Shown one piece after another: positions 1 to 64,000 of a stretch of DNA of 64,000 bases. Each line of letters opens with the position of its first letter. The first letter of the stretch is position 1. The notes beneath the pieces are model-generated. The model was not told the DNA's origin. It was given only the letters and a program-made list of their open reading frames with translations, and did no database searches. The position numbers and the translations under genes were made by a program. This stretch comes from Lentisphaeria bacterium. GTDB lineage: Bacteria; Verrucomicrobiota; Lentisphaeria; Oligosphaerales; Oligosphaeraceae. Where the stretch lies: positions 1 to 64,000 of the forward strand of contig JAKSPB010000008.1 of assembly GCA_024405215.1 (NCBI GenBank), in the 5' to 3' direction.

Positions 1-2
1 GT

Positions 3-155
3 TACCAAATAGGTATATATGGCATAGAGTACGAACTTATGACCTTCTTCAATCCTGCGGAGAACGACACGAATCTGGAGTGGGACGGAAAGGCGCACGA
101 GGGACTCAAGAAGGGCAAGCGCAAGCTTTTCAATAGAAAAATTCACGTCTATTGA
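3..155 (+). CDS. C-terminal fragment of an unidentified protein (truncated by window start)
   Basis: An open frame runs in from the left edge and stops at TGA 153-155, giving 50 residues that end in a basic stretch (KGKRKLFNRKIHVY). There is an internal Met, but the frame is open from the first full codon, so the 5' part most likely lies outside the window. I do not recognise the family. The composition (acidic then Lys/Arg-rich) is protein-like and the base composition is more even than that of the neighbouring GC-rich genes. It could also be a decayed remnant. Confidence 0.4.
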   Translation, partial: YQIGIYGIEYELMTFFNPAENDTNLEWDGKAHEGLKKGKRKLFNRKIHVY

Positions 156-311
156 TTTGCGATAATCCAGTCCATTCCCCGGCGGGAGGCGCTTTCCCGC
201 CGGGGAGCCCCAACCACCCGAAACAATCCATGACACGGCATTTTGTGAAAAAGTGAGATTTGGTGTTGAGGGGGAGATTTGAGAACGGCAGGGGCCTTCC
301 GGGGCGGTGCC

Positions 312-339
312 CGCCCATACAGCCGCTTCGCGGCGAGGG
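312..339 (+). repeat. Palindromic repeat, CGCCCATACA head, copy 1
   Basis: CGCCCATACA is followed by the hairpin GCCGC-TTC-GCGGC and then GAGGG. A second copy with the same head and tail, but a longer stem, lies about 100 bases downstream. The conserved single-stranded head joined to a compensated stem is REP-like. Confidence 0.6.
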
Positions 340-415
340 ATCAATCTGCATTCGCGGGCGGCGGGCTTGCTTTTTGTGGTGCTTTGGGAACGGCGCATTT
401 TGACATGGCCTGTCA

Positions 416-446
416 CGCCCATACAGCCGCCATTCGGCGGCGAGGG
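416..446 (+). repeat. Palindromic repeat, CGCCCATACA head, copy 2
   Basis: The same CGCCCATACA head and GAGGG tail as the copy at 312-339, with the stem enlarged to GCCGCC-ATTC-GGCGGC. The stem differs in length yet stays perfectly paired, so pairing rather than sequence appears conserved. Confidence 0.6.
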
Positions 447-579
447 CTAGGATGTTCTTGCGGCAGTGGACGGCTTGCATACGCCAACGGCAAGCTGTCC
501 CGACAGAAAACTGGTCTATTGACAATTGGTAAAAAGAAAGAAAACTATATGCCTAAGTTGCCGTTATTGATTGACGATA

Positions 580-614
580 CGGACTTGTCCTGTGCCCGAG
601 ACGCAAGCCTCGGG
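580..614 (-). repeat. GTCCTGTGC-headed hairpin repeat, copy 1
   Basis: On the plus strand it reads GTCCTGTGC followed by CCGAG-ACGCAAG-CCTCGG. It is nearly identical, in opposite orientation, to 2633-2667 and to 33807-33841. Together with 2633-2667 it brackets the gene at 703-2550 as inverted copies. Confidence 0.7.
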
Positions 615-702
615 AAAACGCAGTGTCAGAACACGCGGGCAACTTAAGTATGTAATTCCCAAAAAAGCTGTTGTCTGAATAACTTTTAGTTGTTACAGAC
701 TA

Positions 703-2550
703 CTAGGGCACGGGAATGAAAAGGTCACGATTGTATGGAGCGTTCGGCAAGTTGAAACAGACTTTTATGCCGTGGATTTTCCGTGTTTTTTTGACGATGC
801 TCTTCTCTTCCGGACTCCATACGGAGACTTTCGTTTCAAAGTCGCCATAGAGGTATTGCATGGGAATTTCCTTGTTGAAGGGATCTCGGGGGACGTCAGG
901 CAATTCCTGCGGATAGCTTCCCGTGCGTCGCTTGATCAATTCGGCCTTGGCCAGCATGGCGATTTCCCGGCAGACTCCTTGGTGTTCGTGGATTTTATTC
1001 GCGAAACTGCCAAGTGCCGGAATGAACAGTTTGGGAAGCATGTACTTTGTCGTGAACGAATCCGAGTTGTCTTTGAGCGCATCGAAATTCCGCACTGTCA
1101 TAAAACGGACATATTCGTTGAGATTGGAAAAGACGAAATCGCTGAGTTTGGGCAGAATCCAGGAATAGGCGGCTGGACGGATGGCGTCATCTTCCGGGGA
1201 AGTGTCGGAATGTAGGAAGAAACAATGCTCCACGCAATTCTTGATGGTTATCAATTCTCCGAAGATGAAATTGATCTGCGCTTCATCAAATCGCGTTTCA
1301 TGTTCTTCCATTTCAAGGATCAGCTTCTCCAGCCATGCTTCGTCCACTAGGTCCGTGGGAATGGCTTCGGCAAGGGAAACGGAGCGCAACGTGTCGCAGG
1401 CGACAGCAACAAAGCATGACAGGACAAATGGCTTGTCCACCAGATAGTTGACTGCATTTTCCGAACGTCTCAGGGAGGCGAGAAGGGCGGCGGAGTCATG
1501 GTCTTCCAGGGCGAAGCGCGTCATCCAGGCTTCTCTGCGCGCCAAAGAGCGCAGAGGTGGCAGCTCTGGAAATCCCATGGCTGCAAGGTTGGCGGACTCG
1601 GAGAAATCCCTTGGGATCGGAGGCAGCGGGTTGGCAAAGCGTCTTTCAAGCCAGTCGCAGGCTTCTGGCGCAAGGACTTTCGCTTTCCAGGCCTCGTATT
1701 CCGCCTGGGGCAGCTCCTGGACCAATGCGGAAGCGTCAAGGAGCGGGCCGCCTTCCATCAGAGGCGGCAGAGCGTATTTCGCTCTTTCGGCCTCCATCGC
1801 CTTCCAGAACTCGCCGTCTGGAGTGCCTCCTTGGGCATCGAGTTCTCCGAGGGCTTCTACGGTCATTTCCCGTTCGAAGAATGCACTGGCTTTTTCCAGG
1901 GTGCGATGGTAGCGGGCGATGCTGCAAAGCGCCGCAATGCCGGTTCCCGCATAGACAAGGAGGACGATGCACCACAGTCCGCAGACGCATTTCCCGAATA
2001 GCTTTCGGAAATCCGTTTTTTCCATGATCGCGAAGGACTTGCCAATCACGAGATAGCCGCCGACAAGCAGGAGCAGCGAGAGTATCGCATACAGCCAGTC
2101 AAGATTCTGAAAGCACCAATCCAGATGGGAATCGGGAGTCATGGATGTGGCTTTGCCCGTTATTGACGAGGAAAAATACAAATTGTATTTGAAGCAGGTT
2201 CGCCTGATTCCTTCCAGGAAGCAGATGACAGCTATGGCGATCATGGCCACGCCGCTGGCAAATGTCCCCAGCGGACGCGGCTTCCAGATTTCCGATAGAT
2301 GACAGGCGATTCCGCGCAGGAAAAGGATCATCGGATAGACGACAAGCAAAGCGAAGAACGACGTCGCCAGCAGCAGGAGGGAGGGGATGCTGGAGAATCT
2401 GGAAGGAACGGAAAGAAGCCAATGCGTGAAAGAGGATGTGGTCAGCAGATTCGCCGCAAGCCATGGAACCAGCAGCCAGATGGTCAGCGCCAGGAACGCG
2501 CCGCCTGCCGCATCGTCAAGGAAGAAGAATTTTTGAAAGAATTTTCTCAT
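703..2550 (-). CDS. Multi-pass membrane protein of the ECF sigma operon, unknown function
   Basis: A 615-residue protein from ATG 2548-2550, which has GGAG 7 bases upstream; the frame is open further back but without a better start. The N-terminal third has about five hydrophobic segments (for example near GGAFLALTIWLLVPW, LLLLATSFFALLVVYPMILF and LLLLVGGYLVIG). The rest is soluble, with a late segment (RTGSYPQEL...DPFNKEIPMQYLY) resembling the 'tG-yP-L...DPF-g-p-Y' motif at the C-terminus of many planctomycete/verrucomicrobial proteins of unknown role. It is third in a minus-strand operon after the sigma factor and the single-pass protein, so a sensory or regulated envelope role is plausible. 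I cannot name a family. Confidence 0.75.
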   Translation of the reverse strand: MRKFFQKFFFLDDAAGGAFLALTIWLLVPWLAANLLTTSSFTHWLLSVPSRFSSIPSLLLLATSFFALLVVYPMILFLRGIACHLSEIWKPRPLGTFASGVAMIAIAVICFLEGIRRTCFKYNLYFSSSITGKATSMTPDSHLDWCFQNLDWLYAILSLLLLVGGYLVIGKSFAIMEKTDFRKLFGKCVCGLWCIVLLVYAGTGIAALCSIARYHRTLEKASAFFEREMTVEALGELDAQGGTPDGEFWKAMEAERAKYALPPLMEGGPLLDASALVQELPQAEYEAWKAKVLAPEACDWLERRFANPLPPIPRDFSESANLAAMGFPELPPLRSLARREAWMTRFALEDHDSAALLASLRRSENAVNYLVDKPFVLSCFVAVACDTLRSVSLAEAIPTDLVDEAWLEKLILEMEEHETRFDEAQINFIFGELITIKNCVEHCFFLHSDTSPEDDAIRPAAYSWILPKLSDFVFSNLNEYVRFMTVRNFDALKDNSDSFTTKYMLPKLFIPALGSFANKIHEHQGVCREIAMLAKAELIKRRTGSYPQELPDVPRDPFNKEIPMQYLYGDFETKVSVWSPEEKSIVKKTRKIHGIKVCFNLPNAPYNRDLFIPVP

Positions 2551-2632
2551 GGCGTCACTCCGGAAATCGGGTTGAAAAAGAAGGGGAATGATAGACTTAA
2601 GGTTCCTGCGCATTCAGATTCGACATTCTTTT

Positions 2633-2667
2633 CCGAGGCTTTGCGCCTCGGGCACAGGACAAGTCCG
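2633..2667 (+). repeat. GTCCTGTGC-headed hairpin repeat, copy 2
   Basis: Stem CCGAGG...CCTCGG followed by GCACAGGACAAGTCCG, the reverse complement of the copy at 580-614 with about three differences. It sits in the gap between two genes of the same operon (stop at 2676, start at 2550), so it would be transcribed and could act as an mRNA hairpin. Confidence 0.7.
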
Positions 2668-2675
2668 TGGGCTCG

Positions 2676-3320
2676 TCAGCCGTCAATGCGCTTGGAAGAT
2701 TTTGTATTGTCTGTCACAGTATGTTTGCGAGAGGCGGAAAGGTTTTCCAGGGAAATACGGTATTTCCCGCACTTTTTTTCCATGCGTTTGGCAGGGAAGG
2801 GAAAGATTTCCTGCATGTGGAGGGTTTGCTCGTCGCTCCCTTTGATGTCCAGATTCAGCTCCAGACTTGGCTCTGTCATGGAAAGGCTGCTTGCAAAGAG
2901 TTCTCCTGTCACAATTTTGCTGGAAAAACCGATGAAATCATTGGCTGACAGGGAGAATACAAGGCATTCGATGCACTCTCCCGCGGGGGAAATCACAGTC
3001 AGGCACATTGGGAATCTCTCGCCTCCCAGGTGGTGGTCCGCATAGGAGGATATCTTCGCATGGGCATAGGGCATTGCTTCGGCAGTCATGTTTCGTACGG
3101 GATGCTGCTCCAGACGAATGATTCCCATCCAGAGAAGGCACACGGAAATCACCATCGCGACGACGAACGCCCCGACCATGGTCCCCAGTTGTTTTCTTCG
3201 GGCCAGACGAGCGTGGAAATCACGCCGGAAGGCCTCTTCGGAAGGGAAGGCCTGGGAGCAATCGGAAGGCTGCTGCGACAAGCGCTCCAGCAATTCATTG
3301 ATTTTCGTTTCTTCCGTCAT
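2676..3320 (-). CDS. Single-pass membrane protein, putative anti-sigma factor
   Basis: A 214-residue protein with an N-terminal cytoplasmic segment of about 45 residues, one membrane helix (about residues 46-68, MVGAFVVAMVISVCLLW) and an outside domain of about 145 residues. The start codon lies inside the 3' end of the sigma-factor gene (26-base overlap), showing translational coupling. Topology, size and position right after an ECF sigma gene suggest an anti-sigma factor. I see no ZAS zinc motif (H-x3-C-x2-C), so this is inference from context only. Confidence 0.65.
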   Translation of the reverse strand: MTEETKINELLERLSQQPSDCSQAFPSEEAFRRDFHARLARRKQLGTMVGAFVVAMVISVCLLWMGIIRLEQHPVRNMTAEAMPYAHAKISSYADHHLGGERFPMCLTVISPAGECIECLVFSLSANDFIGFSSKIVTGELFASSLSMTEPSLELNLDIKGSDEQTLHMQEIFPFPAKRMEKKCGKYRISLENLSASRKHTVTDNTKSSKRIDG

Positions 3321-3819
3321 GGGGCATTTTCTTTCTGAGAAGTTGCTTGGCTGTATGGATTCGCTGGTAGAGGGCGTTGGTGTTGACTCCCAGCTTCCGG
3401 GCGGCGGTCGTTGCGTCCAAGCCGCTCAGGAGCGCGATTTGCACCGTCTGGCGATAGATTTCCGGCAGCGAGGCAATCGCCGCCTCCATTTGGGAAAGCT
3501 CTGCCGTGTCGTCATGTGCCGCTTGCTCTTGCGTCGGGAGGTCCGGCAGTTCCTCCATGCAATCCGTTCGGTCGCGCTTGCGCTTCCGAAGAAGGTTGTA
3601 GCACTCGTTGACCAAGATCCGGCTGATCCAACTGCCTAGCCGTTCCGGGGTGCGAAGGAAAAAACGACGCATCCACCCCTTGACCAGCGCATTCTGAATT
3701 GCGTCGTCCGCATCTTGGGCATTTCGGAGAATGCGCATGGACATCCTGCGCAGAAAGGGCAGCTGTTCATGCAGCATCTTCTCGAATTGCTCGACTGTAA
3801 TGGGGGTGAATAGGGACAT
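3295..3819 (-). CDS. ECF-type RNA polymerase sigma-70 factor
   Basis: 174 residues. Region 2 is recognisable at about 20-50 (LPFLRRMSMRILRNAQDADD, then AIQNALVKGW) and region 4 at about 115-165 (SLPEIYRQTVQIALLSGLD, then TTAARKLGVNTNALYQRIHTAK). The helix-turn-helix and the length are normal for the family; region 3 is absent, as expected. It is the first gene of the minus-strand operon with the two membrane proteins and would direct transcription of a regulon that cannot be told from this window. No clear Shine-Dalgarno site precedes the ATG. Confidence 0.9.
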   Translation of the reverse strand: MSLFTPITVEQFEKMLHEQLPFLRRMSMRILRNAQDADDAIQNALVKGWMRRFFLRTPERLGSWISRILVNECYNLLRKRKRDRTDCMEELPDLPTQEQAAHDDTAELSQMEAAIASLPEIYRQTVQIALLSGLDATTAARKLGVNTNALYQRIHTAKQLLRKKMPHDGRNENQ

Positions 3820-4085
3820 CGACAGAGAGGGAAAGGAATGCCGTTTACTTACTATGACGCGATTGCCTGAATTTTCTTATTGATTTTGCATGGTCGGGCA
3901 GGAAAAAGATTGGTGTGCACGAGAATTCCCGACGAAAAATGCAGATGCTTTCCCTGGGAAAAGAAGAGCTTCTTTTGGTAAGAAAGTAATAGATTTATAT
4001 TTTCCCTTGTAAAAAAGATACCACAGTATATACTATGGATTACTTGCCATTCTATGGAAAATCACAGAACCACCCAAGGGCAATC

Positions 4086-5936
4086 ATGCAGCTTTCCACA
4101 CGAAATTTCACCATCCGTCTGCTGGACGACGGTGCGCTTCAGTTCAGCCTCGCCAACGGCCAGAGCTATACGCAGGAGCCCTCTGCCTATCCGATTGAGA
4201 ACCGGCGGGAGGAGGACGGCGCCATCGCCTACGATCTTCGCGTGGGAACGCTGCTGGTCCATGGCAGAATCACCATCCAGACCGACCAGGAGTTCATGCT
4301 GGAATTGTCGGGGGAGGGCGCATTGACGGAACCGCTGGCCTATCCGCCGCCCTGGCGTCCCCATTCCGGCGATACTGCCATCATTCCCTACTACGAGGGC
4401 CTTGCCATTCCTGTAGAGGATGCCACGGCGCTGAAATACTTCCCGGACAACGGCGCACTGACCTTCCATCCCCAGCTGGGCTTTTTCGCGTTGCTCAACG
4501 ATGGACTTTGCCTGGGGACCGCCATGGAGAACGCCGCCGACGCGCTGCTGAGCTTCTCCCGCAATGCCGAAGGGCTCGTGGTGCAACGTGCCGTCTGGCA
4601 GTCGGTCAAGGGGCAGTTCGCATACGCGCGCCGCCTGCGCTATCTTGTGCACGGTACGCTTTCCGCTGCCGCGCGCCGCTATCGTCGCCTGCGGGAGGAG
4701 CAGGGCGGATTCGTCGTCACCCTGAAGGAGAAGCTTCGGCGGACGCCGGAGGTGGCGAAGCTCCTTGGTGCGGCGGATGTCTGGATCTGGGATGACAACA
4801 ACATGAACCGCCTCTACGCCAGACCGGAATCTTCGGAGATAACGCCCCGGGATTCCCGGCGCGTGGCGGACGAGATGCTGGCCCGGGGGATGTCGCGCAT
4901 TCTCTGGAATGCCTTCGAGGGTGAGGCGCCGGAGGATTGCCGCGCTCTCAAGGAGAAGGGCTTTCTCGTGGGAAAGTATGACATCTATCGGGATGTGCTT
5001 CCCAAGCCGCTGGTGGATGTGGCCATTCCCTATCGACGCGACCGTTCCGTGAATACCCGGCACTGGCCTGGGATTGTGCGCATTGATGAGAAGGGGAACT
5101 ATGTCACCGCATGGCAGATTTCCGGAAAGGACGGCACGATGTATGACCAGCACGCAGTCTGCGAGATATGCGCCTTGCGGCTCACGATGGAGAATGTGCC
5201 GCCGGATGTGGAGCGTGTCGGCTATACTTCCCGTCTGATCGACGTCCAGGCAGGAAGTGCTCCGCAGGAATGCTATGCGCCGCTTCATCCCGCCACCCGG
5301 TCGGATTCCCTGCGCTACATCAATGCCCAGAACCGTTTTTTGGCGGACATTGGGCTGGTGGTGGGCGTCGAGGTGGGACAGGAGGCCTGCGTGCGGGACT
5401 TCCACTATTCCGAGGGACTGATGTCCATCGGCTACTATCGGGCGGAGGAATCCGGACGCCGGATGTGCACCCAATACTACGGTTCCGAGATTCCTCGGCA
5501 GTTCACGGAGGCCATGCTCAATCCTGCCATCCGTCTGCCCCTCTGGGAGCTCATCTACCATGATTGCGCAGTATCCTACTGGTATTGGGGCGATTCTTCC
5601 AACTCCGCGCCGGAACTCATGCCTTTGCGGGATCTCTTCGATGCTCTCTACGGCCAGCCGCCTCTTTATTCCCTCAACATGACCCAGTGGGATCGCCTCA
5701 AGGAGGAAATCGCCTGTTCCTATCATCGGGCCACAAAGGTGGCTGCCCTGACGGCGACTGCCGCCATGAGCAGCTTCGAGTGGCTGACGGCGGACAGGAT
5801 GGTCCAGCGGACAGTCTTTGCCAATGGCGTATCCGTCGTCGTCAATTTCTCTCAAAGACCATACGAGGCGGGGGAGAGGACCGTAGCGCCGCAAAGTGCG
5901 TTGGTGCAGACGCCTGCGGAGACTTTCATCATCTGA
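4086..5936 (+). CDS. Glycoside hydrolase resembling the GH101/GH129 clan
   Basis: 616 residues from ATG 4086 (AAGGG shortly upstream); an ATG at 4035 in the same frame has no ribosome site. The N-terminal 200 residues look like a beta-sandwich. The rest has a TIM-barrel feel, with Trp/Asp-rich strands such as ADVWIWDDNNMNRLY, RILWNAFEGEAPEDC, LVVGVEVGQEACVRDFHYSEG and YHDCAVSYWYWGDSS. The overall pattern recalls the 'GH101-related' (GH129-type) family of alpha-N-acetylgalactosaminidases, which would fit mucin glycan use. There is no signal peptide, so it probably acts inside the cell. The family call is from memory of the pattern and moderately uncertain; that it is a glycosidase is more secure. 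Confidence 0.65.
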   Translation: MQLSTRNFTIRLLDDGALQFSLANGQSYTQEPSAYPIENRREEDGAIAYDLRVGTLLVHGRITIQTDQEFMLELSGEGALTEPLAYPPPWRPHSGDTAIIPYYEGLAIPVEDATALKYFPDNGALTFHPQLGFFALLNDGLCLGTAMENAADALLSFSRNAEGLVVQRAVWQSVKGQFAYARRLRYLVHGTLSAAARRYRRLREEQGGFVVTLKEKLRRTPEVAKLLGAADVWIWDDNNMNRLYARPESSEITPRDSRRVADEMLARGMSRILWNAFEGEAPEDCRALKEKGFLVGKYDIYRDVLPKPLVDVAIPYRRDRSVNTRHWPGIVRIDEKGNYVTAWQISGKDGTMYDQHAVCEICALRLTMENVPPDVERVGYTSRLIDVQAGSAPQECYAPLHPATRSDSLRYINAQNRFLADIGLVVGVEVGQEACVRDFHYSEGLMSIGYYRAEESGRRMCTQYYGSEIPRQFTEAMLNPAIRLPLWELIYHDCAVSYWYWGDSSNSAPELMPLRDLFDALYGQPPLYSLNMTQWDRLKEEIACSYHRATKVAALTATAAMSSFEWLTADRMVQRTVFANGVSVVVNFSQRPYEAGERTVAPQSALVQTPAETFII

Positions 5937-6008
5937 CGATCTTCTTGACGCGGGACGGGGGACGGGGGAGACGCGGCGATGGTATCGCCGCGCACAGGAC
6001 CGACGGTG

Positions 6009-6058
6009 GACGGTGGACCCTCCTTCGCCCTGCTGGCTACGGCGGGGCAAGCGCGGGA
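6009..6058 (+). repeat. Internal direct repeat of the MITE-like element, copy A
   Basis: A block running from GACGGTGGACCC to GCGCGGGA that recurs at 6137-6179. Copy A has seven extra bases in the middle. The two copies are linked by further GACGCGGGACGG-like units, suggesting replication-slippage growth. Confidence 0.6.
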
Positions 6059-6136
6059 CGGTGGACGCGGGACGGAGGACGGTTCGACCGACGCGGGACG
6101 GTGGACGGTTCGACCGACGGTGGACGCGGGACGGGG

Positions 6137-6179
6137 GACGGTGGACCCTCCTTCGCCCTACGGCGGGGCAAGCGCGGGA
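6137..6179 (+). repeat. Internal direct repeat of the MITE-like element, copy B
   Basis: Second copy of the block at 6009-6058, lacking seven internal bases, and adjoining the right inverted arm at 6183. Confidence 0.6.
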
Positions 6180-6226
6180 GCCGTCCTGTGCGCGGCGATA
6201 CCATCGCCGCGTCTCTCGGCCAAATT

Positions 6227-8248
6227 TTACCTTCCTATCTCCTTTCCTTCTTTATGTTGCAACTTGATGAATATTACCTGCAACGGTTTCAGGGAGGCCG
6301 CGAGCTTCCTGCCGTCGGTCCTGGCATCCGCTTCGCTCAAGCTAACGCCTTCCACTGCCACGGGCTCTTCGAAATCCAATTCAAAGTCTCCGGGTTTGTC
6401 TTCCGTGGTATTGACGGCGAGAAGCCATGTCGTTCCCTTGAGGGAGTACGTCCTGAAGCAAACGGTATCTTCTGGATTGGAAATGACCTTGAAGGACAGC
6501 GGTTTTTCCACGGAAAGGAGCACTTCTTCGTGTGCCTTGACGCGGGAGGCGATTTTCCTGAGGTCTCCGAATGACTTGTCGAAAGGAATCGCGGGAAGGC
6601 CGGGGCTTTCCTTGTCGCGCTCCAGGAGGTCGAAATAGGAGTAGAAGATCAGTCCGTTGGCGCCGCCGGCGATGGCCATCCAGGCCATGGCGTCCATCTG
6701 TTCGTATGTAGGCATGGGGCAGCTTGCGGTCTTTTCCGCCGCCTCTCCGTATTTCTTCCAGTAGCGTCCCCAGGAGAAAGCCTGGGGGACCTGGATGATC
6801 ATCTTCGTGCCGAAGGTGGCGTCATGGGAGCGTTTGGCTGTGCGGTATGCGTTTCCGATGATTCCGCCGGGGACGGGGTAGGGGTCGGAGCCGTGGATGT
6901 CCGATGCAGGGAGGAATGGCAGGAAATCGTTGCAGAGGACGGTCCAGGCGGGGCGGTCGGGGTCGTGCTCCTCGCAGCCGTTGCGGTAGTCAATGGCGTC
7001 CTGGAGATACTGGACGGCGAGTTCGTCGTTGATGTACCAGGCGATGATGGCGGGGTGGTGCTTCAGTCTGTCGATGACGGCATAGCCTTTTTCGTGGATG
7101 AGCCGTGTCTTTTCCTTGTCGGCAGAGCGGGAACTCACGCAGGCGTTGGCGTAGAAGACCTTGATGCCATGGTCGTCAAGATAGTCCAGCATTTCTTCGG
7201 AAATCGGATTGTAGTCGATCAGGCAGTTGAAATCGCTGTCGAGGTAGGGCCTGAGGTTCTCTTCTGTGACGCCCTTGTGATACATTCCCAGGGGGAAGAA
7301 AGGCTTTCCGTCCACGATCATGCGGCGATGGCTGTCCACATGGACGCGGTATTCCGGCTCTTTCGCCAGTTTGCGGAACCGGTTTTCGCTGAGATATTCC
7401 CGGCCGTTCCGGGAATCGACCACGCTGCACTGCATGACGTATTCCCCTATGGGAAGTGCAGTTGCGTTGAAATGGAAGCTCACACGGTCCTTCAGTAGCT
7501 CATCCAAGGGCCTTTCCAGAATGACTTTGCCGTCTTGCAGAAGCCGCAGGGTGGCGTTGCGGAGAACCTCCTCGGGAATCGGGAGGGACTTTTCGCCGCG
7601 CCCGCAGAAGACGGTGACGGGGCCGGCTGCGGCTTCGTCGCGATAGCGGTCCGTGACGGGCAGACATGTGAAGACTTCGCTTTCCGCTTCGTGAATATCC
7701 ACGCTGTCGAACCAGATTTTTCCGTAGATGGAGTTCCGGGGGGAGGGCAGGAGGGCGATGGTCGCGGCATCCATGTTCTGCGGAATCTGCGCGCGTCCTT
7801 GCAGGCGCAGCCAGCCGTTGTTGAGGTCGACGACGGAGGAGGTGTACTGTCCTCCCGTGAACTGTCCTTGTCGGGAATACTCCAGAATGATGCTGGCCTT
7901 CAGTTTGGCGTCCGCCGGGGCATCCTCTTTCATGATCAGGCGCATCACGGCGCTGTATTCGTAGGTCTTTCCCGGTTCCAGGGGGACTCTCTGAACGAGC
8001 CATCCCTTGCTGTCTGCGTCGGAGCAGTCGAAAAGGGCGGAGCGTTTTCCCTCGTAGGCATTTTCGTCGCTGCCGCGCCAATGGGTTCCGGGGAGGCTCC
8101 ATGCCACGGGATTGCCCCGTTCGTCCACCTCCTCGAGACTGGGATTGTTCGCTAGGTTCGCCGTCTGTCCTGGAAGGAGTCCGGTGGCGACCATCAGAAG
8201 GAGGAAGGTCGCCTTTTGGAAGAAAGCGGAAAGAGAAGAAGTTGCCAT
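6227..8248 (-). CDS. Secreted carbohydrate-binding glycoside hydrolase (TIM-barrel, clan GH-A-like)
   Basis: 673 residues from the ATG at 8248, which puts a good signal peptide first (FFQKATFLLLMVATGLLPGQTA); an ATG at 8290 is also possible. Residues about 30-170 look like a CBM4/9-type jelly roll (NNPSLEEVDERGNPVAWSLPG), then a linking beta-domain. From about 310 there is a barrel resembling the catalytic half of GH2/GH5-type enzymes: MIVDGKPFFPLGMYHKG, then AIIAWYINDELAVQ with the acidic residue at the end of strand 4, and GLIFYSYFDLL late. It probably acts in the periplasm or outside on a plant or mucin glycan. It lies downstream of the FAD oxidoreductase on the same strand (27-69 base gap), so the two are likely co-transcribed. 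Confidence 0.75.
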   Translation of the reverse strand: MATSSLSAFFQKATFLLLMVATGLLPGQTANLANNPSLEEVDERGNPVAWSLPGTHWRGSDENAYEGKRSALFDCSDADSKGWLVQRVPLEPGKTYEYSAVMRLIMKEDAPADAKLKASIILEYSRQGQFTGGQYTSSVVDLNNGWLRLQGRAQIPQNMDAATIALLPSPRNSIYGKIWFDSVDIHEAESEVFTCLPVTDRYRDEAAAGPVTVFCGRGEKSLPIPEEVLRNATLRLLQDGKVILERPLDELLKDRVSFHFNATALPIGEYVMQCSVVDSRNGREYLSENRFRKLAKEPEYRVHVDSHRRMIVDGKPFFPLGMYHKGVTEENLRPYLDSDFNCLIDYNPISEEMLDYLDDHGIKVFYANACVSSRSADKEKTRLIHEKGYAVIDRLKHHPAIIAWYINDELAVQYLQDAIDYRNGCEEHDPDRPAWTVLCNDFLPFLPASDIHGSDPYPVPGGIIGNAYRTAKRSHDATFGTKMIIQVPQAFSWGRYWKKYGEAAEKTASCPMPTYEQMDAMAWMAIAGGANGLIFYSYFDLLERDKESPGLPAIPFDKSFGDLRKIASRVKAHEEVLLSVEKPLSFKVISNPEDTVCFRTYSLKGTTWLLAVNTTEDKPGDFELDFEEPVAVEGVSLSEADARTDGRKLAASLKPLQVIFIKLQHKEGKEIGR

Positions 8249-8316
8249 GGGCGATGAGGGAAGTGGAGGGGGAATGGATTGTTTTGCCATGTCCAAGGAG
8301 GCGATTCAAGGAATCG

Positions 8317-10062
8317 TCATTCCACTTCGAAGGCGAAAATGGTCTTTGGAGTGGAATCCAATGGGCGCAGGATGATTTTTTTCCCTTGGCAGTTCTGCAG
8401 GTCGAAATGAAGGAACCGCTGGTGATTGTCCCGGATGGTCAGAATGGACTTCCCGTCGATTTCCAGGTCAAAATTCCGGAGGAGTTCATCGGGGAGGCTC
8501 TTTTCCGGAGCGTTCAGGGGATATTGGCTGGGAAGATTCCGGTCGCGACGGTTTGCGGAGCGTTTCAGGAGGCCACTGTCCAGAACCAGGCGAACGCCAT
8601 GGATTTCTTGAATTGCATCCAGCTCGTACTCCACGTATGCGCCGGTTTCGCCACGCCAGAAGGACTGCAGCTCCTTTTCGTCTCGGGCCCGGTTTCGGCC
8701 CGAGCGCAGCATTTCCGCATGGGGACGATTGGAACGGATTGTCGCTTCGCGGGTGAGAGCGGAAGGTTCGTGCTTCAGGCCAAGGATCGTGACATCGTCC
8801 GCCAGAAGCCTCTTTTGGACGTCGGCGTAATGTTCCCGGGCGATGTCACCAGGCAGCCGCTTTTGCTGGATGGCAAGGGCGGCGCAGGCACCGCCCGCCT
8901 GTCCCAGCTGCATGCAGGTCGCCATGACCCGGGTGGAGGAGAGGGCGACATGGGAGACGGAGATATTTCGTCCCGCGAACATCAGATTGGGGACGTTCAC
9001 GGAGCAAAGTGCGCGCAGGGGGAGCGTATAAGGCTGCTGCGGGACGATGTTGGTATTGGGTTCTCCGCGATGCCGGATCCCGGCCGGGTGATGGTCGTCC
9101 ACTGGCCAACCGCCGTATGCGATGGCGTCCGGCCAGTTTCCGCCATTGAGAATCTCTGTTTGTGTGACGGTAACCAGGCCTTCATAGCGCCGACTTTCCC
9201 GTTTTCCGGGCAGGAATCCGATCCAGTCCACGCCCCAGTTTCCTGCCTTGTGGTCACCCCGGTTCTTGATGTGGTCGAGGACGCCGGCCATGGAAGACAG
9301 CACTTCGTCTTTTACCGACTCCGTGTCGGCGATGGAGTTCTGTTCGCCCCCCAGTTCAACCCACCAGAAGTTCTGCATGGCATCAATATTGTGTCCGCGC
9401 CCCGGGGGAAAATCTTCTTCCTTGGGATAGAATTGTGCCCAGGAAGGCGGAATGTATTTCACCGGATGGTCGTATTCCCGCAATTGTGCCAGGCAGCTCA
9501 GGCCCATGGTCTTGGCATCCGCATGGTCTGGCGCGAGGGACTCGCCGTAGGTGCCCTTGCCTTCGCGTCCGAAATGATGCTTAGCACCGGTCAAGGGAGC
9601 CAGAATGGAGTCGCCGGAGCAATCCATGAAGATTTCTGCTGTCACCCTGTGGAACTGCTGGGTGGTCATCTGCCAGCCGGTGACGTTTAGGATCTTCCGG
9701 GATTGCTCATCGCATTCCGCATCGCAGCAGCTGCAGTTGAAGAGCACGGTCAGATTTTCCTGGAATCGCACCTTTTCGTAGAGGATGGAGTCCCAGATTG
9801 ACCAGTTCCCCTGGGGATTCCGATGCAGGTTCTCCAGGCGAAGTTCTTCGACAAGGCCAGTCTCCTGATAATTCTGGCATCCGCAGATCCACATCCGAAT
9901 CTCGCCGGAGGCATTGCCGCCAGGCACGGGGCGTTCTTGCATCAATAATACCTTGATGCCCTGGCGGGCAGCCTGGATGGTTGCGCCCATGCCCGCCAGG
10001 CCCCCGCCGATGACGCAGAGGTCGGTTTTGTGTTCAACAGTCTGAAGACAAGCGTGGTGCAT
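8317..10062 (-). CDS. FAD-dependent oxidoreductase with C-terminal discoidin-like domain
   Basis: 581 residues. The N-terminus has the dinucleotide-binding fold (TDLCVIGGGLAGMGATIQAA, G-G-G-x-x-G), followed by GNASGEIRMWICGCQN. This matches the FAD_oxidored family (PF12831) often found in PVC and Bacteroidetes polysaccharide loci. From about residue 410 (EPSALTREATIRSN) a beta-rich tail with AYVEYELDAIQEIHGVRLVLDS looks like an F5/8 type C (discoidin) sugar-binding domain. There is no signal peptide. Its position just before a secreted glycosidase suggests a role in oxidising a sugar during glycan breakdown; the substrate is unknown. Confidence 0.8.
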   Translation of the reverse strand: MHHACLQTVEHKTDLCVIGGGLAGMGATIQAARQGIKVLLMQERPVPGGNASGEIRMWICGCQNYQETGLVEELRLENLHRNPQGNWSIWDSILYEKVRFQENLTVLFNCSCCDAECDEQSRKILNVTGWQMTTQQFHRVTAEIFMDCSGDSILAPLTGAKHHFGREGKGTYGESLAPDHADAKTMGLSCLAQLREYDHPVKYIPPSWAQFYPKEEDFPPGRGHNIDAMQNFWWVELGGEQNSIADTESVKDEVLSSMAGVLDHIKNRGDHKAGNWGVDWIGFLPGKRESRRYEGLVTVTQTEILNGGNWPDAIAYGGWPVDDHHPAGIRHRGEPNTNIVPQQPYTLPLRALCSVNVPNLMFAGRNISVSHVALSSTRVMATCMQLGQAGGACAALAIQQKRLPGDIAREHYADVQKRLLADDVTILGLKHEPSALTREATIRSNRPHAEMLRSGRNRARDEKELQSFWRGETGAYVEYELDAIQEIHGVRLVLDSGLLKRSANRRDRNLPSQYPLNAPEKSLPDELLRNFDLEIDGKSILTIRDNHQRFLHFDLQNCQGKKIILRPLDSTPKTIFAFEVE

Positions 10063-10093
10063 GGTTATGCAAAATACTCGGGGATGGCAAGGG

Positions 10094-10134
10094 AAAGAGA
10101 GAAAACGCCTGCGGCTTCGTGGCTGCCGCAGGCG
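10094..10134 (-). terminator. Rho-independent terminator after the 10166-12892 glycosidase
   Basis: A perfect 10-bp stem (CGCCTGCGGC / GCCGCAGGCG, 10106-10115 with 10125-10134). On the minus strand it is followed by GTTTTCTCTCTTT. It lies 32 bases beyond the stop codon of the minus-strand gene. Confidence 0.75.
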
Positions 10135-10165
10135 CTCTTGCAGGGAAAAATCTACCGCTTGGGCT

Positions 10166-12892
10166 CTACTCCAGGTGGAAGAGCTTCATGCCGATTTCCT
10201 CGGTGAGTTCCACCTCGATGGAGGATTTCTTCTCTGGAGCGCACTTTTCAGGAAGCATTTCCGTGACGGTGCGTTCTTCCGGCAGTGTAATGGTATATTT
10301 TCCCGCCTTTCCGTTGATGGAAACGAAGGAATCCGTTGCCCAGATGACTGCCGTGCCAGAGTTTTCGTAGCAGTGGATGCCGTTTTCGCGGAAGATTGCC
10401 TTCCATGCGTCTCTGGAGAGGAATCCCGTTGTGGAATAGTATTCCAGAGCGTCGCCGTTCCTGCGTGAGGCGAATGTGATTTCATCCCTGCTTTCGTTGC
10501 GCCATGCCAGCGGCGTGATGTCTTTTTCGACGATGCCGAAAGACGGTCCCATGACGATGTCGGAAAAAGGCGTCATCCTGCCGCCGTTTGCCATGATGGC
10601 GCAGCCGTCGTGGGCGACGGCCTTTTCCGTGACTGCGAAGCCCGTGAGGTCGCGGATGCCGTCGACGCTGTGGCCGTTGGCGTCCAGATAGCCTGGCGCG
10701 TAGAGCCACACGATGCTCTTGCCGGCCTGGCGGAGCTTTTCAATGATGGCGCGTTTCTCAGGCGTCAGATAGAAGATGTTCGCCATCACATAGATCTGGT
10801 AGTCGCGTACGTTCGGATTGGCGAGGTCGCTGACGAGCAGCACGTCGAATGGAGTGCCAGTGTGTGTGAGTTCCTGCGCGTTGCAGTCAAGCATCAGGTC
10901 GATGTTCGTCGTGGAGATGCGGTTGTAATAGACGCTCTCCAGGTCGGCGACGACCGCCACGCGGGAGACGGGCTTGTTGCCTTTGGCCGCCAGGTCCCGG
11001 AGTTCTTTGATCTTGCGGAAGAACGCGAGAATCTGCGGGTCGTTGTACCAATGGCGTGTGAAGTCCATGAACCAGCAGCCTGCGTTGCGGCAGAGGGTCT
11101 GCGCCAGGTCGCGGGAGAGGGTGGTGACGGACTGCGCGGGGGTGTAGACGTGGCGGTGGTATGTCTCCTCCACGGCCAGATGGGTTCTGCTGTCGTGCTC
11201 CTGAATCTGTATCTTTCCGCGCAGCCTGTGGCTCTCCACGGGACTGCGTCCGAACTCGGCATCGTCCACTTCACGGTTGGAGTAGAGATCTGGCGCGGAC
11301 TGCCAGTCGACAACGCCCGAGGCGAGGAGCTCTTCGTTTTCCAGATGCCACGCCTCCACGGGATAGTGCATTCCGAAAAGGTAGCCGTGATAATTGCCTA
11401 CGAGTTTGCGATAGCCGCAGGCTTCCTTGATGGCGGTGTCCCACGCAATGACTAGATCGCGCATTTCACCCTGCATGGTGTGCAGGAAGTCTATGACGGC
11501 TGCGTTCTCCACGGGATCGCGCAGCGTGCCCAGCGAGTCGATGGATGCGTTGCGTTCGTCGATGCCTGGAATCTTGGCGGTGTCGATGGTGACGGCGTTG
11601 TCGTTCCAGGCTTTCTGCAGCGCTTCGTCGGTGCCGTATTTCTTGCCGAGGTATCTTCGGAAGGCCTCTTCCATGCGCTTGCAGGTGCCTGGCATGTGGG
11701 AGCGCATGCCAAGATAGTGCCATTCGCGATAGACGCCGAAGTCCACGCGATAGGAGATGACGCGCTTGCCGATGGGCAGTGATTCCACGTAGTTGACCAC
11801 CTTGCGCAGATATTCCGCGCCGTCCTTGCGCCATTTCAGCGACGCGTAGGAGGGTGAGCGGACGTTGTTGACGGGATCCTTCTCCGCGAGGTTCACGCCG
11901 CCCACGCCGTAGTCCATGAGTTCGTCGGGATTGGCGTCCATCCACCATTTCGTGGAGCCGTTCAGGTTGATTGCGAAAATCAGATATGCGTCAGGATTCA
12001 GAAGAAGCGCGTTATAGAGCCGGTCGTGAATCTGCTTCTCGTTGATGCTGCCGTCGGCGTTCCAGCAGTCGCTTTCGATGCCAAGGAAATAGAGGTCCAG
12101 TCCGCCCCGGTGGAAGTTCTCGATCTTCTCCTGCGTCTTTTCGGAATCGTAGGGCCATGCGTAGGGCGCACCGTAGAGAAGCGCGTCGACTTTTCTGCCG
12201 TTCAGCACGAATTTCGGATTGGTGTCCGGAAGGACCTCCGTGGTGACGGTCAGTTCCGGCTCCGCCTCAAGCCTTTTGTTCAGGGCAGTCATCTTGTCTT
12301 CAGCCATCTTTTTCTCCTTGTAGTAGACTTCTCTTTCTGCGTCGTCATAGATTTCGCGGCAGTTGTATGTCTCGGCCCAGGGGGCCGTCAGCGTATTGCC
12401 CATGTCCAGCGGTTCCGCCCAGCCGCTGTCGTCGAAATCCTTATCCAGCCAGCCGCTGTCCGCCGTGCGGGAAATCTTCCATGATTTGTTCGTGAATACA
12501 TCCAGCTTGGTCTTTCCACCGGCGCTTATGGCAAGATGCCCGATAAGGCCGCCGGGGCCGGAGCCGTTTCGGATTTCGACGCAGAGGACATTCCTGCCGT
12601 CCTCAAGAAAATCAGTCAATGTAAAGCCATTGGTGGAGCCGCTCGCCACTTTTGCTGCCTTGTGTCCGTTGAACCAGATGACCGCCGAATCGTCCGCCCG
12701 GTAGAAGAAGGTGGCCTTTTCGCCTTCCGTTTTTTCCCAATGAAAGACGACACGCGCGTAGCGGGAGGCATTCGTCGTCTTTTCGCCGAACTGCTCAGGA
12801 TACCAGATCCAGCGCGCCTTGCTGTCAATCGACGATTTGGCAAAGAGCATGGATGCCAGCATCAGGGCGACAATAAAGAGTCTTTTTGTCAT
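10166..12892 (-). CDS. Large secreted glycoside hydrolase, GH42-like architecture
   Basis: 908 residues from ATG 12892, chosen because a signal peptide follows at once (MTKRLFIVALMLASMLFA). The N-terminal 150 residues (SKARWIWYPEQ, FFYRADDSAVIWFNGHKA) are a jelly-roll like those before alpha-rhamnosidase or beta-galactosidase barrels. The middle resembles a long TIM barrel (YLIFAINLNGSTKWWMDANPD, VISYRVDFGVYREWHYLGMRS). The region QIYVMANIFYLTPEKRAIIE, then KLRQAGKSIVWLYAPGYLD, looks like the beta-galactosidase trimerisation (Rossmann-like) domain. A periplasmic or outer-surface enzyme; the substrate cannot be told. A prepilin-type gene lies upstream on the same strand, with a hairpin between them. 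Confidence 0.75.
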   Translation of the reverse strand: MTKRLFIVALMLASMLFAKSSIDSKARWIWYPEQFGEKTTNASRYARVVFHWEKTEGEKATFFYRADDSAVIWFNGHKAAKVASGSTNGFTLTDFLEDGRNVLCVEIRNGSGPGGLIGHLAISAGGKTKLDVFTNKSWKISRTADSGWLDKDFDDSGWAEPLDMGNTLTAPWAETYNCREIYDDAEREVYYKEKKMAEDKMTALNKRLEAEPELTVTTEVLPDTNPKFVLNGRKVDALLYGAPYAWPYDSEKTQEKIENFHRGGLDLYFLGIESDCWNADGSINEKQIHDRLYNALLLNPDAYLIFAINLNGSTKWWMDANPDELMDYGVGGVNLAEKDPVNNVRSPSYASLKWRKDGAEYLRKVVNYVESLPIGKRVISYRVDFGVYREWHYLGMRSHMPGTCKRMEEAFRRYLGKKYGTDEALQKAWNDNAVTIDTAKIPGIDERNASIDSLGTLRDPVENAAVIDFLHTMQGEMRDLVIAWDTAIKEACGYRKLVGNYHGYLFGMHYPVEAWHLENEELLASGVVDWQSAPDLYSNREVDDAEFGRSPVESHRLRGKIQIQEHDSRTHLAVEETYHRHVYTPAQSVTTLSRDLAQTLCRNAGCWFMDFTRHWYNDPQILAFFRKIKELRDLAAKGNKPVSRVAVVADLESVYYNRISTTNIDLMLDCNAQELTHTGTPFDVLLVSDLANPNVRDYQIYVMANIFYLTPEKRAIIEKLRQAGKSIVWLYAPGYLDANGHSVDGIRDLTGFAVTEKAVAHDGCAIMANGGRMTPFSDIVMGPSFGIVEKDITPLAWRNESRDEITFASRRNGDALEYYSTTGFLSRDAWKAIFRENGIHCYENSGTAVIWATDSFVSINGKAGKYTITLPEERTVTEMLPEKCAPEKKSSIEVELTEEIGMKLFHLE

Positions 12893-12925
12893 TGAGGTAT
12901 GAAACAACGGTTGTAGAATATGGGA

Positions 12926-12966
12926 AACCTGCCGCGAAAGCATTGTTTGCGCCATCGCGGCAGGTT
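12926..12966 (-). terminator. Stem-loop between prepilin-type gene and downstream glycosidase
   Basis: A perfect 12-bp inverted repeat (AACCTGCCGCGA / TCGCGGCAGGTT, arms 12926-12937 and 12955-12966) starting 18 bases after the stop codon of the prepilin-type gene. The U-tract is poor, so it may be a weak or partial terminator that lowers expression of the downstream hydrolase relative to the pilin-like protein. Confidence 0.55.
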
Positions 12967-12983
12967 ACGATTTCATTCACGAA

Positions 12984-13835
12984 TTAGCGGCCCTTGTCGC
13001 CGCCGTAGACATCGATGCCGGGATACCAGTAGAACTTCATGCGCAGCGCGGAGGCGGTGGTGCCGTCAGTGAAGGCGGCCTTGTTGACGGATTCCACGTG
13101 GCCATCGCCGAAGGAGAAGTTGCAGGCCAGGCTGTGGCGGCAGTAGCCGAGCTTGACGCCTTCGTTGAGGGCGACCATGACGCCGACGTGGGTCCAGTTG
13201 GCGGTGCTGTAGTAGCTGGCGTTGCCGGCCTTGTCGGTGTTGACGCCGTCGGTGATGTTGACGTAGATGCTGGGATACTTGATGGAGCTGATGCGGTGCC
13301 AGGTGCAGGACTTGTTGCAGCCGGACTGGTCCATGCCATTCTCGCTGTTGTAGATTCGCTCGTTGTAGCCCATGCCGATGTTGGCCTGGTAGCAGGTGTT
13401 CATGCCGCAGCGCCAGTCAGGCGGGCAGGAGGGGCACATGTAGATCTTGTGCCAGTTGGAGTTGTCGGTGCCGGTGCCGGCCATGTCGGCGGCAGGGTCC
13501 TTCTTCAGGAAGTCGTCGCCGCTCATGGGAGCGCCGGGCAGCAGCGGGTTCAGAGTCTGCCAGGTGGCGGCGCGCCAGTTGGTCAGCCAGTCGCCGTATG
13601 CGGCCCAGTCGGACTGGGGATAGTCGTAGGCTGCGTAGCAGATGGGCAGCAGGAAGTCGTCGCTGTCGTTGGTGTAGAGGAGGTTGCCCAGCTGGATCTG
13701 CTTCAAGTTGTTGGTGCAGCTGATGGCGCGGGCCTTCTCGCGGGCCTTGGAAAGCGCGGGCAGAAGCATGCTGGCCAGGATGGCGATGATCGCGATGACG
13801 ACAAGCAACTCAATGAGGGTGAAGGATTTCTTCAT
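12984..13835 (-). CDS. Prepilin-type N-terminal methylation protein (DUF1559-like)
   Basis: 283 residues with a strong AAGGAG site 6 bases before the ATG. The start [23 protein letters not shown] is a class III (type IV/type II) prepilin signal: a short basic leader, cleavage before Phe, Glu at +5 and a hydrophobic helix. [17 protein letters not shown] follows, then a globular domain with several Cys and Trp. Such proteins are very numerous in Lentisphaerota genomes and usually sit beside glycosidases. They are assumed to be pseudopilins or surface proteins, with no proven role. It is probably co-regulated with the glycosidase downstream and divergent from a GntR-LacI regulator. Confidence 0.85.
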
Positions 13836-14107
13836 CTTTTCTCCTTGGCGTGTTGGTTGGGTGGTTGTTGGGTTTCAAACGCGGAAGACGTCCGGGGAAT
13901 GCTTGGTATGAATTTACAAAATGGGAAAATGATTCGTAAAAACATTACCAAACATATTATCTGTACTTTTTCACGGATTTCAAGTGTTTTCTGGAAAATT
14001 TTTCAAAAAATTTCTTGTCGGGAACGAGGGGAAATCTCCCTTTCGCAGTGCGAAATGTCTGAAAGGGAGTATCTTTGGGCATTTCCCACTTCCTTCTTGA
14101 TCTTCCC
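13836..14107. promoter_or_regulatory. Divergent promoter region with candidate operator palindrome
   Basis: This 272-base AT-rich interval separates the minus-strand prepilin/glycosidase genes from the plus-strand GntR-LacI regulator. At 14041-14055 there is a perfect palindrome TTTCGCA-G-TGCGAAA inside a wider pairing CCCTTTC...GAAAGGG (14038-14067). Position and symmetry suit the binding site of the adjacent regulator. Promoter elements are not clear enough to place. Confidence 0.5.
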
Positions 14108-15175
14108 ATGCCCACGTCCATCAATCCTCCGCAGCGCGGAATTCCCTTCCAGACCGCCTTTTTGGCGGACATCCGTCACGGCATCTATTCTCCTGGCGAG
14201 AAGCTTCCTTCCGAGCGCGGCCTGGGTGTGACGTATGGTTTCAGCCGTCCGACGGTCCACAAGAATCTGGAGGAGCTGGCTGCGCAGGGGATTGTGGAGT
14301 ACCGCAACCGGACGGCCTACGTATCGGCCAATGTGATGCAGCTTCTGGAGGCGGAGAGCCCCGTGGGAAGAGTCGTTCTTCTCATGAACCACGACAACTA
14401 TTTAAACCTCATCTACGCCTCCATCAACAAGATCCTGATGGAGCGCCTGGGAACGCTCTTCCACATCCGTCTTCTGGTGACGCAAGGCGAGGACCCGGGC
14501 ATTCTGGCGAGCATCCATCCGGAGGACGTGGTGGTGGTTCTGGGGCTCTTTCTGGCCAGGGGGCTTTTCAAGGCCATCAGCGCGAAGTGCCGGAATATTT
14601 TCGCCGTCAATTTCAAGTCCCGGTTCGGCAACTGGCTTTTGCCCGACAACTACCAGGCGGGAAGGAAGATGGCGGAGATGCTTTATGGCCGGGGCCATCG
14701 GAAGATCGCCGTGGTGCTGCGCTCCAATGACGACGCGGAGTTCGAGGAGCGCTTTCGCGGTGCATACGATTTCCTGGCGGAACAGGATTGCGACGCGCTG
14801 CGGATGCTGACATCTGACAGGCGCGACTACAAGGAGGTCGTCCAGATGCATTTCGACGAGTTCGTATGCCGGCACGAGGCCACCGCGCTGCTGTGCCTGC
14901 GGCATTCCATGGCCTTGCAGCTTTATGATCTGGCGCGGGAACACGGGATGGTCATTCCCAGGGATTTCAGCCTGGTCAGCTTCGATGACAACTACGGCTC
15001 CGAACTGCTGGATCCGCCGCTGACCTCCTGCCGCTATCCTGTCGTGGTCATCGCCGAGAAGCTCCTCACCGCCATTCCCAAGGCATTCGAGATGGAGCGC
15101 GGCACGAAGTTCCTTCAGGAGACCATCGCACCGCTGCTGGTGGAACGCGATTCCGTGGCTACGCTGCAGGGGTGA
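14108..15175 (+). CDS. GntR-type DNA-binding domain fused to LacI-type sensor (transcriptional regulator)
   Basis: 355 residues from ATG 14108; an earlier in-frame ATG at 14075 lacks support. Residues about 10-75 form a GntR winged helix (IRHGIYSPGEKLPSERGLGV, then FSRPTVHKNLEELAAQGIVEY). Residues about 90-355 form a LacI/periplasmic-binding-like ligand domain (GRVVLLMNHDN, GRGHRKIAVVLRSND, RDFSLVSFDDNYGSELLDPP). This GntR-LacI hybrid usually senses a sugar from the adjacent catabolic genes; here the divergent prepilin and glycosidase genes are the likely targets. Confidence 0.85.
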   Translation: MPTSINPPQRGIPFQTAFLADIRHGIYSPGEKLPSERGLGVTYGFSRPTVHKNLEELAAQGIVEYRNRTAYVSANVMQLLEAESPVGRVVLLMNHDNYLNLIYASINKILMERLGTLFHIRLLVTQGEDPGILASIHPEDVVVVLGLFLARGLFKAISAKCRNIFAVNFKSRFGNWLLPDNYQAGRKMAEMLYGRGHRKIAVVLRSNDDAEFEERFRGAYDFLAEQDCDALRMLTSDRRDYKEVVQMHFDEFVCRHEATALLCLRHSMALQLYDLAREHGMVIPRDFSLVSFDDNYGSELLDPPLTSCRYPVVVIAEKLLTAIPKAFEMERGTKFLQETIAPLLVERDSVATLQG

Positions 15176-15227
15176 AGTTCTGTTAAGGCATTCGTTTTTC
15201 TCCGGAATGCGCCGGATTGGCGATTGA

Positions 15228-15255
15228 GGATTTTTGCAGGAACCTGCGAAAATCC
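15228..15255 (+). terminator. Strong stem-loop downstream of the regulator gene
   Basis: The arms GGATTTTTGCAGG and CCTGCGAAAATCC pair over 13 positions with one G-U, spaced by two bases, about 50 bases after the regulator's stop. The U-run is part of the stem rather than after it, so it is terminator-like but not a textbook site. Confidence 0.4.
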
Positions 15256-15303
15256 ACGATAAAAGAGGGAAAATGAAGAAAACGGCATTTTACGATTAGG
15301 GAA

Positions 15304-15423
15304 ATGCTGTTCTATCCATATCCCCAGGGAGCACGTGTCCCGGCGGAAGTGCAGGGCGGTTCCTACGATCCCGCCGCCGAGACCCTGACGCTTACGCAAC
15401 ACGCTTTCTCGGTGCGATGGTAA
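15304..15423 (+). pseudogene. 39-residue remnant resembling a GH5 C-terminal domain
   Basis: A short frame starting MLFYPYPQGARVPAEVQGG and ending in SVRW-stop. The pattern 'R/Y-PYP-x-A-x-x-P...SYDPAAETLTL' resembles the small beta-domain that ends GH5 endoglycoceramidase-type hydrolases ('RPYP-aGTP...fDp-t-tf-l'). The upstream catalytic domain is missing, so this is probably the last trace of a deleted hydrolase gene. It could also be chance. Confidence 0.35.
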
Positions 15424-15486
15424 AGCTGTGATTGTGTAACTTGTTTATTGGGAATAAGACTTGGTAATCATCGCTGTTTCTGTTCA

Positions 15487-15536
15487 AAATGTTCCATTGA
15501 CAATGGAATATATGTTCCATTGTCAATGGAACATTT
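15487..15536. promoter_or_regulatory. 50-bp perfect palindrome (two self-palindromic arms) upstream of AAA_14 ATPase
   Basis: The arms 15487-15508 and 15515-15536 are exact 22-base inverted repeats around TATATG. Each arm contains TTCCATTG-N-CAATGGAA, itself a palindrome, so the site has nested two-fold symmetry. It lies 83 bases before the ATPase start. It could be a tandem dimer operator, a transcription-attenuating hairpin or the scar of an inserted element. Confidence 0.7.
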
Positions 15537-15618
15537 CTGCATTTGCATTATATTAAGGAAACTGCAATGTTGAAGATATTTCTTTCTTCACGTTTTCACA
15601 TCCCCCAAATACCCGAAC

Positions 15619-16821
15619 ATGCTGGCCAGTGAATTGAATCTTCTGATTGACAAGCAGCGCGAAGAGTGGAAGCTTTCCAATGGCGTTCTGCGCGAAAAGA
15701 TGCGCGGCATTCCTGTGTTGGACAATTACGCGACCATCATCAGCGGCATTCGTCGTTGTGGAAAGAGCACGCTGCTTCGGCAATGGCAGTCGATCCAGGA
15801 GCAGCCTACGCTGATGTTGAGTTTCGACGATTTGCGGATGACGGGGTTTACGCAAGACGATTTCCGTGTCCTAGATTACGTCATAGCCGGAAGGAAGGCG
15901 CGTGTTCTGCTATTTGACGAGATCCAGACCATTCCTCATTGGGAGTTGTACATCCGGCAGAAACTGGATGAGGGCTGTTCGTGTCTGGTGACGGGGTCCA
16001 ACGCCTCCATGCTCAGCCGCGAACTGGGAACAAAATTGACGGGGAGACATATAGATGTGGAGTTGGCCCCCTTCTCCTTCAACGAGTTTCTTGCGTTCAG
16101 CCGTCAGGAACGGACAGCTTCATCGTTCCGGGACTATCTGTCCCGTGGAGGAATGCCTGGCTATTTGTCCAATGGCAATTCCGAGGTGCTTCGAACGCTT
16201 CTGGATGATATCATCTATCGGGACATCGCCGTGCGATATGGCTTGGGTGACGTGAATCTTCTGCGCTCGCTTTGTCTCTATCTGTTTGGCAATCTCGCCA
16301 ATCTGGTCAATCCCAGCAGGTTGCTTCAGACTTTCAAAGTTCGTTCAGCCACGACGATGCTTGAATATTTCAGCTATCTGGAGCAGGCATATCTGGTTCA
16401 TCGTATGTTAAAATTCTCACATTCGATTCGAGCACAACAGCTTGCACCAAAGAAAATTTACATTGCGGATTCTGCGCTGCACGGGCTGGGACAGGTCGCT
16501 CCGACTCCCGACATGGGCTATCTGCTCGAAAATGCCGTCTACGGCTTTTTGCGGCAGCGGTGGCCGGAAATCCACTACTTCGCCGACGACGGCTGTGAAT
16601 GCGATTTTGTGGTGCAGGATGCGCACGGTGCTTTCCAGGCTTTCCAGGTCTGCTGGGAATTGACGGATGCCTGTCGGGAACGCGAGTTGCGCGGACTGGA
16701 AAGCGCCATGAAGCGCCTGGGGCTGAAAGAAGGGGTCATCGTTACGTTTGACCAACGGGATTTTGCCATCATGGAGGGAAGGGAGGTCCACGTTGTGCCT
16801 GCATGGGAGTTTTTCAAATAG
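15619..16821 (+). CDS. AAA_14/DUF4143 family ATPase
   Basis: 400 residues. Walker A is GIRRCGKST at about 48-56, Walker B is RVLLFDEIQ at about 94-102, and sensor TGSNASML follows. The C-terminal DUF4143 part (from about 200, DDIIYRDIAVRYGLGD) ends in a nuclease-like segment (FADDGCECDFVV). The family is common in archaea and anaerobic bacteria, usually as lone accessory genes of unknown role, sometimes linked to defence or toxin-antitoxin-like spread. The length is normal. It is preceded by a remarkable palindrome and followed by a truncated relative. I see no Shine-Dalgarno site. Confidence 0.85.
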   Translation: MLASELNLLIDKQREEWKLSNGVLREKMRGIPVLDNYATIISGIRRCGKSTLLRQWQSIQEQPTLMLSFDDLRMTGFTQDDFRVLDYVIAGRKARVLLFDEIQTIPHWELYIRQKLDEGCSCLVTGSNASMLSRELGTKLTGRHIDVELAPFSFNEFLAFSRQERTASSFRDYLSRGGMPGYLSNGNSEVLRTLLDDIIYRDIAVRYGLGDVNLLRSLCLYLFGNLANLVNPSRLLQTFKVRSATTMLEYFSYLEQAYLVHRMLKFSHSIRAQQLAPKKIYIADSALHGLGQVAPTPDMGYLLENAVYGFLRQRWPEIHYFADDGCECDFVVQDAHGAFQAFQVCWELTDACRERELRGLESAMKRLGLKEGVIVTFDQRDFAIMEGREVHVVPAWEFFK

Positions 16822-16834
16822 CTTCTTCTCTCAA

Positions 16835-17533
16835 ATGAGCCTTGAGGAACTGCTTTTGTCACACGAACGAATCGCTTCGGAGATTTCCAGCAGGATCAAG
16901 CCATTGATGTATTTCGACAAGTATTTGAAGAGCGGCTATTATCCCTTCTACAAGGAGGGGCTGGATGGCTATGACATGCGCATAAGGCAAGTGGTCAACC
17001 AGGTACTCGACAGCGACTATCCGGCGATTGACGATGTGGAGCCGAATACGATACGCAAGGCGCAAAAGATGATGATGCTTCTTTCCGAACGTCCGCCGCA
17101 GACGCCGAACATATCGCAACTGTCCAGGGAGTTGGAGCTGGATAGAATGCAGGGAATCAGGATGCTTCGTGCGCTGGAACGCGCGGGGCTTCTGATTCTC
17201 CTGGAGAACGAAAGCGCGTCGTTGAAAAAAATGTCGCGCCCGGAAAAGATTTACTGCGAAAATCCCAATCTGATATGCGCATTGGTGCCATCCGCCGAAC
17301 GCGGGACGCTCAGAGAGTGCTTCTTCTGCAACCAGGCCAGGGCATTGGGTAGCGTCAACTATTCGAAACAGGGTGACTTTCTGGTCAATGGCAAATATCT
17401 TTTCGAAGTGGGCGGACAGGGAAAGAAATTTACTCAAATCAAGGACGTGCCAGACAGTTTTCTTGCCGTTGACGATTTGGAGGTAGGCTACGGAAACAGG
17501 ATTCCCTTGTGGTGTTTCGGGTTGCTTTCGTGA
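16835..17533 (+). pseudogene. N-terminally truncated AAA_14/DUF4143 ATPase
   Basis: 232 residues from ATG 16835, only 13 bases after the stop of the full ATPase; the frame continues upstream inside that gene but as shadow. The content (DKYLKSGYYPFYKEG, VNQVLDSDYPAIDD, ISQLSRELELDRMQGIRMLRAL, then KIYCENPNLICAL and LFEVGGQGKKFTQIKD) matches the middle and C-terminal half of the same family: the winged-helix segment and nuclease-like end. No Walker A or B is present, so the ATPase half is gone. Probably the 3' remnant of a tandem paralogue after deletion. A functional partner protein cannot be excluded. Confidence 0.7.
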
Positions 17534-17617
17534 GCGATCCTGCCCGGCAGGGAGGAAACCGGAAATCTTTCGACGGCCTGAACAAAACGGGGCCTTTCTT
17601 TTGTCCAGAAGGAGGAT

Positions 17618-17635
17618 TGACAGACTAAACGCACC
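17618..17635 (+). repeat. TTGACAGACTAAACGCACC repeat (IS-end-like)
   Basis: One of at least five copies of a short motif with the core TAAACGC around the decayed IS30-like transposase. Nearly the same sequence recurs at 17818-17836, and a shorter form at 17882-17900. Confidence 0.5.
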
Positions 17636-17817
17636 TTTGGACAAAGAAAACGCATCCCACGGTGAAAAGGGGTGCGTTCAGTTGTTCCCAAGGGGTGCGT
17701 TTTCTTTTGCGAAGCGTTCATCCCCCGCCATTTTCCCCTTGTTCCACGGTGCGTTTTCCTGTTCCGAAGGCGAAAAAAGGGCGTAGTTCCCCCCTGCGCG
17801 TCGCGCCGATCTTCGGT

Positions 17818-17836
17818 TTGACAGATTAAACGCGCC
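17818..17836 (+). repeat. TTGACAGATTAAACGCGCC repeat (IS-end-like)
   Basis: Shares TTGACAGA-T/C-TAAACGC with 17618-17635. It lies 70 bases beyond the stop codon of the transposase remnant, where a terminal inverted repeat would be expected. Confidence 0.5.
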
Positions 17837-17906
17837 CCGCCTGCGCGGCCCTGGCACGCCTTCCGGCAGCCTGTCCGCGACTTGGATTAAACGCGCCCCC
17901 GGCCGG

Positions 17907-18505
17907 CTACTTCCAGCCCACGAGGGCGGGCGTCAGGTTGACCTCGGCGGCGGGAACCGGCCATATCCCCAGCCTTCGGAGCGCCTCCTCCCCGACGATC
18001 CTCCTGAAGGCCTCGATGGCCGGGACGTCGCCGTACTTCGCGCGAAGCATGCTGTTGACATGGGAGACCGCCAGGTTCACTTTCTCCTGGGTGAGGTCGT
18101 CCATGCTCCTGCCCTTCGGCAGGATCCTGCGCAGGTTGAGTCCGCAGCGCGCATCCGCCGCGGTCGCGGCAGCCGTTGCACACGTAGGGCGGCGCCTCCA
18201 GACGGGCGCACTTCTGCGCGCGGCAGTCGGGGCGGACGGCGTTGCATCTCTCGTAGCGGCAGCATCTTGCGCGGGTGCACGCCCCGTCGCCGCAGGCGTG
18301 GCTGTGGCGGCAGCCCTCCAGGAGGGCTGCAGCGGTTGGCCGGACGGCCCTTGGCGCCGGTGTCCAGCTCCATGCCGTTGCGGCGGATCTCGCGGACCAC
18401 GGTCGAGCGGGGGCGCTTCAGTGCGCGGCTGATCTCGTTGAGGCTGCCGCCGCCGTCGAGCATGTCGGCGATGGCCTTCCTTGCCTCGAATGTCAGATGT
18501 GACAT
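17907..18505 (-). pseudogene. IS30-family transposase, frameshifted and internally deleted
   Basis: From ATG 18505 (AGGA site upstream) the frame gives the IS30 helix-turn-helix: LTFEARKAIADMLDGGG, then SLNEISRALKRPRSTVVREIRRNG. After about residue 62 it shifts frame into a Cys-rich zinc segment (CRHSHACGDGACTRARCC...PPYVCNGCRDRGGC). It then shifts again to a C-terminal piece (AIEAFRRIVGEEALRRLGI, then AAEVNLTPALVGWK-stop) typical of the IS30 end. The DDE catalytic core of about 200 residues is missing, so the element cannot be active on its own. Flanked by ACTAAACGC repeats. Confidence 0.75.
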
Positions 18506-18868
18506 GTGATTTTCCTTTGGCTGAGGGTGAAGGAGCCGTTTCCCGGACTAAACGCGTCTCCCTCCCCGGGGAGGGAGACGGGGGAGGACGGCTCCTCCTT
18601 AACGTCACCTTCCCGAACTAAACGCATGCTTCGCTTTGGGATATTCTGAACGCACCCCCGCCCTTGTAATACTGAATGCACCTGCCCTGCGCTCAAGCGT
18701 GTGCGTTTAGAATTTCTTTTCTCGCAAAAGACAAATTGTGGAACATCTGAGAAAATTTTTGTTTTTTCCAAATTTTTTCCAAAGTGGCTTAGGAAATTCG
18801 CATTACAGTATGTCAAAGCTTGATTTTCTGTAGAAATTCCATAAAAATCCACGTCGTTTACTTACTTC
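18506..18868. other. Interval upstream of pal, with IS-end repeats and AT-rich promoter zone
   Basis: No gene seen. The left part has two more (A)CTAAACGC copies (18546-18563, 18613-18629), an inverted copy (GTGCGTTTAGA at 18701) and a 26-bp palindrome. The right part (18710-18868) is strongly AT-rich with poly-T runs and probably holds the pal promoter, which I cannot place exactly. Confidence 0.45.
18557..18582. repeat. 26-bp perfect palindrome
   Basis: CGTCTCCCTCCCC is directly followed by its exact reverse complement with no spacer. An outer pairing (AAGGAGCCG near 18529 with CGGCTCCTCCTT near 18590) extends the symmetry. It adjoins a CTAAACGC repeat at the 5' side of the IS30 remnant, so it may be part of the element's end structure. 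Confidence 0.6.
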
Positions 18869-18869
18869 C

Positions 18870-19535
18870 ATGCGTATCTCCAAATTCTTCTTCCTGGCTG
18901 TTGTCGCCTGCGCTCTTCTCGTTACCTCCTGCACCAAGAAACCCAAGCTTGATTTGAGCGGTGTCCGAACCAATCCCAGTGCCAACGGCGGCGCCGGCGC
19001 CAATGGTGAGAATGGCGATGGCTTCGGTGCCGGCGAATTCGTGGCCGGTCCCACGGATTTTGATGACTTGAACGGGAATGGCGGCGATGGTTCGGAGGGC
19101 GCCGGCCTGGCGGTTCTTGGCGCTGGCAATTGGGGGTCCACGGATGCTCCCGTGGCGGGTTCCGAAGCCAGCAATTTCGTGAAGAACGGCCAGCGCTGGA
19201 ACCAGGCCGTGGTCTATTTCGGATACGATCAATCCGATATCGCGGCCAGCGAGCGTGCCAAGCTGGATGTCATCGGCAAGTATATGAACGAGAATCCTGA
19301 AAAGGGCCTGGTCATCGAGGGCCATACGGACGAACGCGGCAGCGACGAGTACAACCGTGCCCTGGGCGAGCGTCGTGCCCTGGCTGTCCAGCAGTATCTG
19401 AATCTCCTGGGTGTTGCGGACAACCGGATGCAGACTATCAGCTACGGCGAGGACAAGCCCGCTGTTTCCAATGCGACTTCCAACAGCGACCACCAGAAGA
19501 ACCGCCGTGCCGAGTTCGTCATCGGCGATCTCTAG
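18870..19535 (+). CDS. pal: Peptidoglycan-associated lipoprotein (OmpA domain)
   Basis: 221 residues. A lipoprotein signal ends in LLVTSC (Cys21 lipidated). A Gly/Asn-rich linker follows (about 30-85), then an OmpA-like peptidoglycan-binding domain (about 105-220): VVYFGYDQSDI, VIEGHTDERGSDEYNRALGE with the diaminopimelate-binding Asp/Arg. In Gram-negatives Pal tethers the outer membrane to the wall with TolB, and this fits a didermal PVC organism. tol genes are not adjacent. The low-complexity linker is longer than in E. coli Pal. Confidence 0.9.
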   Translation: MRISKFFFLAVVACALLVTSCTKKPKLDLSGVRTNPSANGGAGANGENGDGFGAGEFVAGPTDFDDLNGNGGDGSEGAGLAVLGAGNWGSTDAPVAGSEASNFVKNGQRWNQAVVYFGYDQSDIAASERAKLDVIGKYMNENPEKGLVIEGHTDERGSDEYNRALGERRALAVQQYLNLLGVADNRMQTISYGEDKPAVSNATSNSDHQKNRRAEFVIGDL

Positions 19536-19556
19536 TCGTTTGCCTTCCATGCGTCA

Positions 19557-19973
19557 ATGAATCGACTTGACGTGGCTGCCGCCGTGGTCATCCGCGGCGG
19601 CAAGTTGTTTTTGGCCACTCGCCAGAGTGGCAGCCAGTATGGTGGGCTGTGGGAGTTCCCGGGGGGCAAGGCCGAGCCTGGCGAGAGCCTGGAGGAGTGC
19701 ATCATCCGGGAACTACGGGAGGAATTGGCCTGGGAGGTGCTTTCCGCGCAGGAGCTGGGAGTGCTTTTGCAGGAGCGCCCTGGACAGCGGGAGCTGGCGT
19801 TGCATTTTATGCGCTGCACCGTGTCGGAGGGGGGCGAACCGCTTCCCCAGGATGGCCAGCAGGCGCGATGGTTTTCTCCTGACGAATGGGATTCCCTGGA
19901 GATGGCGCCCCTGGATCGAAAGTTCCTGGAGGACCACCGGGGGGAAATGCTTGCGTGGCTTCGGCAGAGCTAA
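19557..19973 (+). CDS. MutT-like Nudix hydrolase
   Basis: 138 residues. The Nudix box is at about 38-60 (GGKAEPGESLEECIIRELRE, then EL): G-x5-E-x7-REU-x-EE is intact, but the Gly near the end of the box is replaced by Ala. FLATRQSGSQYGGLWEFPGG before it is typical of 8-oxo-dGTP diphosphatase MutT, which cleans the nucleotide pool. The gene follows pal by 21 bases and precedes hpt, so it may be co-transcribed with them. Confidence 0.85.
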   Translation: MNRLDVAAAVVIRGGKLFLATRQSGSQYGGLWEFPGGKAEPGESLEECIIRELREELAWEVLSAQELGVLLQERPGQRELALHFMRCTVSEGGEPLPQDGQQARWFSPDEWDSLEMAPLDRKFLEDHRGEMLAWLRQS

Positions 19974-20026
19974 TCCATTTTTCAGACAATCAGGGTCCAT
20001 AAAACTACTACTTAAGGAAAAACAAG

Positions 20027-20554
20027 ATGAAGATTGTCATTTCAGCGGAAAAAGTCCAGTCCCGGATTCAGGAAATGGCTGTGGAAATCGACCGTTTCTA
20101 TGACGGCAAACCTTACACGGTGGTCGCGCTGCAGAATGGCGCCTGCTATTTCGCGGTGGACCTGACACGTGCCCTCAAGGGCGATTTCATTCTTGATACC
20201 CTTTCTGCCTCCAGTTATGTGGGGGAGCACTCCACGGGGAAAATCAAGTTCCGCGGCTGCACCAAGACGGATCCCAAGGGGCAGAACATCCTGTTGGCGG
20301 ACGAGGTGCTCGATACTGGCTTGACGCTTTCCACGCTGGTGCGCTATTTCAAGGAGCAGGGGGCCGCCAGCGTCGCCTCCGTGGTGCTGGTGCAGAAGCA
20401 GCGTCCGCTGCATCCGCTTGCTCAGGATTTCCGGGCAAACTGGGTGGGCTTCAATCTGGAAGACCGATTCCTGATTGGCTGCGGAATGGATTACAATGAG
20501 CGCTTCCGTCAGCTTCCTTTCGTTGCGGAAATGGAGGCCTCTGACCTGAAATGA
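20027..20554 (+). CDS. hpt: Hypoxanthine phosphoribosyltransferase
   Basis: 175 residues with AAGGA 9 bases before ATG. The purine-salvage PRTase pattern is complete: VVALQNGACYFAVDLTRAL near the N-terminus, the flexible loop around SSYVGEHSTGKIKFRG and the PRPP motif NILLADEVLDTGLTL at about 87-101 (family consensus vlivEDiiDTGlTL). It converts hypoxanthine or guanine and PRPP to nucleotides. Its last four bases overlap the murD start (ATGA), so the two are translationally coupled. Confidence 0.9.
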   Translation: MKIVISAEKVQSRIQEMAVEIDRFYDGKPYTVVALQNGACYFAVDLTRALKGDFILDTLSASSYVGEHSTGKIKFRGCTKTDPKGQNILLADEVLDTGLTLSTLVRYFKEQGAASVASVVLVQKQRPLHPLAQDFRANWVGFNLEDRFLIGCGMDYNERFRQLPFVAEMEASDLK

Positions 20555-21957
20555 ACGACCTTTCCGGATTCAGGATCCTTGTGCTGGGCGCCGGACGCAG
20601 TGGCTGCGCTGCCGCGCGGCTGGCACGTGCGCACGGCGCTGAAGTCAAGGTGCTGGATTCCGCGCCGCAGGAGAAACTTGCGTCTGTTCAGGAGAATCTG
20701 GCGCGGGAAGGCATTGTCCTGGAGTGCGGCTGCACTTCGGAAAGCTGGGAAGGACCGGAGATCTTCCAGGTGGTGGTGAGCCCCGGCATAGCCTTGGATT
20801 CGCCCTTGCATCGTCTCGGGGAAAGCACGGGCGCCCCGCTGGTTGGCGAATTGGAGTTTGGCGCATCCTTCCTGCATTGTCCCTTTTATGCCGTGACGGG
20901 CACCAACGGCAAGACGACGACGACGGAACTTCTGACGGCGTGTCTCAAGGCAGCTGGCCGCAAAGTGCTTGCCGCAGGAAATATCGGCCTGCCGCTCTCG
21001 CAAGTCGCGCTGGATGCGCCGGAGCTGGATGCCCTGGTGGTGGAAGTCAGCAGCTTCCAGATGGAGCACGCTGCCTCTTTCAGGCCCGTTGTGGCCATCC
21101 TCTTGAATGTGACGCCAGACCATCTGAACCGGCATGGCTCCTTGGAAAAATACCGCGAATGCAAATGCCGTCTGCTGGAGCAGGTTCCCTCGGGCGGGCA
21201 TGTGGTCTATCATTCTGCGCTGGAGATGTTCTTGAACATCGCTCCCGATGTCTCCCGGTCGCGGCTCTGGCTGCGCGGCGAGACTCCGGAGACAACTGGG
21301 CGTCCAGAGGCGAAGGAATGGCTCGTGGAGGCTGACGGTCTTCGCGTGCTGGACGCCGATGGCGCGGCGGAAGGAACGCTCCTGATGCCCCGTTCCCGCT
21401 TCCAGTTGCAGGGCAGTCATAATCTGGCCAATGCGCTGGCTGTGGTGGCTGCTTTGGATGCGATGGGAATTCCGCTGGATTCCTACCGGGGGGCCTTGAG
21501 CGATTTCCGCAGCGGTCCCCATCGAATCCAGACAATCGCCACCCGGAAGGGGGTGCAGTATGTGGATGATTCCAAGGCCACGGACGTGGATGCCATGATT
21601 CAGGCTTTGCGGACGCTGGGACCCGTCGCAGGAAAGAAACTCCACCTGATTGCGGGGGGATTGGACAAAGGATGTGCCTTGGGAGAAGTCAAAACGGAAT
21701 TAAGAATGTATGTTAAAGACGTGTACTTGATTGGCGCGTGTCGGCAGCGTCTGGCGGTCGAGTGGGGCGACCAGGTGCCTTGTCGGCAGTGCCAATCCCT
21801 GGAGGAGGCGGTGGCCTTGGCGGCGGAGCAATCCGAGCCGGGGGACACGGTCCTTCTTTCGCCTGGCTGCGCCAGCATGGACATGTTCCGTTCCTACGAG
21901 GAGCGGGGAGAGCGTTTCGCCGCGGCTGTTTCGGCCTTGCCGGGAGAGTCGTCCTGA
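20551..21957 (+). CDS. murD: UDP-N-acetylmuramoyl-L-alanine:D-glutamate ligase
   Basis: 468 residues. The N-terminal Rossmann domain (RILVLGAGRSGCAAARLA) binds the UDP part. The ATP site is YAVTGTNGKTTTTELL at about 112-127. VVEVSSFQME and ILLNVTPDHLNRHGSL are Mur-ligase landmarks, and the C-terminal domain has GPHRIQTIATRKGVQYVDDS and KATDVDA. It adds D-Glu in cytoplasmic peptidoglycan synthesis. Overlap with hpt is an unusual operon partner but makes coupling clear. Confidence 0.95.
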   Translation: MNDLSGFRILVLGAGRSGCAAARLARAHGAEVKVLDSAPQEKLASVQENLAREGIVLECGCTSESWEGPEIFQVVVSPGIALDSPLHRLGESTGAPLVGELEFGASFLHCPFYAVTGTNGKTTTTELLTACLKAAGRKVLAAGNIGLPLSQVALDAPELDALVVEVSSFQMEHAASFRPVVAILLNVTPDHLNRHGSLEKYRECKCRLLEQVPSGGHVVYHSALEMFLNIAPDVSRSRLWLRGETPETTGRPEAKEWLVEADGLRVLDADGAAEGTLLMPRSRFQLQGSHNLANALAVVAALDAMGIPLDSYRGALSDFRSGPHRIQTIATRKGVQYVDDSKATDVDAMIQALRTLGPVAGKKLHLIAGGLDKGCALGEVKTELRMYVKDVYLIGACRQRLAVEWGDQVPCRQCQSLEEAVALAAEQSEPGDTVLLSPGCASMDMFRSYEERGERFAAAVSALPGESS

Positions 21958-22019
21958 ATGCGCAAAAATCTTTCTGTTGATTGAATTGTCACTGTCTTAT
22001 TCTCATTGAGGTCAAACGA

Positions 22020-23183
22020 ATGAAACTTCTTTCTCGTATTGGAAGCGTGGCTGCGGTCGCCGCCGTGGCATTTGGTGTTGCAGGTTGCAAGACCCGCAAG
22101 CCTGAGGTCAATCCCTACACCGGTTTGATGAGCACCCGTGGCAACGTGCCTCCTGCCTATCTGGATAGCCGGTCCGTTTCCCGTCCCGCCGCTCCTGTGG
22201 CGCAGGAGGTGGCGGATGGCTCCATGATTGGCGGCGCCAACGATTTCGTGCCGCCGGCGGGGCCAGTTTTCGAGGAAGAGTCGGCCACTGTGATTCCCGC
22301 CCCCGAGGAACTGCCCGAGGTCAAGAGCGAAGCCGCGCCGGCGCCGGAGGCTGTCAAGCCCGCAGCCGCACAACTTCCCGAGATTCCCAACAGCGGCGAA
22401 GTGCCTATGCTTGGCGATACCAAGAGCGCGGCTGCCAAGAATGTGGCTGCCGCCGAGAACATCTACGTGGTGCGTGGCGGGGATACCCTCTCCAAGATTG
22501 CTGCCGCTCACGGCGTCAAGACTGCGGACATTCTGGCCGCCAATCCCAAGGTCGCCAGCGCAGACAAGATCTGCGTGGGACAGAAGCTCGTCCTGCCTGC
22601 CGGCGCTTCTTCCTCTCTTTCTCCTGCAAAGACTTCCGCTAAAGCGGCTACTGCTGCCAAGCAGCCTTCTGCTTCTGCCGTGGCCAAGGAGAGCATCCCC
22701 GCCGATGGCACATACACCGTCCAGTCCGGCGATTCCTTGTGGGTGATCGGCAAGCGTTTCGGCGTCAAGAGCGATGACCTTCGCGCCTGGAACAACCTGA
22801 CCACGGACAAGGTCCGCGTCGGGCAGGTCCTGAAACTCAAGGGCGATGCCGCCGCCCCCAAGGCGGTGGAGACCGTTCCCGCCCCCAAGGCGGTTGAGAC
22901 CGCTCCCAAGGCGGAGGAACCCGCGTCGGCTGTCATTCCTGTGGAAACTGCGGAGCCTGCCATTGGCGAAGGGCCGGTGGAGCCCGTGGCGGAAGCCCCG
23001 GAGGCCACTGAGGGAGTCACGACGCAGCAGATGATTCCTTATTGCGTCATGGCTGGCGATACCCTGGAAGGCATCGCCACGACTTTCTACACGACGCAGG
23101 AGCTGATTCTTCACGCGAATCCCCAGATTAAGAGCGATGCCGATCTGAAAGATGGCATTACTTTGCATGTTCCGATGAAATAG
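22020..23183 (+). CDS. Lipoprotein with three LysM domains
   Basis: 387 residues from ATG 22020 with GAGG 8 bases before. A lipoprotein signal (SVAAVAAVAFGVAGC) is followed by a Pro/Ala-rich region, then LysM1 (about 141-187, YVVRGGDTLSKIAAAHGV), LysM2 (about 235-280, YTVQSGDSLWVIGKRFGV), a Pro/Ala/Glu-rich linker with a KAVE repeat, and LysM3 at the end (YCVMAGDTLEGIATTFYTTQ). LysM binds peptidoglycan; with no catalytic domain visible this is likely a structural or adaptor envelope lipoprotein. Confidence 0.85.
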   Translation: MKLLSRIGSVAAVAAVAFGVAGCKTRKPEVNPYTGLMSTRGNVPPAYLDSRSVSRPAAPVAQEVADGSMIGGANDFVPPAGPVFEEESATVIPAPEELPEVKSEAAPAPEAVKPAAAQLPEIPNSGEVPMLGDTKSAAAKNVAAAENIYVVRGGDTLSKIAAAHGVKTADILAANPKVASADKICVGQKLVLPAGASSSLSPAKTSAKAATAAKQPSASAVAKESIPADGTYTVQSGDSLWVIGKRFGVKSDDLRAWNNLTTDKVRVGQVLKLKGDAAAPKAVETVPAPKAVETAPKAEEPASAVIPVETAEPAIGEGPVEPVAEAPEATEGVTTQQMIPYCVMAGDTLEGIATTFYTTQELILHANPQIKSDADLKDGITLHVPMK

Positions 23184-23224
23184 CGCAAAAGTCGGTCTAT
23201 ATTATCAACATTTCCCAAAAATCG

Positions 23225-23248
23225 GTCCCGCCGGAGATCCGGCGGGAC
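23225..23248 (+). promoter_or_regulatory. Perfect GC-rich hairpin upstream of fba
   Basis: GTCCCGCCGG-AGAT-CCGGCGGGAC: a 10-bp perfect stem with a four-base loop, 42 bases after the LysM gene and 29 bases before the fba start. No U-run follows, so it is either a stabilising 5' structure of the fba mRNA or a processing or weak termination site between the two genes. Confidence 0.5.
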
Positions 23249-23277
23249 ACAAGCCAAACAAAAAAGGAATCACAGCG

Positions 23278-24228
23278 ATGATTGTCACCACGAAGGAACT
23301 CTTCAAGCAGGCCTACGGCAAGTACGCTATCGGCGCTTACAACATCAACAACATGGAGCAGTGCATGGGCCTGTTCCGCGGCAACATTGAGAGCAAGGCT
23401 CCCTTCATCATCCAGATCTCCAAGGGTGCCCGCGCCTACACCAACAAGCTGATGCTCGAGGGTGTCATCAAGGCCGCCGACCAGATCTTCCCCGAGGCCG
23501 TCTTCGCTGTGCACCTGGATCACGGTGACGAGGAGTCCTGCTACGACTGCATCAACAGCGGGTTCTACAGCAGTGTCATGATCGACGCTTCCTCCAAGCC
23601 CTACGAAGAGAACATCGCCATCACCAAGCGCGTCGTCGAAGCCGCCCACGCCAAGGGCCTGGTCGTCGAGGCCGAGCTGGGGCAGCTGGGTGGCGTTGAA
23701 GAGCACGTGAAGGTCTCCGAGAGCGATGCCAAGCTGACCGATCCCGACCAGGCGAAGGATTTCGTCGAGCGCACTGGCGTTGACAGCCTGGCCTGCGCCA
23801 TCGGCACCAGCCACGGCGCCTTCAAGTTCAGCGGCACCCAGGGCCTGCACTTCGATGTCCTCGCCGATATCCAGAAGAACCTGCCCAACTTCCCCCTCGT
23901 CATGCACGGTTCCTCCTCCGTGCCCCAGGACGAAGTGCGCCGCATCAACATCGCCGGCGGTAAGCTGGCTGGTGCCAAGGGCGTCGACGCCGACCAGTTC
24001 CTGCCCGCAGCCAAGCTTGGTGTGACCAAGATCAACATCGACACCGACGGTCGTCTGGTGTGGTGCCGCGTCCATCGTGAGCACTTCATCCTGAAGCCCG
24101 AGGACTTCGATCTGCGTCCCGCCGGCAAGGAATTCATGGCCGAATACGCCAAGTTCATCGCCGCCAAGAACGTGAAGCTGGGTTCCGCCGGTCAGCTGGA
24201 CAACGTCCGCGCCGCTCTCGGTCTCTAG
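23278..24228 (+). CDS. fba: Class II fructose-bisphosphate aldolase
   Basis: 316 residues with an AAAAAAGGA site. The family is clear from AYNINNMEQCMGLFRG, the zinc motif VHLDHGDEESCYDCI, VEAELGQLGGVEEHVKV and PLVMHGSSSVPQDEVRRIN. The Zn-dependent enzyme splits or forms fructose-1,6-bisphosphate in glycolysis and gluconeogenesis. Codon use is extremely biased to C-ending codons compared with neighbours, which suggests very high expression. It is followed by a strong terminator and so probably forms its own unit. Confidence 0.93.
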   Translation: MIVTTKELFKQAYGKYAIGAYNINNMEQCMGLFRGNIESKAPFIIQISKGARAYTNKLMLEGVIKAADQIFPEAVFAVHLDHGDEESCYDCINSGFYSSVMIDASSKPYEENIAITKRVVEAAHAKGLVVEAELGQLGGVEEHVKVSESDAKLTDPDQAKDFVERTGVDSLACAIGTSHGAFKFSGTQGLHFDVLADIQKNLPNFPLVMHGSSSVPQDEVRRINIAGGKLAGAKGVDADQFLPAAKLGVTKINIDTDGRLVWCRVHREHFILKPEDFDLRPAGKEFMAEYAKFIAAKNVKLGSAGQLDNVRAALGL

Positions 24229-24257
24229 TCTTCCGCTAGAACGCGAATAAACAAAAG

Positions 24258-24292
24258 GGCTGCTGCAACGAAATTGTAGCAGCCTTTTTTTT
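24258..24292 (+). terminator. Rho-independent terminator of fba
   Basis: The stem GGCTGCTGCAA / TTGTAGCAGCC (one G-U) with a five-base loop is followed by eight T residues, about 30 bases beyond the fba stop. A textbook intrinsic terminator. Confidence 0.93.
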
Positions 24293-24350
24293 GCATTTAC
24301 ACTGAAAACTTTGTGGCGCGTCACAAGAGAAATTTCAGGTTCAGGTAAAG

Positions 24351-25712
24351 ATGATTTCAGAAAAGTTCAGTCCCGAGAAGGTCGAGGTCTTTGAGCGGAT
24401 GCCGGTCCATCGTGCCGTGGTTGTGCAGGTGCTGCCGGCAGTGCTTTCGCAGATGGTCACCTTGATCTACAATCTGGCGGACACCTATTTCGTGGGAAAA
24501 CTGAACATTCCTGCGCAGTCGGCAGCAGTAAGCGTCGCCCTGCCGCTTTTTCTGCTTCTTACCGCCATCTCCAATCTCTTCGGCATCGGCGGTGCCAGTG
24601 CGTTGTCGCAGAGTCTGGGAAAACGCGACTTCCTAAGCGCGGGACAGATTGCCGCGGTTGCCTTCTGCTGGGGAGCGGCGGGTGCCGTGGACCTCGCATT
24701 CGCTCTGTGGGCCGTGATTACGCCGGTCCTCCATCTTGTCGGCGCTTCTGCGGATACTTTCGAACCTGCCAAGGATTATCTTTTCTGGACAGTTCTGCTG
24801 GGTGGCGCCCCGACGGTGCTGAATATGCTTCTGGCGAACATTGTGCGCGCGGAGGGAGCCTCCGGCGTGGCTGCAGTCGGAGTGTCCGTAGGCGGCATTC
24901 TCAATTTCTTCCTGGATCCCTTCTTCATTCTTCCGCAGTTCCTGGGCATGGGGGCGGCAGGCGCAGGATTGGCGACGGCGCTTTCCAATCTGCTGGGAAC
25001 GCTTTTCTTCGTGGGATATGTCTTCTGCAGCAAAAAGACGACGCTATCCTTGGCGCCTGTGGCTTTGCGCTGGACAGGAAAGCATATCGGGCAGATTCTG
25101 AAGGTCGGCGTATCATCCTCCGTGCAGTTTGTTCTGACGGTTGTCTCTGCCGCCGCGACGATGAAGTTCATCTCCCTGGACAGCACGGAGGCGGTTGCGG
25201 CTTATGGCATCCAGAAGAAACTGGATCAGCTACCGCTGTATTTCTCCCTGGGCATCGCCAGCGGGCTTCTGCCGCTGTTGGCGTATAACTATGCTTCGGG
25301 CAACCAGAAGCGTAGGGAGGCTGCGTTCCGCTTCGGCGTAGGCATGGCGGTGTGCTTTGCCTTGTTGTCGTTGGCGCTCTTCGAATGGAAGGCGTCGGAA
25401 TTGACGAGGCTGTTCATTGACGATGCCAAGACGGTGGCGCTGGGGGCGACCTTCTTGCGAATCCAGATTCTGGCGCAGCCGCTGGTGGCGATAAACTATC
25501 CTTTGATTGTGCAGTTCCAGGCCATGGGAAAGGCGCGGCCCGCACTCGTGTGTTCGCTTATCCGCAAAGGCATTCTGGATTTGCCGCTGCTGTGGATTCT
25601 CAATTGCCTGTGGCCGCTATATGGGTGCATCTGGGTGCAGCCCGTGGTGGACTGCATCGCGCTTTTCTGCTGCCTGGCAATCTACCGGCAGACGATGCGC
25701 TACGGGGAATAG
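24351..25712 (+). CDS. MATE family efflux transporter
   Basis: 453 residues, about 12 hydrophobic segments, starting after a short cytoplasmic tail with VVVQVLPAVLSQMVTLIYNLADTYFVGKL, the typical MatE first helix and loop (split here: LPAVLSQMVTLIYN, then LADTYFVG). The second half repeats the fold (ILKVGVSSSVQFVLTVVSAAA). These inner-membrane proteins export drugs or metabolites using a Na+ or H+ gradient. It stands alone after the fba terminator; the substrate is unknown. Confidence 0.88.
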   Translation: MISEKFSPEKVEVFERMPVHRAVVVQVLPAVLSQMVTLIYNLADTYFVGKLNIPAQSAAVSVALPLFLLLTAISNLFGIGGASALSQSLGKRDFLSAGQIAAVAFCWGAAGAVDLAFALWAVITPVLHLVGASADTFEPAKDYLFWTVLLGGAPTVLNMLLANIVRAEGASGVAAVGVSVGGILNFFLDPFFILPQFLGMGAAGAGLATALSNLLGTLFFVGYVFCSKKTTLSLAPVALRWTGKHIGQILKVGVSSSVQFVLTVVSAAATMKFISLDSTEAVAAYGIQKKLDQLPLYFSLGIASGLLPLLAYNYASGNQKRREAAFRFGVGMAVCFALLSLALFEWKASELTRLFIDDAKTVALGATFLRIQILAQPLVAINYPLIVQFQAMGKARPALVCSLIRKGILDLPLLWILNCLWPLYGCIWVQPVVDCIALFCCLAIYRQTMRYGE

Positions 25713-25855
25713 GCATTGGGGGAAGCATGTTCTTTTGACATTTTTCGAGGCCTTTTAGCGCAAATGCGACCAAGCATAGTGACTATATGCGGAAGCACTT
25801 GCGCAAAAATGTCCAGACATGGTGCGAAAAGGAAGGGGAGTTATGGGACACCATC

Positions 25856-28800
25856 CTAGGGGAGCATCTTCTGAAGATTGACGCTCTTCGATGGCGTCGG
25901 CAGTTGGAAGTCCCGGATGGGCAGGTCGGTGGCTTCCCCGATGGCATCTGCTTGTTCCCGGAAGAAATTCTCCCAGGTGCCGAAGCGGGTGACCAGTTCC
26001 GCGCCGGCGAAGGGCTGCGCACCGAAGAAGAGGACACTCCCCTGGCCGATGTTGCGACGGATGGCTGCGGGAGAACCGTCCTCATAGGTCATGATGACCT
26101 GGTCGGTCGGCGCAGGCTGCAGTTGATAGGTCTCGTAGCGGGATCCAGCCAATGCGGGGGCGTTGGCGATTTTGGCGAGGGGTAGCATGCTGCCATTCCA
26201 GCGCAGGGAGGTGTTGGCTTCGGTCTTGACAGGCAGATCGGCGGCCTGTCCGGTCATGAGCGCCCGGTTGCCATTGAGGGTTCCGTCGATGTTCCAGCGG
26301 AGGAATCTGGGATCGAAGGCCACCAGGGTTCCGCCCTGGGCGACCCACTGAACCAGTTTCTCCGCGTTTTCCGGCGTGGTGTAGCTCAGGCGGGGGATGT
26401 AGAGCAGGCGGTAGCCCGCCAGATTCACATCGCCTTTGGCAAGCGTGGAGTCGGAGATGAATCGGAAGTTGCTGCCGATGGTTTCCGCCAGCATGGCATA
26501 AAGGCTGTACGCGGCGTGGGTGGCACTGTCCGAGGTGGCCCATTGATCGAAGTTGGAATACCAGACCAGGGTCTTGGTCTCCGTGGGAAGCTGGACGCGG
26601 TCCATGCTGCGGATCATGGCTGAGAGCTCCAGCATGGCGGCATATTCCGGGAAGATTTCGTGGACGGCGGAACGGCAGTACCACATGAATTTGACGGCGC
26701 CGTTTTTCAACGCCTGGCTGCACCATTCGCCCATGGCTGCGGCATCTCCGTAGCCGCCATGGTAGATGAAGCACTGTGGCATGACCAGAATTTGAGCGGA
26801 GGGGACCAGGTCGCGCAGGACACGGGTGGAGTATCCCACATGGTACAACGCGCGCTGCATTCCGTAGGAGGCGTTGGTGCTGGTGGGATAGGGATCGCAG
26901 GCGGCCATTTCCGCCGGGCCGTTCAGATTCGCCACGTCCAGGGTGCTCTGCCCCGCTGTGTTGTTGTCATTGAGGAAAAGCATGGGCACTCCGGGCAGGA
27001 GTTCTTTCGCCGCCTCTTGGAAGCGTTTCGTGTTTTCCAGAAGCTCATGGTTCCACCAGCGGAAGAAGGCGATGCGACAGAAGGGCTTCTCCTGCGCCGA
27101 CACGTTTTCCAGGAAGGGATTGCCGAACTTGCCGAAGCCATACTCCGCCTTGACTTTTTCGGAGTTCTCCAGGATGGCTTCCAGGTTCTCCGGATTGTAG
27201 ACGGGGTTGTAGCATTGTTCTGGGGAGTTGGTGGGCTCGTCCTGTCCCTGGATGAACTGGACGGAGCGGGCCATGAAGTCGAAGTAGGAGCGTTTCCGTT
27301 GGCTACGGATATGCTCCAGGATGGCTTCCACGTAGCAGGGGTCCACGGCGTCGCAGGTGAAGTCGGTGCGTTTGTCGATGAACTTCGCGCCTTTGCGGCG
27401 AGCCGCCCGCCCGCAGTCGCTGTTGACGATGAAGAAGGGGAATTTCAGCCCTGTGCGCTCGAAGCGCTCCGTCATGCGCGTGAGACCGTAGTTCTGCACC
27501 CATGGCCAGGAGGGGCCGCCGATGCCGGTCGCCGCCCATGCGCGAAGAAGCTCGTTCTGCCAGCGGTTGAAGTCCTCGTCGCTGACTTTCTCCATGGTGC
27601 TTTGAGGAAAGTCGCTGCGGTTGATTCCCTGCGACCAGATGGCGAACTCATAGCCTCCGGGGACGCCTTTTTCCAGAAGTTCCTTGAAACGGGGCGCGGA
27701 ACGCGGAATGACGTAGGTCAGTTTTTCCATGCAGCGGCTTCGGGTCAACGTAAGTTTTCGGTCATCCAGGGTGAGAACGCTGAATTTGCCCACGTCGAGC
27801 CGGGTTCCCTCGTATGCGTTCCCGTTGGAGTATTCCTTGTTGTTGGAGAAGTCGCCGCAGACCTGGAAGGCCAGGGTGGTTTTCCGGCTTGGCTCCATAC
27901 CCAGCGTGGTCCAGGGAAGAAAGAACCGCGTCTCGAAACCATGCTCCAGAATCCTGCCCTGAGCCTGCCATTCGCCATCCCAGGCGACATCGGTCTGCCA
28001 GGGATCTCCGGGGATTTTCTGGGAGAGGACGCCTTCGAATTTGGCGCCTAGGGCATTGGTGATGAAGTGCCAGCCGACGCCGTGTGCCTCGTCGAATAGA
28101 ATCACCTCGTTGGCGTCGTCGTCCCATACATTGCCATCATGCTCCTGGATGTTTCTACGGATGTTCTGTGGATCGATGTAGTTTCGGAAGAGGAGATACA
28201 GCCCTTGGCTGTCGGCTGCGGCCTGGAGATAGACGGGGCAGGATGCGTCTTCGGTTCCCGCGAAGAATCCCATGAGAGCGGCGTTGGGATTCCAGCATGG
28301 CGCGGCTGCGTCGGCATGGAAGTCCACAGTTTGGCCTACCGGGATTTCTACAATGTCCGCGGAGTAGGCGATGGTGAGGTTGTCCAGCAGAATCGCGCTG
28401 TCTAGTCCTGACACATTGAAAGTGTATTGGCAGACATCGGCGCCTTCGGGGACGCTGATGATGCGGTGGAAGGTCCTCCATTCCTGGCTGTGGGGGATTT
28501 TGAGATTTGCCTTTCCGGCGGAGCCGTTTCCTTTTCCAGGCAGATTGAAATTCAACTGGATGTCTGCCGCCGCATCGCCTGCAAAGCGGTAGTCGAAATC
28601 CAGGGCGATGGTTCCCGGCGCCGGTCTGTCCAGCCGCATGCTGCCATAGGCGGTTACGCTTCCCTTGGAGGGAGCGATGCGCAGGGCCTTTCCGGTGCCG
28701 CCGCCGTTCTCCGTCAGCGTCATGTCGTCCTGCTGCGTCGTCGGCCATGCCTTCAGGCCGACGCGCGTCTCGAAATCGAAACGGTCGGCGCACTTTAGCT

Positions 28801-28882
28801 TGGGAAAGGCGTCCGTGTCTGCGGAGAAAGCGCACCAGGCAGCCAAAAGAAGCGTGGCGAAAACGAAGATGGCGTGTCTCAT
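25856..28882 (-). CDS. Very large secreted glycoside hydrolase with carbohydrate-binding domains
   Basis: 1008 residues. The signal peptide is MRHAIFVFATLLLAAWCAFSA. Residues about 25-170 look like a jelly-roll sugar-binding domain, and about 180-370 resemble a CBM9/DOMON-like domain (DANEVILFDEAHGVGWHFI, FETRFFLPWTTLG). A TIM-barrel-like part follows (SYFDFMARSVQFIQGQDEPTN with a possible catalytic acid; YCRSAVHEIFPEY). The C-terminal part resembles the GH42 trimerisation fold (LAGYRLLYIPRLSYTTPENA, then EKLVQWVAQGGTLVAFDP). Probably an outer-surface beta-glycosidase. It follows a prepilin-type gene on the same strand, with a terminator between. Confidence 0.75.
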   Translation of the reverse strand: MRHAIFVFATLLLAAWCAFSADTDAFPKLKCADRFDFETRVGLKAWPTTQQDDMTLTENGGGTGKALRIAPSKGSVTAYGSMRLDRPAPGTIALDFDYRFAGDAAADIQLNFNLPGKGNGSAGKANLKIPHSQEWRTFHRIISVPEGADVCQYTFNVSGLDSAILLDNLTIAYSADIVEIPVGQTVDFHADAAAPCWNPNAALMGFFAGTEDASCPVYLQAAADSQGLYLLFRNYIDPQNIRRNIQEHDGNVWDDDANEVILFDEAHGVGWHFITNALGAKFEGVLSQKIPGDPWQTDVAWDGEWQAQGRILEHGFETRFFLPWTTLGMEPSRKTTLAFQVCGDFSNNKEYSNGNAYEGTRLDVGKFSVLTLDDRKLTLTRSRCMEKLTYVIPRSAPRFKELLEKGVPGGYEFAIWSQGINRSDFPQSTMEKVSDEDFNRWQNELLRAWAATGIGGPSWPWVQNYGLTRMTERFERTGLKFPFFIVNSDCGRAARRKGAKFIDKRTDFTCDAVDPCYVEAILEHIRSQRKRSYFDFMARSVQFIQGQDEPTNSPEQCYNPVYNPENLEAILENSEKVKAEYGFGKFGNPFLENVSAQEKPFCRIAFFRWWNHELLENTKRFQEAAKELLPGVPMLFLNDNNTAGQSTLDVANLNGPAEMAACDPYPTSTNASYGMQRALYHVGYSTRVLRDLVPSAQILVMPQCFIYHGGYGDAAAMGEWCSQALKNGAVKFMWYCRSAVHEIFPEYAAMLELSAMIRSMDRVQLPTETKTLVWYSNFDQWATSDSATHAAYSLYAMLAETIGSNFRFISDSTLAKGDVNLAGYRLLYIPRLSYTTPENAEKLVQWVAQGGTLVAFDPRFLRWNIDGTLNGNRALMTGQAADLPVKTEANTSLRWNGSMLPLAKIANAPALAGSRYETYQLQPAPTDQVIMTYEDGSPAAIRRNIGQGSVLFFGAQPFAGAELVTRFGTWENFFREQADAIGEATDLPIRDFQLPTPSKSVNLQKMLP

Positions 28883-28911
28883 GGAAAGAAGAGGGGCGAA
28901 AAACGGGTGGT

Positions 28912-28955
28912 GATGAAAAGAAAAACCACGAACGGTGGGGAGGCATTCGTGGTTT
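28912..28955 (-). terminator. Rho-independent terminator after the prepilin-like gene
   Basis: The arms AAACCACGAA (28923-28932) and TTCGTGGTTT (28946-28955) pair perfectly. On the minus strand the hairpin is followed by a T-rich run. It lies 24 bases past the stop codon at 28979 and before the start of the large hydrolase at 28882. Confidence 0.8.
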
Positions 28956-28978
28956 CAAACGAAGATGGCAAGGCTTGT

Positions 28979-29782
28979 CTAGCGCATTTCCACAGGGAGA
29001 ATGTGCTTCTTGGGCAGATACCATCCGTATTTGGAGGCGTCGTTCCAGTTCATGATGGGACGGGCGGTGAAGACGTTGCCTTCCAGGGAGACGACGTTGA
29101 TGGGACCATCGTGGCGGGAACCATCGCTGATCTTGCCGTTGGTGGAGGAGTCCTGATACCAGCAGTTCGCCCAGTTCACCTTGCCTTCGGTGTTGTCATT
29201 GCAGTTGTCGGTGAAGAGCCAGGTGTCGCTCAGGCTGGCGCAGCGGTCGGTGTTGTAGTTGGTGCCCAGGCTGGACTGGGACAACTGCGAGGAGACGGAG
29301 TTGAGAGTGTGATAGGGCTTGAACATGTCCTGGTCGTTGCGGGAGTAGTAGGTGTTGTGGACATAGGAGAAGTGCATGGACCAGTATTCGTGGCCGCTGC
29401 CGATGGAGGCGGCGGGGCAGACGAAGACCTTCGAGCCGTGTTCCAGGAAGGCGTTCCAGTCGGAGTAGGCGCTGGTGTAGGTCTTGGGGCAGGAGAAACC
29501 AAGGTAGTTCTGCAGCAGGTAGGGAAGAAGGTCGCCGCCGGTATTGTTGGAGACGTTGTAGTTGGTGTTGTGGGGCAGGATGTAGTCCTCGTTGTCCATG
29601 CTGTACATGTTCGCCCCCAGGCCCAGCTGGCGCAGATTGCTGACGCAGGAGATGGCACGTGCCTTGGCCCGTGCCTTGGACAATGCGGGCAGAAGCATGC
29701 TGGCCAAAATGGCGATGATGGCGATGACGACTAGTAACTCGATGAGAGTGAAGTTTTTACTCCTTTGGCGGTGAAGACTCAG
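28979..29782 (-). CDS. Prepilin-type protein lacking a normal start codon
   Basis: The coding part is clear: [23 protein letters not shown], then [17 protein letters not shown] and a globular domain to the stop at 28979. No ATG, GTG or TTG lies in frame near the leader. A strong AAAGGAG (29760-29766) sits directly against the leader codons, as if about nine bases holding the ATG had been lost compared with the homologue at 12984-13835. The only alternative close by is CTG at 29780-29782, which overlaps the regulator's stop (CTGA) and would give the leader [10 protein letters not shown]. The rest of the frame is undamaged, so either CTG is used or the loss is recent. Confidence 0.65.
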
Positions 29783-30837
29783 AAAGAAGGCGGTGTGGGA
29801 AGTTCGTCCAGAAGAGACACCTGGAAGTCCAGATATCGGTGGATGGGTTTGGATGGTCTGGCCAGCATGATTTCCAGAAGTGCCTGCAGGGCCTTCTGGT
29901 TCACTTCGAGGGAGGCGGTGTGCTGGAAGAAGAAAAGATTGGCGGGGCGGGGCAGAGCAGGTGCGGGCAGATAGTACGAGACGAGTACAGGAATGCCATT
30001 GGCCGCGAGTCTGCGCATGATGTCGTAGTCCTCTGCGCGTTCGCCAAGGTAGCTGCTCCAGAAGATGACCAGCTGGGGACGAGGCCCATGTTCCAGAGTG
30101 GAAAGAAAGATCTGCCGGGCGGAGGCATCCGTGGGGGCGGCAGCCCGGGCCACGTGGTTGCAGGGCAGGTCCTCCAGCCCGAAATGCTTCACCAGGCGGT
30201 TCCATTCCTTCTGGATCAGCCGGTCATAGCCGTCCAGCGGCGAGAGGAAGAAGAAGGCGATGCGGCGGTAGCCGCAGGCGGTCACTTTAGTCAGAAGGTG
30301 ATCGATGCCGCGGAATGCGTTGGATTCCACGAAGTTCAGTCGCGGAAAGGCGGGCAGGCGGTTGCAGGAGAGGAAGGGAATCCGGTTCCTCTCTAGAAAA
30401 AGCGCGATTTCCAGGGAGAGAGAACTGGCCGTGAAAAGCACCCCGGAAAGCGTTCCCTGGAAAAACTGGGAGGGGTTCTTCAGACGGTTCTGCGGGGGAA
30501 GACCGAGCAAAACCGCTTCGTAGCCCTCTTGGGAGAGAATCTCCACGAGAGGTTGAAGGGACTGGGAGAGATTGATGCCTTCGCTGACACTTGTCGTCAC
30601 GATGGCCACCAGACCGCGCGTGTTCTCCCGGAGCGCTTGAAGCTGAAGACCGCCCTTGCCGTGGGAAATCAGAAGACCCTGCTGGACCAGCGGACGAATG
30701 GCGTTGGTCATGGTCTGGCGAGCGACGCCGAACTCCGACGCCAGCTGGAGCGTGGTGGGAAGTTTCTTCGCGTAGATTCCTTGACGGATGCGACGCTCCA
30801 ATTCGGCGGTGATGATGGAAAACTTGACAGAACTCAT
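29779..30837 (-). CDS. GntR-type/LacI-sensor transcriptional regulator
   Basis: 352 residues from ATG 30837; the frame is open upstream but has no better start. The GntR winged helix is at about 1-70 ([40 protein letters not shown]). The LacI-type ligand domain begins at [14 protein letters not shown], with [20 protein letters not shown] later. It overlaps or abuts the prepilin-like gene and is divergent from the cytosolic glycosidase at 31104, the likely targets of sugar-dependent control. Confidence 0.85.
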
Positions 30838-31103
30838 CCTCTGGCTCCGTGAAGGCGGTCCTTTCGCGCCATGACTTTCGCGGTCGGAATGGCGTTGAGA
30901 AAATATACGTTGAAAAAAAGCTGTTTGCAAGTATAACATAGCGTAAATTAGAAACTTAACTTTTTGAACCTAGGATATAAATGAAAATCACGGAATTATG
31001 AAGACAAGAGAGGAAAGTCCGGGATCAAGTTGTTCTTCAAAAGGGTATATTACACTTTTTCAGAATTTACTCTTTTGCTTTTTCGTGATTTGTTTCACTT
31101 GCC

Positions 31104-33173
31104 ATGATTCGTTCGCAACGTTATCGAGCCACAAGCCAGTGGTTTACCTGGGAGGACCTGGATTTTCCGAATCCTGGCGTGGAGAGGCGCATTGCGGCCA
31201 ATGCCGCCGCCTCCTCCGTCGCCGGCGTGGAGTTCGTGGTCCTTTTCGGCTTTCATTTCCGCTGGGATTTCGTGAGCTGCTTTGATGTGGTCCACAAGCT
31301 TATTGCCTTCACGGTGGCGGAATATCATAAATATGGCATCAAGGTCATCGACCATCATTCCGCCGTTCTGACCTATCGTCCTCGAACCTGGGAGGATCGT
31401 GTGGCGAACTTCAGCAAGAATCACCATCACGTTCCCATGACTCCCGATCCAGGATTCATTGAGTGCCTTTCCTACGAGGGTAGCAGGCTGAACGACTGGC
31501 GGGAGATTCGTACGGACACGGGACGTCCTGTCTATCTGGAGGCCTATCATGCGGAGGTCTTCTGCACGCGCAACGAGCATTTCCGGAAGGCATATCTTTC
31601 CTACGTGAAGCGTCTTGTGGCAGAGACCGGCGTCGACGGCCTCATGTGTGACGATGTGGGGCATTACGGTCATTGGGGCAGCTGCGGCTGTCCGTTCTGC
31701 CGGGCGGAGTTCCGCAGGCGGAGTGGCGCGGAGCTTCCGCCTCCTGACGACTGGTCTTTCTGGGGCGACTACGGCAATCCGCTTTTCCGCTCCTGGGTTT
31801 GGCAGCGCCATCAGGACGGACGCGATTTCCTGGAGTGTGTCCGCCAGGCCTTGGGGCCGGACAAGCTTCTGACCAGTTGTTGTTCCTCTTCCATGGGCAA
31901 ATACAACGATCCCGGCGCCCTGGACATGGCGCATTGGAATGCGTCGCTGAATCTGGTCATGCTGGAGATGTGCGGCAGCGTCACAGGGGGCATGGAGGCC
32001 ATGGAGTCTCGGATTCCGGACATCCTGCTGAACCAGGGCATTGCGCAGCGCCGTGACTTGAGCTGCCTGGGGCTGGGCTACGCATACTATCCCGACGAGG
32101 GCTTCCTGGTCTGGAGTCTGAATCGATTCTTCAACAGCGACATCTGGATCTCCACCCATAAGACCCGTCTGGGGATTACTGTGGAGGAGCAACGGAAGAT
32201 GCCGGATGAACCGGAGATCGTTCGCGAGGCGTACTCTTTCGAGGCTTCTCATTCGGAGCTTTTTGCCTTGGAGGACACGGCGAAAGTGGCGGTCTACTAC
32301 TCTCCCGCCGCCCGCAGCTTTCAGGGCGACTCGCCGGAAGACTACAGCCTTCCCCTGAAAAACGTCATCGTGGCGCTTTTCCGTGCAGACATTCCCTGCA
32401 CGGTGACTACTGTAATTCCCGAAAGCTCCACGCCGAAGGTGCTCCTGCTCTCGGATTGCGATGTACTTTCCCGCGAGGAGCAAGCCGCGCTGGATCGCTA
32501 TCGCGCAGACGGCGGCGTGGTGGTTGCCCTGGGGATGCTGGGCAATTTGGACGAAAGCGGTGCGCCGTCCTCCACGCCGTATCTGGAACGTTACGGCATC
32601 CGCCAGAAGCCCATGCAGGTGCCGCGCGGCGTCTTGCCGAAAGAGCGCGCGAGTTTCTTCCAACCCTGGGGATGGACGCCGGAGCGCGACGAGCCCGGAC
32701 AGGTGGAGTTCTCCTGCGAAAATGGTCTGGAAAAGACGGATTTTCCAGAGTTCTTCCTGTTGGACAGGAATTTCTTCTGGACGCCGTGTCGGGCGCTGTG
32801 CATGGAGAAGCTTGCGTCCCTGATGCCGATGATTCGGAGTTTGGCGCCGCGCGACCTTGACGTGGAATGTCCAGATGAGGTCCGTTATCATGTCTATCGC
32901 GATGCCAAAGGAGCGTTTGTGGTGCACTTTCTGCCCACGGACATCTCCGCAGAGTATCATGAGACGCTTCGATTCCAGGGGAAAGGCGCGCCGATCGTGA
33001 GGAAACTGCGCTATAAGCCGCTGGCGGGAATCGTTCGGATCAAGGGAGTCTACGGCCAGGCGATGCTCTATTCCGCAGATCTGTCTGCGCCAAGAAAAGG
33101 TGTTGTACAGAAAGGCGAAACCTTCTTCAACCTGACTGGACTGAGCCGTTTTTTCACGATAAAACTGGCGTAA
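31104..33173 (+). CDS. Cytosolic glycoside hydrolase-like protein (GHL/alpha-fucosidase-like fold)
   Basis: 689 residues with no signal peptide and no clear ribosome site. It begins with a barrel strand (GVEFVVLFGFHFRWD), followed by YGIKVIDHHSAVLTY, VDGLMCDDVGHYGHWGSCGC with an Asp-Asp pair, and DMAHWNASLNLVMLEMCGS. The central part resembles hypothetical glycosyl hydrolase families related to GH29/GH42, with a Rossmann-like segment (PKVLLLSDCDVLSREEQAAL) and a C-terminal beta domain (VYRDAKGAFVVHFLPT). It faces the GntR-LacI regulator across a short intergenic region and probably works on oligosaccharides already imported. Confidence 0.65.
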   Translation: MIRSQRYRATSQWFTWEDLDFPNPGVERRIAANAAASSVAGVEFVVLFGFHFRWDFVSCFDVVHKLIAFTVAEYHKYGIKVIDHHSAVLTYRPRTWEDRVANFSKNHHHVPMTPDPGFIECLSYEGSRLNDWREIRTDTGRPVYLEAYHAEVFCTRNEHFRKAYLSYVKRLVAETGVDGLMCDDVGHYGHWGSCGCPFCRAEFRRRSGAELPPPDDWSFWGDYGNPLFRSWVWQRHQDGRDFLECVRQALGPDKLLTSCCSSSMGKYNDPGALDMAHWNASLNLVMLEMCGSVTGGMEAMESRIPDILLNQGIAQRRDLSCLGLGYAYYPDEGFLVWSLNRFFNSDIWISTHKTRLGITVEEQRKMPDEPEIVREAYSFEASHSELFALEDTAKVAVYYSPAARSFQGDSPEDYSLPLKNVIVALFRADIPCTVTTVIPESSTPKVLLLSDCDVLSREEQAALDRYRADGGVVVALGMLGNLDESGAPSSTPYLERYGIRQKPMQVPRGVLPKERASFFQPWGWTPERDEPGQVEFSCENGLEKTDFPEFFLLDRNFFWTPCRALCMEKLASLMPMIRSLAPRDLDVECPDEVRYHVYRDAKGAFVVHFLPTDISAEYHETLRFQGKGAPIVRKLRYKPLAGIVRIKGVYGQAMLYSADLSAPRKGVVQKGETFFNLTGLSRFFTIKLA

Positions 33174-33219
33174 CAGGACAGAGACTAAGACGAAAACCAG
33201 CAGCAGAAAATTGCAGAAG

Positions 33220-33774
33220 ATGACCGATTTGATGGAAAAGACTTTGGATGCGACGACGATCTACGATGGTCGCATCGTCCGACTGGAAGTGCTGAACGTG
33301 GAGCTGCCCGACGGGCGCAAGGTGCGCCGCGAGGTGGCTCGCCATTGCCAGGCGGTGGCGATTTTGGCGCGTCGTCCCGACGGGAAGTTCATCTTTGTGC
33401 GGCAGTATCGGAAGCCCATCGATGCGGCGATTCTGGAGATCATCGCGGGGTGCATGGAGGCCGGCGAGGAGCCAGAGGTCTCCGCCCGTCGTGAAGTGGC
33501 GGAGGAGACGGGATACGATGTGGTCAAGATGAAGAAGTTGACCAGCATTGTCAGCTCTCCTGGCTTCTGCGACGAAATCCTGCACCTCTTCTATGCGGAG
33601 CTGACGCCTCGGGCGCACGCGCAGGATCAGGATCCGGACGAGAATGTCTATGCGGTCGAGTTCACCGAAGAGGAGATCACGCAGCTGATACTCGGCGGCG
33701 AGATTTCCGACGCAAAGACCATCGCCGCCTGGGGATATTATCAGCTGGCGAGGCAGAATCGTCTATTGGAGTAA
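33220..33774 (+). CDS. ADP-ribose pyrophosphatase-type Nudix hydrolase
   Basis: 184 residues from ATG 33220. The Nudix box is perfect (GCMEAGEEPEVSARREVAEE, then TGY). VRQYRKPIDAAILEIIAG before the box and SSPGFCDEILHLFYAEL after it are signatures of the NudF/ADP-ribose pyrophosphatase group, which hydrolyses ADP-ribose to AMP and ribose-5-phosphate. It follows the cytosolic glycosidase by 46 bases on the same strand. Confidence 0.88.
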   Translation: MTDLMEKTLDATTIYDGRIVRLEVLNVELPDGRKVRREVARHCQAVAILARRPDGKFIFVRQYRKPIDAAILEIIAGCMEAGEEPEVSARREVAEETGYDVVKMKKLTSIVSSPGFCDEILHLFYAELTPRAHAQDQDPDENVYAVEFTEEEITQLILGGEISDAKTIAAWGYYQLARQNRLLE

Positions 33775-33806
33775 TTCTTTGTCTGCGTGTTCGGGCTTGG
33801 CAATTT

Positions 33807-33841
33807 CCCGAGGCTTGCGCCTTGGGCACAGGACAAGGCCG
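33807..33841 (+). repeat. GTCCTGTGC-headed hairpin repeat, copy 3
   Basis: CCGAGG-CTTGCG-CCTTGG followed by GCACAGGACAAGGCCG, almost identical to 2633-2667. It lies in the short interval between two convergent genes (33774 and 33865). Confidence 0.7.
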
Positions 33842-33864
33842 TGTCGTGGAAGTATATCGTTTCT

Positions 33865-34134
33865 TTAGGCAAGTTCCGAGAGCTTGCTCTGGCGTTCCTT
33901 GGAGATGGCGAAGATGGCGGCGTAGAGCTTCCGGACCTCGTCTTCCAGGCCGGGGCAGGCGGCTGCCACTTTGTCCAGCACCAGCTGTTCGCGCACGGGA
34001 TCCGTGAGGGGGATTCCTGCCGCGCGCTTCGCCTGGGCGACTTCGCCCATCACTGCCATGCGGCGTCGGAAAAGCTCCAGCAGCGCGGTGTCGATTTCAT
34101 CGATTTCCTTGCGTACTTCCTGTAGGGTTCTCAT
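33865..34134 (-). CDS. Chorismate mutase, AroQ type
   Basis: 89 residues, the normal size for a stand-alone AroQ-class all-helical mutase. VRKEIDEIDTALLELFRRRM at the N-terminus carries the conserved Arg and Asp; AKRAAGIPLTDPVREQLVLDK and the final helix (YAAIFAISKERQ) complete the active site. It converts chorismate to prephenate for Phe/Tyr synthesis. It is 12 bases downstream of the oxidoreductase stop codon's position but on the same strand, so it follows that gene in transcription. Confidence 0.88.
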   Translation of the reverse strand: MRTLQEVRKEIDEIDTALLELFRRRMAVMGEVAQAKRAAGIPLTDPVREQLVLDKVAAACPGLEDEVRKLYAAIFAISKERQSKLSELA

Positions 34135-34146
34135 AGGTAAAAAAAA

Positions 34147-35241
34147 TCACGGTTTGACTTTTGCCATCAGTTTCTGGAGTTCCACGCCATCGGCGAGATC
34201 CGGGTGGACGGTCTGGTTGCGGTAGACGCCGTCCAGGAAGCTGTAGAGGCAGTGGACGTGCCCGCGGAGCCACCCGAGGACGGATTTCGGGGTGGGGAAT
34301 CCTGCGGGCTTTTCGTATCGCTGTCCGCAGTCGATGGCGGTCCAGCCGCGGAGGCCGCCGATGGGGGCGGCGGTGGCGGTCTGGTCGTAGAAGAAAAGCT
34401 GCTGGAGGTTCATGGGCTCCAGGCGGATGGCGCCTTTGGTCCCCCGGATTTCCAGGGTGAGCGCGTCTTCGGTGCCCGTGGCGATCTTGGAGGCGACGAT
34501 GGTTCCGATGGCGCCGTTGGCTAGGGTGGCCAGGCAGTACATTCCGTCTTCGCCTGTGACCGTCGCCATCTGGGATGAGCCTTTTTCCGCAGGGCGTTGC
34601 GGGAAGGCGATGCGTGTCTTTCCCTGGATGTCCACGATTGGGCCTGCCAGGAACTGCACCAGGTCCAGGATATGGCTGCCCAGGTCGGCGACCACGCCGT
34701 CCGCCAGTTTGAAGGTGAATGGCGCCTGTGGATCCACGCTTCCGGAATGGAGGAAGCTGGCATGGAACTCCAGGATGTCGCCGATGCGCCCGTCCTCCAG
34801 GAGTTGCTTTGCCCGGAGGACATTGGGGAAGAAGCGGTAGATGAGCGTCATCTGGGAGATCCCGCGGTAGCCTTTCAGGGCGTCCTGGATCTCCAGCGCC
34901 TCGTCCAGGGTGCGTGTGATGGGCTTTTCGCAGAAGATGTGCTTGCCGTGGGCGATGGCGGAGAGGACGGCTTCCTTGTGGGCGCCGTTGGGGGAGCAGA
35001 TGTCCACGATGTCGATGGAGGGATCTTCCGTGATTTCCCGGAAGTCCGTGACGGGACGGACATTGCCGCCCAGCTGTTCCGACGCGTGCGCTGCGCTTTC
35101 CGCGTGCGCGGTGCAGACGGTGACGATACGGCTGCGGAAGGGCAGGGGATCATAGAAGAGCGGCATTTCCCGGTGGCCGTAGGCGTGGACCTTGCCGATG
35201 AAACCGAAACCGATGAGACCGACCTTGAGTTCTTTCATCAT
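34147..35241 (-). CDS. Gfo/Idh/MocA family oxidoreductase
   Basis: 364 residues from the double ATG at 35241/35238; the longer frame upstream has no support. NAD(P)-binding GLIGFGFIGKVHAYGH is at the N-terminus, and the EKP motif is in HIFCEKPITRTLDEAL. The C-terminal part has the usual beta-sheet domain (HSGSVDPQAPFTFKLADGVV, ADLGSHILDLVQFL). These enzymes oxidise or reduce sugar hydroxyls or amino-sugar derivatives. It lies after the heparinase-like lyase on the same strand, which suggests a role in processing the released sugar. Confidence 0.88.
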   Translation of the reverse strand: MMKELKVGLIGFGFIGKVHAYGHREMPLFYDPLPFRSRIVTVCTAHAESAAHASEQLGGNVRPVTDFREITEDPSIDIVDICSPNGAHKEAVLSAIAHGKHIFCEKPITRTLDEALEIQDALKGYRGISQMTLIYRFFPNVLRAKQLLEDGRIGDILEFHASFLHSGSVDPQAPFTFKLADGVVADLGSHILDLVQFLAGPIVDIQGKTRIAFPQRPAEKGSSQMATVTGEDGMYCLATLANGAIGTIVASKIATGTEDALTLEIRGTKGAIRLEPMNLQQLFFYDQTATAAPIGGLRGWTAIDCGQRYEKPAGFPTPKSVLGWLRGHVHCLYSFLDGVYRNQTVHPDLADGVELQKLMAKVKP

Positions 35242-35269
35242 GGTAAAAATGTTGTTCAGAAGGGATGCT

Positions 35270-35317
35270 ATGAACCACGAATGACCACGCATGAACACCA
35301 ATGGCGTTCATGCGCGT
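35270..35317. repeat. AACCACGAATGA-type repeat with hairpin
   Basis: AACCACGAATGACCACGCATG is followed by a fold-back (CACGCATGAAC with GTTCATGCGCGTG). The first part is shared with the inverted repeat at 40687-40776. It lies between two minus-strand genes (stop 35361, start 35241). Confidence 0.5.
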
Positions 35318-35360
35318 GTTTTGGGGGAGGTTCCGCAATCTTGTTCCGAGGAACAAAATG

Positions 35361-37235
35361 TCATTGCGTGATACTGAATTGCACGGAGATGGTGGCTTCC
35401 GTCACGGGGCGCATCATGCGGATGGCATGGCGCGGCACGTCGGGCTTGTTGGGATTGACGATCTCCTCTTCGACCATCTCCCATTCGCCGCCTTCCACGC
35501 TGACCTGCGCATTCAGCTTCTGGCCCTTGGGATGGCGAAGCTGGTAGCCGCCGATATGGTTGGCGGGAATCCACTGGCAGTAGGAGACCACGGGGGACTC
35601 GAAGAAGGCGGGGGCGTTGAAGCGCACGTGGTCCGTAATGGTGAGGGTCTGGTTCACACGGTCAAAGCGGAAGGTGCGGGTCAGTTCCTCCAGATAGGCC
35701 TCGGGAGGATAGCCTGAAGTCAGGTCGATGGTGATTTCGTCCAGGTCGTCCGTGGATTTGATGTTCGTGAATTTCGCCCGGAAGGCCGCGCCGGTTCCCT
35801 GGAGGATGTCGGCGGGGCGGGGCACGGGGTGCCCGTAGGAGTTCAGGATGCGGGACTGGTAGCGCTGTGGGCTGAAGGTGCGTGCGGTATAGACCTCGTT
35901 GCCGGGGTCGCCGGCCATTTCCGCGCCGTCCAGGGAGATGGTGTAGCTTCCCAGGTCGTTGTGGTTGTGCAGTTCGTCGTTGTTTCCGCCCTTGAAGCCG
36001 ATGGCCAGCTGATGAGGAGCATCACTGCGGCTGCGGCAGATGTAGACGCCGCCATCGGGGAAGTACGTGCGCAGGGGCAGCGGGGAGTCCTTCTGGAGAC
36101 CTGCCGTCGCATCAAGGGGGAAGATGTGCCGCAGGGCCAGAGACTGGAGATTCTGGGAGAAGGGCGAGACGTTGACCAGCTCCAGGGGAATCAGGTCGGG
36201 GCAGAGCATCCTCGCCAGGCCCAGTTCGTTGGGGTCGGCAAAGCCGGTGCCGTCGGTGAATGCGGGGGCGATGCGGCGTTCCAGGCAGTAGTTCACGGCG
36301 TAGTTGATGATGCGGCGCTGTTTTTCGCCTTGAACATGAAGGATATCCACCTTGCCGCCGGTGGCGGCGCGGAGGAAGAGCACGGCGGGCATGTAGTTCC
36401 CGTAGCCGAAGCCCCAGTAGGCGATGCCTTCGCGGCAGTAGCCGTCGTCGGCGAAGCTGTCCACGTAGATGGAGGCGGCGCGTTCGAAGGTCTCCGCGAA
36501 CTCCGCCCGCAGGAGCGGGTCGTCCAGTAGCATGAGCGCCGCCTGGAGGACTTCGCCGTGGCAGACGGCGTTCCAGTTGCTGGGGTGCCAGAACCACCAG
36601 TGGCAGCGGTGCATTTTTCCCCGGACGCTGGCCAGATAGGGAGCGAAGACACGCGTCTGGAGTTCCGTACGGGTGCGCTGCTGGAGAGTGTCGGGGATGC
36701 GTCCCTGGAAGGCGTCCAGTACTTCCGCCAGCATCAGCGCGTCATGGGCGGCGAAGAGCTCGACGAATGGACGGCCCTCGTAGCCGTCCCGGAAGCCGTC
36801 GTGGCTTGGGCAGACCCAGGTTCGCCAGGCGCAATACGTCTCCAGCAACTCGGTGATTTTGGGAAGATAACGGCCTTGGTTTTCCAGCAGTTCCGCCAGG
36901 GTGCAGTCGGAGAGCATCCAGAGCCGTCCCCACATGTTCTTCACATAGACGCTCTCTTTGGTAATGTCCTGGTAGTCGTTGTAGAGGGAATCCGGGCAGG
37001 GGGGGATTTCCGCGTCGAGGTGTTTTTCAGCCTCCTTGAGGAATTTCCGGGCGTCCTCGCGCCGGGACATGGTGTCCCAGAAGGCACGGTCGTTCCAGCG
37101 TGGCAGAAATCCGCCTGCCTTGGGCGCGAGAGTGGCGGCAATCTCCTGGATGCGGGCGGAGCTCTGGGCGGGGGCGGCGCAGAAGGTCAGGCTGACGCAG
37201 AACAAGAGGAGAAACAGTAGGATTCTAGCGGTCAT
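35361..37235 (-). CDS. Secreted heparinase II/III-like polysaccharide lyase
   Basis: 624 residues. The signal peptide is MTARILLFLLLFCVSLTFCAA. Residues about 40-370 are an alpha/alpha toroid (WFWHPSNWNAVCHGEVLQAA and YCREGIAYWGFGYGNYMPA). The C-terminal beta-sandwich has the family signature GGNNDELHNHNDLGSYTISL with the catalytic-region His residues, then GDPGNEVYT. Members cleave uronic-acid polysaccharides (heparin, alginate, ulvan-like) by beta-elimination in the periplasm. The neighbouring Gfo/Idh/MocA gene would fit onward metabolism of the product. Confidence 0.85.
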   Translation of the reverse strand: MTARILLFLLLFCVSLTFCAAPAQSSARIQEIAATLAPKAGGFLPRWNDRAFWDTMSRREDARKFLKEAEKHLDAEIPPCPDSLYNDYQDITKESVYVKNMWGRLWMLSDCTLAELLENQGRYLPKITELLETYCAWRTWVCPSHDGFRDGYEGRPFVELFAAHDALMLAEVLDAFQGRIPDTLQQRTRTELQTRVFAPYLASVRGKMHRCHWWFWHPSNWNAVCHGEVLQAALMLLDDPLLRAEFAETFERAASIYVDSFADDGYCREGIAYWGFGYGNYMPAVLFLRAATGGKVDILHVQGEKQRRIINYAVNYCLERRIAPAFTDGTGFADPNELGLARMLCPDLIPLELVNVSPFSQNLQSLALRHIFPLDATAGLQKDSPLPLRTYFPDGGVYICRSRSDAPHQLAIGFKGGNNDELHNHNDLGSYTISLDGAEMAGDPGNEVYTARTFSPQRYQSRILNSYGHPVPRPADILQGTGAAFRAKFTNIKSTDDLDEITIDLTSGYPPEAYLEELTRTFRFDRVNQTLTITDHVRFNAPAFFESPVVSYCQWIPANHIGGYQLRHPKGQKLNAQVSVEGGEWEMVEEEIVNPNKPDVPRHAIRMMRPVTEATISVQFSITQ

Positions 37236-37418
37236 GGTTTGTCCAAAAATGTTGTTTTGGTTATTTTTTTATACGTTTTTTGCAAGAAAACACCGAGGGA
37301 ACTCTTCAGACGGAGAAAAGTCAAAACAAAAAGAAAAACGTTTGTTATTTTAATGCTCATTCAAGGATTTTCCTGATAAAGGACCGAAGTTTTCCCTTCC
37401 CTAAAACCGAGGACGGCT
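37236..37418. promoter_or_regulatory. Divergent AT-rich promoter region
   Basis: A 183-base interval between the minus-strand lyase and the plus-strand FGE-like gene, markedly AT-rich with poly-T and poly-A runs (37260-37345). It must hold both promoters, but no -35/-10 pair stands out. GAGG precedes the plus-strand ATG at 37419. Confidence 0.45.
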
Positions 37419-38210
37419 ATGAAAAAGATCTGCATTCTGTTTGCTTTGTGCGCCATGATGGTCTCTGCCAAGGATATGGCGCTGATTCCCGCCGGGACTT
37501 TCATCATGGGCGACGCCAAGAGCAAGAATGCCGACGAAGCGCCACACGAGGTCACGCTTTCCGCCTTCTACATGGACAAGTGCGAAGTGACGCAGGCGGA
37601 GTTCGCCGCCGTCATGGGGCAGAATCCCTCCCGCTTCCAGAATGACAACGCCCCCGTGGAGCGCATCCGCTGGACGGACGCAGCGCTCTACTGCAACAAG
37701 CGCTCCCTGGCGGAAGGCCTGAAACCCTGCTATACGCCCAGGACTTGGGAGTGCGACTTCGAGGCGGACGGATATCGGCTGCCTACGGAAGCCGAGTGGG
37801 AATACGCCTGCCGCGCCGGTTCCAAGGGTAAGTTCTATTTCGACGGCACGGAGAAGCAGCTTTCCGATTACGCCTGGCTGCGGAACAACTCCGACGACCG
37901 CACGAATCCGGTGGGCAAGAAGAAGGCCAACGCCTTCGGCCTTTTCGACATGTACGGCAACGTGTGCGAGTGGTGCAATGACTTCTACGAGGCGAAGCCC
38001 GCCGGCGGCAAGGACCCCAAGGGGCCCGCGAAGGGCGCCAAGCGTGTGTTGCGCGGCGGTTCCTGGCAGGACCGTCCGAAGAACATCGCCAGCAGTTCCC
38101 GCAAGGCCGACGACCCCGCCACGGCTGACATCTGCCAGGGCTATGACACCTATGGCTTCCGCTGTGTGCGCAAAGCGGTGAAGAAGGACGACGCGAAGAA
38201 GTCCGAGTAG
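37419..38210 (+). CDS. Secreted formylglycine-generating-enzyme (SUMF1)-fold protein
   Basis: 263 residues. The signal peptide is MKKICILFALCAMMVSA. The FGE-sulfatase fold follows: MALIPAGTFIMGD, DKCEVTQAEFAAVMGQNPSR, YRLPTEAEWEYACRAGS, FGLFDMYGNVCEWCNDFYE, RVLRGGSWQD and GFRCVRKA. The Cys pair of true sulfatase-activating FGE (C-x4-C after RGGS) is not present at that place, so catalysis of formylglycine formation is doubtful; such proteins are often binding or structural. It is 5 bases ahead of the AlgI-like gene and probably leads its operon. Confidence 0.85.
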   Translation: MKKICILFALCAMMVSAKDMALIPAGTFIMGDAKSKNADEAPHEVTLSAFYMDKCEVTQAEFAAVMGQNPSRFQNDNAPVERIRWTDAALYCNKRSLAEGLKPCYTPRTWECDFEADGYRLPTEAEWEYACRAGSKGKFYFDGTEKQLSDYAWLRNNSDDRTNPVGKKKANAFGLFDMYGNVCEWCNDFYEAKPAGGKDPKGPAKGAKRVLRGGSWQDRPKNIASSSRKADDPATADICQGYDTYGFRCVRKAVKKDDAKKSE

Positions 38211-38215
38211 CGGTT

Positions 38216-39586
38216 ATGCTTTTTCAGACCTGGAATTTTCTCTTTTTCCTCCTGCCGTTGCTGGCGGTGTATTTCTGTGTGAGGAGGACCTTCCTGCGGT
38301 TGCCCGTGCTGCTGGTGGCGTCGTACCTCTTCTACGCCTTCTTTGATTGGCGCTTTCCCATCTTCCTGCTGGGCATTACCACGGCCGACTATTGGATCGG
38401 GCGCGGCTTGGAACGGAAGCGCCGCGGATGGCTTCTGGCGCTCAGCCTGACGCTGAACATCGGGCTTCTCTGCGCCTTCAAGTATCTGGGATTCCTGCTG
38501 GAGAACCTCCAGTGGGTGCTGGATGCCTGCCATGTCGAGGCGGAACTTCCTGAAGTGGAGTGGCTTCTGCCCGTCGGACTGTCCTTCTTCACCTTCAAGT
38601 CCATGAGCTACACCTGCGACCTCTATCTGGGGCGCGGACGATGCGAACGGAATTTCCTGGCGTATGCGGCATACGTGGCTTTCTTTCCCCAGCTGGTGGC
38701 GGGCCCCATCGAGCGGGCCTCCACGTTGCTGCCGCAGCTGCATCACCGGATGCCGCTGAATGGCGACGACCTGGCGCAGGGGGCGTCGGTCTTTCTCTCC
38801 GGCCTTTTCAAGAAGATCGTGATGGCGGATATGCTGGCGGTCTATGTGGACCGCGTCTTCGATGATCCGACTTCCTACGGCGGCGCGGCGCTGCTGATGG
38901 CATCGTACGCATTCTCCTGGCAGATCTATTTTGATTTCTCCGGGTACAGCGACATGGCGCGCGGCGTGGCAAGGCTTCTGGGATTCCGGACACCCCTGAA
39001 TTTCGACAACCCCTACGCGGCGGATTCGGTCCGGGATTTCTGGCGCAGATGGCACATCAGCCTTTCCAACTGGTTCCGTGACTACGTTTATATCCCCATG
39101 GGCGGCAGTCGCTGCATCAAGGTGCGGGTCTGGTGGAATCTTCTGGTGACAATGCTGGTCTCCGGACTTTGGCACGGCGCTGCCTGGACCTTCCTGGTCT
39201 GGGGCGGCCTCAATGGCCTGGGATGCGTGGTCTCTTCGCTCTTCGACCGTTCGAATTGGTACAAGAAGATTCCTGCGCTGGTGAAACAGCTTGTGGTCTT
39301 CCAGTTCATGACCTTGACGTGGATCTTCTTCCGGGCACACACCTTCGAGGACGCCTTCGATGTGTTGAAGGGCATCATTCACTGGGAGGAGGGCGAGGCG
39401 CTCTTCCCGTGGATTCCTGCCGCATTGGTCCTGGTTGTCTGGGGGTATGGTCTTTTGTGGAGCAGCCGTTTCCGGGGCTTCCTGGAGCGCCGCCCCTGCC
39501 GCATGGCCGCTGTCGCTCTGGCGGTCATCCTCATCCTTCTGCTGGGGGCAGGAGCGAATTCCCAGTTCATCTACCAGCAGTTCTGA
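38216..39586 (+). CDS. MBOAT-family polysaccharide O-acetyltransferase (AlgI/DltB-like)
   Basis: 456 residues with about ten membrane segments, starting LFQTWNFLFFLLPLLAVYF. AlgI family features are GLSFFTFKSMSYTCDLY, VAGPIERASTLLPQ, NFDNPYAADSVRDFWRRWHI with LSNWFRDYVYIPMGG, and the catalytic His in SGLWHGAAWTFLVWGG. It passes acetyl groups across the inner membrane to a polysaccharide. The AlgJ/AlgX-like protein next door is the expected periplasmic partner (2-base gap). Confidence 0.9.
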   Translation: MLFQTWNFLFFLLPLLAVYFCVRRTFLRLPVLLVASYLFYAFFDWRFPIFLLGITTADYWIGRGLERKRRGWLLALSLTLNIGLLCAFKYLGFLLENLQWVLDACHVEAELPEVEWLLPVGLSFFTFKSMSYTCDLYLGRGRCERNFLAYAAYVAFFPQLVAGPIERASTLLPQLHHRMPLNGDDLAQGASVFLSGLFKKIVMADMLAVYVDRVFDDPTSYGGAALLMASYAFSWQIYFDFSGYSDMARGVARLLGFRTPLNFDNPYAADSVRDFWRRWHISLSNWFRDYVYIPMGGSRCIKVRVWWNLLVTMLVSGLWHGAAWTFLVWGGLNGLGCVVSSLFDRSNWYKKIPALVKQLVVFQFMTLTWIFFRAHTFEDAFDVLKGIIHWEEGEALFPWIPAALVLVVWGYGLLWSSRFRGFLERRPCRMAAVALAVILILLLGAGANSQFIYQQF

Positions 39587-39587
39587 T

Positions 39588-40688
39588 ATGAAGACTCGAC
39601 TGAAAGACATTCCTGCCAACACGAATGGCCTCCATCTGGGAGTCCGGGAACTTCTTTTCGTGCTGATCGTGGCGGTGGCGCTGGTCTGGGGCGGGCTGCC
39701 ATTCTGGCATCGTCATGCCCTGAAAGTTACCCTGGACAAGGATTTCCGATTTTCCTATGCCCTGCGGGACGACTATCTGCTCTATCGCGCCACCGTGAAG
39801 CAGGCCTGCCAGGAGTTCGATACGCTCTTTCTGGGCGACTCGGTCATCTGGGGGATGTATGTGCGGAACGACAGCACGCTGACTGCGTGTCTGAACCGCG
39901 CTGCCGGCGAGGAGAAATACGGCAATCTGGCCATCGACGGACTGCATCCCGTGGCCATGGAGACGCTTCTGCGGAATTACGCCGGTGATCTGCGCGGCAA
40001 GAAGGTCTATCTTTACCTGAATCCCCTTTGGTTGAATACGCCGCTCTACGACTTGTCCGGCGAGGGCGAGACCAGCATCAACCATCCGCGGCTTCTGCCG
40101 CAGTTCGATTTCTCCCTGAAGTGCTACCACGGGACGCTGCAGGAGCGCTGCAACGCCCAGCGGGAGCGCCTGCTGGACTTCTATGCGCTTCTGCATCACT
40201 GGCGGGTGTGCTTCTTCGATAACCGGGACTTCAAGAGCTGGATCGCCAAGCATCCGGGCGAGAATCCGCTGTCGCTGCTCCGCATGGAGATTTCGCCGCT
40301 GGAAGAGGGGCATTCCTCCAACAGTACGGTGGATTGGTATGAGAGCGGAATCGCCGAGCAGGACTGGCCCTGGATGGCCTTGGAGGATTCCCGCCAGTGG
40401 CGCGCCTTCCTGCAGTGCCTGCGGATTCTGCAGAAACGCGGCAATGACGTGACGGTGCTGGTCGGGAGCATCAATCCCCACATGCAGACTGCGGAAAGCC
40501 TGGCGAAATGCCGCGCTTTGCGCGAGGAGATGCAAGGCCGTCTGACAAAAGATGGCGTGTCGGCGATTTTGCTGCCGGAACTGCCCAGCGAGGAATATGG
40601 CGACGCCAGCCATCCCCTGGCGGCTGGCTATCGCCGTCTGGCGGATTTTCTTGTTGTCAAGGTTGCTTGTTCAGATGGGGTGCTTTGA
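39588..40688 (+). CDS. AlgJ/AlgX-like SGNH acetyltransferase partner
   Basis: 366 residues from ATG 39588. One N-terminal membrane anchor (LLFVLIVAVALVWGGLPFW) is followed by a periplasmic SGNH-type domain: FDTLFLGDSVIWGMYV with the nucleophile Ser in block I, YLYLNPLWLN, and YGDASHPLAAGYRRLA carrying the Asp-x2-His dyad near the end. In alginate and peptidoglycan O-acetylation systems, such proteins take acetyl from the MBOAT protein and place it on the glycan. The polymer modified here is unknown. Confidence 0.78.
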   Translation: MKTRLKDIPANTNGLHLGVRELLFVLIVAVALVWGGLPFWHRHALKVTLDKDFRFSYALRDDYLLYRATVKQACQEFDTLFLGDSVIWGMYVRNDSTLTACLNRAAGEEKYGNLAIDGLHPVAMETLLRNYAGDLRGKKVYLYLNPLWLNTPLYDLSGEGETSINHPRLLPQFDFSLKCYHGTLQERCNAQRERLLDFYALLHHWRVCFFDNRDFKSWIAKHPGENPLSLLRMEISPLEEGHSSNSTVDWYESGIAEQDWPWMALEDSRQWRAFLQCLRILQKRGNDVTVLVGSINPHMQTAESLAKCRALREEMQGRLTKDGVSAILLPELPSEEYGDASHPLAAGYRRLADFLVVKVACSDGVL

Positions 40689-40776
40689 ACCACGAATGAA
40701 CACGAATGCACACGAAAAGGGACACTGTGCCTGCCTGCTTCAGTCATTCGTGTTCATTCGTGTTCATTCGTGGTTC
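40687..40776. repeat. 30-bp inverted repeat built from CACGAATGAA units
   Basis: The left arm 40687-40716 (GAACCACGAATGAACACGAA...) and right arm 40747-40776 are reverse complements with one mismatch in 30, separated by a 30-base loop. Each arm is about three tandem copies of a 10-base unit CACGAATGAA. A related partial copy is at 35270-35317. It follows the stop of the SGNH gene, so it may end or stabilise that transcript. Confidence 0.7.
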
Positions 40777-40820
40777 CATACTCTCCATTCCTGAATAGGT
40801 AATGTTAAGGAGGAGTTCAA

Positions 40821-42446
40821 ATGATGAAAAAACTGTTTCTGCTCTTTTTCATGGTGCTGGCTTGCGCCTCGTTCGCGGAGGCTATTTCCCTGAGCAATGA
40901 TTTTCTGAAAATTGACTTCGATGGCCAGGATGTGCGCATCTTCGCCAAGGAGGGCGCGGAGCCGCTGGTGACGCTGTCGCCTTTCTGGAAAGGCGAGATT
41001 ACGGGCGAGATTGTCCGGCGCGGCTGGCTTCACTACAAGGTGCTTTCCCTGCGCAACGAACAGTGCTCCCTGGCTTTCCAGCTGATGGACAATGCCCCCG
41101 TGGTGACCATGGCGCTGAATCGAGGCGCGGATCCCGTGTCTCTAACGTGGGACGCGGAGGCCGTGGTGCTGCCTGATGTTTTCGCGGAGAACACCGTCGT
41201 GACGGCGGATGAAACCGTGGGGCAGTTCACGCTCCCGGCCTTCGTTCCCGCGTACGTGGGGTTGATTCGCGGCGGAAACGCCATGGTTTCCGTGATTCCC
41301 ATCAAAGCCACGACGCCTGCGGTGCTTGGGGGCGATCTGAAGCAGCTGCTCCTCTCCCAGAAGAACTTGGAGGAATACCGCATCGTGGTCCAGGCGGCGG
41401 AGGGCTGCTGGCACAAGTGCTACCTGCCGCAGGAAGTGGGGGAGACCAAAAGCATCGACGACTGGACGAAGCCCTACGAGGCCGATTGGATGGCGTCGCT
41501 GCCCATGGAGCAGGATTTCCTCGCTTCCGGCGATGGCTCCTACACGAACTGGCAGATTGTCACCGTGACGAAGGACAAGGACGGGAAGGACGTGGTGCTG
41601 AACAAGCAGGAACGGATGGTCATGACCAACATCTCCTCCCGCCATACCTGGCACGGTGGTTTTGAGGGAAACTACCACTATCCGGTGGAGTTCCTGGACG
41701 GAAAGCTCCAGCTGCATCACACGCTTTTCCAGGTTCGCGACCGGGTGAAGATGTCCTCCGAACGTCCTGTCTATGTCTATAACCTGAAGGGCGCAAAAGG
41801 AATGTGGGACAATCTTCCCTCTTGGACGCGCTACCAGGCTTGCTTCTATACGCAGAGCATCGGCGCGACGCCCGCCACCTGCACCATCACCGAGCTGTTC
41901 GAGAAGATCTTCTACAAAAGCGAGGCGGCGGAACGGGTGGACGAAATCCGGGAGCTGGTGGGGTCCATGCAGCTCTTCGTGGAAGGCATCCGTTCCCGCA
42001 TTGAGAGCGCCCGTGGCTGGAAGAACGACCTGCTGGCCTTCGCCCAGAAGGAACTCCGCGCGGAACCCAGGTTGGAGGCCGAGGTCGCCAACCTGTCCGC
42101 CGCGCTGGCGGACGTAGATGCGCTCTATGATGCGGCGGCGGAAGTCATCCAGAATACCGAGGTGGTCCGGGAACTCTCCCGCCAGGTCGTGGAAACAGCG
42201 GCTTCGGACATGGATGACGACGAAAAGGAAGACCAGGCGAAACTGCTGGGACGGAAGATCCGCACCATTGGCGGCGGACAGGACAACCTTGCGGCCAAGA
42301 TGCGCCATATCGGAAAGAATACGCGCTTCCAGGCCGTGAAGAACCACATGGCCTCCACGGACGCCGCCGTGCAGGAGTTCTGGAAGGAGGTCTATCTCCG
42401 TACCGAACCCATGCTCCAGGGATACTTCGGACACGACGGAAAATAG
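40821..42446 (+). CDS. Secreted protein of unknown function with helical C-terminus
   Basis: 541 residues with a very strong AAGGAGGAG site 7 bases before the ATG. The signal peptide is MMKKLFLLFFMVLACASFAEA. Residues about 25-370 look beta-rich (LSNDFLKIDFDGQDVRIFAK, FEGNYHYPVEFLDGKLQLHH). Residues about 375-541 are Ala/Glu/Arg-rich and probably coiled coil (VDEIRELVGSMQLFVEG, LEAEVANLSAALADVDALYD). I recognise no family. Its place after the acetylation genes and the strong ribosome site suggest an abundant envelope protein. Confidence 0.75.
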   Translation: MMKKLFLLFFMVLACASFAEAISLSNDFLKIDFDGQDVRIFAKEGAEPLVTLSPFWKGEITGEIVRRGWLHYKVLSLRNEQCSLAFQLMDNAPVVTMALNRGADPVSLTWDAEAVVLPDVFAENTVVTADETVGQFTLPAFVPAYVGLIRGGNAMVSVIPIKATTPAVLGGDLKQLLLSQKNLEEYRIVVQAAEGCWHKCYLPQEVGETKSIDDWTKPYEADWMASLPMEQDFLASGDGSYTNWQIVTVTKDKDGKDVVLNKQERMVMTNISSRHTWHGGFEGNYHYPVEFLDGKLQLHHTLFQVRDRVKMSSERPVYVYNLKGAKGMWDNLPSWTRYQACFYTQSIGATPATCTITELFEKIFYKSEAAERVDEIRELVGSMQLFVEGIRSRIESARGWKNDLLAFAQKELRAEPRLEAEVANLSAALADVDALYDAAAEVIQNTEVVRELSRQVVETAASDMDDDEKEDQAKLLGRKIRTIGGGQDNLAAKMRHIGKNTRFQAVKNHMASTDAAVQEFWKEVYLRTEPMLQGYFGHDGK

Positions 42447-42735
42447 CTGAGGAATTCGTTGAATTCAGGGAACTTATGTTCTGCCTACTTTAGAATCTTA
42501 CATTCATGATTTTGTTTTTTTGTGGTACAGTATGTCCGGGGCAAAACCACACAAGGAACTGTGCTGGTTATTCTGCAGAGTAACCAGCATACTCCTGTAA
42601 TGCCGAATTGCGCAGAAGGCCTGGACGGCGCTACAGGAAGTTTAGTATGATTTTGTTGTTTTTTCAAACTTTACAGAGTACTAGTAGTCTTCTAGCCTAC
42701 TAGTGTTGACCCAGCACAAAGACAGGAGCTCAGCC
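42447..42735. other. Intergenic region with two perfect hairpins
   Basis: No gene is seen in these 289 bases. Hairpin 1 (42562-42589) is TGCTGGTTA / TAACCAGCA with a ten-base loop. Hairpin 2 (42680-42704) is ACTAGTAG / CTACTAGT with a nine-base spacer, 31 bases before the AIM24-like start, and could be an operator. The AT-rich stretch 42640-42675 between them may contain the promoter. Confidence 0.5.
42680..42704. promoter_or_regulatory. Candidate operator, ACTAGTAG-N9-CTACTAGT
   Basis: A perfect 8-bp inverted repeat with a spacing of about two helical turns between centres of the arms, just upstream of the ribosome site of the AIM24-like gene. Symmetry and position suit binding by a dimeric repressor; no candidate regulator is adjacent. 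Confidence 0.45.
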
Positions 42736-43416
42736 ATGAATTACGACATTCTTCATCCAGGTGCCTTCCCTATCGTCAAATGCGATCTTTCCCCAGGCGA
42801 ATCCCTGCAGGCGGAATCTGACGCCATGGTATCCATGTCAACCACAATGGATATCAAGGGAACTGTCAGCGGTGGCCTCCTGGGCGGGCTGGCCAGAAAA
42901 TTTCTGACAGGCGAAAGTTTCTTCACCCAGCGAATCACGGCGGCCCGGGGGGAGGGCAGTGTCCTGCTGGCGCCGCCCACCCCTGGCGACGTGGCCGCCA
43001 TTCCTCTGGATGGCTCCCACGGTCTCCGTTTGCAGAAGACAAGCTTCCTGGCGGCGACGGAAGGCATTGAAGTCCAGACGAAAATGCAGAATCTGATGAA
43101 GGGCTTCTTCTCCAAGGAGGGCTTCTTTGTCATCAACGTCACGGGCAAGGGCGTCCTTTTCGTCAGCAGCTATGGCGCAATCCATCCCATCGTCCTTGAA
43201 GCAGGCCAGGAGGTCATTATCGACAATGGACATCTGGTCGCCTGGGACGAGTCCATGGACTATAGCATTGAAAAGGCTTCCAATGGATGGGTTTCCAGCA
43301 TTACGTCCGGTGAATGCCTGGTTTGTCGCTTCAAAGGTCCCGGCACCATCCACATCCAGACCCGCAATCCCAGCGGCTTCTTCAATTGGATTCGAGGTGC
43401 AATATCCGCGAAGTGA
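42736..43416 (+). CDS. AIM24 family (TIGR00266-like) protein
   Basis: 226 residues from ATG 42736 with AGGAG 8 bases before. The start (YDILHPGAFPIVKCDLSPGE, then SLQAESDAMVSMS), the Gly-rich GTVSGGLLGGLARKFLTGES and the late GEVIIDNGHLVAW-like segment (QEVIIDNGHLVAWDESMDY) are typical of this widespread single-domain beta-protein family. It is named after a yeast mitochondrial protein; the bacterial role is unknown. It converges with the truncated hsdR, with 32 bases between the stop codons. Confidence 0.88.
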   Translation: MNYDILHPGAFPIVKCDLSPGESLQAESDAMVSMSTTMDIKGTVSGGLLGGLARKFLTGESFFTQRITAARGEGSVLLAPPTPGDVAAIPLDGSHGLRLQKTSFLAATEGIEVQTKMQNLMKGFFSKEGFFVINVTGKGVLFVSSYGAIHPIVLEAGQEVIIDNGHLVAWDESMDYSIEKASNGWVSSITSGECLVCRFKGPGTIHIQTRNPSGFFNWIRGAISAK

Positions 43417-43448
43417 GCCTATCTGTCCCATGGCGGTCACGAACTGAA

Positions 43449-46103
43449 TCATCGAGGGGGGGCTTCTGCGTGTTTTATGTCTTTGGGTGGCTTTGCGTCG
43501 GCGGGGGGCGTCCGGAAGGAACAACGCATCATCTTGCGCTTGAATCCGGCGATGGCCATGAAACATTGCGTCAGAGCAGACTCTTCCTCGCCCAATTCAT
43601 CGGAGGGCTGGCAGATGTCGTAAGCGATGCGCATCCGTTTTACGCAACTCAGGAAATATGTTTTGAAAGAAACTTTCTGGTTGGCTTTTCGACCGTCGAT
43701 GTTCATCTCTTGCGTGGAGGCAAAAACGTATTCCGCGGCTTTGGTCAACAGACGGTAGCGTTCGACAGGATCGCAGCCAGGGTTGAGGAACGGTGCCAGA
43801 TCGTAGCCGGCGAACTGTTGTTTGAGAATGCCCAGCTCGTCGCGGAATACGCGCGTGGCCTGCTCCACATCGTCGGCGGTGGGAGCCACGGAAGTGTCGC
43901 CACCATACATTTTCATCGCCTCGCGCATATTGTCGCGAATGCCGATGTAATCCACAATCAAGCCGTACTCCTTGCCCGGAAACTTGCGGTTCACCCGGCT
44001 GATGGTCTGTATGAGCATGTGTTTCTTCAACGGCTTGTCGTTGTACATGTAGGTGAGCGACGGCACATCGAAGCCGGTGATCCACATATCCACCACAATG
44101 ACAATGTGGAAGTGGGATTTTTCCTGTTTGAAGGCGGCATCGAAGGTTTCCGACCGCTTGTCGTTGGCGGCTCCGCCCAGATAGTTGTACATTTCCGGCG
44201 CATCGTTGCTGCCCACGCTCGACACTATGGCCATGAACGGCATCGGCTTCAGTTCCCTGAGTTCTTCTTCCGTGACGCCGATGTCATCGGGATGCTTTTT
44301 CTCCTCAAACCATTCCGGATATTTGGTCTTGAACTGCTGCAGCAGCGCGTAGGCAATGGGGCGGCTGGAGCAGACGATCATCGCTTTCTGGATTCTGTCC
44401 GGATCGCCGGCGCAGGCAGCCACGTAATGGTCGTGGATGTCGATGGCCAGTCTTTCCAGGCGCGACGGTTCGCCGAGGATGATTTCCATGGAGCTCATCG
44501 CCGCTTTGCTGGCTTCGATGTCATCGGCGGTGGCGCCGTCGTCGGCACAGTTCTTATAGTAAGCCTCTATCTCCTTGACTTTCCGCGCATCCAGCAGGAC
44601 TTTGGAAATGCGGGGATGGTATTTGATGGGGACGGTCAAGCCGTCGGCAACGGCCTGGTCCATGGTGTAGCGGTCGATTTCCTCGCCGAAGGTCTGGTAG
44701 GTTTCCGCGATGGGCGTTCCGGTGAAGCCCCCGAAGGTGGCATTGGGGAAGGCCTCCTTCAGCACCTTGGCGTAGGGCTTGGAGACCATCGCCCGCATAT
44801 TTTCGTTGGCGTCCTTGCTGAACTGAATCTGGCGGGAACGCTCAAGCTGCGTTCGGTGTGCCTCGTCGGAGAAGCAGATGATGTTGCTACGTCCGTTGAT
44901 GAGCCCGATCTTGTCTTCCTCGCGGTCGCAGAATTTCTGGATGGTGCAGATGTAGAACCCGCCGCTTTGCCGTGCGCACAGTTCCTCGCGCAATTTCTTT
45001 CTGCTTTTCACGATGGAGACTTCGCCGAGGTTCAAGAACTCCTTGCTCTTGGTGAAGAGCTTGGCACCCTGTTTCTGCAGCTCTTCCCGATCTACAATCA
45101 GGATGATGGTGGGCGAGCCTATTTGCTCCACATCGGTGCAGCGCAGGGCTAGTTGGCGGGCGAGAAATGCCACCGTGAAGGTTTTTCCACAGCCGGTGGC
45201 GCCAAAATAGGTGCCGCCTTTGCCGCTTTGCTCCACTACCGATTTTACGATACTCTGCTTCAGCAGTTTGGAGGCGAAGAACTGTGGATAACGGCATACG
45301 ATTTCGCGCTCTTCGCTGTCGTAGATGCTGTCTTGGAAGTAGATGTAGTCTCTGAAAATCTCGAGGAAACGGCTGGGCGCGTAAACGCCTTGTATTAGGG
45401 TTTCGGTTTCGGCAAATGGCAGGGTGGACACTTTGTCGCCATCGTTTACGCGACGCCAGGCATAGAAATGTTCGTAGGGTGTACGCACAGTACCGAGGCG
45501 CGTTTTGACGCCGTCGCTGATGCAGGCCAGCGGACAGTAGTGCAGCAAGTGCGGAATGTCGCGCCAATAACGGATGTTGATCTGCTCCCACGCATTGAAG
45601 ATGGTGGCGTGGGCATCGGCGGGATTCTTGAGCTCGATGACGCACAGCGGCAACCCGTTGACGAACAGCAGCACGTCTGGACGGCGGTTTTCCTTTTGGC
45701 CGTTGTTGGTGTATTCTACCACAAACTGATTGACCACACGGAAAATGTTGTTTTCCGGATGCTCGAAGTTGATGAGTGGCACCATCTGAGCCAGGCCGTT
45801 TTGCGGTATAAACTGCACGCCATCCACCATCCAGCCATACACTTTGTGCAGGGTGGCGAAATCGTTCTCGGTACCCGCCAAGCGCACGGTGTCGTATATC
45901 TGCGTAACTTCCTCTTCTGTAAATGAAGGATTGGTTTCCACAATAAACTGCTTGAAGTCCTCCGCAATGAGGACTTCGCTTTTGCTGCGGTGGATATCGT
46001 TGCCGGCAGTATATTGCCAACCCGCGTTCTCCAAGAACCCGATGAAGGCATTCTCGAACTCCGATTCGCAATAACGGCCGTTATAATTGGTGAGTCTGGA
46101 CAT
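43449..46103 (-). CDS. hsdR: Type I restriction enzyme R subunit, C-terminally truncated
   Basis: 884 residues from ATG 46103. The nuclease motif RPDVLLFVNGLPLCVIELKN (PD...ExK) is at about 141-160. Helicase motifs: Walker A GATGCGKT (301-308), DEAH in CFSDEAHRTQ (about 410-419), GFTGTPI (459-465) and QTISRVNRKFPG late. Family sequence continues as far as LTQCFMAIAGFKRKM, where the alignment breaks into an odd 25-residue Pro/Lys-rich tail and stops. The usual C-terminal helical domain (about 100-150 residues) that docks R to the methylase is absent in every frame, because the convergent gene begins 32 bases away. Last gene of the RM operon. Confidence 0.9.
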   Translation of the reverse strand: MSRLTNYNGRYCESEFENAFIGFLENAGWQYTAGNDIHRSKSEVLIAEDFKQFIVETNPSFTEEEVTQIYDTVRLAGTENDFATLHKVYGWMVDGVQFIPQNGLAQMVPLINFEHPENNIFRVVNQFVVEYTNNGQKENRRPDVLLFVNGLPLCVIELKNPADAHATIFNAWEQINIRYWRDIPHLLHYCPLACISDGVKTRLGTVRTPYEHFYAWRRVNDGDKVSTLPFAETETLIQGVYAPSRFLEIFRDYIYFQDSIYDSEEREIVCRYPQFFASKLLKQSIVKSVVEQSGKGGTYFGATGCGKTFTVAFLARQLALRCTDVEQIGSPTIILIVDREELQKQGAKLFTKSKEFLNLGEVSIVKSRKKLREELCARQSGGFYICTIQKFCDREEDKIGLINGRSNIICFSDEAHRTQLERSRQIQFSKDANENMRAMVSKPYAKVLKEAFPNATFGGFTGTPIAETYQTFGEEIDRYTMDQAVADGLTVPIKYHPRISKVLLDARKVKEIEAYYKNCADDGATADDIEASKAAMSSMEIILGEPSRLERLAIDIHDHYVAACAGDPDRIQKAMIVCSSRPIAYALLQQFKTKYPEWFEEKKHPDDIGVTEEELRELKPMPFMAIVSSVGSNDAPEMYNYLGGAANDKRSETFDAAFKQEKSHFHIVIVVDMWITGFDVPSLTYMYNDKPLKKHMLIQTISRVNRKFPGKEYGLIVDYIGIRDNMREAMKMYGGDTSVAPTADDVEQATRVFRDELGILKQQFAGYDLAPFLNPGCDPVERYRLLTKAAEYVFASTQEMNIDGRKANQKVSFKTYFLSCVKRMRIAYDICQPSDELGEEESALTQCFMAIAGFKRKMMRCSFRTPPADAKPPKDIKHAEAPPR

Positions 46104-46114
46104 AATACGCAAAT

Positions 46115-48499
46115 TTATTCTGTTGGTGAAACATTAACACCTATACTATTAAGGAGGGCATCATATTGCTTTTGATCATGATATTGTATACATTCAAGAA
46201 TCATTTGTGCATCTTTTTTCATCGTTTCAACAGGATATTCAACAGGATTTGATGCTCGTTCTATATCGCCTTTTAAATGAGAATATTCATTAGTAACCCT
46301 CTCATTCAAAAAAACGGGTATCTTTTCTCCAAAAAAGCTTTCTTGCTTTACTCTATCTTCGCTATCATCTGGATATTTGTAAAATAGGTATATTTCTAAA
46401 AATTTGCGAGCATTATTGCTGAAATTATAGAATAGAGGATACGTTTCTTCACCTAATTCTGAATTCGCACATTTATATATAGAATCGAATAAATAATTGA
46501 ACTCTGTGACGAAATCCTTCATATATTTTGGCATAACCATCAAATTCGTATCATCATTTTTTCTTTCTATAATGAAATATCCTTTAGAACGATCTCTGTC
46601 GTTATCAACATATTTGCCTTTTAGTCTTTTCAGATACTTCAGAAAATCCAAGTTATGAGTTGTGATGAAAAGTTGTTCAAAATTATCTTTTATTGCAATT
46701 TCTGAAGAAATCAAAGAGTAAACAAAAAACACATGATTTGCGTCTAAAGAGCAAATCGGGTCATCTATCCAAATTAATGGCTTTTTGCCAGCGGTTTCTG
46801 TGTCGTTGAGTTTAGCCATAAAATACGAGAAAGCGACCAATCGACATTCTCCTTCACTTAAATTATATGCTTTTTTGCCATTTCTTTGGATCTCGAAACG
46901 ATAATGCTTTGCGTCTTCGTTCTCCGATTCTTCCTTTATTGGAACTAATTGCAGAAATTCGTGACCAAAGAAATTGGTTAAATATTCATTGACTTTGTTT
47001 GCACCTTTTTCTTCGTCATTCAGTTGTGATTTCTTAATTGCAAGTTCAGTTTCTTTTTTGCCAACATCATCTTTGAAGGTGTCAAATTCAGTTTTTTTCT
47101 GACCTGCTTCTTTTTTTAGATCGTCTATTTCTTTATATAAATCAGAATATTTAATGTCATCAACAAATTGTTTGACAACGTTGAATCGAAGTGTGTGTTT
47201 TGCCTTATCCTTTTCTTTCTGTAAAATTCCCCCGTATTGCAATGCTTGTTCTACAATTTCATTGTATTTTTCAATAGCATCCGTAAGTTCCTGTGTATGA
47301 TTATTTGGTTCCTCAAAAACAAGTTCATGAAATACATCTTTCTTTTTGTTTTCTAATTGAGCAGATAGTTTATCCAACTCCTGACAATAGTTAGAAATTA
47401 TTTTTTTTATGCTTTCCAAATTTGTTTTTGCGTTGTTTTGAAACTTAACATATAAATCAGTCTCACTTATATTTTCAGTGATTTTCTTAGCTTTCGTCTT
47501 TTCGTCCTCAATCTTTGTTATCTCTGTTCTCAAATCATTTTGAAGAGCATCCATTTCTTCATTAAAATGATGTTGCAATGTTTCCAATCTACCAGATGGA
47601 ATAGGTTGTCCACAGAAAGCACACGTATTTCTTTCTTTATGTAAATCAAGTCCTTCTTTTACCCAATTATTCAATAAAGAGTTTTCTACAAGTTCACGAA
47701 TTTTATCTGCACTTTCAACCTTGGAAGCCAACAAATCTTTTGTTTTTGAAATTAAGGTGTCATACTGTAGCGAAGCATAGGCTTTTCGAATACTCGCTTT
47801 TGTTTCTTCTAGCAACAGTTTTTTTAAGTCTGTTATTTCTTGTTCTGTTTTCGAAGTAAAGCTAGAAAGTTGTTCTATATCTGACTTTAATTTTATTTTG
47901 TCATAATTAGGAGAAACAAAGTTGCTATTTTGATTCTTCATTTGGCTGGCTTTGTCAGTCAGGCGTTTACTTAATGAATTTATCTTGTCTTTATAATTTT
48001 TGTCGGCATCTTTATATGCTTTTTCTTTCTCGCCCAGTGCTTTGTATAAACCAGTTTTCTCTTCTTCTGTATTTTTGCCTAATTCATTTTGAAGACTTTC
48101 TATCTCTGATGCTAAAGTGGTATTACCATCTCCCAATATCGCGAAAGGCTGGATATTACCACTATCTGAATCTCGTAAGAATGATAAATTTTCATCAATA
48201 AAATCGGAATTAAAAACTCGGAAATTTTGCTTGTTAGCAATCTGAGTTTGATCAATATCCTCTCCGTCTTTAATTTTCAATTGGAATTTTGGGTTTACAT
48301 ATTTATCAGATATTTTCCCGGTTTCAAATGCTCGAAATATTCTTGACAAAGTTGTTTTACCAGAATAATTTCTACCATATATGATATTTATGTCTTGAAA
48401 AGTTTGGATTCTTCCATCCTTGTCTTTAACGCAGTCATCCCATTTGAAATCTTTGAATACTGCAAGATTCTCTATAGTATGTATTTTCGTAACTTTCAT
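46115..48499 (-). CDS. rloC: RloC-like anticodon nuclease (ABC ATPase with zinc hook)
   Basis: 794 residues with AAAGGAGG before the ATG. Walker A is GRNYSGKTT (42-50). A long coiled coil holds the CxxC hook NTCAFCGQ (Cys293, Cys296). The ABC signature is NLSEGE (546-551), Walker B is KPLIWIDDP (573-581) and the switch His is in FITTHNLDF (615). The AAA_13/Rad50-like layout matches RloC, a translation-disabling tRNA anticodon nuclease linked to type I RM. The C-terminal part has R698-x3-E702 and His741, the order of the PrrC/RloC nuclease triad. More AT-rich than neighbours, suggesting separate acquisition. RloC is thought to act when restriction fails or DNA is damaged. Confidence 0.8.
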   Translation of the reverse strand: MKVTKIHTIENLAVFKDFKWDDCVKDKDGRIQTFQDINIIYGRNYSGKTTLSRIFRAFETGKISDKYVNPKFQLKIKDGEDIDQTQIANKQNFRVFNSDFIDENLSFLRDSDSGNIQPFAILGDGNTTLASEIESLQNELGKNTEEEKTGLYKALGEKEKAYKDADKNYKDKINSLSKRLTDKASQMKNQNSNFVSPNYDKIKLKSDIEQLSSFTSKTEQEITDLKKLLLEETKASIRKAYASLQYDTLISKTKDLLASKVESADKIRELVENSLLNNWVKEGLDLHKERNTCAFCGQPIPSGRLETLQHHFNEEMDALQNDLRTEITKIEDEKTKAKKITENISETDLYVKFQNNAKTNLESIKKIISNYCQELDKLSAQLENKKKDVFHELVFEEPNNHTQELTDAIEKYNEIVEQALQYGGILQKEKDKAKHTLRFNVVKQFVDDIKYSDLYKEIDDLKKEAGQKKTEFDTFKDDVGKKETELAIKKSQLNDEEKGANKVNEYLTNFFGHEFLQLVPIKEESENEDAKHYRFEIQRNGKKAYNLSEGECRLVAFSYFMAKLNDTETAGKKPLIWIDDPICSLDANHVFFVYSLISSEIAIKDNFEQLFITTHNLDFLKYLKRLKGKYVDNDRDRSKGYFIIERKNDDTNLMVMPKYMKDFVTEFNYLFDSIYKCANSELGEETYPLFYNFSNNARKFLEIYLFYKYPDDSEDRVKQESFFGEKIPVFLNERVTNEYSHLKGDIERASNPVEYPVETMKKDAQMILECIQYHDQKQYDALLNSIGVNVSPTE

Positions 48500-48530
48500 G
48501 ACAAACCTCCTTTATTATTCATTTCATTTT

Positions 48531-49658
48531 TCAATCCTTTCTCCCTTCCTCAATACTTCCTTTTATCAATATCGGACAAATGTCCTTGATTTGCGCTTTC
48601 AACTGCTCGTTGATGCGCTTGCGCTCGATGTAGCAGTTGTAAATGTTTACGATGGATTTCTGAATCTCAATGTCGGGAATGGGGATTTCAACTTCATAGA
48701 ATCGATCCATTTCCAAGTTCGTTCTTATACTCGCATCACTCATAAACCATCCTAATCGATCACATTCTTTACGTGAGAACCACATCATTACATATTCCGA
48801 AATCACATTATTATCAATATTCTCAAGGACGGTATAAGCAGGTGAAATAACAATCGGTCTTTCTTCTTCAAAAAGCGCAATCCGAATGCATTCATCTCTA
48901 CCTGTTTGCATACCCGAAAATGCAAATTGCCCTTTTCGAACTATTTTATATTTTGCTAAATTCACTCCATTGGTATCGGCAACAGTTGGCATAAATTGTT
49001 TGTTAATATTAATACCTCTTACGTCTGTTATTAAGCCGTTATCATTTCGATTATCAATTTCTGATAAAATTTTTCCGACAGTCTTTCTCTCCGACTTACT
49101 TTTGTATTCTTCAAGCAAAGCCTCGTAAGAGAGTTTCAAATCCTCCAGTCCGCGCTCGTAGTTCTGCTGGTTGGCCGACATCGCGTTATATACGTCCACG
49201 TACTTCTGCTGGATGTCGAGCGAAGGAAGGACGATTTCAATGTCGCAGAAATCTTCCCAACTGAAAGTCTCACGAGCAGAACCCCACGAATTGAATCTTG
49301 AATACCTGTCAAATTCCGGACGGTTGAAGTACATAAACAAATAGTCAGAAAGAAGCAGATCGCTTCTTTTGATGCTGAAAACCGTATATATGGACGAAAT
49401 TATAATGCCATTGTTTGTGTTATTAAAAGCGATTGCGATTTTGTCTCCTCGTCTTGAGGTGTCGGAAACATATGCAAATTCATTAGTTTTAATAACTTTA
49501 TATGAAGTTAGACTAACACCATCCATATTGGCTTTTGTTTCTATAAATTCTTTACCTGTAGAAAATCCCTTCACATCATCAAGGGAATAAAGGCCTTGAG
49601 AATTTCTCTCGTCTTCGAGTTGAATCAGCTCGCCCAATTTGTATTTCTTCAATGCCAT
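48531..49658 (-). CDS. hsdS: Type I restriction enzyme specificity subunit
   Basis: 375 residues from ATG 49658 (AAAGGGGG site upstream), 4 bases after the preceding stop. Two target recognition domains (about 1-150 and about 195-340) each end in the conserved helix entry (DIEIVLPSLDIQQKYVDVYN and YEVEIPIPDIEIQKSIVNIY). The two halves are visibly alike: FSTGKEFIETKANMDGVSL against INKQFMPTVADTNGVNLA. The paired TRDs bind the two halves of a split DNA site within the M2S complex. Confidence 0.9.
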   Translation of the reverse strand: MALKKYKLGELIQLEDERNSQGLYSLDDVKGFSTGKEFIETKANMDGVSLTSYKVIKTNEFAYVSDTSRRGDKIAIAFNNTNNGIIISSIYTVFSIKRSDLLLSDYLFMYFNRPEFDRYSRFNSWGSARETFSWEDFCDIEIVLPSLDIQQKYVDVYNAMSANQQNYERGLEDLKLSYEALLEEYKSKSERKTVGKILSEIDNRNDNGLITDVRGININKQFMPTVADTNGVNLAKYKIVRKGQFAFSGMQTGRDECIRIALFEEERPIVISPAYTVLENIDNNVISEYVMMWFSRKECDRLGWFMSDASIRTNLEMDRFYEVEIPIPDIEIQKSIVNIYNCYIERKRINEQLKAQIKDICPILIKGSIEEGRKD

Positions 49659-49662
49659 AGTT

Positions 49663-51045
49663 TTATCCCCCTTTGATAATTTCCCAGTGGCCACCTTTGG
49701 CGGGGCCGACCCATTGTATGAGTTTCCTCTCTTGCAGGTGAGCCATATCTCTCTGAATGGTTTTTCTGTTTACATTCAGTTTCTCCGAGAGATATTTTGT
49801 GTTTACTGCGACATTTTGTGCGACATTATCTACGACACCCTTTTCTATCAGTTCTATGATAATTCGCTGTCTCTCAGTTAGTTCTTCCGCGACATTTACT
49901 GCGACATTTTGTACATCTATAGGGTTTTGTTTTGATAGATTTACATTATTCCTCTGGAATGTAACCAAGACTCCTCCTTGTGTTGATTCGATGGTAGGTT
50001 TGGGCAGTCCTGCTGCCAAAAAGCCATCACAGATTTTTTTCCAGCCTCTTCCCCATGATTCGATGAATCCCGCTTTGTAGAAAGCAAACGCCAGATTCTT
50101 GTTACGCGGATAGGAGGCATGCACCTTCTCTATGTTTTCTGGAGTGATTGCAGGAGGCAACTCGCCATCGTTCCATATCTCCACGTGATGATCCCAGACG
50201 CGCATCTGTATCTGCGGGCCAAAGTAGTCCTTATGGCAGATGGCATTGTAGAGAATCTCACGCAAAGCATCTTCGGGCACCTCCAACGTTTCAATGCGTT
50301 GTAATCCTTCATAATGTATAGGCATAGTGAGAAATTTGTCTTTGAGCATCCTCACCACGCGATCAGCCATTTGTATGATGCTGCACTCTATCATCTCTTG
50401 CGACAATAAATCGGCGATATCGGAGTGGAATCGACCTATTTTGAATTCCGTGCCAGTAAAATACCGACCTGGAGTCTTGCAGAACAAGAGTAGTGCTGCG
50501 TTCTTCAAATGCCCTTCATCATCTACCAAATGTAAATTTTGCAACACGGTCATTGTCGGGGCATTTGCCTCAGATGGGTCAATACGTCCAGCTTGAATAC
50601 CTTTACGCAAGAAAAATTCAATGGCCTCACGTTCAAGGTCGTCCACCGTGGCACGTTCATGCACCATATCGTCCCACGAACGTCCCATTTTCTTTAGTAT
50701 GAATTGTTGCAATGCCACCCCGTTCAGTTCCTGCATAGTGCTGCCCGAACGGTAATAGTATTTACCCTTGTAGCTGATGGGAATGTTGCTTGGAGCTACT
50801 GCAATTTCCATGTAGTCCTTGCCATCTCTGTTCCGTATATTCACATCTGCCACAACACCCAAGAGAGCGACGATCTTGTTGGGAATATCTTCCGAAAGAC
50901 GATGTGCATTTCCCACTCCACAGACGTTTCCTTTATCATCAATGCCAATATAAAGTTTGCCTCCCTGTGCATTGGCAAAGCCACAAACCCATTTCAGGTA
51001 TTCGTCTCGCCACGATTCTTTGTATTCTATATTTTGGTTTTCCAT
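49663..51045 (-). CDS. AlbA_2-domain (RecG-like N-terminal) putative transcriptional regulator
   Basis: 460 residues. The AlbA_2/Slfn-like domain (about 1-115) starts NIEYKESWRDEYLKWVCGFA, then NAQGGKLYIGIDDKG. HATPase-like HKDYFGPQIQMRVWDHHVEI and NDGELPPAI (about 265-295) follow, and the C-terminus has winged-helix segments (RQRIIIELIEKG; LSEKLNVNRKTIQRDMAHLQ). A repeat of (Q/V)NVAVN occurs at about 390-425. COG2865-type proteins often sit inside type I RM operons, here between hsdM and hsdS (3-base gaps), and are thought to regulate them; the function is unproven. Confidence 0.85.
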   Translation of the reverse strand: MENQNIEYKESWRDEYLKWVCGFANAQGGKLYIGIDDKGNVCGVGNAHRLSEDIPNKIVALLGVVADVNIRNRDGKDYMEIAVAPSNIPISYKGKYYYRSGSTMQELNGVALQQFILKKMGRSWDDMVHERATVDDLEREAIEFFLRKGIQAGRIDPSEANAPTMTVLQNLHLVDDEGHLKNAALLLFCKTPGRYFTGTEFKIGRFHSDIADLLSQEMIECSIIQMADRVVRMLKDKFLTMPIHYEGLQRIETLEVPEDALREILYNAICHKDYFGPQIQMRVWDHHVEIWNDGELPPAITPENIEKVHASYPRNKNLAFAFYKAGFIESWGRGWKKICDGFLAAGLPKPTIESTQGGVLVTFQRNNVNLSKQNPIDVQNVAVNVAEELTERQRIIIELIEKGVVDNVAQNVAVNTKYLSEKLNVNRKTIQRDMAHLQERKLIQWVGPAKGGHWEIIKGG

Positions 51046-51048
51046 ATC

Positions 51049-52689
51049 CTACACCTCGTCAATATTGTATCCAATCCCCCTGAACGCCTCTTCGAGCATT
51101 TTCTGAGACTGCTTTTCGGCAACCATGATCTGCTTCATTTCGTTCTGTATGCGTGACATTTCCGCGGGGTAGTCGATATCCAGGTCGTGGTCGATGAACT
51201 CGATATACTTGCTGGGCGTGAGCGTCCAGTTCTTGCTTTCAATTTCGCTGATGCCCACGCTGCGGTAGAGTTCGGGCACTTCGTAAGCCGCGCCGTCGGT
51301 GCCTTCACTCTGCCAGGTGTGGTAAATGGCGGCGGCACGTTCTATCTGCCCGGGCAGCAGGCGCACCTTCTTTTTCTGCTCGTCCTTTACCGGATTTTCG
51401 TTCCATTGGCGCAAGTCCATAAAGAGAATCTCGTGTTCGCGGTTGCGGAGCTTCTTGCCGTGGCATTCGCCGCCTTTCTTGTTCTGGTTCAAAATCCAGA
51501 GCGTCACGCTGATATCCGTGGTAATGAACAGTTCCCGTGGCAAGACGATGATGGCTTCCACCTTGTCGTTCTGGATCAGCCGCTTGCGGATTTCCAAGGG
51601 GGCGCTGTCGTTCAGCGCGCCGTTGGCCAGCAGGAATCCGGCCACGCCGTTGGCGGGTTTCAGGTGCGAAAGGATGTGCAGAATCCAGGCGTAGTTGGCG
51701 TTGCTTTCGGGCGGCGTCACATAGTCGGCCCAGCGGGCGTCGTTTTTCAGATTGTCGTTGTACCAGCCCTTCAGGTTGAAGGGCGGGTTGGCCATAATAT
51801 AGTCGAAATACCAGCCTTTGTGCAAATCGTTTGTGAAGGAAGAATCATAGGTCTCGCCCAGATTGTGGCTGAGGCCGCGCAGGGCGAGGTTCATCTTCGC
51901 CAAACGGTAGGTGGCCGACTCCTTCTCCTGCCCGTAAATGTTGATGCGGTTCACGTCGCCCTGCTTGGCCTTCACCAGCTCGGCACTCTGGATGAACATG
52001 CCGCCGGAGCCGCAGGCCGGGTCGTAAAGCGTGCCTGCGTAAGGCTCAATCATCGAGGCGATGAGCTGCACCACATCGTGCGGCGTGTAGAACTCGCCTT
52101 CTTCCTTGGTGGCATTCACCGCAAACTCCTTCAGGAAATACTCATACACGTGGCCAATGAGATCTTTTTCCTCGCCAAAGGCCTTGTGGCTGATTTTGTT
52201 CACTTCATCCACCAGTTTCTTGATGTCGTTGGCACCCAGATTTCGGGTGGTAAAGGTCCCCTCGATGAAGCATCCTTTCAGTTGCTTGGAATCTGTGGCA
52301 ATGCTGTGCAGGGCGGTATCGAGTGCCACATTGAGTTGCGGCGCGGGTGTGTTGATGATCTTTGACCAGCGTGCCTCGGGCGGCAGATTGTAGGTGCCGT
52401 CGGTAAAAGTGGCGTCATCAAAGAACGCCTTGATGATTTCCTCATTGTCGGGATCCAGTCCGTCGTTCACCAGCTGCTGACGGAGTCTGGCCACGCCGTC
52501 TTCATACTTCTCGCCAATGAAGCGAAGGAAGATGAGCGTGAGCATCATGTCGCGCTTTTCAAAAAACGAACCGGCGTTGCGTGCCGCACGCAGAATATCG
52601 CGGCAACTGAACAGAATGTTGTCAAGATTCACTACATTGCCTGTTTTTTGACTTGCGACTCTTGAGGTATGTTCAGTTTTGTTTGACAT
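51049..52689 (-). CDS. hsdM: Type I restriction enzyme methylase subunit (N6-adenine)
   Basis: 546 residues from ATG 52689. An N-terminal helical domain (DILRAARNAGSFFEKRDMML) precedes the catalytic domain with the SAM motif DPACGSGG (223-230) and the adenine methylase motif NPPF (301-304). Other landmarks are GEFYTPHDVVQLIASM and VLPRELFITTDISVTLWIL. With HsdS it forms the methyltransferase that marks host DNA. First gene of the minus-strand operon. Confidence 0.95.
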   Translation of the reverse strand: MSNKTEHTSRVASQKTGNVVNLDNILFSCRDILRAARNAGSFFEKRDMMLTLIFLRFIGEKYEDGVARLRQQLVNDGLDPDNEEIIKAFFDDATFTDGTYNLPPEARWSKIINTPAPQLNVALDTALHSIATDSKQLKGCFIEGTFTTRNLGANDIKKLVDEVNKISHKAFGEEKDLIGHVYEYFLKEFAVNATKEEGEFYTPHDVVQLIASMIEPYAGTLYDPACGSGGMFIQSAELVKAKQGDVNRINIYGQEKESATYRLAKMNLALRGLSHNLGETYDSSFTNDLHKGWYFDYIMANPPFNLKGWYNDNLKNDARWADYVTPPESNANYAWILHILSHLKPANGVAGFLLANGALNDSAPLEIRKRLIQNDKVEAIIVLPRELFITTDISVTLWILNQNKKGGECHGKKLRNREHEILFMDLRQWNENPVKDEQKKKVRLLPGQIERAAAIYHTWQSEGTDGAAYEVPELYRSVGISEIESKNWTLTPSKYIEFIDHDLDIDYPAEMSRIQNEMKQIMVAEKQSQKMLEEAFRGIGYNIDEV

Positions 52690-52732
52690 TAACACTTGTT
52701 TTCGAGGGGAACAGTGGGATAACTATTAAAGT

Positions 52733-52763
52733 CATAATTTAATGTATTATTCCTCCCTTTCAA
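52733..52763 (-). promoter_or_regulatory. Candidate promoter of the type I RM operon
   Basis: On the minus strand TTGAAA (52758-52763) is followed after 16 bases by TAAATTAT, an acceptable sigma-70 -35/-10 pair about 45 bases before the hsdM start. The AT content rises sharply here. No experimental support. Confidence 0.35.
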
Positions 52764-52849
52764 CCAGATCGTAACAGTTGCGGAATAAATGGAAAATTCA
52801 TTCGAGAATAGGGCGGAACGCGCCAGGCTTCGGGAATGGATCCTGGGGG

Positions 52850-54118
52850 CTATAGTTTGCCTGGGGGCGTGAAGCGCTTGTCCAGGAGGTGTTCCAGGCG
52901 GAGGTCTCCCATGGAGTGTCGCATGGCTTCGCGGACGCCGGGGAAGCGTCCGTCCAGGGTCTGCAGGAGCTCTTCCAGATATTTGCGGTCGCCTCGTTCT
53001 TCCAGCAGCGGCTCGTAGGGACAGGACTGGGTCTTGGGGAAGTCGAAGAAGTCGGCTGCGGCATGGATGTCCGCCTTTTCCAATCCCCAGAGGGGACGGA
53101 TCAGTCGGGCGGCGCCGCCGTCGGCGGGAACATTGGGGCCCATGGTCTTCAGGCCGCCGCCATGGAAGAGGCTCATGAGGAAGGAGACGCAGAGGTCGTC
53201 CAGATGCTGTCCCAGGGCGAGTTTGTTGCAGTGGAGTTCCTTCAGCAGGAAATGGAGCTGTCCGCGCCGCAGCCGGGAGCACCGGGGGCATGGTTTTTCG
53301 CCGACGATGTCGCTGGTCAGAAGGGAATAGAGTTCCGGGAGGCGTCGATGGTGGAATTCCCAGCCTCGTGCGCGGCAGTATGCTTCGATGGGAGTGGCGT
53401 CGAATCCGGGGTATCCCACATCGATGTTCGCCGCGACGATTTCCAGGGGGAAGGGCATTTTCCTGCGGAGGGTATGCAGGAGTTCCATGAGCATGAAGCT
53501 GTCCTCTCCGCCGGAGAGCCCCACCAGGATCCGGTCGTCTTTCTGGAAGAGTCCGAAGGCTGCGGAGTCCTTTGCGCACTGCCGCAGGAGTTTCTGGAAG
53601 ATTCTGGTGCGGTAGGGGACCTCCTGCAGGAACTTCTCTGCTTTCTGGCGGAACTCCGCCACGATTTCGGCGGGTGTCCGGGTGGCGTCCAGGTGGATTT
53701 CGCAATCCTGGTAGTATGGCTGGCGCTGGATGAAGCGCTCCTGGCTCCAGAGGGGACGCGTGGCTTTCTCGGCGTCGGAAAGACGGGCCGTGATGGCCTC
53801 CAAGGAGATCTCCAGGGTGGCGGTGATGCCGCTCTCTTTCATGATCTGGCGGTTGCCGGGATAGACAGGCAGGCCGCCGCCCGTGGCGACGACCGCGAAC
53901 TCCTCTTGTTCGGCAATGCTCTTCAGTGCCGACTGTTCGGCCTGGCGGAAGGCCTCTTCGCCTTTCTGGCGGATGAAATCCCCGGCGGAGAGGGAATAGA
54001 GCTGCCGGATGCGTTCGTCGGTGTCGATGAAGGGACGCCCCAGGGTCTGTGCCAACTCGCGCCCCACGCGGCTTTTTCCGCTTCCCATGAAACCGGTCAG
54101 ATAGATGTTTTGGCTCAT
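52850..54118 (-). CDS. Fusion of shikimate kinase and TtcA-like tRNA 2-thiocytidine synthetase
   Basis: 422 residues. Residues 1-165 are shikimate kinase: Walker A GFMGSGKS (9-16), DTDERI (32-37), ATGGGLP (79-85) and lid Arg at RPLW (121-124). Residues about 168-422 are TtcA-like: PP-loop LSGGEDS (201-207), CPRC (277-280) with SRLRRGQLHF, and a third Cys at QSCPYE (366), the set that holds the [4Fe-4S] cluster. The first half would phosphorylate shikimate, and the second thiolates C32 of tRNA. No start signal is seen between the halves, and both keep their key residues. The gene overlaps the CPBP gene upstream by four bases. Confidence 0.88.
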   Translation of the reverse strand: MSQNIYLTGFMGSGKSRVGRELAQTLGRPFIDTDERIRQLYSLSAGDFIRQKGEEAFRQAEQSALKSIAEQEEFAVVATGGGLPVYPGNRQIMKESGITATLEISLEAITARLSDAEKATRPLWSQERFIQRQPYYQDCEIHLDATRTPAEIVAEFRQKAEKFLQEVPYRTRIFQKLLRQCAKDSAAFGLFQKDDRILVGLSGGEDSFMLMELLHTLRRKMPFPLEIVAANIDVGYPGFDATPIEAYCRARGWEFHHRRLPELYSLLTSDIVGEKPCPRCSRLRRGQLHFLLKELHCNKLALGQHLDDLCVSFLMSLFHGGGLKTMGPNVPADGGAARLIRPLWGLEKADIHAAADFFDFPKTQSCPYEPLLEERGDRKYLEELLQTLDGRFPGVREAMRHSMGDLRLEHLLDKRFTPPGKL

Positions 54119-54828
54119 AGCAGGACGGCGAGGAGGAGGGAGAGGAGTGTCAGGAGGTTGTATCCGGCGTGGATTAGAATTGCCTGGATCAGGTCATGGC
54201 GCCAGGTGGTGAAGGAGAGCGCCAGGGAGAAGAGGAAGAGTTCCGGGAAGGCCCAGAGGAGCAGGTGGACGATGCCGAAGAGCATGGCGACCAGCGGGAT
54301 GACAACGAAAAGCGGAATTCCCAGGTGGAGGAAAGTCTGTGGCAGGAGGCGTCGGTAGAAGAGCTCCTCGGAGATCGGGGAGAGGATGCACGAACTCAGA
54401 AATACCGCGCCTAGCACGATGGGATTGGTGGCGTTGCTTTTCAGGAAATCCGCCAGCGGTTGCTGCGATGGTGCGAGGCCGAGCAACCTCAGGAGCCACT
54501 GCAGGAAGCCGCCGCATCCAAGTTGCAGGAGCAGAAAGAGGACAATTGCCCAGAGGAATGCGTGGGGGAGCCGCCGGGAGAGCGGCATGGGGTGTCGCAT
54601 CCGCAGAATCTCCCGCAGGGAGAGTTGGGTGGCGGAGAGGACTCCGGCCAAGAGGATTCCGCTCAGGATGCAGAGGGGCAGGAGGAGGATTCCCAATACT
54701 GGAGCCATCTGGCTGCCAGGCGGACAGTGCGAAGTAAGGATGGGAGTGGCGAAGTATGCGGCGATCCAACCAAGCAATGCTCCTATGGTCAAAGGGGAAT
54801 AGGGGGATGGCTGGTTCGCATGGAACAT
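54115..54828 (-). CDS. CPBP family intramembrane glutamic protease
   Basis: 237 residues with about seven membrane segments. The family motifs are present: EELFYRRLL (E-E-x3-R) at about 158-166, FGIVHLL (motif 2 His) at about 187-193, and the late HAGYN (about 219-223). Members cleave or modify membrane-anchored proteins, e.g. in prenyl-protein or bacteriocin-immunity processing. It overlaps the aroK-ttcA fusion at ATGA, so the two are translated in tandem. Confidence 0.85.
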   Translation of the reverse strand: MFHANQPSPYSPLTIGALLGWIAAYFATPILTSHCPPGSQMAPVLGILLLPLCILSGILLAGVLSATQLSLREILRMRHPMPLSRRLPHAFLWAIVLFLLLQLGCGGFLQWLLRLLGLAPSQQPLADFLKSNATNPIVLGAVFLSSCILSPISEELFYRRLLPQTFLHLGIPLFVVIPLVAMLFGIVHLLLWAFPELFLFSLALSFTTWRHDLIQAILIHAGYNLLTLLSLLLAVLL

Positions 54829-54907
54829 GGCGGGTTGTCTGGGACCAAGAAAACTGAATCAGATGAAAGCTTATATGATGTTGAGACGATTAAGCTTCTG
54901 TTGAAAA

Positions 54908-55753
54908 TTACTTGCCTTTCCAGAAGGCGTATGCGCCCGAGGGAACCGCCAGGATGCCGTCGGCTGCCGGCAGGACCATCTCGCCCGTCCGGATTTCGCC
55001 TTTGGGGAAGGACTGGGCTGCCAGATGTTCCAGCACCAGCGGCGTATAGCCAGGCGTATGGCAGGTCAGCATCACGAAGGAGGGCGTTTCGGAGAGCACC
55101 TCGCGGCAAAGCGCCAGCAGTTCCAGCATGCATTGGTCGATCTGGAAGAGCTCCTGGCTGGTGCCGCGTCCGAAGCTGGGGGGATCCAGGATGATGCCGT
55201 CATAGCATCTTCCTCGGCGGATCTCCCGTTTGAGGAACTTGGTCACATCGTCCACAATCCAACGGATGGGGGCCTCTTCCAAGTGGTTCACGGCGGCATT
55301 TTCCCGCGCCCAGTCGGTCATCTTCTTGGATGCGTCCAGGTGGCAGACCTCCGCGCCTGCCTTGGCGCAGGCCAGGGTGGCGCCGCCGGAGTAGGCGAAG
55401 AGATTCAGGATGGAGAGCTTGCGCGGTGCTGCGGCGCGGATGGATTCCCGTACCAGGTTCCATCCCAGGAGGTGTTCGGGGAAGATTCCGACGTGGCCGA
55501 AATCCGTGGGCTTCAGCAGAAATTCAATGCCGCCCAGTTCGCAGCGCCAGCCGTCACGGATGCGCGGGGACTGAAATTCCCAATGTGCGCCGTGTTCCCG
55601 GGAGAAGGAGGCATCGGCTTGACGCCACAGGTCGGGCTGCTGGGGGGACCAGACGGCCTGGGCGCAGGGACGAGAAAGCACCCATTGCCCAAAGCGCTCC
55701 AGCTTGCGGCCTGCGCCGGCATCCAAAAACTCGTATTGCGAATCAGTTTTCAT
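54908..55753 (-). CDS. SAM-dependent rRNA methyltransferase (RlmI/RlmK-like)
   Basis: 281 residues from ATG 55753. Class I SAM fold: LSILNLFAYSGGATLACAKAGAE (motif I region), CHLDASKKMTDWARENA, and the base-binding DPPSF in IILDPPSFGRG. This places it with the 23S rRNA m5C/m7G RlmI/RlmL-K group rather than with DNA methylases. An N-terminal PUA domain is missing, so it is shorter than RlmI. A 9-base tandem repeat lies just upstream. Confidence 0.82.
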   Translation of the reverse strand: MKTDSQYEFLDAGAGRKLERFGQWVLSRPCAQAVWSPQQPDLWRQADASFSREHGAHWEFQSPRIRDGWRCELGGIEFLLKPTDFGHVGIFPEHLLGWNLVRESIRAAAPRKLSILNLFAYSGGATLACAKAGAEVCHLDASKKMTDWARENAAVNHLEEAPIRWIVDDVTKFLKREIRRGRCYDGIILDPPSFGRGTSQELFQIDQCMLELLALCREVLSETPSFVMLTCHTPGYTPLVLEHLAAQSFPKGEIRTGEMVLPAADGILAVPSGAYAFWKGK

Positions 55754-55769
55754 AAAAAGACGGAAGGCT

Positions 55770-55800
55770 CTAGAGGTCCTAGAGGTCCTAGAGCTCCTAG
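55770..55800 (-). repeat. 9-bp tandem repeat (CTAGAGGTC)
   Basis: CTAGAGGTC, CTAGAGGTC, CTAGAGCTC, CTAG in a row: three and a half units. The final CTA forms the stop codon of the gene at 55797-57056, and the array fills most of the 43-base gap to the methyltransferase start. It contains overlapping palindromes. Length may vary between strains. Confidence 0.6.
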
Positions 55801-57056
55801 TTTCGGAAGCCGGTTTCGGCGCCGGAGGCGCTGAGGGATGGCAGTTCGTTCCAGATTCCGGTCTGCGGGGCGATGATGGTCCAGCCGTCACCGAGGATCT
55901 GCCGCGTCCAGGCCATGGTGTCCAGGATGGCGGGGAGATCCCAATGGACGAGTTTTCCGCGGCGTGCCTCGTGGGTGGCGACATTGCACCAGCCCGGAGT
56001 CATGTTCTTCAAGACGAGGACGCCTTCATGGGCGTAGTCGGCCAACTGGCGGATCAGTTTGCGATAGCCGGCCTGGAAGGCGCGGCTCTCCCAGCAGGGC
56101 AGGGCGCTACTGTCGTTGTTTCTGTGTGCCGCTAGTTCCATGGGCATCTTCGCGAAGTCCAGCTCCAGCTTGGGCGCTTCGCCCAATGCTTCCAGATCCG
56201 CGCGGGCGAAGCCGTTCTGGGGATGGATGGCCGGGCATTTTGCGTCCTTTGCGAGGTTGAAATTGGGAATCAGGTCCGGTGCGCTCCAGGCGAAATAGGC
56301 ATTGAAGCGGTAGGAGCGGGCCTCTGGCTGGGAGACGGGGATTTCCGGTGCGGGGGCGCCTTCCTCCTTGGGCTGGAAACGGGGATCCGACGCCAGCTTC
56401 TTGGCGGCAGCGGCTTCGGCTTCGGGATCGCAGAAGGAGACGAAGCGGCGGAGAGTCAGGCGGTTGCCGGCACTGGAGAGTTCCAGACGGCTGGTGGCGT
56501 GGAGAAACTCGCCGTTCAGGCCGGCCTGCCAGCGCCACAGGTCGTCGCCCAGGCCCCATTCCAGCTGGCGGCCTTTGGCGTCTTCCAGGACGATGATTTC
56601 AGGAAGCGGGGAAATCACGATGGGCGCGGCGGTCTCTTTGGGGATTTCCTTCCAGTCGACAGCCGCGTTGCAGTTCTTTTCGGTGACCACGAAATAGCGC
56701 TGCCAGAAGCCAGCCAGGACAACGCTGCCCAGTTCCAGGCCGCTCTTCAGCGAGGTGTTCTTGGGCCAGGTCAGATCGTAGGTCAGACGGGCGGTGTTGC
56801 CGGCGATGCGGTGGGTCTGGCGAAGGTGCGCCGCCGCCCCCTGGGTGAAATCGCCTTCGCCCTCGAAAACGGCGCAGCCGCCTTTGCGGAAAAGATGGAA
56901 TTTTCGGGTGTCGAGGTCGTCGTCGCTGACCTTGTCAATGCGGCAGTGCGCGAAGCTGAAGAGCGTTGCGCCTTCGGCTTCCAGTTTTCGCGGGCCGCTG
57001 GCGCGTCCGTCAGTATATTCAAGAGTCCAGGATGCGGTAGGATGAGTCAGTTCCAT
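55797..57056 (-). CDS. Conserved-looking protein of unknown function
   Basis: 419 residues from ATG 57056; upstream sequence in the frame is shadow. No signal peptide or membrane segment. The first 230 residues are beta-rich (ASWTLEYTDGRASGPRKLEA, PLPEIIVLEDAKGRQLEWGL). The rest has Trp/Asp-rich strands (PGWCNVATHEARRGKLVHWD, LPAILDTMAWTRQIL). The shape suggests a carbohydrate-related protein, but I recognise no family. It sits between a methyltransferase and a Minf_1886-type gene on the same strand. Confidence 0.65.
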   Translation of the reverse strand: MELTHPTASWTLEYTDGRASGPRKLEAEGATLFSFAHCRIDKVSDDDLDTRKFHLFRKGGCAVFEGEGDFTQGAAAHLRQTHRIAGNTARLTYDLTWPKNTSLKSGLELGSVVLAGFWQRYFVVTEKNCNAAVDWKEIPKETAAPIVISPLPEIIVLEDAKGRQLEWGLGDDLWRWQAGLNGEFLHATSRLELSSAGNRLTLRRFVSFCDPEAEAAAAKKLASDPRFQPKEEGAPAPEIPVSQPEARSYRFNAYFAWSAPDLIPNFNLAKDAKCPAIHPQNGFARADLEALGEAPKLELDFAKMPMELAAHRNNDSSALPCWESRAFQAGYRKLIRQLADYAHEGVLVLKNMTPGWCNVATHEARRGKLVHWDLPAILDTMAWTRQILGDGWTIIAPQTGIWNELPSLSASGAETGFRN

Positions 57057-57082
57057 ATATTTTTGCTTTTGTGAATTTTGAA

Positions 57083-57529
57083 TTAATCCTGCGGAGGCCA
57101 GAGTGGCGCCCAGGGGGCTTTTGTCGTAGGTCCTTGATGCCTGGGCGTGAAGGCGTCCTTGAAAAGATAGACGTCCACGAAATCGCTTCGGGAATCTTTG
57201 GGGGAGGTGCTGAGGAGCTTGACGTCGATCAAGTCGTAGATGATATTCCCGAAGTCGTTGGTTTCGTGGAGATTCCATTGTTCCAGGACGCCCAGTGCCA
57301 GCGTCCCGAAGTCCTTGAGCAGGCTTTTCTTCAGGGCAAGGCAGATGGCCTCCCCCGTCACATGCGGGTGGTTTCCCTTTCCTTCGACCTCCGCGAGAAG
57401 GCGCTTCAGGCATTTGGCCACGTAGCAGAAGGCGGCGACAGGATACCGGTCGTCCTTCTGCGCGGCCTCCTGGTAGAAGTGGAGTTCCGGGTCGTCGCCC
57501 GTCGTGGGGAATTGGTCGAAATCAGCCAT
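57083..57529 (-). CDS. Minf_1886/Plancto_Ver conserved protein
   Basis: 148 residues. The pattern AAFCYVAKCLKRLLAEVEGK, HVTGEAICLALKKSLLKDFG, LALGVLEQWNLHETNDFGN-IIYDLIDVKLLSTSPKDSRSDF corresponds to a short protein family (TIGR04138) confined to Planctomycetes, Verrucomicrobia and relatives, function unknown. It is one of the better taxonomic pointers in the window. It is 3 bases downstream of the HIT gene. Confidence 0.75.
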   Translation of the reverse strand: MADFDQFPTTGDDPELHFYQEAAQKDDRYPVAAFCYVAKCLKRLLAEVEGKGNHPHVTGEAICLALKKSLLKDFGTLALGVLEQWNLHETNDFGNIIYDLIDVKLLSTSPKDSRSDFVDVYLFKDAFTPRHQGPTTKAPWAPLWPPQD

Positions 57530-57532
57530 GGG

Positions 57533-57967
57533 CTATGCTTCGCGGGCTGCGATTTTCGCCTGGATCTTCGCCTGCATCTCCGCGAGTTCCGTGCCTTGGT
57601 ACTGCTTCTGGGAGGCGCCCAGCAGAACCTTGTCATCCGCAAAGCGGGGGATGATGTGCAGATGGGCGTGGGGAACGGTCTGGCCGGCAGTCTCGCCGTT
57701 GTTCATCAGCAGGTTGAAGCCGGCGGCGCCCGTGGCGTGCATGACGGCGGGGGCCAGCTTCGCGGCCGCGGCGAAAACGGCGTTGCGGTATTCCTCGGGG
57801 AGGTCGCTGATGCCGTGGGCGTGGTATTTGGGGATGATCAGGGTGTGCCCGTAGTTGAAGGGGGCGATGTCCAGGAAAGAGAGGACCTTCTCGTCCTCGT
57901 AGATTTTCGCGCTGGGGATTTCGCCGTCCAGGATTTTGCAGAAGACGCAGTTGGGATCGCGTTCCAT
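57533..57967 (-). CDS. HIT family nucleotide hydrolase
   Basis: 144 residues. CVFCKILDGEIPSAKIYEDE at the N-terminus holds one Cys pair, and the catalytic histidine triad is in QTVPHAHLHIIPRF (H-A-H-L-H). This is the Hint/HinT-like branch, acting on purine nucleotide phosphoramidates or AMP-lysine type bonds. Normal length. Likely co-transcribed with the Minf_1886-type gene. Confidence 0.92.
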   Translation of the reverse strand: MERDPNCVFCKILDGEIPSAKIYEDEKVLSFLDIAPFNYGHTLIIPKYHAHGISDLPEEYRNAVFAAAAKLAPAVMHATGAAGFNLLMNNGETAGQTVPHAHLHIIPRFADDKVLLGASQKQYQGTELAEMQAKIQAKIAAREA

Positions 57968-58000
57968 GAGTTGTGTTCCTTTTTAATGTTTGGTTGATTG

Positions 58001-58975
58001 CTATTCTTCCCCGCGTGCCCTGGGGCAGACCTGCCGATAGGAGCAGGCTTGGCAGAAGGCGGGATTGGTGGTGCAGAGGAAGTCCTCTTCGGCGGCCGTG
58101 TTGTCCACGGGGTCCTGGAGCTTGCAGCGCATTGCCTTGGCGCTGTTCAGCATTTGGTCCTTTGCGGCCAGAAGGGTCTCGTTGTTGATGTCGTAGGTGC
58201 TCAAACGGCCGCCGTCGTTCAAGAAGACGCCCTCCAGGCGAAGCTGCTCCAGGGGCAGATGGCGCGTCTCCATGGCGTAGAGCGCGTAGCAGGCTAGCTG
58301 CAGGCGGAGCTCCTCGCGGTGTTCCGTGCCGGTCTTCCAGTCCACGATGTGCAGGCAACCCTGGTCGTCCAGGTAGGAGAAATCCAATGCGCACCAGACT
58401 TTCAGCGGCAGTTCCGGGGCGTTTTCCTGGGCGGGAAGAACGCCTGCCACGAAGCTGTTGAGGACATCCACTTCGCCCCAGCGCGCGGGATCCAGGTCCC
58501 GGATGGCGTCCACCACGGGACAGTTGCGGAAGTTCTCCAGGGCGTCGAAGACCTTTGTGCGCAGGGCGTCGATTTCTTCCCGGGGGACCTCCTCCCCATC
58601 CTGGGCGTAGTAGTGTTCGAAAAGATTGACATTCCGCTTGGGATCCTGCTGCCAGAGCTTCTGGCGGGACTGGCGCCAGCCGGCGTTCAGGCGGTTGCGC
58701 GCGGCCTGCTGAAGTTCGGATACTTCCGGAAGACGGCGCTGGCTGCGGAATTGCAGCAGCGCATCCTTGATGACGTCATGGACGGTGCTGCCGCCCCAGA
58801 GGGGGAAGCTGGTGATCTGCTTCAGGGTGTAGAGGAGCCGCGTCCGCTCCGGGGCATTGGGATCCCAGCCGCCCCAGGCGCCGTAATACTGGTAATAGTA
58901 GGCGCGCTGGCAGGAGCGGAAGAGGCGACTGCGGGAGACGGACCAGGTCAGGTCGTTGGAGATGACTCTACCCAT
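58001..58975 (-). CDS. Cas4/AddB-like PD-(D/E)XK nuclease with Fe-S cluster
   Basis: 324 residues. SRSRLFRSCQRAYYYQYYG gives the first Cys and helix. WCALDFSYLDDQGCLHIVDWKTG has the D...D-W-K catalytic core, followed by the QLACYALYAME helix (motif QxxxY). The C-terminus has Cys-x7-Cys-x2-Cys-x5-Cys-type residues (CTTNPAFCQACSYRQVC). This matches the AddB/Cas4 nuclease class whose four Cys hold a [4Fe-4S] cluster. No cas genes or helicase are nearby, so a general DNA-repair or mobile role is possible. It overlaps the RNase PH stop by eight bases. Confidence 0.85.
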   Translation of the reverse strand: MGRVISNDLTWSVSRSRLFRSCQRAYYYQYYGAWGGWDPNAPERTRLLYTLKQITSFPLWGGSTVHDVIKDALLQFRSQRRLPEVSELQQAARNRLNAGWRQSRQKLWQQDPKRNVNLFEHYYAQDGEEVPREEIDALRTKVFDALENFRNCPVVDAIRDLDPARWGEVDVLNSFVAGVLPAQENAPELPLKVWCALDFSYLDDQGCLHIVDWKTGTEHREELRLQLACYALYAMETRHLPLEQLRLEGVFLNDGGRLSTYDINNETLLAAKDQMLNSAKAMRCKLQDPVDNTAAEEDFLCTTNPAFCQACSYRQVCPRARGEE

Positions 58976-59702
58976 TGGCCCTCCCCGTGATGCGCGTCTG
59001 TTCGGCGAAAAGCTGTTTCAGGCCGCTCTTGGCCAGGGCGAGGAGCTTCTCCAGGTCTTCGTCGCTGAAGGTGGCTTCCTCGCCGGTGCCCTGGATTTCC
59101 ACGAAACGTCCCTGGTCGGTCATGATGACATTCATGTCCACTTCGGCAGCGGAGTCTTCCGTATAGCACAGATCCAGAAGCGGCTCGCCGTTGACGATGC
59201 CTACGGAGACGGCCGCCACGCGGGCCTTTAGCGGCCATTCGGGAATCACGCCTTGGTCCACCAGCTTCTTCGCGGCGATTTCCAGCGCGGCGCAGGCGCC
59301 TGTGATGGAAGCGCAGCGTGTGCCGCCGTCGGCGTCGATGACATCGCAGTCCACGTGTAGGGTGATGCCGGGGAGCTTCTCCAGGTCGACGACAGCGCGC
59401 AGGGAGCGTCCGATCAGCCGTTGGATTTCCGCGGAGCGTCCAGAAAGCTTTCCCTTGGTGACCTCGCGCTCGCCGCGGGTGTTGGTGGCGCTGGGAAGCA
59501 TCTGGTATTCTGCTGTGATCCAGCCGCCGGATACATTCTGGGCTTTCATCCAGGAGGGGACTTTTTCCTCCAGGGAAACCGCGCAGATGACGCGGGTGCG
59601 ACCGCACACGGCCAGGACGGAGCCCAGCGGGTGGAGCTGAAAATCAGATTGGAAAGCCAAAGGCCTAATTTCATCGGGACGGCGACCATCTTCGCGTGGC
59701 AT
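58968..59702 (-). CDS. rph: Ribonuclease PH
   Basis: 244 residues from ATG 59702 (GGAG 9 bases before); the frame extends upstream but the family starts here with REDGRRPDEIRPL. Landmarks are SVLAVCGRTRVICAVSLEE, GWITAEYQMLPSATNTRGER, EIQRLIGRSLRAVVD and CDVIDADGGTRCASITGA. It is a 3'-5' phosphorolytic exoribonuclease that matures tRNA 3' ends, working as a hexamer. Normal length. Confidence 0.95.
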   Translation of the reverse strand: MPREDGRRPDEIRPLAFQSDFQLHPLGSVLAVCGRTRVICAVSLEEKVPSWMKAQNVSGGWITAEYQMLPSATNTRGEREVTKGKLSGRSAEIQRLIGRSLRAVVDLEKLPGITLHVDCDVIDADGGTRCASITGACAALEIAAKKLVDQGVIPEWPLKARVAAVSVGIVNGEPLLDLCYTEDSAAEVDMNVIMTDQGRFVEIQGTGEEATFSDEDLEKLLALAKSGLKQLFAEQTRITGRANG

Positions 59703-59857
59703 GACGGCAATCTCCTCGTTCGGTTGTATATTCTGATGATGTTCCTCTTTCTGACGGGCATTGCCCGGCAATTCGTTAATATACTTCTGCTGTTCTGCGG
59801 CGTTTGGCTTCACGCTAAAAGCACTGTGTGTTTTTTCCTTTGATTTTTCCTGTGTCG

Positions 59858-60913
59858 ATGCGGCTTTGTCTGATCATCCTATTCTCCGCGCTTCTGGCGG
59901 TCTCCTGCGGGAAATCCTCCCGGAAGAGCCGCCGGACGCCGTACGACCTGGGACGGAGCGAGGCGCTTCTCCAGGTAGGCGAGGCCATGATGGCCGAAGA
60001 AGCCGACTGGGAACGGCTGGCGCAGAGCGCGGTGCTGGACGAACAGCTGCTGGGCATTCTCAAGGACGATGCGGCCCGGCGCGAGCTCTTCCTGGCCGCC
60101 GACGCCCTTCTGCAGCAGGAGCGTTTCCATGATTTCGCCGCTTTGATCGACGCTGCGGAAAAGCGGGGCGAGGCCACGCCTGCGCTGTTGGAGTTGCGCG
60201 GGTTGCCGCAGGCGCTCCAGGCGCTCTCCCTCTTCTGCGCGCGGCGTCCGTATCAGAACTCCCAGGACCTGGAGCAGTCCATGAATTTTCTTTCGCCCAG
60301 GAGCGATGAACTCTCCCGGCTGGCGCCTGATGCCTTCCCTCCTTTTTGGGAAAGCCAGAAGGCCTTGTTGGAGGAACTGCGTGCTGCCGAGCGCAATGCG
60401 AAAGTGGAGCGTCTGCAGGTGCAGCTTTGCCGGAAGCTGACGACCACGGGAACGAATTTGGATTCTCCCGAATGGCTTCTAGCGGAAATCGAAGAAGTCG
60501 ATGGCGACGCGGAAATCCTGCGGTATGTGTCGCTGATGAGGAAAGTCCAGCCAGGGTTCCGGCAGGCCTTGTCGGAGAAACGCTGGAATTTCGCAGTGGA
60601 GCTTGCGGCAGAGCTCCTTTGGACGAGCCTGACCGACGGGGAACGCGCCGTCGTCGGCGAATGCCTGGCAAAGCAAGGCGCCTGTTCGCTGGTGGGCGAC
60701 GTGCTGCTGGCGCGGTTCAGGCAAAGTCCAGAACTCTACGCCGAAGCCGTCCTGCGTTGGCAGTCGGAGTGTCCGGAGGCGTCTCTTCCCGATGCGCATC
60801 CGGCGTTTTTGGCCGAGGCGCTGCAATGTCTTCCGGCCGGGGAGCCGCATTGGGGAAGTCCTGTTCCGAGCATCGGTGAGTTGGCGGAGGCGTTTTTGCG
60901 GCTGATCCCTTGA
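59858..60913 (+). CDS. Lipoprotein of unknown function
   Basis: 351 residues from ATG 59858, chosen because a lipoprotein signal follows (MRLCLIILFSALLAVSC, Cys at 17). The rest is mostly alpha-helical and rich in Leu/Ala/Glu, with no known domain seen (EALLQVGEAMMAEEADWERL; LQALSLFCARRPY). It may contain helical repeats such as TPR-like ones, but I cannot confirm that. It precedes a periplasmic PPIase on the same strand by 150 bases. Confidence 0.75.
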   Translation: MRLCLIILFSALLAVSCGKSSRKSRRTPYDLGRSEALLQVGEAMMAEEADWERLAQSAVLDEQLLGILKDDAARRELFLAADALLQQERFHDFAALIDAAEKRGEATPALLELRGLPQALQALSLFCARRPYQNSQDLEQSMNFLSPRSDELSRLAPDAFPPFWESQKALLEELRAAERNAKVERLQVQLCRKLTTTGTNLDSPEWLLAEIEEVDGDAEILRYVSLMRKVQPGFRQALSEKRWNFAVELAAELLWTSLTDGERAVVGECLAKQGACSLVGDVLLARFRQSPELYAEAVLRWQSECPEASLPDAHPAFLAEALQCLPAGEPHWGSPVPSIGELAEAFLRLIP

Positions 60914-61063
60914 TTTTCGCGGAACTGTTTTGTTTTTTTTCTGTCTATCCGGAGAAACGTTTTCGGAATGGCCATCTTTCCGATGTGATTCAATTTGTTT
61001 TTTGTCCGTTCAACCAATAACTGAAGGCTTTTGCAAAAGCCTCCTAACCCAAAGGAATTGAAA

Positions 61064-62188
61064 ATGAAGAAATTCTTTGCTGCCTGCGCGGCATCTCTGT
61101 TTGTGTTCGCCGGTTCCGTCCAGGCCGAAGAGGCCGCCGCCGCTCCAGTGGAAGCCCCTGCCGCTCCAGTGGAAGCCCCTGTCGCTCCTGCGCTGGATGT
61201 GAATGCCCTTCTGGCTGCGATTCCCGAAGTAGTCGCAAAGGCCAATGACGAAACTCTGGTTTCCAAAGTGCAGGTTCTGGAAATCGTGAAGCCTGCCGTG
61301 GAGAATGCCATCAAGCAGGGCGCGACTTTGCAGCCCGAGATGATCACTAACTTTGTCTATGAGGTTGCCAACAGCCTGGCTATGCGCGGCGTGCTGTTGA
61401 TCGAGGCTCGCAAGGCTGGAATCGAGGGCGACGCAGCGTCTGCCAAGGCCCAGCTGGATCAGATGAAGCAGGCCATTGCCCAGCAGGGCGGCGAGGAGGC
61501 TTTCGCCGAGCAGCTGAAGCAGATGGGCAAGAGCGAGGATGGTCTCCTGCAGATGATCATCGAGGAAGGCATGATCCGCGCTTTCTCCGACCAGCTGAAT
61601 GCGGCTGCGGAAAAATTGCTTGTCGCTCCTACCGAGGAAGAGGCCAAGGCCTTCTATGAAGAGAACAAGGCGCAGATGTCCGAACCCGCTTCTCTCTCCG
61701 CCGCTCACATCCTGGTCCAGTTCCCCAGCCAGGCTCCCACCGATGCGGAGAAGGCCGCCGCTCTGGCGAAGCTCAGGGAAATCCAGGGCAAGCTGGCCGC
61801 CGATGGCTCCAACTTCGCAGACTTGGCCAAGGAGTTCTCCGACTGCCCCTCCAAGCAGCAGGGCGGCGACCTGGGCGAGTTCCCCAAGGGCGCCATGGTT
61901 CCTGAATTCGAGGCCGCGCTGGTGACTCTGAAGGAAGGCGAAATCAGCGGTCCCGTGGAGACCATGTTCGGTTATCACTTGATCAAGGCCGGTGCGGCAA
62001 AAGAAGAGCGTGTCGTTCCCTTTGAGGAAGTCAAGGAGCGCATTCTGGATTTCCTGAAGAACCAGAAGTTGGGGGAAATGGCCCAGAAGCAGTTGAAGGA
62101 CATCATGGACAAGTCCGGCATGAAGCTGATGATCGAGGCTCCTGCCATGCCCGAAATTCCCGTCGCCGCTCCCGTCGAAGCAAAATAG
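61064..62188 (+). CDS. Periplasmic parvulin-type peptidyl-prolyl isomerase (PpiC/SurA-like)
   Basis: 374 residues from ATG 61064 with AAAGGAATTG before. The signal peptide is MKKFFAACAASLFVFAGSVQA. A short Ala/Pro-rich stretch contains a tandem 7-residue repeat (AAPVEAP twice). Helical chaperone-like part about 40-200 follows, then the parvulin domain about 210-315 (LSAAHILVQFPSQ, FADLAKEFSDCPSKQQGGDL, GEISGPVETMFGYHLIKA) and a Pro/Ala tail. It helps fold outer-membrane or secreted proteins. It leads tadA and mreC (6- and 12-base gaps). Confidence 0.9.
   Translation: MKKFFAACAASLFVFAGSVQAEEAAAAPVEAPAAPVEAPVAPALDVNALLAAIPEVVAKANDETLVSKVQVLEIVKPAVENAIKQGATLQPEMITNFVYEVANSLAMRGVLLIEARKAGIEGDAASAKAQLDQMKQAIAQQGGEEAFAEQLKQMGKSEDGLLQMIIEEGMIRAFSDQLNAAAEKLLVAPTEEEAKAFYEENKAQMSEPASLSAAHILVQFPSQAPTDAEKAAALAKLREIQGKLAADGSNFADLAKEFSDCPSKQQGGDLGEFPKGAMVPEFEAALVTLKEGEISGPVETMFGYHLIKAGAAKEERVVPFEEVKERILDFLKNQKLGEMAQKQLKDIMDKSGMKLMIEAPAMPEIPVAAPVEAK
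61139..61180 (+). repeat. 21-bp tandem duplication within the PPIase gene
   Basis: Two exact consecutive copies of GCCGCTCCAGTGGAAGCCCCT encode (AAPVEAP)2 in the linker after the signal peptide. A third partial unit follows (GTCGCTCCTG). Likely slippage-prone and variable in length. Confidence 0.8.
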
Positions 62189-62194
62189 CCTGAC

Positions 62195-62683
62195 GTGTCG
62201 GAGATTCCTGCAGATCAAGTGTGGATGACCTGCGCGTTGGAACTGGCGCGCGCGGCTGCGGAACGGGGCGAGGTTCCCGTTGGCGCCGTCCTGGTGGATG
62301 GTTCCGGACGCCAGGTCGCCGCATTTGGCAATGAGGTGGAACACCGCAAGGACGGCACTGCCCACGCGGAATTGCTGACTCTGCAGGAGGCTTCCCGGAT
62401 TCTGGGGGAATGGCGCTTGACCGCCTGCACCCTCTATGTGACCAAGGAACCCTGCGCCATGTGCGCGGGGGCCATCGTCAACAGCCGGGTGGGGACGCTG
62501 GTCTTCGGTGCGCCTGACCCTCGCATGGGAGCCGCCGGTGGCGCAATGGACGTGACGGGGTTCCCCGGAATGCTCCATCGCCCGGTGGTGCGCACGGGAG
62601 TGCTTGAAGAAGAGTGCGCGCAGGTGTTGCGTGATTTCTTCCGACGGCGCCGGTGCGAGGCCAAAAATCCTATTGCCGAATAG
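62195..62683 (+). CDS. tadA: tRNA-specific adenosine deaminase
   Basis: 162 residues from GTG 62195. Zinc deaminase motifs: H-A-E in TAHAELLTLQEA (about 57-68) and P-C-x2-C in KEPCAMCAGAIVNSRV. EVPVGAVLVDG and DPRMGAAGGAMDV are specific to TadA, which converts A34 to inosine in tRNA-Arg(ACG). Normal length. Close to the isomerase upstream and mreC downstream. Confidence 0.92.
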   Translation: MSEIPADQVWMTCALELARAAAERGEVPVGAVLVDGSGRQVAAFGNEVEHRKDGTAHAELLTLQEASRILGEWRLTACTLYVTKEPCAMCAGAIVNSRVGTLVFGAPDPRMGAAGGAMDVTGFPGMLHRPVVRTGVLEEECAQVLRDFFRRRRCEAKNPIAE

Positions 62684-62695
62684 CCTGTTCTGCGT

Positions 62696-63535
62696 GTGTC
62701 TGATTCACGGAAGTCAACTTATTCTACCATACGGGCACTGCTGATCGCGTTTTTCGTGCTCGTTTGTTTTTTTGTGTCCATGACGGATGGCGGGCATCGT
62801 GCCGCAGGCGCCGTCTTCTCGCCGTTTGTTTCCGCATGGAATTGTTTGGGAGAGTGGGCGCGCCGTCTGCAACCTGGAAGGATCAGCCGGAATGACGAAC
62901 TGCTGGAAGCCAAGCGGAAGATTGACGAACTGGAGGGGTTGCTTGCGGCTTCCGCGGATTTGCGGAAAGAAAATGAGGAACTGCGGCGATTGACCGCGCT
63001 GCCGCCGCCCGCGGAATGGCGCGCTGTGCTTGCCGAGGTGATTTCCCGGGATCCGGAACGCTGGAATGACCAGCTGCTGGTAAACTGCGGTTCCGAAGAG
63101 GGGCTGGTTACCGGTGCCGTAGTCCTTGTGGACGGGAAGGTTTTTGGACGGGTCCAGAAGTGCTTCCGGCATACGGCGGAAATCGTCACGCTGCTCTCGC
63201 CGGATTGCCGTTTCGGCGTGGCCATGGAGGGAACCGATGCTGTCGGCGTCCTGCAAGGGGCGGGAGACGCCCCTTTCGAGGGCGGACGGAGCGGTTTTGT
63301 CGTGGACTATCTTCCCAAGGAACTGGAGGTGCGTCCGGAACAGATGGTGGTGACGAGCGGATTGGGAGGATGGATGCCTCCCGGCCTTCCCGTGGGGATG
63401 ATCCTGGCGGATGCGCCGGATGGCGGACGGGTTCATCTGCCCGATGCCGCGCGGGCGATGATCCATGGTATTCCCAGTGTTTCTTTTGGAGCTTTCCATT
63501 TTGTGTCCGTGCTTGTGCCACGCCATGCGTTATGA
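62696..63535 (+). CDS. mreC: Rod shape-determining protein
   Basis: 279 residues from GTG 62696. One N-terminal membrane helix (LLIAFFVLVCFFVSM) is followed by a coiled coil (ELLEAKRKIDELEGLLAASA, DLRKENEELRRL) and a beta domain (VNCGSEEGLVTGAVVLVDGK; VDYLPKELEVRPEQMVVTSG). These fit MreC, the bitopic scaffold linking MreB to the elongasome. mreB and mreD are not adjacent here, unlike in many bacteria. The stop overlaps the next start (ATGA). Confidence 0.9.
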   Translation: MSDSRKSTYSTIRALLIAFFVLVCFFVSMTDGGHRAAGAVFSPFVSAWNCLGEWARRLQPGRISRNDELLEAKRKIDELEGLLAASADLRKENEELRRLTALPPPAEWRAVLAEVISRDPERWNDQLLVNCGSEEGLVTGAVVLVDGKVFGRVQKCFRHTAEIVTLLSPDCRFGVAMEGTDAVGVLQGAGDAPFEGGRSGFVVDYLPKELEVRPEQMVVTSGLGGWMPPGLPVGMILADAPDGGRVHLPDAARAMIHGIPSVSFGAFHFVSVLVPRHAL

Positions 63536-64000
63536 GATACTTTTTTTTCGTTTTGCTGCTTGTGGTGTTGGGAGGGGGTGCCTCCTGCCGTCCTGAGGAG
63601 AAAACGGAGGTCGTGGTCTGGGCGAATGCCAGCGCGACGACGCCCGTGTTGCCGCTCTACGCCTTGCAGGAGCCTTCCTGGAAGTTCCGGGATTGGAACA
63701 CGACTGTGGCCTTCCAGAGTCTTCTGCTGGCGGGCGACGGCGTCTTTTGGGTCGGGCACCTGGAGGGCCTCGTCCGCGCATGTCAGCATGGGGCGCCGTT
63801 GCAACTTCTGGCTGTCACGGGATGGCGGAAATGGCAGATTTTGTCCAGACATGCGGAATGGCATTTCCCGGAGGATTTTCAGCTGGGCGACATGGGCTTT
63901 GCGCCTTCCGATGGCGCCGGACGTTTCCTGCTGGAGGCGCTGTTGAAAGAGCAGGATCTCTCCTTGACGCTGAAGCCGATGGAAATGCGGCAGATGATGC
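63532..64000 (+). CDS. Substrate-binding lipoprotein (NMT1/SsuA-like), truncated by the window end
   Basis: Starts at ATG 63532, overlapping the mreC stop. 156 codons are visible, open to the end. The lipoprotein signal is MRYFFFVLLLVVLGGGASC. The text VAFQSLLLAGDGVFWVGHLE, then GLVRACQHGAPLQLLAVTGW, resembles the NMT1/SsuA-type periplasmic binding domain used with ABC transporters for thiamine precursors or sulfonates. The permease and ATPase would be expected downstream, outside the window. Confidence 0.6.
   Translation, partial: MRYFFFVLLLVVLGGGASCRPEEKTEVVVWANASATTPVLPLYALQEPSWKFRDWNTTVAFQSLLLAGDGVFWVGHLEGLVRACQHGAPLQLLAVTGWRKWQILSRHAEWHFPEDFQLGDMGFAPSDGAGRFLLEALLKEQDLSLTLKPMEMRQMM

Follow-up and report, generated by a model that had tools for sequence, protein, structure and literature searches.

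RloC is defined by the motif R-x3-E-x36-52-H, in which the His is often part of a Ser-His pair, by a coiled-coil insert carrying CxxC, and by a length of 658–897 residues (PMC2610378); in the protein of Geobacillus kaustophilus, R692, E696 and H737 have been confirmed through mutation (PMC2610378). RloC is switched on by linear DNA together with ATP, and the characterised members cut tRNA-Glu and tRNA-Gln (PMC3874168), and the C-terminal domain of PrrC and RloC has been classed as HEPN (PMC3710099). PrrC works as a guard in cis of a type I complex (PMC12707154, PMC3710099). For RloC, the founding survey linked 8 of 73 genes to type I/III restriction–modification (RM) and put forward a connection with restriction alleviation as a proposal only (PMC2610378), and in Acinetobacter baylyi a DNA-break inducer activates RloC even in RM (hsdR/M/S) mutants (PMC3874168). 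Thus, the original prediction overstates the case in saying that established work ties RloC to type I RM in a back-up role. Genes of this kind have been seen in RM loci before: the hsd loci of Campylobacter jejuni contain rlo genes (Miller 2005, as cited in PMC2610378), and RloC-like genes within RM operons, as well as Fic/Doc partners, are described in an earlier survey of HEPN proteins (PMC3710099).

Here, we describe a locus in a 64-kb stretch of DNA (the window) from a Lentisphaeria bacterium in which five consecutive, tightly packed ORFs on the minus strand run hsdM, AlbA_2, hsdS, rloC, hsdR. As in the hsd loci of C. jejuni, an rloC-type gene is inserted in an hsd locus, here in another taxon and with AlbA_2 in the hsdM–hsdS gap. 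As with PrrC in EcoprrI, its predicted nuclease gene lies within an operon for type I RM, a location that sets it apart from most RloC genes of the founding survey; unlike in EcoprrI, HsdR is truncated. The gene arrangement is already known and is not a new kind of system, and the locus is a good example of it.

The first gene, hsdM (51049..52695, minus strand, as are all features of the operon), encodes an intact type I methyltransferase subunit of 548 residues (Pfam N6_Mtase 5e-88, HsdM_N 6.6e-12). It is followed by the gene for a Schlafen-type AlbA_2, HATPase_c_4 and HTH protein of 460 residues (49663..51045; Pfam SLFN_AlbA_2 6e-16, HATPase_c_4 1e-17, HTH_11 6e-5), by hsdS for the type I specificity subunit (48531..49694; Pfam Methylase_S 5e-11, PADLOC Specificity_I 5.9e-151), by rloC for a predicted anticodon nuclease of 794 residues (46115..48499; Pfam AAA_13 9e-132, PADLOC PDC-S06 5e-272 and PrrC 1.9e-9), and by a 3'-truncated hsdR of 887 codons (43449..46112, with an ATG at 46103; Pfam HSDR_N 3e-33, SWI2_SNF2 5e-45, and T1RH-like_C over positions 7–107 of 329). 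PADLOC assigns REase_I, PDC-S06, Specificity_I and MTase_I; HsdR scores above the TIGR00348 cut-off in a family model search, and HsdM and HsdS are present with open frames. The ORF list, Pfam and PADLOC support each of the five genes in the order, orientation and close spacing first proposed. The hsdS frame can start at a GTG (49694) or at an in-frame ATG near 49658, just past the AlbA_2 stop, and the ATG is the more likely start; the intergenic gaps measure 3, about 4 (an overlap if the GTG is used), 31 and 2–11 bases. Promoter- and terminator-like sites in the region are near chance levels, an Rfam scan of the region gave zero matches, and the 64 kb hold no tRNA genes.

GC content steps from 0.53–0.57 across hsdR and hsdM to 0.31–0.39 across rloC and hsdS, with GC3 values of 0.26 for rloC, 0.41 for hsdS, 0.47 for AlbA_2, 0.72 for hsdR and 0.74 for hsdM. 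Because the GC content of rloC falls below that of its own locus in most cases linked to RM (median −4.6 points), the step is partly a property of the genes, and we rejected it as a sign of very recent transfer. At 52850–54118 of the window (minus strand) lies a shikimate kinase fused to a PP-loop domain of the tRNA-modifying type, a fusion kept in some genomes of the same family, others matching the PP-loop part only.

The RloC protein and its relatives

Compared by published features, the 794-residue protein resembles RloC of G. kaustophilus and A. baylyi in its Rad50-like ABC ATPase and CxxC zinc hook, and both its length and its R-x3-E-x38-SH motif fall within the published definition. The Walker A motif GRNYSGKT (residues 42–49, 48353..48376), the ABC signature LSEGE (547–551, 46847..46861) and the Walker B/D-loop WIDDP (577–581, 46757..46771) are evident as motifs and in the alignment of relatives. 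The zinc hook C293-x2-C296 (47612..47623) and the predicted catalytic R698-x3-E702 (46394..46408) occur in 66/66 relatives; in the predicted end of the triad, S740-H741 (46277..46282), His is found in 66/66 and Ser in 65/66. All of the residues that the original prediction named, with Walker A given as G42–T50, lie where it had placed them. The R-x3-E...H motif alone proves little because the simple pattern occurs twice in the protein, at residues 268 and 698. However, R698, E702, H741, C293 and C296 are 100% conserved in the 66 relatives, which come from genomes and viral contigs and are 23–55% identical to the window protein, at a mean column identity of 37%; their conservation is thus above chance. 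Other invariant columns are K48, E551, D579–P581 and H615, so that Walker A, the signature, the Walker B/D-loop and the H-switch of an ABC ATPase are all represented. A further residue, Glu666, which sits between the ATPase and the triad, is likewise invariant in 66/66. Among 72 full-length relatives from named genomes, CxxC is present in all 72 and R-x3-E...[ST]H, searched as a simple pattern, in 69.

Profile–profile comparison (hhalign) with PrrC proteins fetched with the PADLOC PrrC model gave a probability of 98.5 and an E-value of 2.4e-15, with R698, E702 and S740-H741 falling on the R-x3-E...SH residues of PrrC and, hence, not outside the nuclease pocket. The AlphaFold2 model (mean pLDDT 87.5) has a Rad50-like head, a long coiled coil in which helices 126–342 and 351–493 flank the zinc hook, and an all-helical C-terminal domain. 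Foldseek returned Rad50 as the best solved match and mainly Rad50, cohesin and condensin overall, with no solved RloC or PrrC structure recognised by name; a PDB search with the protein sequence gave zero matches, and one with its profile only chance matches to coiled coils and a weak match to Rad50. Assignment to PrrC was rejected, as PrrC proteins have 341–416 residues without the coiled-coil/zinc-hook insert. Altogether, the invariant residues, the PrrC alignment and the Rad50-like predicted fold uphold the RloC-like identity first suggested: by every feature testable from sequence, the protein is RloC, and the best evidence that its triad is that of a nuclease is homology. A Rad50/SMC-like ATPase devoid of nuclease activity would fit the breadth of the AAA_13 family in Pfam and the fold matches, but we regard this as highly improbable, given that R698, E702 and H741 are invariant, and the triad thus common to the whole family, and align with PrrC, and that Rad50, cohesin and condensin do not have the C-terminal helical domain of RloC (PMC2610378).

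Relatives of RloC were found on 202 plasmids (129 conjugative) and at 73 IMG/VR loci, and none covering most of the query was found in named phage genomes. To place the operon among these genes, we counted neighbors at 51 named RloC loci flanked by 6 kb or more on each side. Because the profiles started from the window's own genes and the list was sorted by similarity to the window protein, the counts are not a survey: hsdM or hsdR lies nearby in 17 and both in 12, and the other 34 are without hsdM/hsdR by these profiles. The order hsdM-hsdS-rloC-hsdR occurs at 12 other loci in all, and a search for the five-gene order found it complete in Treponema sp. MAG Mgla_MAG_ref_448. Identity between the two loci is 85% for HsdM (84.6% over 526 residues), 24% for AlbA_2, a distant branch from that of the window, 42% for HsdS, 55% for RloC and 77% for HsdR. 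The high values for HsdM and HsdR against the low values for the three proteins between them would be expected from an exchange of cassettes in the middle of the locus. Unlike in the window, hsdR is full-length in the Treponema locus, and it is separated from rloC by an additional Fic-domain gene (12348–13445 of that locus, plus strand), encoding HPFQDGNGR (HPFxDGNGR, read by eye), a repeat linker and an HTH; its position fits the published association of RloC, RM and Fic.

Truncation of hsdR

By alignment and Pfam, the nuclease and motor domains of HsdR are present in the window and a C-terminal domain of about 248 residues is missing. The closest HsdR found is that of the Treponema relative (1,107 residues), the match ends at residue 861, and the 26 residues that follow are related to no HsdR found; closely related full-length HsdRs have 1,030–1,114 residues as against 887. 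The tail without homology (43449..43523) lies between the break and a convergent AIM24-family gene (42703–43416, plus strand). When the whole genome was searched with the complete Treponema HsdR, the window gene matched only residues 1–861, and the missing 248 residues had no match in this 97%-complete genome even at E 10. As a positive control, the same query found its counterpart in 8/8 genomes with full-length HsdR, at 27–100% identity overall and at 27–37% in the seven genomes other than its source.

The truncation comes from a single MAG assembly, a draft of 82 contigs, which leaves some room for an assembly or binning artefact in an organism with a complete hsdR, the more so as the AIM24 neighbor was not found in the two same-genus genomes examined, which thus offer no junction for comparison. 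Yet, the break sits inside a 76-kb contig, about 110 bases from the AIM24 gene, no 18-base repeat was found across it, and no other contig carries the missing part; we therefore consider an artefact quite unlikely.

The C-terminal helical domain of EcoR124I HsdR is held to interact with the methyltransferase (PMC2602864), and because this domain is missing, normal restriction is doubtful. As read from the assembly, then, the locus is not an intact type I RM system: the genes and order of the "compact type I RM island" originally proposed stand, its intactness does not. Classical restriction is probably impaired, and a "back-up" role in which RloC senses HsdR is doubtful here. A second type I-like locus on another contig of the same genome (C3:12000-30000), with an hsdM-like gene (27% identical), a gene of 527 codons and an HsdR-like gene of 1040 codons, is a possible RM partner in trans.

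A Schlafen-type protein between hsdM and hsdS

In profile searches of the PDB, the AlbA_2 protein matches the nuclease lobe of SLFN11, SLFN14 and SLFN8 (E 1.7e-8 to 2.1e-7), its ENQNIEYK and GIDD aligning with ESxxxEFK and GVDD of the Schlafens (SLFN11/SLFN14). E2-x4-E7 (51025..51042) has the spacing of the two catalytic Glu residues of Schlafen RNases and is kept in 18/19 relatives; the third acidic residue, D37 (50935..50937), is Asp in 17/19. Together, they reproduce the two Glu and one Asp of the SLFN13 active site, E205/E210/D248 (PMC5862951). The structural model is moderate (pLDDT 79, built from 7 sequences); Foldseek places 3lmm, an uncharacterised bacterial protein, first, followed by SLFN12, SLFN11 and SLFN14, and gives a weak match to the tRNase domain of SAMD9 (E about 0.01).

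A Schlafen-family RNase joined to a minimal histidine kinase and a wHTH has been described in association with BREX (PMC12839542). The protein here has the same three-domain architecture and keeps the acidic trio, but it lies with type I RM genes rather than with BREX; among relatives in the same phylum with readable flanks, 5 of 13 belong to type I RM loci, where most of them adjoin hsdR, and a search of viral contigs found none. Most likely, therefore, the protein is a second, separately triggered Schlafen-like RNase and not only a regulator, an activity that we infer from these likenesses. The label "AlbA_2 regulator" undersells a gene with a Schlafen-type domain, an acidic trio, HATPase_c_4 and HTH, and it need not be a regulator at all. 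We also note short tandem-repeat linkers directly before the HTH, both in the window protein (residues about 380–412, NVAVNVA...NVAQNVAVN) and in relatives (EKSSEKSS, GNQLGNQL, TEQVTEQV, SGKMSGKM, QKTTQKTT), which are possibly slippage-prone.

How the operon may work

The island is a mobile anti-phage gene block. We think it fairly probable that it is a laterally built defence operon in which RloC acts autonomously, AlbA_2 is a second RNase, and restriction is impaired. In this model, HsdM and HsdS would make a type I methyltransferase, with RloC in an accessory slot between hsdS and hsdR and the Schlafen-type AlbA_2/HATPase/HTH protein in another between hsdM and hsdS. RloC most likely follows the published mode of its family: its Rad50-like ATPase and zinc-hook coiled coil would sense DNA ends arising from phage attack or DNA damage, and ATP turnover would turn on the C-terminal HEPN nuclease. 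The nuclease may then cut the anticodon loop of tRNAs (tRNA-Glu/Gln in characterised cases), whereby translation would be stopped and infection aborted.

It is conceivable instead that the type I complex silences RloC in the manner of PrrC, and that phage anti-restriction proteins or restriction alleviation release the nuclease. PrrC itself acts in this way (PMC12707154, PMC3710099), and tight operon linkage, together with the recurrence of the hsdS-rloC-hsdR slot in 12 loci, speaks for such control. However, the domain through which HsdR is held to engage the methyltransferase (PMC2602864) is missing here, DNA breaks activate A. baylyi RloC even when hsdR/M/S are mutated (PMC3874168), and most RloC genes are unlinked, including the 34 of 51 well-flanked loci above, for which the profiles used found no hsdM/hsdR. 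We therefore hold this guard arrangement to be unlikely; with the C-terminal assembly domain of HsdR gone, RloC more probably acts autonomously than awaits inhibition of HsdR, and we prefer activation by DNA breaks over the HsdR-guard model.

A somewhat more serious possibility, although still an unlikely one, is that the block has drifted since the loss of the hsdR 3' end and carries RloC and AlbA_2 as passengers without a present role. The truncation lies at the edge of the island beside a housekeeping gene, and the second type I-like system on another contig fits such decay; on the other hand, all other frames are open, hsdM, hsdS and AlbA_2 are free of frameshifts, and RloC has kept every catalytic and ATPase residue. 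Finally, we entertain as a speculative and very unlikely alternative that the restriction-less locus has been repurposed, such that HsdM/HsdS mark and sense DNA and restrain both RloC and the Schlafen-type nuclease while the truncated HsdR is an unassembled motor or lost; if this were true, a methyltransferase would here be running an abortive-infection module with two nucleases.

Beyond the original prediction, this analysis adds the hsdR truncation, the Schlafen reading of AlbA_2 and a named relative with the same gene order. It also adds a clear RM-embedded RloC, type I RM linkage being an unusual case for RloC, and such a case bears on the question of control in cis of RloC by RM proteins. 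Because the HsdR C-terminus has been lost naturally, the locus can be tested against the Treponema relative with its full-length HsdR: should RloC here remain under restraint and still be triggered, HsdR would not be its switch. Moreover, the presence of a Schlafen-type gene in an rloC operon suggests that two translation-targeting nucleases may be stackable behind one RM system.
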